Source: a candidate division CSSED10-310 bacterium (GTDB lineage: Bacteria > CSSED10-310 > JAFGDC01). From it: a stretch of DNA of 12,681 bases. Positions 1-12,681 of this stretch are shown one piece after another. The first letter of the stretch is position 1. Each line of letters starts with the position of its first letter. The stretch is taken from positions 1-12,681 of the forward strand of contig JAFGDC010000127.1 in assembly GCA_016932295.1 (NCBI GenBank). Direction: 5' to 3'. A program made the position numbers and the translations under genes. Below the pieces are notes generated by a model. It worked only from the letters and a program-made list of their open reading frames with translations. It searched no databases and was not told the origin of the DNA.

Positions 1-56
1 AGCATCATGATCACGGCCGCGAGATACAGGCACCGCCGGCGCGGGGACAGTCTCAT
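1..56 (-). CDS. Start of an unidentified signal-peptide or membrane protein (cut by the window edge)
   Basis: Only the first 18 codons and two bases of the next codon lie in the window. They read MRLSPRRRCLYLAAVIMM, then probably Leu: an Arg-rich stretch (residues 2-8) followed by a hydrophobic run, the normal shape of a signal peptide or first membrane helix. The ATG at 56-54 overlaps the TGA of the upstream barrel gene in an ATGA junction, like most junctions in this operon, so it is probably translationally coupled to the barrel and likely an envelope protein of the same pathway. Nothing visible shows its function. Confidence 0.6.
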   Translation of the reverse strand, partial: MRLSPRRRCLYLAAVIMM

Positions 57-1543
57 CGCCATACCGCCACCTCCACTTCCGCCAATTGGACCATCTCATC
101 ACCAAGCGCTCGCCAGGGATCGTCAGGCCGCCGCAGCGGCGACAGGCGCCTGGCGCTATCCTCGTGGTATCCGCCGGTCCGATACCATCCCCAGAAACCA
201 CGGATCTGAAGATGCCGCCTGGGATTCCAGACGCATTCTATGTCCAATTCGCGACCCAGGTCCCTGTCGAGCCTGGTCCAGCCGGCACCGTCCCAGGAAT
301 AGGGCGTTTCCAGCGCGGCCATCCACCAGCCGGTGATCTGCAAGGTCCAGTCAGGCAGCGGCTCGAGGGTCAGCCGCAGGCTGTCGAGCTGCATGTTTTC
401 CACCATGAATGAATCAAAGTAGAATCCCGGCCTCGGCACGCCGTAAAACGGGGTCAGCGTGCCGCCTCCCAGTACCTTCGGACCATCCTCCTTGCGATAA
501 TGCGCATTGTACATCCCGAGGTCGGTGGGGGGGAAATGCGCGAAGCCTTGGTAATTCCTGGGAATCCGACCGCTTTCCGGCGCCGGCCACGGTTGGCCGC
601 TGGCGGTGGTGTGACCGGCCCGCAGCGACCATATGCCGCGAGTGTAACCAACCGCCGCATCCAGTCGTCGGCCGGTGTACCCGTATCGTTCCGATGGTTC
701 GGTACCGGAGATCGTGTCGAAACCGCCGAAATTCATTGCCGCGGACATCTCCCCGTGCCAGCCGTGCCAGGCCACGCGGCCCGCCAGCGTCCCGGTACCC
801 AGTTCATCGTGGTCCACCATGCCCCAGACGGATTCCAGGCCGTTCACCCGGGTGGCGGCGGGAGTCTCATCAACCAGCCACTCACCAGTCATATTCAGAT
901 GCCAGGACACTCCCGAAAGCGCCGCATTCATTGCCGTGTAATACGCATCCTGCCGGTCGCTGATGATGTCGCGAATCGTCAGTTTCATCGGCTGGCAGAA
1001 CCAGTCTCCGCGTTTCATCAAGTCCTCGTAGTGCATGGTGACGGCAAGCCGGGAATTGAAATAACCCAGCGTCACGCCGGGATTGGCATACTTGTCCTTG
1101 TCAAGAAACCTCAGGATACCTGCTGCCGCGCGCCACCTGCCGCCTGGATTGTTGAGCCACGCGTACACCTCATCCACACGCGGCAGCAGGTCCGATGCGT
1201 CGAGCTTTTCATAGGTTCCGAAGAATGTCTCTCGATCGGTGCCGATGGGGATCGCGTATCGACTCTGACCTTCCGCCGCCACCCGCAGGGCAGCGCCGGC
1301 CAGATCCCGGTAACGCCAGGTGAAGCCCAGGTCGTAGCGCACCAGGAAACCGCTGTCATCCTGGCGCCTGCCGATTGCGAGATACTCATTCTCAAGATCG
1401 AAACCGACCAAACCGAAGGACCCAGTCCAGGTGAACACATGTCTGTAGTTATCCGCCCGGCATGGTTCCGTGGCGACAATCGCGGCCAACGCCGCCAGTG
1501 AAAAGGCAGCTGCCAGCCCCCGCCAGCCGCGGTGACCATTCAT
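53..1543 (-). CDS. AlgE-like (alginate-export family) outer-membrane beta-barrel protein
   Basis: The 496-residue protein begins with a signal peptide (basic start, hydrophobic residues about 9-24, likely cleavage after CRA at residue 30). The rest is rich in alternating Trp, Tyr, Gly and Arg strands typical of outer-membrane barrels, for example RLAVTMHYED, GEMSAAMNFGGF and LDAAVGYTRGIWSLRAGH. Near the C-terminus GRELDIECVWNPRRHLQIRGFWG resembles the closing strands of alginate-export (AlgE-type) porins, and the last residues, VEVAVWR, end with an aromatic next to the terminus. The reading frame stays open far upstream, to about 2230, but that part lies over the sirtuin in another frame, so the ATG before the signal peptide is the likely start. 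The ribosome site is weak (GAGG directly against the ATG). It lies 23 bases after the sirtuin stop and overlaps the next gene by ATGA. A role in export or uptake of a glycan or small product is inferred; another porin family is possible. Confidence 0.7.
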   Translation of the reverse strand: MNGHRGWRGLAAAFSLAALAAIVATEPCRADNYRHVFTWTGSFGLVGFDLENEYLAIGRRQDDSGFLVRYDLGFTWRYRDLAGAALRVAAEGQSRYAIPIGTDRETFFGTYEKLDASDLLPRVDEVYAWLNNPGGRWRAAAGILRFLDKDKYANPGVTLGYFNSRLAVTMHYEDLMKRGDWFCQPMKLTIRDIISDRQDAYYTAMNAALSGVSWHLNMTGEWLVDETPAATRVNGLESVWGMVDHDELGTGTLAGRVAWHGWHGEMSAAMNFGGFDTISGTEPSERYGYTGRRLDAAVGYTRGIWSLRAGHTTASGQPWPAPESGRIPRNYQGFAHFPPTDLGMYNAHYRKEDGPKVLGGGTLTPFYGVPRPGFYFDSFMVENMQLDSLRLTLEPLPDWTLQITGWWMAALETPYSWDGAGWTRLDRDLGRELDIECVWNPRRHLQIRGFWGWYRTGGYHEDSARRLSPLRRPDDPWRALGDEMVQLAEVEVAVWR

Positions 1544-1566
1544 CCTCAATCCGGCACACCACCCGC

Positions 1567-2352
1567 TCACGGAAGCTGGATGTAATACTTGACCTGCTCG
1601 ATGCGGTCCATGATCTGGCCCATGACCTTGCCGGTGAGCGCCCTTATCAACACGTCGGCATGCTCGTCGTACACCGTGGATGACAGGTTCACGATAATCA
1701 GTCCGGCTCCGTTCTGCTTGGCTTTCCATGGCAGCAGGGCAGCCGGCTGGACCACCAGCGACGTACCCATGACCAGCATCAGATCGCATCGCATCACCAT
1801 GTCCAGGGCGCGCCGGCTCAACTCGAGCGGCATGGGCTGGCCGAAGGCCACCGAATCCGGTTTCAGTATCCCCTGGCATTCCACGCAGTACGGCACCTTG
1901 ACGCCGTTCAGGATCCAATCGTAAATCTCCTCCCGTGTATAGCGTTTCCCACAGTTCAGACAGGACACGAACAACTCGTTGCCATGCACTTCCACCACTT
2001 TCTCGGCGGACACGCCGGCCTTCTGGTGCAGCCGATCCACATTCTGCGTGATGATCCCCCCCAGCTTCCCCATTTTTTCCAATTCCGTCAGGGCGGTATG
2101 GGTTCTGTTCGGCCTGGCCTGCTTGATGAAGAGGAAAAAATCCTGGCTCATCTCCCAGTATCTGGCCCGGGATTCCTCCGAGGTAGTGAAGCGTTCGAAG
2201 CGAAAATGCGATGTATCGTATTTTTTCCAATGGATTTGGCCAGTCCGGAAATCGGGGATACCCGATTCCGTGCTCACCCCGGCACCGGTAAAGGCAACGA
2301 TGTTTTTACTTCTCAATAGCATGTCAACGGCGCGATCGATTTTCGAGGCCAT
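1567..2352 (-). other. Sirtuin domain with its own possible internal start (261-residue product)
   Basis: This is the C-terminal part of the fusion, listed separately because Met364 looks like the natural first residue of a free-standing sirtuin. The helix MASKIDRAVDMLLRSKNIVA directly before the GAG motif is where ordinary bacterial sirtuins begin, and the codons before it carry a near-ideal ribosome binding site (2363-2353). A soluble sirtuin of 261 residues, with all catalytic and zinc residues, could therefore be made alongside the membrane-bound fusion. Whether one, the other or both exist in the cell cannot be told from sequence. Confidence 0.55.
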
Positions 2353-3441
2353 GTCACCTCTCCAGTTATGTTCCTGCACGGGAGGCGCCACGATCCGCCA
2401 GTAGCGGTGTGCGGTCTCCAGGTCGTCATGCCAGCGGCGGGCGCTGACCGGTGAGTCGGCATAGATGAGCGGCACGGGGATAAGACCGGGCAGCAACCGC
2501 TGCATCGGCTTGAGGTGTGCCAGGGTGAGTGCGGCGAGGGTAACGGTCATGAACGGCACCGTCAATTCCGGCAAACGCAGCAGATCGAACAGGTGGACCG
2601 CAACGATCCAGGCGCCTCCGCCCGCCAGTACGGCACCCATGGAATACCACCTTGCGGTTCGCGTCGGCACGAAAAAGAAACCGTCCATGGCGATACTGAT
2701 GGGAATGGTGGTGACCACGTACATATTCATCCAGGTCAAGCCAGCCCTGCCACCCATCAGGTAGGCCAGGCCCAAGCCCAGGAAAAGACCGCGCAGCGCA
2801 GCGAAGAACGAGTGCCTGGAGTGGACGAGGACGCCTGCCAGGAGCAACACGATGCCTGCCAGGACAGGCAGGCGCATGGTGGCTATCCGGGTAAAGACGT
2901 CCTGGCCGGCGATCAGGTAGTCCCCGCTGAGCATGGCATCGAATCCTGGCGGCTTGACCATGGTCGGCGGGAAGGCGATGCGCAGTTCCCGCAACAGCCA
3001 CATTGCCGGCAATGTCACCAGAACCGACGCCGTACTCACCGGTGGCAGGTTGAAGCGGCTCAGCACCAGGTATCGGTTGAGCAGCATCATGATGGGGACG
3101 GTCGCCACGGAGCAGGCCACCATGGCCGGCAGGTAAAGCCATGAGGAGGAACTCAGGAAACACCAGTACATACCCACCAGCATGCCATTGAAACCATAGA
3201 ATCCGATTTTCATGTACGCCCGGTCACGCCGCAGCGCCATGGCGAACAACTGGGCGGCGATACCACCCAGTATACCGAAGATGCCTACCTTGGGAACCAG
3301 CAGCAGCAGACCAGCCAGAAACAGGATGCCGGACAACGCGTTGGTGCAGAAGAAGATAGAGCCCATTGTGCGCAGCAGGGTATCGGTGAAATCCAGCAGT
3401 CGACTGCGGCTCGGATCGAATCGCCAGTACAGATGCTCCAT
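1567..3441 (-). CDS. Urea transporter (UT family) - sirtuin (Sir2) fusion protein
   Basis: One uninterrupted 624-residue frame carries two domains. Residues about 14-330 form a urea-transporter domain: many membrane helices, the family-like TNALSGILFLAGLL stretch (33-46), GFYGFNGMLVG (80-90), and a good second signature LPELTVPF (290-297). The first signature is degenerate (LPPVSTAS, 132-139). A polar linker (331-363) leads to a complete sirtuin (364-624): NAD-binding GAGVS (386-390) and GIPDFR (394-399), TQNVD (465-469), catalytic His486 in VEVHGN, four zinc cysteines (494, 497, 519, 522), and GTS (559-561). RYW (427-429) plus STESGIPDFR look closest to class II (SIRT4-like) sirtuins; the Tyr-x-x-Arg acyl-pocket pair of desuccinylases is absent. 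The family activities are a passive urea/amide channel and NAD-dependent lysine deacylation. A strong ribosome site precedes Met364, so a free sirtuin may also be made. No Shine-Dalgarno is seen at the ATG at 3441. Confidence 0.88.
   Translation of the reverse strand: MEHLYWRFDPSRSRLLDFTDTLLRTMGSIFFCTNALSGILFLAGLLLLVPKVGIFGILGGIAAQLFAMALRRDRAYMKIGFYGFNGMLVGMYWCFLSSSSWLYLPAMVACSVATVPIMMLLNRYLVLSRFNLPPVSTASVLVTLPAMWLLRELRIAFPPTMVKPPGFDAMLSGDYLIAGQDVFTRIATMRLPVLAGIVLLLAGVLVHSRHSFFAALRGLFLGLGLAYLMGGRAGLTWMNMYVVTTIPISIAMDGFFFVPTRTARWYSMGAVLAGGGAWIVAVHLFDLLRLPELTVPFMTVTLAALTLAHLKPMQRLLPGLIPVPLIYADSPVSARRWHDDLETAHRYWRIVAPPVQEHNWRGDMASKIDRAVDMLLRSKNIVAFTGAGVSTESGIPDFRTGQIHWKKYDTSHFRFERFTTSEESRARYWEMSQDFFLFIKQARPNRTHTALTELEKMGKLGGIITQNVDRLHQKAGVSAEKVVEVHGNELFVSCLNCGKRYTREEIYDWILNGVKVPYCVECQGILKPDSVAFGQPMPLELSRRALDMVMRCDLMLVMGTSLVVQPAALLPWKAKQNGAGLIIVNLSSTVYDEHADVLIRALTGKVMGQIMDRIEQVKYYIQLP
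2353..2363 (-). promoter_or_regulatory. Internal Shine-Dalgarno site before the sirtuin domain
   Basis: The minus strand reads GGAGAGGTGAC directly before the in-frame ATG at 2352-2350. It includes GAGGTGA, seven bases of the ideal anti-16S match, and an upstream GGAG seven bases from the ATG. It lies inside the fusion frame (codons for Trp-Arg-Gly-Asp) and is stronger than anything at the fusion's own start. Confidence 0.55.
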
Positions 3442-3452
3442 GGGCTTGGTGA

Positions 3453-4844
3453 TCAGTCCGCGGGGTTCTTCACGAGCAGCGAACCGCGGGTCTCATCGTT
3501 CACCAGGTGAGCAGGCAGGCGCTCCCTGGCGCGGACATAAGCGCCGTCCTCGGCCTCCCGGACACAGTGCGCCGCACCATCACTGATCATGATGTAGCTG
3601 GGTCTGGTATAGATGAACTGCATCGACTGCGAGAAATTATAGGCGCCGGTATTGCGGATCAACAACAGGTCTCCCCGCTGCACCGCCGGCAGTCTGACAT
3701 CGGTCCTCAACACATCGATGTTCATACACAGGCCGCCCAGCACGCTGACCGTCTCTTCCGGCGCCGGTCCGGCCGTGAGTGCCACCATCTCATGCTTGTA
3801 CCAGTATGCGGTGGGCAGAATGTTCACGCCGGCGTCAACCAACAGGGCGCGATTACCGTTGGGAAGATGTTTGGATGCTACCACGGTGGTCACCAGGGAA
3901 ACCGCTTCATCGACGATGGCGCGCCCCGGTTCAATAAACAGGCGGGGATGCCGTTTCAAACGCGGCAGATTACGCAGCAACGGCTCACAGATCGTCTCCG
4001 CATATTGCGCATAGGTGGGGGAAATCGCTTCACCGGGCAGGAACTGTGCGTGAAGCGTATTGACCGAGGCGTAACCGCCTCCCAAATCCAGTTCCTTCAA
4101 CTCGAAATCCGAGGTCGCCTCCAGCTTCAAGGCAAGCGTCAGCAGTTTCTCCATTGCATCGGAATACACCGTCGTATCAGTGATATACGTGCCGGCATGG
4201 AGATGCAGTCTCACTACCTTCAAGAACCCACCCAGTTCGGCCACGCGGATCGCCTCGTAGGCCTGCCCGTCCTCATAGCTGAAGCCGAATTTGCTCCATG
4301 GAGGATAATTCAACCGTACGTTCACCCGGATACCGATTTCCAGGCGCCGGTCGAGTTTCCGCGCCACCGCTTTGAGTTGTTCCAACTCCTCGAAGGAGTC
4401 GGCATTGACACGGGCGTCGGCTCCCATGGCTTGAAACAGCTCCTCATCGGTCTTGTGGGGACCGTTGAAGATAATCTCTTGTCCGGGGATCCCGAGATCC
4501 CTGGCGATACCGTATTCGAAGCCGGACACCACCTCCGCCCAGGCGCCCTCGGTGCGGAACACCGAACAGATGGAGGACAGGTAGTTGGTCTTGTATGACC
4601 AGGCGATGATGGTATCGGGATAATGAGCCTGGAAGGCGGCGGCCATCTCACGATACCGGCGGCGCAGCAGCCGTTCTGAAATGATCACCAGCGGGCTGCC
4701 ATAGTGTTCTACCAGTGGGTGTATCTCCACGCCATCGATGGTGGCGCGTTGATATCCTTGCTGTGTCTGCGGCGACAGCGTGTTCCAGGCTTTGACCGGT
4801 ACTCGTTCGAAAGCGGGAGCTTCATACGGATGCTTGTTGTTCAT
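3453..4844 (-). CDS. Fold-type III PLP-dependent decarboxylase (LysA/ornithine-arginine decarboxylase family)
   Basis: The 463-residue protein has the alanine-racemase-like barrel and C-terminal beta domain of diaminopimelate-type decarboxylases. Visible landmarks are Lys85 in SYKTN, the PLP Schiff-base lysine; VVSGFE (105-110); GPHKTDEE (128-135); SKFGF (184-188); His216 in LHAG; GGGY (255-258) and EPGR (305-308), which hold the PLP phosphate; VDAG (336-339); Cys373, the catalytic cysteine from the partner subunit; and GAYNFS (400-405). The specificity loop after the cysteine is CMNID, not the CESGD of diaminopimelate decarboxylase, so the substrate is probably not diaminopimelate. It is likely a cytoplasmic dimer. 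The start ATG overlaps the upstream stop by ATGA and has a perfect AAGGAGG site. The setting beside ATP-grasp and RRE genes suggests a carrier-bound or modified amino acid as substrate (inference, by analogy with BtrK). Confidence 0.87.
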   Translation of the reverse strand: MNNKHPYEAPAFERVPVKAWNTLSPQTQQGYQRATIDGVEIHPLVEHYGSPLVIISERLLRRRYREMAAAFQAHYPDTIIAWSYKTNYLSSICSVFRTEGAWAEVVSGFEYGIARDLGIPGQEIIFNGPHKTDEELFQAMGADARVNADSFEELEQLKAVARKLDRRLEIGIRVNVRLNYPPWSKFGFSYEDGQAYEAIRVAELGGFLKVVRLHLHAGTYITDTTVYSDAMEKLLTLALKLEATSDFELKELDLGGGYASVNTLHAQFLPGEAISPTYAQYAETICEPLLRNLPRLKRHPRLFIEPGRAIVDEAVSLVTTVVASKHLPNGNRALLVDAGVNILPTAYWYKHEMVALTAGPAPEETVSVLGGLCMNIDVLRTDVRLPAVQRGDLLLIRNTGAYNFSQSMQFIYTRPSYIMISDGAAHCVREAEDGAYVRARERLPAHLVNDETRGSLLVKNPAD

Positions 4845-5923
4845 ATGGAAAAACCTCCTTCTCCGGCCACCCGCAACCAGCGCTCCGCCGCCACGGGAAT
4901 ATCGAAGGCATTGAATACCAGTATCTTGCCGGCAACCGACAGCGTCGGCGATGAATTGACCGGGATTCCGGCGGATGCCGCCACCAGCAACCATGGCAGA
5001 TTGATACCCGCGGTGGCCGGCAGGTGGCACCAGACCGGCAGCAGCGGAATTATTCGGTCTAACAGGAACCCGCGCCGCGCATCGTACAGGAAGCGCAACG
5101 TGCATGGACCGCGCGGCGACAACCCGGTCGTGACCAAACGAGCCGCAGCCGCCAGCCGCCGGTCCTCGATGCTCATGAAAATCCATGCTTCATCCAGGTC
5201 ATCGCGGGCTATTTCACGCACTATGGCCATAGCAATCTCTTCACCATTCCCGGCAGTTACCACCGCCACCTGGAACGCTTCCTCCTCATCGTACGGGCGG
5301 ACCATCGCCACCGGCTCCGACTCGTTAAACAATCGTTTCACCAGCGTCTCGAGGTCCCAATCGTTTTCAACGATCCAGGTCTTGGCGCGCGGGAGGGAGG
5401 TCAGAAGCACCGGGAATTCGAGAGTATCAGCGGATTCCAGCACGCCGGCGAGCGGTTCCTCATCGTCATTCGCCGCCGGCGGCCATTCATCGGGCCGCCG
5501 AAACGCACTCCAGTCCACCACCGGGATGTCCATCCGCCGCAATCGCTCCAGGGTAACATCCGCCAGCTGTTCGAGGCCGGTGATATCAGGTCCGAGATAG
5601 TGGATACCGGCGGTTTTCAGGCGCGTGGCATATCGCGCCAGGTGCGGAAGATCCGTTTCACGGGTAGCCAGCAGCACGGCAGGGCGGCCGTTGCCGAACC
5701 GTTCGATGAGCGCCGTCATCAACGACTCACCTTCCGCCTCGAGGAGCACGGTTTCATGAAACATGGCATCCAGAATCAAGCCGCTGTGCCGCAACCCGGT
5801 CGCAACGCCTATGTAGCGCAGGGAGACCGCGGATGACAGCGCCAGGGAGCGCGGGATGCCATCCATGGGAGTCAGGCAGGACAGTGGTTCCAAACCCAAG
5901 ACAATGATGTCCATACTGTTCAT
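4841..5923 (-). CDS. Degenerate ATP-grasp paralog (pseudo-ligase)
   Basis: This 360-residue protein lines up by eye over its whole length with the ATP-grasp gene directly upstream: a similar Rossmann-like N-terminal half, then the ATP-grasp region. The catalytic parts are gone. The ATP-binding FPMVIKG of the neighbour reads FPVLLTS here (170-176), so the lysine is lost. The region matching GPCEVEML is GPCTLRFL (272-279), and the metal-binding ELNAR is replaced by DRIIP (289-293). The surrounding fold residues (GPC, then AGINLP matching AGCNMP) are kept. It looks like a tandem duplicate that became non-catalytic, perhaps a regulatory or substrate-binding partner of the active ligase. Alternatively it is an independent divergent ATP-grasp-like protein. 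GGGAG lies seven bases before the ATG, which overlaps the upstream stop (ATGA); its own stop overlaps the decarboxylase start. Confidence 0.72.
   Translation of the reverse strand: MNSMDIIVLGLEPLSCLTPMDGIPRSLALSSAVSLRYIGVATGLRHSGLILDAMFHETVLLEAEGESLMTALIERFGNGRPAVLLATRETDLPHLARYATRLKTAGIHYLGPDITGLEQLADVTLERLRRMDIPVVDWSAFRRPDEWPPAANDDEEPLAGVLESADTLEFPVLLTSLPRAKTWIVENDWDLETLVKRLFNESEPVAMVRPYDEEEAFQVAVVTAGNGEEIAMAIVREIARDDLDEAWIFMSIEDRRLAAAARLVTTGLSPRGPCTLRFLYDARRGFLLDRIIPLLPVWCHLPATAGINLPWLLVAASAGIPVNSSPTLSVAGKILVFNAFDIPVAAERWLRVAGEGGFSI
4854..4860 (-). promoter_or_regulatory. Shine-Dalgarno of the PLP decarboxylase
   Basis: AAGGAGG on the minus strand, nine bases before the ATG at 4844. It fixes the decarboxylase start at MNNKHPY even though the reading frame is open further upstream, to about 5186, inside the preceding gene. 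Confidence 0.7.
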
Positions 5924-6996
5924 AACCGCTCTCCCACATCCATTGGCGCACGCCGCCAGCCACCCCTGTTCAACAAGTCCGTCAACATACTCTGGTCCAC
6001 CAAATGACCAAAACGATTCCGGAAAAACAAGTGGCCGGCGGCAGCGGGAGCGACCTGTCCCAACGACTGGTGCATCGCCAGGCGTACCGCCATCCCCGGC
6101 ATGTTGCAGCCGGCCTCGGCAGCCATGTAAATCCAGGCCGGGAAACGGGCATTCAATTCCAGCAAGAAATAACGGCCAGTGGCTGCTTCGCGCAGCATTT
6201 CAACCTCGCACGGCCCCACCCAGTGCATCCGCTTGAGAAGTTCTTCCGCCTGTTGGACCAGGTCGGGATCATCCACCACCACTCCCGCACTGGCCTTGCC
6301 ACGTTCCGATATGGCGAACTTCCGCATGGGAATGGCCGCCACCATCGCACTGCCGCGATCAGCCAGCGCGGCCACATCGAATTCTTCCCCAACCAGCCGC
6401 TCCTGCAGCACCACGGGGAATCCCCACTGGTTGAGCACCCTGATGTAGAAACACTTCAGTTCCCGCAGATCATGCACGATGTGTGCATCCGCCAGGGAGC
6501 CCTTGATCACCATGGGAAATGCCAACAACTCGGGAGCCCAGTCCAATTGCTCCACGCTGCTGATCACCACTGTCTTTGGCGTACGGATATTGAGCCGGCC
6601 GCAGGTACCGGCCAAATTGTCCTTGTACCTGGCCTTGACCGCCGCTTCATTCGGCAGCAGCGTCTCGATACCCACCTCGCGCAGCTCGTCGCGGAACCTT
6701 GCATAGACGGCGATCTCGGAATCGAGCGCCGGTATGATCACCTGCACGGGATCCTGCCGGTTGATTTCTTTCAGCCTGCGCAGCAGCTTGTGGGACGGTT
6801 CCGTAGGATAGGGAACGATGTACACCGCATCGAACAGATCGTCCCTGAAAATGCCCGTACAATAGATATCATAGGTCAGGGCGATGATCCGGCCGTTAAA
6901 CAGGGGATCACCCCGAAGACAGCGCGCCAGCGCCAGGCCCGGATATGGATTGATCCTGGCGTCAAGACCGGTCACCGCCACCGTCACACCATTCAT
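5920..6996 (-). CDS. ATP-grasp ligase (carbamoyl-phosphate synthase/biotin carboxylase-like fold)
   Basis: The 358-residue protein has a pre-ATP-grasp N-terminal domain (VTVAVTGLDARINPYPGLAL, residues 4-23) and an ATP-grasp domain. Visible catalytic features are Lys165 in VIKG (ATP phosphate contact), QERLVGEEFD (198-207, adenine/ribose side), Glu264 in CEVEML, and the metal-binding ELNAR at 280-284 followed by FPAWIY and AGCNMP. All key positions look intact. ATP-grasp enzymes join a carboxylate, activated as acyl phosphate, to an amine or thiol. Substrates cannot be read from sequence; an amino acid joined to a carrier or peptide is the best guess given the RRE gene upstream and the decarboxylase downstream. 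GGAGG lies seven bases before the ATG, and both ends are ATGA overlaps. A degenerate copy follows immediately. Confidence 0.87.
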   Translation of the reverse strand: MNGVTVAVTGLDARINPYPGLALARCLRGDPLFNGRIIALTYDIYCTGIFRDDLFDAVYIVPYPTEPSHKLLRRLKEINRQDPVQVIIPALDSEIAVYARFRDELREVGIETLLPNEAAVKARYKDNLAGTCGRLNIRTPKTVVISSVEQLDWAPELLAFPMVIKGSLADAHIVHDLRELKCFYIRVLNQWGFPVVLQERLVGEEFDVAALADRGSAMVAAIPMRKFAISERGKASAGVVVDDPDLVQQAEELLKRMHWVGPCEVEMLREAATGRYFLLELNARFPAWIYMAAEAGCNMPGMAVRLAMHQSLGQVAPAAAGHLFFRNRFGHLVDQSMLTDLLNRGGWRRAPMDVGERL

Positions 6997-7238
6997 CTGC
7001 CGTCCTCCAGGGCCGCCAGCCGTTGCAAAAACCGGGTGATGTCGTGCTCGGCCTGATCGTATCCCACTTCGAACTCGGCGCTGATCACCTGGGCCAACTG
7101 GTCGGGAGTCATGCCGCTGCGCAGGGACTGGATAATCCTGATGCCGGTCGGATTGAGCCGGTACAGGTCACCGGTCCGGAGATCCATGAAGAAGCCGCGT
7201 TCCGCCGTGCCGTGAAAAGCAAAATGGTCGGAAATCAT
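6993..7238 (-). CDS. PqqD-like protein (RiPP recognition element, RRE)
   Basis: The 81-residue protein matches the PqqD fold: an N-terminal beta hairpin with FFMDLRTGDLYRLNPTG (residues 16-32; the pattern 'D-x-x-x-G-x-x-x-x-L-N-x-T/S' is typical), then helices IIQSLRSGMT, PDQLAQVISAEFEV and AEHDITRFLQRL. PqqD-family proteins bind a leader or carrier peptide and present it to a modifying enzyme. Its length suits a free-standing RRE (PqqD is about 90 residues). No radical SAM enzyme, the usual PqqD partner, is present; the next gene is an ATP-grasp ligase, so it may deliver a substrate to that enzyme. AAAGGA lies six bases before the ATG. The start overlaps the TPR stop and the stop overlaps the ligase start, both by ATGA. 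Confidence 0.85.
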   Translation of the reverse strand: MISDHFAFHGTAERGFFMDLRTGDLYRLNPTGIRIIQSLRSGMTPDQLAQVISAEFEVGYDQAEHDITRFLQRLAALEDGR

Positions 7239-9202
7239 GGTACGTCCTTTCTCATGGTTTCAATGCGTGTCATGCCTTTCAGCGCCATCTTGTTGTTCGG
7301 ATCGATACCGAGCATCCGCTGGAATTCGTCCCGGGCATCGTCGAGCCGGTTCTGTAACAGGCGGCACCAGGCGATGCCAGTCTGCGCCTCGAGATTGTTC
7401 TTGTCCAATTTCAGGGCATGGGCAAACGCCTGTTCGGCGCGAACAGCCTGGCTCCGGCCTATGGCGACCCACCCATGCAGCGACCATACTTCCGGCAGCG
7501 CTTCGCCTTCCTTGCCGGCGCGCCGCGCCCATTGTTCGGCATCGTCCCACGCATCCCGTGCCAATGCCACCCGCGCCATACCTTGCAACGCGTACAGGTT
7601 GTCGGGAGACAGTTCGAGCACTGACTGGAAGGCCCGTTCAGCCTCTTCGAAGGCGCCGGTGCCCAGTCGCGACCAGCCGAGGCCGCTGTAGACACGCCAG
7701 CGGTCACCCTCGTCGAGCTTGTCTATCCCGTCATGAACCAATGCCTCGAAACGAGCCAGGGCAGCCTTCAAATCGCCCGCGTAATACGCGTTCCAGGCGG
7801 CATTGTAGGCCTGGTAGCGAATCGACTTCAATTCGCTCATGCCGGTCAGGGCTACCGTGTAATAGGGATTGAGTTCCAGGGCACGCGCGAAATACGCCCG
7901 GGCCGATTCGAGCTTGCCTTCCTTCAGGTCGCACCATCCCAACCCGGTATAGAGATCGGTCCATTCCGGATAGGTTTCCAATTCGCGTAAAAAATACCCA
8001 CGGGCGCGGCCGAACTCACCCAGGTAGTAATGACACCAAGCCATGATGGAACCCGCATTGGTGCGCACAGTATACTCGGTGCCATCCGCGGCCCAACCCG
8101 ACTCCACCACCGGCGGCAGCTTGGCGGTCGCCTCGAAACGAGCTTCCAGCCGGGTGATCGCTCCTTGGTAATCGCCGGATTTGAATGCACAGAACGCCCG
8201 GCCTCGATGCAGGTCGAGATCGTCCGGCAGCCGTTCAAGGGCGCGGCTGAAGATGGTATCGGCCGAGATGAAATCACCGGCGCGATAATAACTCCACGCC
8301 AGCTCACCGTAGAGCCTCCAGAAGCTTCGAGTGGCATCGATCGTGTCCAGCAGATAATACACGCTTGGGTGGTAGGGGGAGAGTGACACTGCATTGGAGA
8401 ACTGCCCGAGGGCGCGCTGCTGATTGCCTTGCTGAAAGGAACACCAGGCCTGCCCATAAACCGCATCCGCATACTGTGCATTCACCGCCAAGGCCTGCTC
8501 GAAACGCGTCACGGCGCCGGTGTAGTCCTTTCCCGCATACATATTCCAGCCGATCATGGCGATCACGTCGGCCCACTCGGGATGCGCAACCGCAGCCTTT
8601 TCCAGGACCTTGATGCTATCCTGATGCCGTCCCAGTTGGTACAGCGAAAAACCCAACCCTTTCAAGGCGAATTCATTGTCTTTGTAGATGGCCAGAATCC
8701 TGTTGAAAGCTTTCTCCGCGGCCGTGTAATTCTGCAAGTAATAATAGCACCACCCCATCCCGCTGTGGACCTTCCATAACTCCTCGGCGGGCAGCCGGTT
8801 GGTGGTGTCCTCGAGGATCGACTGAAAAACCGCCAGCGCGTTCTGATAATCCTTGTTGTTGAACAGTTGCCATGCATTGTTGAAAGGAATGTACCGCCAC
8901 TTCTTGACCTCGGTCAGCCCCTTGCCGGCCCCGGCCAACTGCGGATCCATCTCCAGCGCCCGCGCGAATTCCCGTTCTGCCTGGTCATAACGACCCAACC
9001 AATAATAGCACCAGCCCAGGCCCTCCCGGGTGACAGCCTCCTCGCGCCCTCCCTCCAGTGCGCGTTCGAATTCACTGGCCGCCAGCTCATATTCCTGCTT
9101 TTTGAAGTGATCCCAACCCTTCTCGATCCCGGCCAGGACCGAGCGCTGACCGGTCACCAATGAAACTGTCAGGAACAGCACGCGTGTAAGGTTGAACTTC
9201 AT
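7235..9202 (-). CDS. Secreted tetratricopeptide-repeat (TPR) protein
   Basis: The 655-residue protein starts with a signal peptide (KFNLTR, then hydrophobic LFLTVSLVT; likely cleavage after SVLA at residue 24) and is otherwise a chain of TPR helices, so it is probably a periplasmic scaffold. Many repeats carry an unusual Trp-Cys in helix A: GWCYYWLGRY (63-72), GWCYYYLQNY (150-159), AWCSF (252-256), AWCHYYLG (388-395), GWCDL (422-426) and AWCRL (611-615). A block of about 110 residues occurs twice, about 360 residues apart. I chose the ATG at 9202 because GGAAGGA precedes it and the signal peptide follows directly. A GTG at 9253 with GAGGAG upstream would add 17 mostly charged residues and remains possible. 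It is the first gene of the operon. Assembly of the export machinery is a plausible role, but not shown. Confidence 0.85.
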   Translation of the reverse strand: MKFNLTRVLFLTVSLVTGQRSVLAGIEKGWDHFKKQEYELAASEFERALEGGREEAVTREGLGWCYYWLGRYDQAEREFARALEMDPQLAGAGKGLTEVKKWRYIPFNNAWQLFNNKDYQNALAVFQSILEDTTNRLPAEELWKVHSGMGWCYYYLQNYTAAEKAFNRILAIYKDNEFALKGLGFSLYQLGRHQDSIKVLEKAAVAHPEWADVIAMIGWNMYAGKDYTGAVTRFEQALAVNAQYADAVYGQAWCSFQQGNQQRALGQFSNAVSLSPYHPSVYYLLDTIDATRSFWRLYGELAWSYYRAGDFISADTIFSRALERLPDDLDLHRGRAFCAFKSGDYQGAITRLEARFEATAKLPPVVESGWAADGTEYTVRTNAGSIMAWCHYYLGEFGRARGYFLRELETYPEWTDLYTGLGWCDLKEGKLESARAYFARALELNPYYTVALTGMSELKSIRYQAYNAAWNAYYAGDLKAALARFEALVHDGIDKLDEGDRWRVYSGLGWSRLGTGAFEEAERAFQSVLELSPDNLYALQGMARVALARDAWDDAEQWARRAGKEGEALPEVWSLHGWVAIGRSQAVRAEQAFAHALKLDKNNLEAQTGIAWCRLLQNRLDDARDEFQRMLGIDPNNKMALKGMTRIETMRKDVP

Positions 9203-9400
9203 TGTTTCCTTCCATTCGCTGAATCGACTGTCTGTTTGTTTCTCTTCTTTCACCTTGATCTCCTCGATCTCAGGCCCCGATCAGAGGACTTCCGAGTATG
9301 TAATACACTTCCGGTCGAATCGCAAGTAATGGGGCTTTCCGAATCCACCGCGCGCGTTCTCCAGTGTGTGCCGCAGCAGCATCCATCAATGGTGCAGGGT

Positions 9401-9440
9401 AATAGCGGGATTATTATAGATTTACAATGAAACAATAGCG
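9401..9440. repeat. Direct repeat AATAGCG flanking the operon's candidate -10
   Basis: AATAGCG occurs at 9401-9407 and again at 9434-9440, start to start 33 bases, close to three helical turns, so both copies face the same side of the DNA. The candidate minus-strand -10 (9413-9418) lies between them. This is the layout of a paired operator site, but seven bases is short and chance is possible. Confidence 0.3.
9413..9418 (-). promoter_or_regulatory. Candidate -10 element for the minus-strand operon
   Basis: The minus strand reads a perfect TATAAT here, in an AT-rich patch about 210 bases before the TPR start. No good -35 lies 16-18 bases upstream; only sequences such as ACGCTA are found there. 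If real, it would need an activator or another sigma factor. Confidence 0.35.
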
Positions 9441-9460
9441 TTAGTGGGGAAATTGGGCTC

Positions 9461-9489
9461 TTCACAGCCATTCCGGTGACTGCTATGAT
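9461..9489 (+). promoter_or_regulatory. Sigma-70-type promoter with extended -10 for the propeller gene
   Basis: TTCACA (9461-9466, five of six consensus bases) and TATGAT (9484-9489, five of six) are separated by exactly 17 bases, and the -10 is preceded by TGC, an extended -10. It sits 48 bases before the ATG at 9538. This is the best promoter seen in the window. Confidence 0.7.
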
Positions 9490-9537
9490 CCCTCCGACTG
9501 AACTTCATACCGCTCATCGAGTCCTCGGCGGGTGATC

Positions 9538-11064
9538 ATGACCATACGTCGCATGCTCGCTACATCACTGGGAATTCTGTTACTGGTGCCGGTACTGGCA
9601 ACAGTCTTCAATTATAATCGGGAACTGGCCGCTATACTCGCCATTGAACGGCTGCTGTTCGCCGGCACGGCACTCCTGACCCTGCTGGCCGGCGCGGTGG
9701 CGACATTCACCACGGGACGTTTCTCCGCAACGCTGCGCGCGATCATGGCAATACTCGTGCCACCGCTTTTCTGCCTCGCGGCCGGCGTCAAGTTACCACT
9801 CGTCACCGCGATGATCCTGACCATGGTTATCCTCATCAACCATCTCCCACCGGTATTCCTCCGGCGCCTGACCCAAACCCGCGGCAGAGAGGTCGCTTCC
9901 GCCCTCCTGGTGCTGGCAGGATACCCGTTTCTCCTGGCTTCCTGCCCGGTCATCATCGGTCATGTGGCAGGGCACCTCATAGGTGGACCGAAATGGGCCG
10001 CACGCTTGAAAACCATAGCCAGGCTGGCGCTGCTGGCCGTGATCCTGCCCGGCATGGCCGCCGTCGCCGCTTTTTACAACCCGTCAACGCCGGAATCACC
10101 CGGCTCGCACTGCATTGCCAGGGGCAACTATTTCGACCTTGAAATCGATCCCGCCACCTGCCGGCTTTTCGCCTGCAACATCGGTCGCGACCGAATCGAA
10201 GCGTTCGATCTTCGGGACCTCCGCCTGCCACCCCTTCGTAAACACTTTCCCTGCACCACGGTTCAATACATCGCTCACGATCCGGAGGCGCGGAGACTCT
10301 TCCTCTATGACATCGACCCGGGACGGATCTTCACCATCGATTCAAACACCTTGAAAATCATCGATGTGAGAGAACTCGGTCCCGTGTATTCAGAAGGTTC
10401 CGCCATGCCGGTCTACGATCCCTCCTCGGGACTGGTGTACATCTCCGTGGAAGTGGGGGAAATAGCAGTTCTTGACCTCGTAACACATCAAGTGACAAAA
10501 CGGTTTCCCGGCCTGGGGAATCGCAACCTGGACCAGGAAATCGATGTGACAGACCGCCGGCTGTTCCTCAGTTATCCCTTCGGCAATCGTCACATCGCCG
10601 TGATCGATCTCGACACGCTCACCGAACTGCCATCCATCCCGCTTCCTCAATACGGTTCGCAGATCGCCCTGGATCCCCGCACGGATCTCCTCTACGTGCC
10701 GCTATCCCGCTCGCCGCGGCTGCTGGTCATCAACTGGCGCACCGGCCGGATCGAGGCGGAGAGACGTATCGACCGGTGGGTGAGAACCATTCAACTGGAT
10801 CTCCACAATCGGCTGATTTTCACCATCAGCTTCGTCACCTCCACGATCCGCGCCATCGATCTCGACGATGGCTCCTGCAAGGGTTCATGGCAGACGGGCC
10901 GCTGGCCGCGACGGCTGGCCCTGGACGAAACACGAGGCAAGGCGTACGTCGCCACCAAGATGGAAGGTCTCTGGGAGATCGATTACCGCGGCCTGCTGGC
11001 GAGCGGCGGCCTGGAAGCACCGGGAGCGGTCGGGGCGCACAGCATCACGGGCGCATTACCATAA
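9538..11064 (+). CDS. Multi-pass membrane protein with C-terminal beta-propeller (YVTN/NHL-like)
   Basis: The 508-residue protein has two parts. Residues 1-180 contain about six hydrophobic helices (near 8-24, 36-56, 66-84, 86-105, 120-145, 158-180). Residues about 195-485 repeat a short pattern of 'x-D-P-x-x-x-x-L-Y/F' followed by 'I-x-x-I/L-D-L/x-x-T': YFDLEIDPATCRLFAC, YIAHDPEARRLFLYD, PVYDPSSGLVYIS, IALDPRTDLLYVPL, IQLDLHNRLIFTI and LALDETRGKAYVAT. These are blades of a six- or seven-bladed propeller, usually a binding or scaffold domain. Which side of the membrane the propeller faces is uncertain. I prefer the ATG at 9538 (preceded by GGGTGA) over a GTG two codons earlier. It is divergent from the operon and may share control with it. 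No catalytic motif is seen. Confidence 0.75.
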   Translation: MTIRRMLATSLGILLLVPVLATVFNYNRELAAILAIERLLFAGTALLTLLAGAVATFTTGRFSATLRAIMAILVPPLFCLAAGVKLPLVTAMILTMVILINHLPPVFLRRLTQTRGREVASALLVLAGYPFLLASCPVIIGHVAGHLIGGPKWAARLKTIARLALLAVILPGMAAVAAFYNPSTPESPGSHCIARGNYFDLEIDPATCRLFACNIGRDRIEAFDLRDLRLPPLRKHFPCTTVQYIAHDPEARRLFLYDIDPGRIFTIDSNTLKIIDVRELGPVYSEGSAMPVYDPSSGLVYISVEVGEIAVLDLVTHQVTKRFPGLGNRNLDQEIDVTDRRLFLSYPFGNRHIAVIDLDTLTELPSIPLPQYGSQIALDPRTDLLYVPLSRSPRLLVINWRTGRIEAERRIDRWVRTIQLDLHNRLIFTISFVTSTIRAIDLDDGSCKGSWQTGRWPRRLALDETRGKAYVATKMEGLWEIDYRGLLASGGLEAPGAVGAHSITGALP

Positions 11065-11223
11065 CCGGCCGGATGAGCCGGATGCCCTACCGTTCTCGAC
11101 ACATTTGCCATTGTGTTTCCATCTGCCCGTAAGTGGTGCATCGTTCTTTTTTTACTCGCCCGGCAGGATCGGGGGAATATTTACGATGTGCGTGTATCAT
11201 TATGGTGAAGGAGGTGAGACCAG
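11065..11223. other. Gap between the propeller gene and the sigma-factor gene
   Basis: This 159-base gap holds no gene. A short CCGGC/GCCGG stem (about 11065-11082) lacks a following T-run, and the T-run at 11144-11153 lacks a convincing stem, so I do not call a terminator. A weak promoter candidate for the sigma gene is TTTACT (11151-11156) and GAATAT (11175-11180) with an 18-base spacer. Confidence 0.4.
11208..11217 (+). promoter_or_regulatory. Perfect Shine-Dalgarno of the ECF sigma gene
   Basis: AAGGAGGTGA is a ten-base match to the ideal ribosome site. The GGAGG core ends nine bases before GTG at 11224, which sets a GTG start for the sigma factor. Confidence 0.75.
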
Positions 11224-12681
11224 GTGGACCTGGCAAAGGTGATCGAAAAAGTACTGGATGGCGACAGGGAGGCTTTTACGAACATCGTCGAAGCGCGCCA
11301 GGGGAAAGTGTACCGCTTGTGCCTCAGCATGACGGGCAATACCTGGGAGGCTGAGGACCTGACCCAGGAAGTATTCATCCAGGCGTTCTTCAGCCTCTCC
11401 CAGTTGCGCGATCCCGGCAGATTCGATGCCTGGCTGCGGGCTATCACCATCAACCATTGCCGGCGTTGGTACAGAAGCCAACCGGCGCCAACACCCGAGA
11501 CCGCCTTGGAGAAACACCCCGCCCCCGCCGAGGATCACCGAAGCGGACTCTTGATTAATCGACTTCTGCGCGGCCTTCACCACTTGTCCCTCCAGCACCG
11601 GCTCATACTGGCGCTGCATTACCTGGAAGACCTTTCCTACGAGGAGACCGCGGCCTTTTTAAATATCCCGATGGGTACCGTCATGAGCCGCTTGCACCGC
11701 GCGAGGCGGGCATTGAAGGATATCGTCGTCGATCCCGACAAAGAATTGGAGATTTCCATGACTGACGAATATATGATGAAAGACGAGATTCAAGCTGAGA
11801 TCACCGTCCTGGCGAAGTTGCTCGGCACTGATGCCGCGGCTCCGGAGCGCCTTCGGATCATTTTGCGGCGGACGCCGGATCGTATCATGGAACTACTCGC
11901 GGACACCGGTGATGAGCTGCTCCTGGACCGACTGGCGCTGCTGCTGCCGCAACTCGGAGCGACGGTTGTCGATGCGCTGGTGAAAGGATATGCAGGAGCC
12001 GACCGGCGAGTAGCGGAACGATGCGCCCGAGTACTCACCGCCGCCATCGGACGGAAGCATCGACGATGGTTCAAGGGGGATGACCCGGAACTGGCCGGAC
12101 TCACCGTGTACCTGGTAATGGACCGCGTCCTGGCGTATCAACCGCCGCCGGTGGAATTGATCTTCAAACTGCTGTGCGCAGACACCGACGAACCTGCCGC
12201 CGCCCTCGTCACCAACCTATTTCTGTGTTTTGGTGATCCCGCCCGACATCTGCTCCTGAACCATTTCCGCTCGTGCGTTGCGCCACGCGACCTGCATGCC
12301 CATCCTGTCCTGTTGCATGCGCTGTGCAGGACCGGACGGTTCTTTACCGAGGAATTGCTTCACCTCTTTCAGCTCGGCGACCGGAAAGCCGCCCGCCTGG
12401 CATTGGCCGGTGCCGATGCGTTGGCGCGTTGCCTGGAGCGCGGCGCGGCAGCGGACACCACGCCTCTGAACCTGTCGTTTCAGCGCAGAACCAGGCTGAA
12501 ATGGCCCCCACTGACCCACCGGGAAATCGGTGCGGAAAGTATGAAAAAACTGACATACCACTGCCGGCTGTTGCTGGATTCACCCGTATCGGACCTGCGC
12601 GAGGCCGCGGCCAGGGTATCAGGACACCTGAAGGACGGTGACGCCCTGGACCGACTGGCTGAACTCGCCGGCGATCAGGAG
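11224..12681 (+). CDS. ECF-family RNA polymerase sigma factor with long helical-repeat C-terminal extension (3' end outside window)
   Basis: The frame starts at GTG 11224 and runs 486 codons to the window edge with no stop. Residues about 1-80 are sigma region 2: DREAFTNIVEARQGKVYRLC, then the core-binding DLTQEVF (45-51) and FDAWLRAITINHCRRWYR (67-84). Residues about 118-168 are region 4: LSLQHRLILALHYLEDLSYEE, then the helix-turn-helix FLNIPMGTVMSRLHRARRALKD. A usual ECF factor would end near residue 178. Here the frame continues into a Leu- and Ala-rich region of paired helices with no membrane segment in view, for example DRIMELLADTGDELLLDRLALL and DRRVAERCARVLTAAIG, resembling HEAT-type repeats. 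It may sense a signal or hold the sigma factor inactive. An ATG at 11758 with TTGGAG before it could start a separate protein. No classical anti-sigma gene follows within view. Confidence 0.85.
   Translation, partial: MDLAKVIEKVLDGDREAFTNIVEARQGKVYRLCLSMTGNTWEAEDLTQEVFIQAFFSLSQLRDPGRFDAWLRAITINHCRRWYRSQPAPTPETALEKHPAPAEDHRSGLLINRLLRGLHHLSLQHRLILALHYLEDLSYEETAAFLNIPMGTVMSRLHRARRALKDIVVDPDKELEISMTDEYMMKDEIQAEITVLAKLLGTDAAAPERLRIILRRTPDRIMELLADTGDELLLDRLALLLPQLGATVVDALVKGYAGADRRVAERCARVLTAAIGRKHRRWFKGDDPELAGLTVYLVMDRVLAYQPPPVELIFKLLCADTDEPAAALVTNLFLCFGDPARHLLLNHFRSCVAPRDLHAHPVLLHALCRTGRFFTEELLHLFQLGDRKAARLALAGADALARCLERGAAADTTPLNLSFQRRTRLKWPPLTHREIGAESMKKLTYHCRLLLDSPVSDLREAAARVSGHLKDGDALDRLAELAGDQE
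11746..11760 (+). promoter_or_regulatory. Possible internal ribosome site and ATG at the end of the sigma domain
   Basis: TTGGAG (11746-11751), six bases, then ATG (11758-11760), in the same frame as the sigma factor and exactly where a normal ECF factor would end (Met179). It could start translation of the helical-repeat part as its own protein. Confidence 0.35.

Follow-up and report, generated by a model that had tools for sequence, protein, structure and literature searches.

The last gene of an operon in the 12,681-nucleotide stretch of DNA analysed here (contig JAFGDC010000127.1, from a candidate division CSSED10-310 bacterium; hereafter the window) joins a urea transporter (UT) domain to a complete sirtuin (Sir2) in one frame of 624 codons, and it is near certain that this is a genuine and conserved fusion. 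We put at roughly 40% the probability that the UT-Sir2 protein, held at the membrane beside a UT-derived module, cleaves an amide as the final step of a small-molecule pathway. The features that the argument calls upon are these:

1567..3441, minus strand: UT-Sir2 fusion gene, 624 codons (open frame and Pfam domains)
2521..3384, minus strand: UT (urea transporter fold) domain, residues 20-307
2386..2493, minus strand: C-terminal extension of the UT module, residues 317-352, with a helix at 331-351 (alignment and model)
1585..2352, minus strand: Sir2 (sirtuin) domain, residues 364-619
2357..2363, minus strand: GGAGAGG, Shine-Dalgarno-like, in frame before Met364 (from sequence; putative function)
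2350..2352, minus strand: possible internal ATG (Met364) of a free sirtuin (from sequence)
3453..4844, minus strand: PLP decarboxylase of fold-type III, 463 aa, the next gene upstream (Pfam PF02784 and PF00278)
4809..4826, minus strand: YEAPAF, a YxxPx(hydrophobic) motif near the decarboxylase N-terminus (sequence pattern)
4841..5923, minus strand: 360-aa protein at the second ATP-grasp position (weak similarity to second ATP-grasp)
5920..6996, minus strand: ATP-grasp ligase (Pfam PF15632, 47.4 bits)
6993..7238, minus strand: PqqD-like small protein of the RiPP recognition element type (Pfam PF05402, 46.6 bits)
7235..9253, minus strand: TPR-repeat protein at the operon head (Pfam TPR)

The fusion frame begins with an ATG at 3441 and its translation runs through to 1567 without an internal stop. 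Pfam places UT (PF03253; 126.3 bits against a cut-off of 25) at residues 20-307 of the window's protein, P0001, and SIR2 (PF02146; 147.8 bits, cut-off 24) at residues 386-566; both the UT fold and the sirtuin fold are present in a single open frame, as a reading made from the sequence alone (the sequence-only reading) had proposed. It had also pointed to positions 2350-2460, approximately residues 328-364, as the place where a sequencing error might have created the join. The frame is open there, no frame error is seen, and the stretch consists of the UT C-terminal extension followed by a short linker of low confidence (residues 351-361, with pLDDT below 50 in the predicted structure). The extension, with its helix at 331-351 in the predicted model, has a mean pairwise identity of 36% among 55 fused proteins; it also forms the end of a separate UT gene at the locus L045, and a similar one can be made out by eye in the UT-M23 proteins described below. 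An artefact of this record, in which a lost stop or a frameshift merged two genes, has next to no probability: nothing was found in its favour (although L045, L118 and L119 do have the two as separate genes), and fusion by chance or error is excluded because 59 other proteins, from several sources and 31-61% identical to P0001, carry both domains. All seven loci found in the genome collection, every one of them recorded as planctomycete, are likewise fused and devoid of internal stops.

The database search behind these numbers scored 7999 candidates and returned 73 matches: the window's own protein, the 59 other fused proteins (P0002-P0060) and 13 Sir2 proteins without UT. PF03253 and PF02146 thus occur together in 59 of the 72 other matches, but the search favours fused relatives because the whole-length protein was the query and a length window was applied. 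The 392 genomes of Planctomycetota are a less biased sample. UT is found in 37 of them (38 matches), ten times fused to Sir2 (once, in G192, truncated by the contig end), once with a separate adjoining Sir2 gene (G210), ten times fused to an M23-type domain, once truncated where its contig stops (G306) and 16 times standalone, a classing that rests on open-frame length, neighbours and follow-up, with the standalone matches inspected in part.

L045 shows the separate state: its UT gene (10044-11144) shares four bases with its Sir2 gene (9238-10047), and both belong to the same operon. The class to which the genome of L045 belongs (75 genomes) contributed two further split loci, L118 and L119, among four examined (in the class of G210, 24 genomes have matches and new surroundings were looked at for four). 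L118 is 93-96% identical to L045; for L119 the figures are 64% in Sir2 and 59% in UT. In this one lineage, then, UT and Sir2 are adjoining separate genes of the same operon. The homologues are mostly fused, with a minority of adjacent separate genes, and not always two genes, the pattern that would have spoken against the sequence-only reading.

In a midpoint-rooted UT tree the 25 fused proteins that were included (of 55 aligned; the trees also took 7 of the 16 standalone UTs) cluster together (96/84) and are joined next by the separate UT (100/96). The UT-M23 proteins make up a second cluster (95/90) of 11 rows, one of which is truncated ahead of any M23. The simplest history would be a single fusion of neighbouring genes. 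The Sir2 tree does not settle single against multiple fusion, because it does not bring the fused proteins together (2 changes) and puts both the split gene and P0059/P0060 on long branches. Standalone relatives of the UT half alone were not found at E 1e-3 among 7996 scored candidates, which marks the limit of that search; one viral_contigs scan gave no viral relatives; and a search for closer relatives of the window in the class of G137 (23 genomes) gave G137 only at E 1e-60. Database names for such proteins vary, some being 'urea transporter' and others 'NAD-dependent deacetylase': both parts belong to known families, and their pairing is already visible in database records. A literature word search, thin on subscription journals, found no description of the UT-sirtuin pairing, the UT-M23 pairing or the operon. 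Behind UT-Sir2 there is possibly a new pathway.

The operon of the window runs in the order TPR protein, PqqD-like protein, ATP-grasp, ATP-grasp-like 360-aa protein, PLP decarboxylase and, last, UT-Sir2. Its genes are linked by four-base overlaps (7235-7238, 6993-6996, 5920-5923 and, with the decarboxylase start assigned to 4844 in this analysis, 4841-4844), and 11 bases separate the decarboxylase stop from the UT-Sir2 start. The ATP-grasp ligase is 41-43% identical to the protein in the same slot of L002, L003, L004, L006 and L007. The 360-aa protein has no Pfam or NCBIfam match; by tblastn it is similar to the second ATP-grasp slot of L003-L007, with E values of 1.2e-4 to 1.5e-6. The top NCBIfam match of the PqqD-like protein is lasso_PqqD_Strm (51.3 bits, below the cut-off of 70), and no lasso cyclase was found by Pfam or NCBIfam among the nine window ORFs scanned. 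Downstream of UT-Sir2 lies a 496-aa protein (53-1543, minus strand; by eye, a likely signal peptide); neither Pfam nor NCBIfam recognises it, and tblastn finds nothing like it in L001-L007 or L045-L059. Divergent from the operon is a 510-aa protein (9532-11064, plus strand) with a by-eye hydrophobic N-terminal part and a weak NCBIfam beta-propeller match (24.6 bits, below cut-off). The plus strand also encodes an ECF sigma factor domain with a long in-frame C-terminal part that runs off the window (11224-12681).

Fifteen related operon loci were compared (L001-L007 and L045-L052). In all 15, the seven from the genome collection among them, the first matched gene on the upstream side is the decarboxylase, and a decarboxylase homologue is nearest upstream in all ten Sir2-fused genomes of the 392 (three genomes are common to the seven-locus set and these ten). 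The first type of ATP-grasp is matched in 13 of the 15 loci, as are TPR repeats, and the two loci that have neither, L001 and L005, are short contigs; the second ATP-grasp is unmatched in L049, L050 and L052. A PqqD-like gene is matched by tblastn in L003, L006 and L047 and by Pfam in L045, as well as in L091, L092, L094-L097, L118 and L119, and is unmatched in the other loci. Approximately 600 bases separate the decarboxylase from UT in L046 and L090. Seven standalone Sir2 loci (L053-L059) have none of the operon neighbours in the stretch covered. The genome G029 has a second decarboxylase homologue (L103, contig C224), at a contig end and apart from its UT-Sir2 operon.

Searching the 392 genomes with the decarboxylase gave 27 matches in 26 genomes at E 1e-40, of which the 24 at E 1e-70 or better are counted here (a limit chosen afterwards, which leaves out G185, G239 and G294). 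Ten of these lie beside UT-Sir2, eight beside UT-M23 (L090-L097), one beside the split pair and one by the contig-cut UT of G306; two are at contig ends (G276 and G029 C224), and two, in G319 and G067, have no UT in the stretch covered. The same kind of operon can therefore have either of two amide-cleaving enzymes, each joined to a related UT module. The likeness extends to the order of ATP-grasp and decarboxylase, which is the same in the eight sampled genomes; the differences are that M23 replaces Sir2, that only one ATP-grasp is matched and that the channel filter is nearer to the canonical one. M23 was detected by Pfam in the two UT-M23 proteins scanned (51.1 and 40.5 bits against 28.7) and assigned to the remainder from similarity to these. 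A UT-M23 query gave 32 database matches, 26 of them with UT and M23, one named as Hymenobacter. The M23-type peptidase is fused to UT modules behind ATP-grasp and decarboxylase in L090-L097, L070 and L077, in parallel to UT-Sir2, and G042 has a UT-M23 protein with no decarboxylase match in the surrounding 13 kb.

The sirtuin half is the better conserved, with a mean pairwise identity of 58%, compared with 34% for the UT part, in an alignment of the 55 longer fused proteins among the 60 (five short ones were left out). Residues G386, A387, G388, S390, D397, R399, N467, D469, H486, C494, C497, C519, C522 and S561 are invariant in all 55. The claim that every catalytic and zinc residue of a sirtuin is present thus holds for those checked: the catalytic His, the Asn and Asp of the NAD site, GAGxS and the four zinc Cys are found in P0001 and kept throughout. 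These residues are shared with the bacterial and archaeal sirtuins Sir2Af2, Sir2Tm and CobB, but UT-Sir2 differs from these in its attachment to a membrane module and its link with a single operon. Further invariant residues near the catalytic ones (W405, R425, Y428, W429, M431 and F435) may mark a special substrate region. SIRT5-type desuccinylases have a Tyr and Arg pair that binds the acid; this pair, in an alignment made by eye, seems to be absent, S432 and F435 being found. The best solved relatives are Sir2Af2 and Sir2Tm; since Sir2Af2 is the closest by sequence and one of its structure entries is a complex with a myristoylated peptide, a hydrophobic acyl substrate for UT-Sir2 is possible, by analogy. 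The score against the CobB equivalog NF040867 is 249.8 bits, below the cut-off of 320. An anti-phage defence system was considered and rejected, PADLOC having assigned no family to P0001 or to four of its operon neighbours.

The channel half has fared differently. Excerpts of the account of dvUT (PMC4357013) assign E187, V188, F190 and L293 to the So site of its filter, L84, T130, L247 and T294 to Sm, and F80 and L129 to Si. The dvUT residue numbers used here are the chain numbers of the alignment less 3. Gln24 is added to the set as what we take to be a further filter residue. Among the 55 fused proteins V188 and F190 are unconserved, as is E187, near which the alignment is unsure (MAFFT and phmmer differ by one residue, and neither shows a conserved acid); Gln24 has become Ala in 40, T130 Ser in 47 and L247 Pro in 51. 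Kept are L84 (52 of 55), T294 (54), L293 (44), L129 (47) and, as Phe or Tyr, F80 (54); of the two LPxxTxPF motifs the first is degenerate and the second mostly kept. UT-Sir2 differs from the SLC14/UT channels (dvUT 3k3f, human UT-B) in all of this: the unconserved E187, V188, F190 and Gln24, the Ser that mostly replaces T130, the Pro that mostly replaces L247 and the degenerate first LPxxTxPF. The standalone UTs of the phylum keep Gln24, T130, V188 and F190, with Gln at 187, in all seven aligned (of 16 found). Gln24 and F243 are retained in the separate UT of L045 (on which two MAFFT runs disagree near E187), and the filter of the UT-M23 group is intermediate, so the filter changed partly within the fused group. 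The score against urea_trans_yut (TIGR03441) is 80 bits, below the equivalog cut-off of 274.6. Since the UT fold is kept while Gln24 and most of the outer filter site are lost, the name 'urea transporter' is unsafe, and the altered filter makes conduction doubtful: the UT-Sir2 pore may be widened, changed or closed. The sequence-only reading had a pore conducting urea or amides; its case is weakened at E187, V188, F190 and Gln24 and retains something at L84, T294, F80/Tyr, L293 and L129.

A YxxPx(hydrophobic) motif is found near the N-terminus of 26 of 29 decarboxylases, those of the window, L003-L007, L045-L052, L090-L097 and L100-L103 (27 by pattern, a raw count; the match in L104 was dropped as falling in the catalytic domain). 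It is absent from the decarboxylases of L001 and L002 and present in that of L101, which has no UT nearby. Its fixed place near the N-terminus is the reason for taking it as meaningful. In the M23-type loci the motif is often followed by a stretch containing MNK. YxxP is given as a recognition sequence of lasso peptides for RREs, with PqqD among the RREs, in excerpts of PMC12710340. The motif of the decarboxylase may, on the strength of this resemblance, be a PqqD/RRE recognition site.

How might these pieces work together? On the reading we prefer, the operon would make a small product of the amine or amide type. The PqqD-like protein would dock on the leader-like YxxP motif of the decarboxylase, one or more ATP-grasp ligases would form an amide between an amino acid and its carrier or partner, and the PLP decarboxylase would take off a carboxyl group. 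Last, an amide would be cut on the inner side of the membrane, by NAD-dependent deacylation where Sir2 is present and by peptide-bond cleavage where M23 stands in sister operons, and the UT-derived module would pass the released small neutral product or only keep the enzyme in place there. All of this chemistry is inferred, as are the sequence of the steps, the side of the membrane and any transport. The reading draws its support from the 59 other fused proteins, the unbroken decarboxylase linkage in both genome sets, the split genes in the same operon, the eight genomes with decarboxylase and UT-M23, the four-base overlaps and 11-base gap, the greater conservation of Sir2 than of UT with its invariant catalytic residues, the place of the separate UT in the UT tree, and the frequency of YxxP. 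It is weakened by several observations. Sir2 and M23 share merely the kind of bond cleaved; M23 enzymes usually work outside the cytoplasm, which sits badly with the cytoplasmic C-terminus of the UT family; the filter is altered; the 360-aa slot is weakly ATP-grasp-like, and the second ATP-grasp goes unmatched in three loci; the PqqD-like gene is matched in some loci only; and the decarboxylases of G319 and G067 have no UT nearby. The suggestion that the sirtuin acts on a product at the pore is, among the ideas of the sequence-only reading, the one that fits best, though it rests on inference. The butirosin proteins BtrJ and BtrK are an ATP-grasp and fold-III decarboxylase pair. Like this operon on the preferred reading, that system has a ligase, a decarboxylase and then removal of a protecting group; it differs in that no acyl carrier protein was found by Pfam among the window ORFs scanned, and we know of no counterpart in BtrJ/BtrK-type systems of the membrane module or of Sir2. 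A bolder version, which we regard as unlikely though not remote, is that the operon class itself is new: a leader-tagged decarboxylase, with a PqqD-type guide and ATP-grasp ligases, would build an intermediate held by an amide link, and a UT module with an interchangeable Sir2 or M23 would free and export the product in a single step. The sirtuin would then be a deprotecting enzyme of small-molecule biosynthesis and not a regulator of proteins.

Other accounts of the same protein have to be weighed. The loss of Gln24 and of E187, V188 and F190 and the low conservation of the UT part would also suit a non-conducting anchor or scaffold that holds an ordinary protein deacylase at the membrane; such an account is unlikely, if still to be reckoned with, in that the mostly kept L84, T294, L293, L129, F80/Tyr and second LPxxTxPF go beyond the needs of an anchor and the strict operon linkage speaks against a general deacylase. 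Physical fusion through a short linker invites the thought, voiced in the sequence-only reading, that the sirtuin gates the pore by deacylating its own channel. This must now be considered improbable: no lysine within residues 1-351 of P0001 is common to more than half of the 55 fused proteins, which disposes of a conserved lysine as the target of auto-deacylation, and related UT modules in sister operons bear M23 instead of Sir2. The UT-M23 relatives argue also against a channel for nicotinamide, the product and inhibitor of the sirtuin, which M23 does not make; the planar, neutral character of nicotinamide as an amide and the apparent change in the outer filter speak for it, but we consider this account very improbable.

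One further proposal is compatible with the preferred reading of UT-Sir2 as a tethered last step: that the gene has two products, the fusion and a free sirtuin started at Met364. The window has GGAGAGGTGAC-ATG at this place; P0001-P0007 all have NW[EKR]G[DN][ML], preceded by residues that vary; sir2 is a separate gene in L045; and L005, L046, L050, L051 and L052 have candidate starts and Shine-Dalgarno-like letters elsewhere in the linker (a comparison that left out L001 and L002). Against it, L006 and L047 lack a start codon throughout the stretch compared, and Met occurs within 357-372 in 25 of the 55 fused proteins. A second product seems rather unlikely; the Met364 site may be a relic of a once separate ribosome site or a live start.

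If the preferred reading is true, sirtuins gain a role that is set by an operon, at the membrane, in a pathway with a searchable substrate. A fold annotated as a urea transporter has here been reused as a carrier of alternative hydrolases, with the concrete prediction that Sir2 and M23 do the same job, and the 'urea transporter' labels on such proteins of the Planctomycetota may be wrong.
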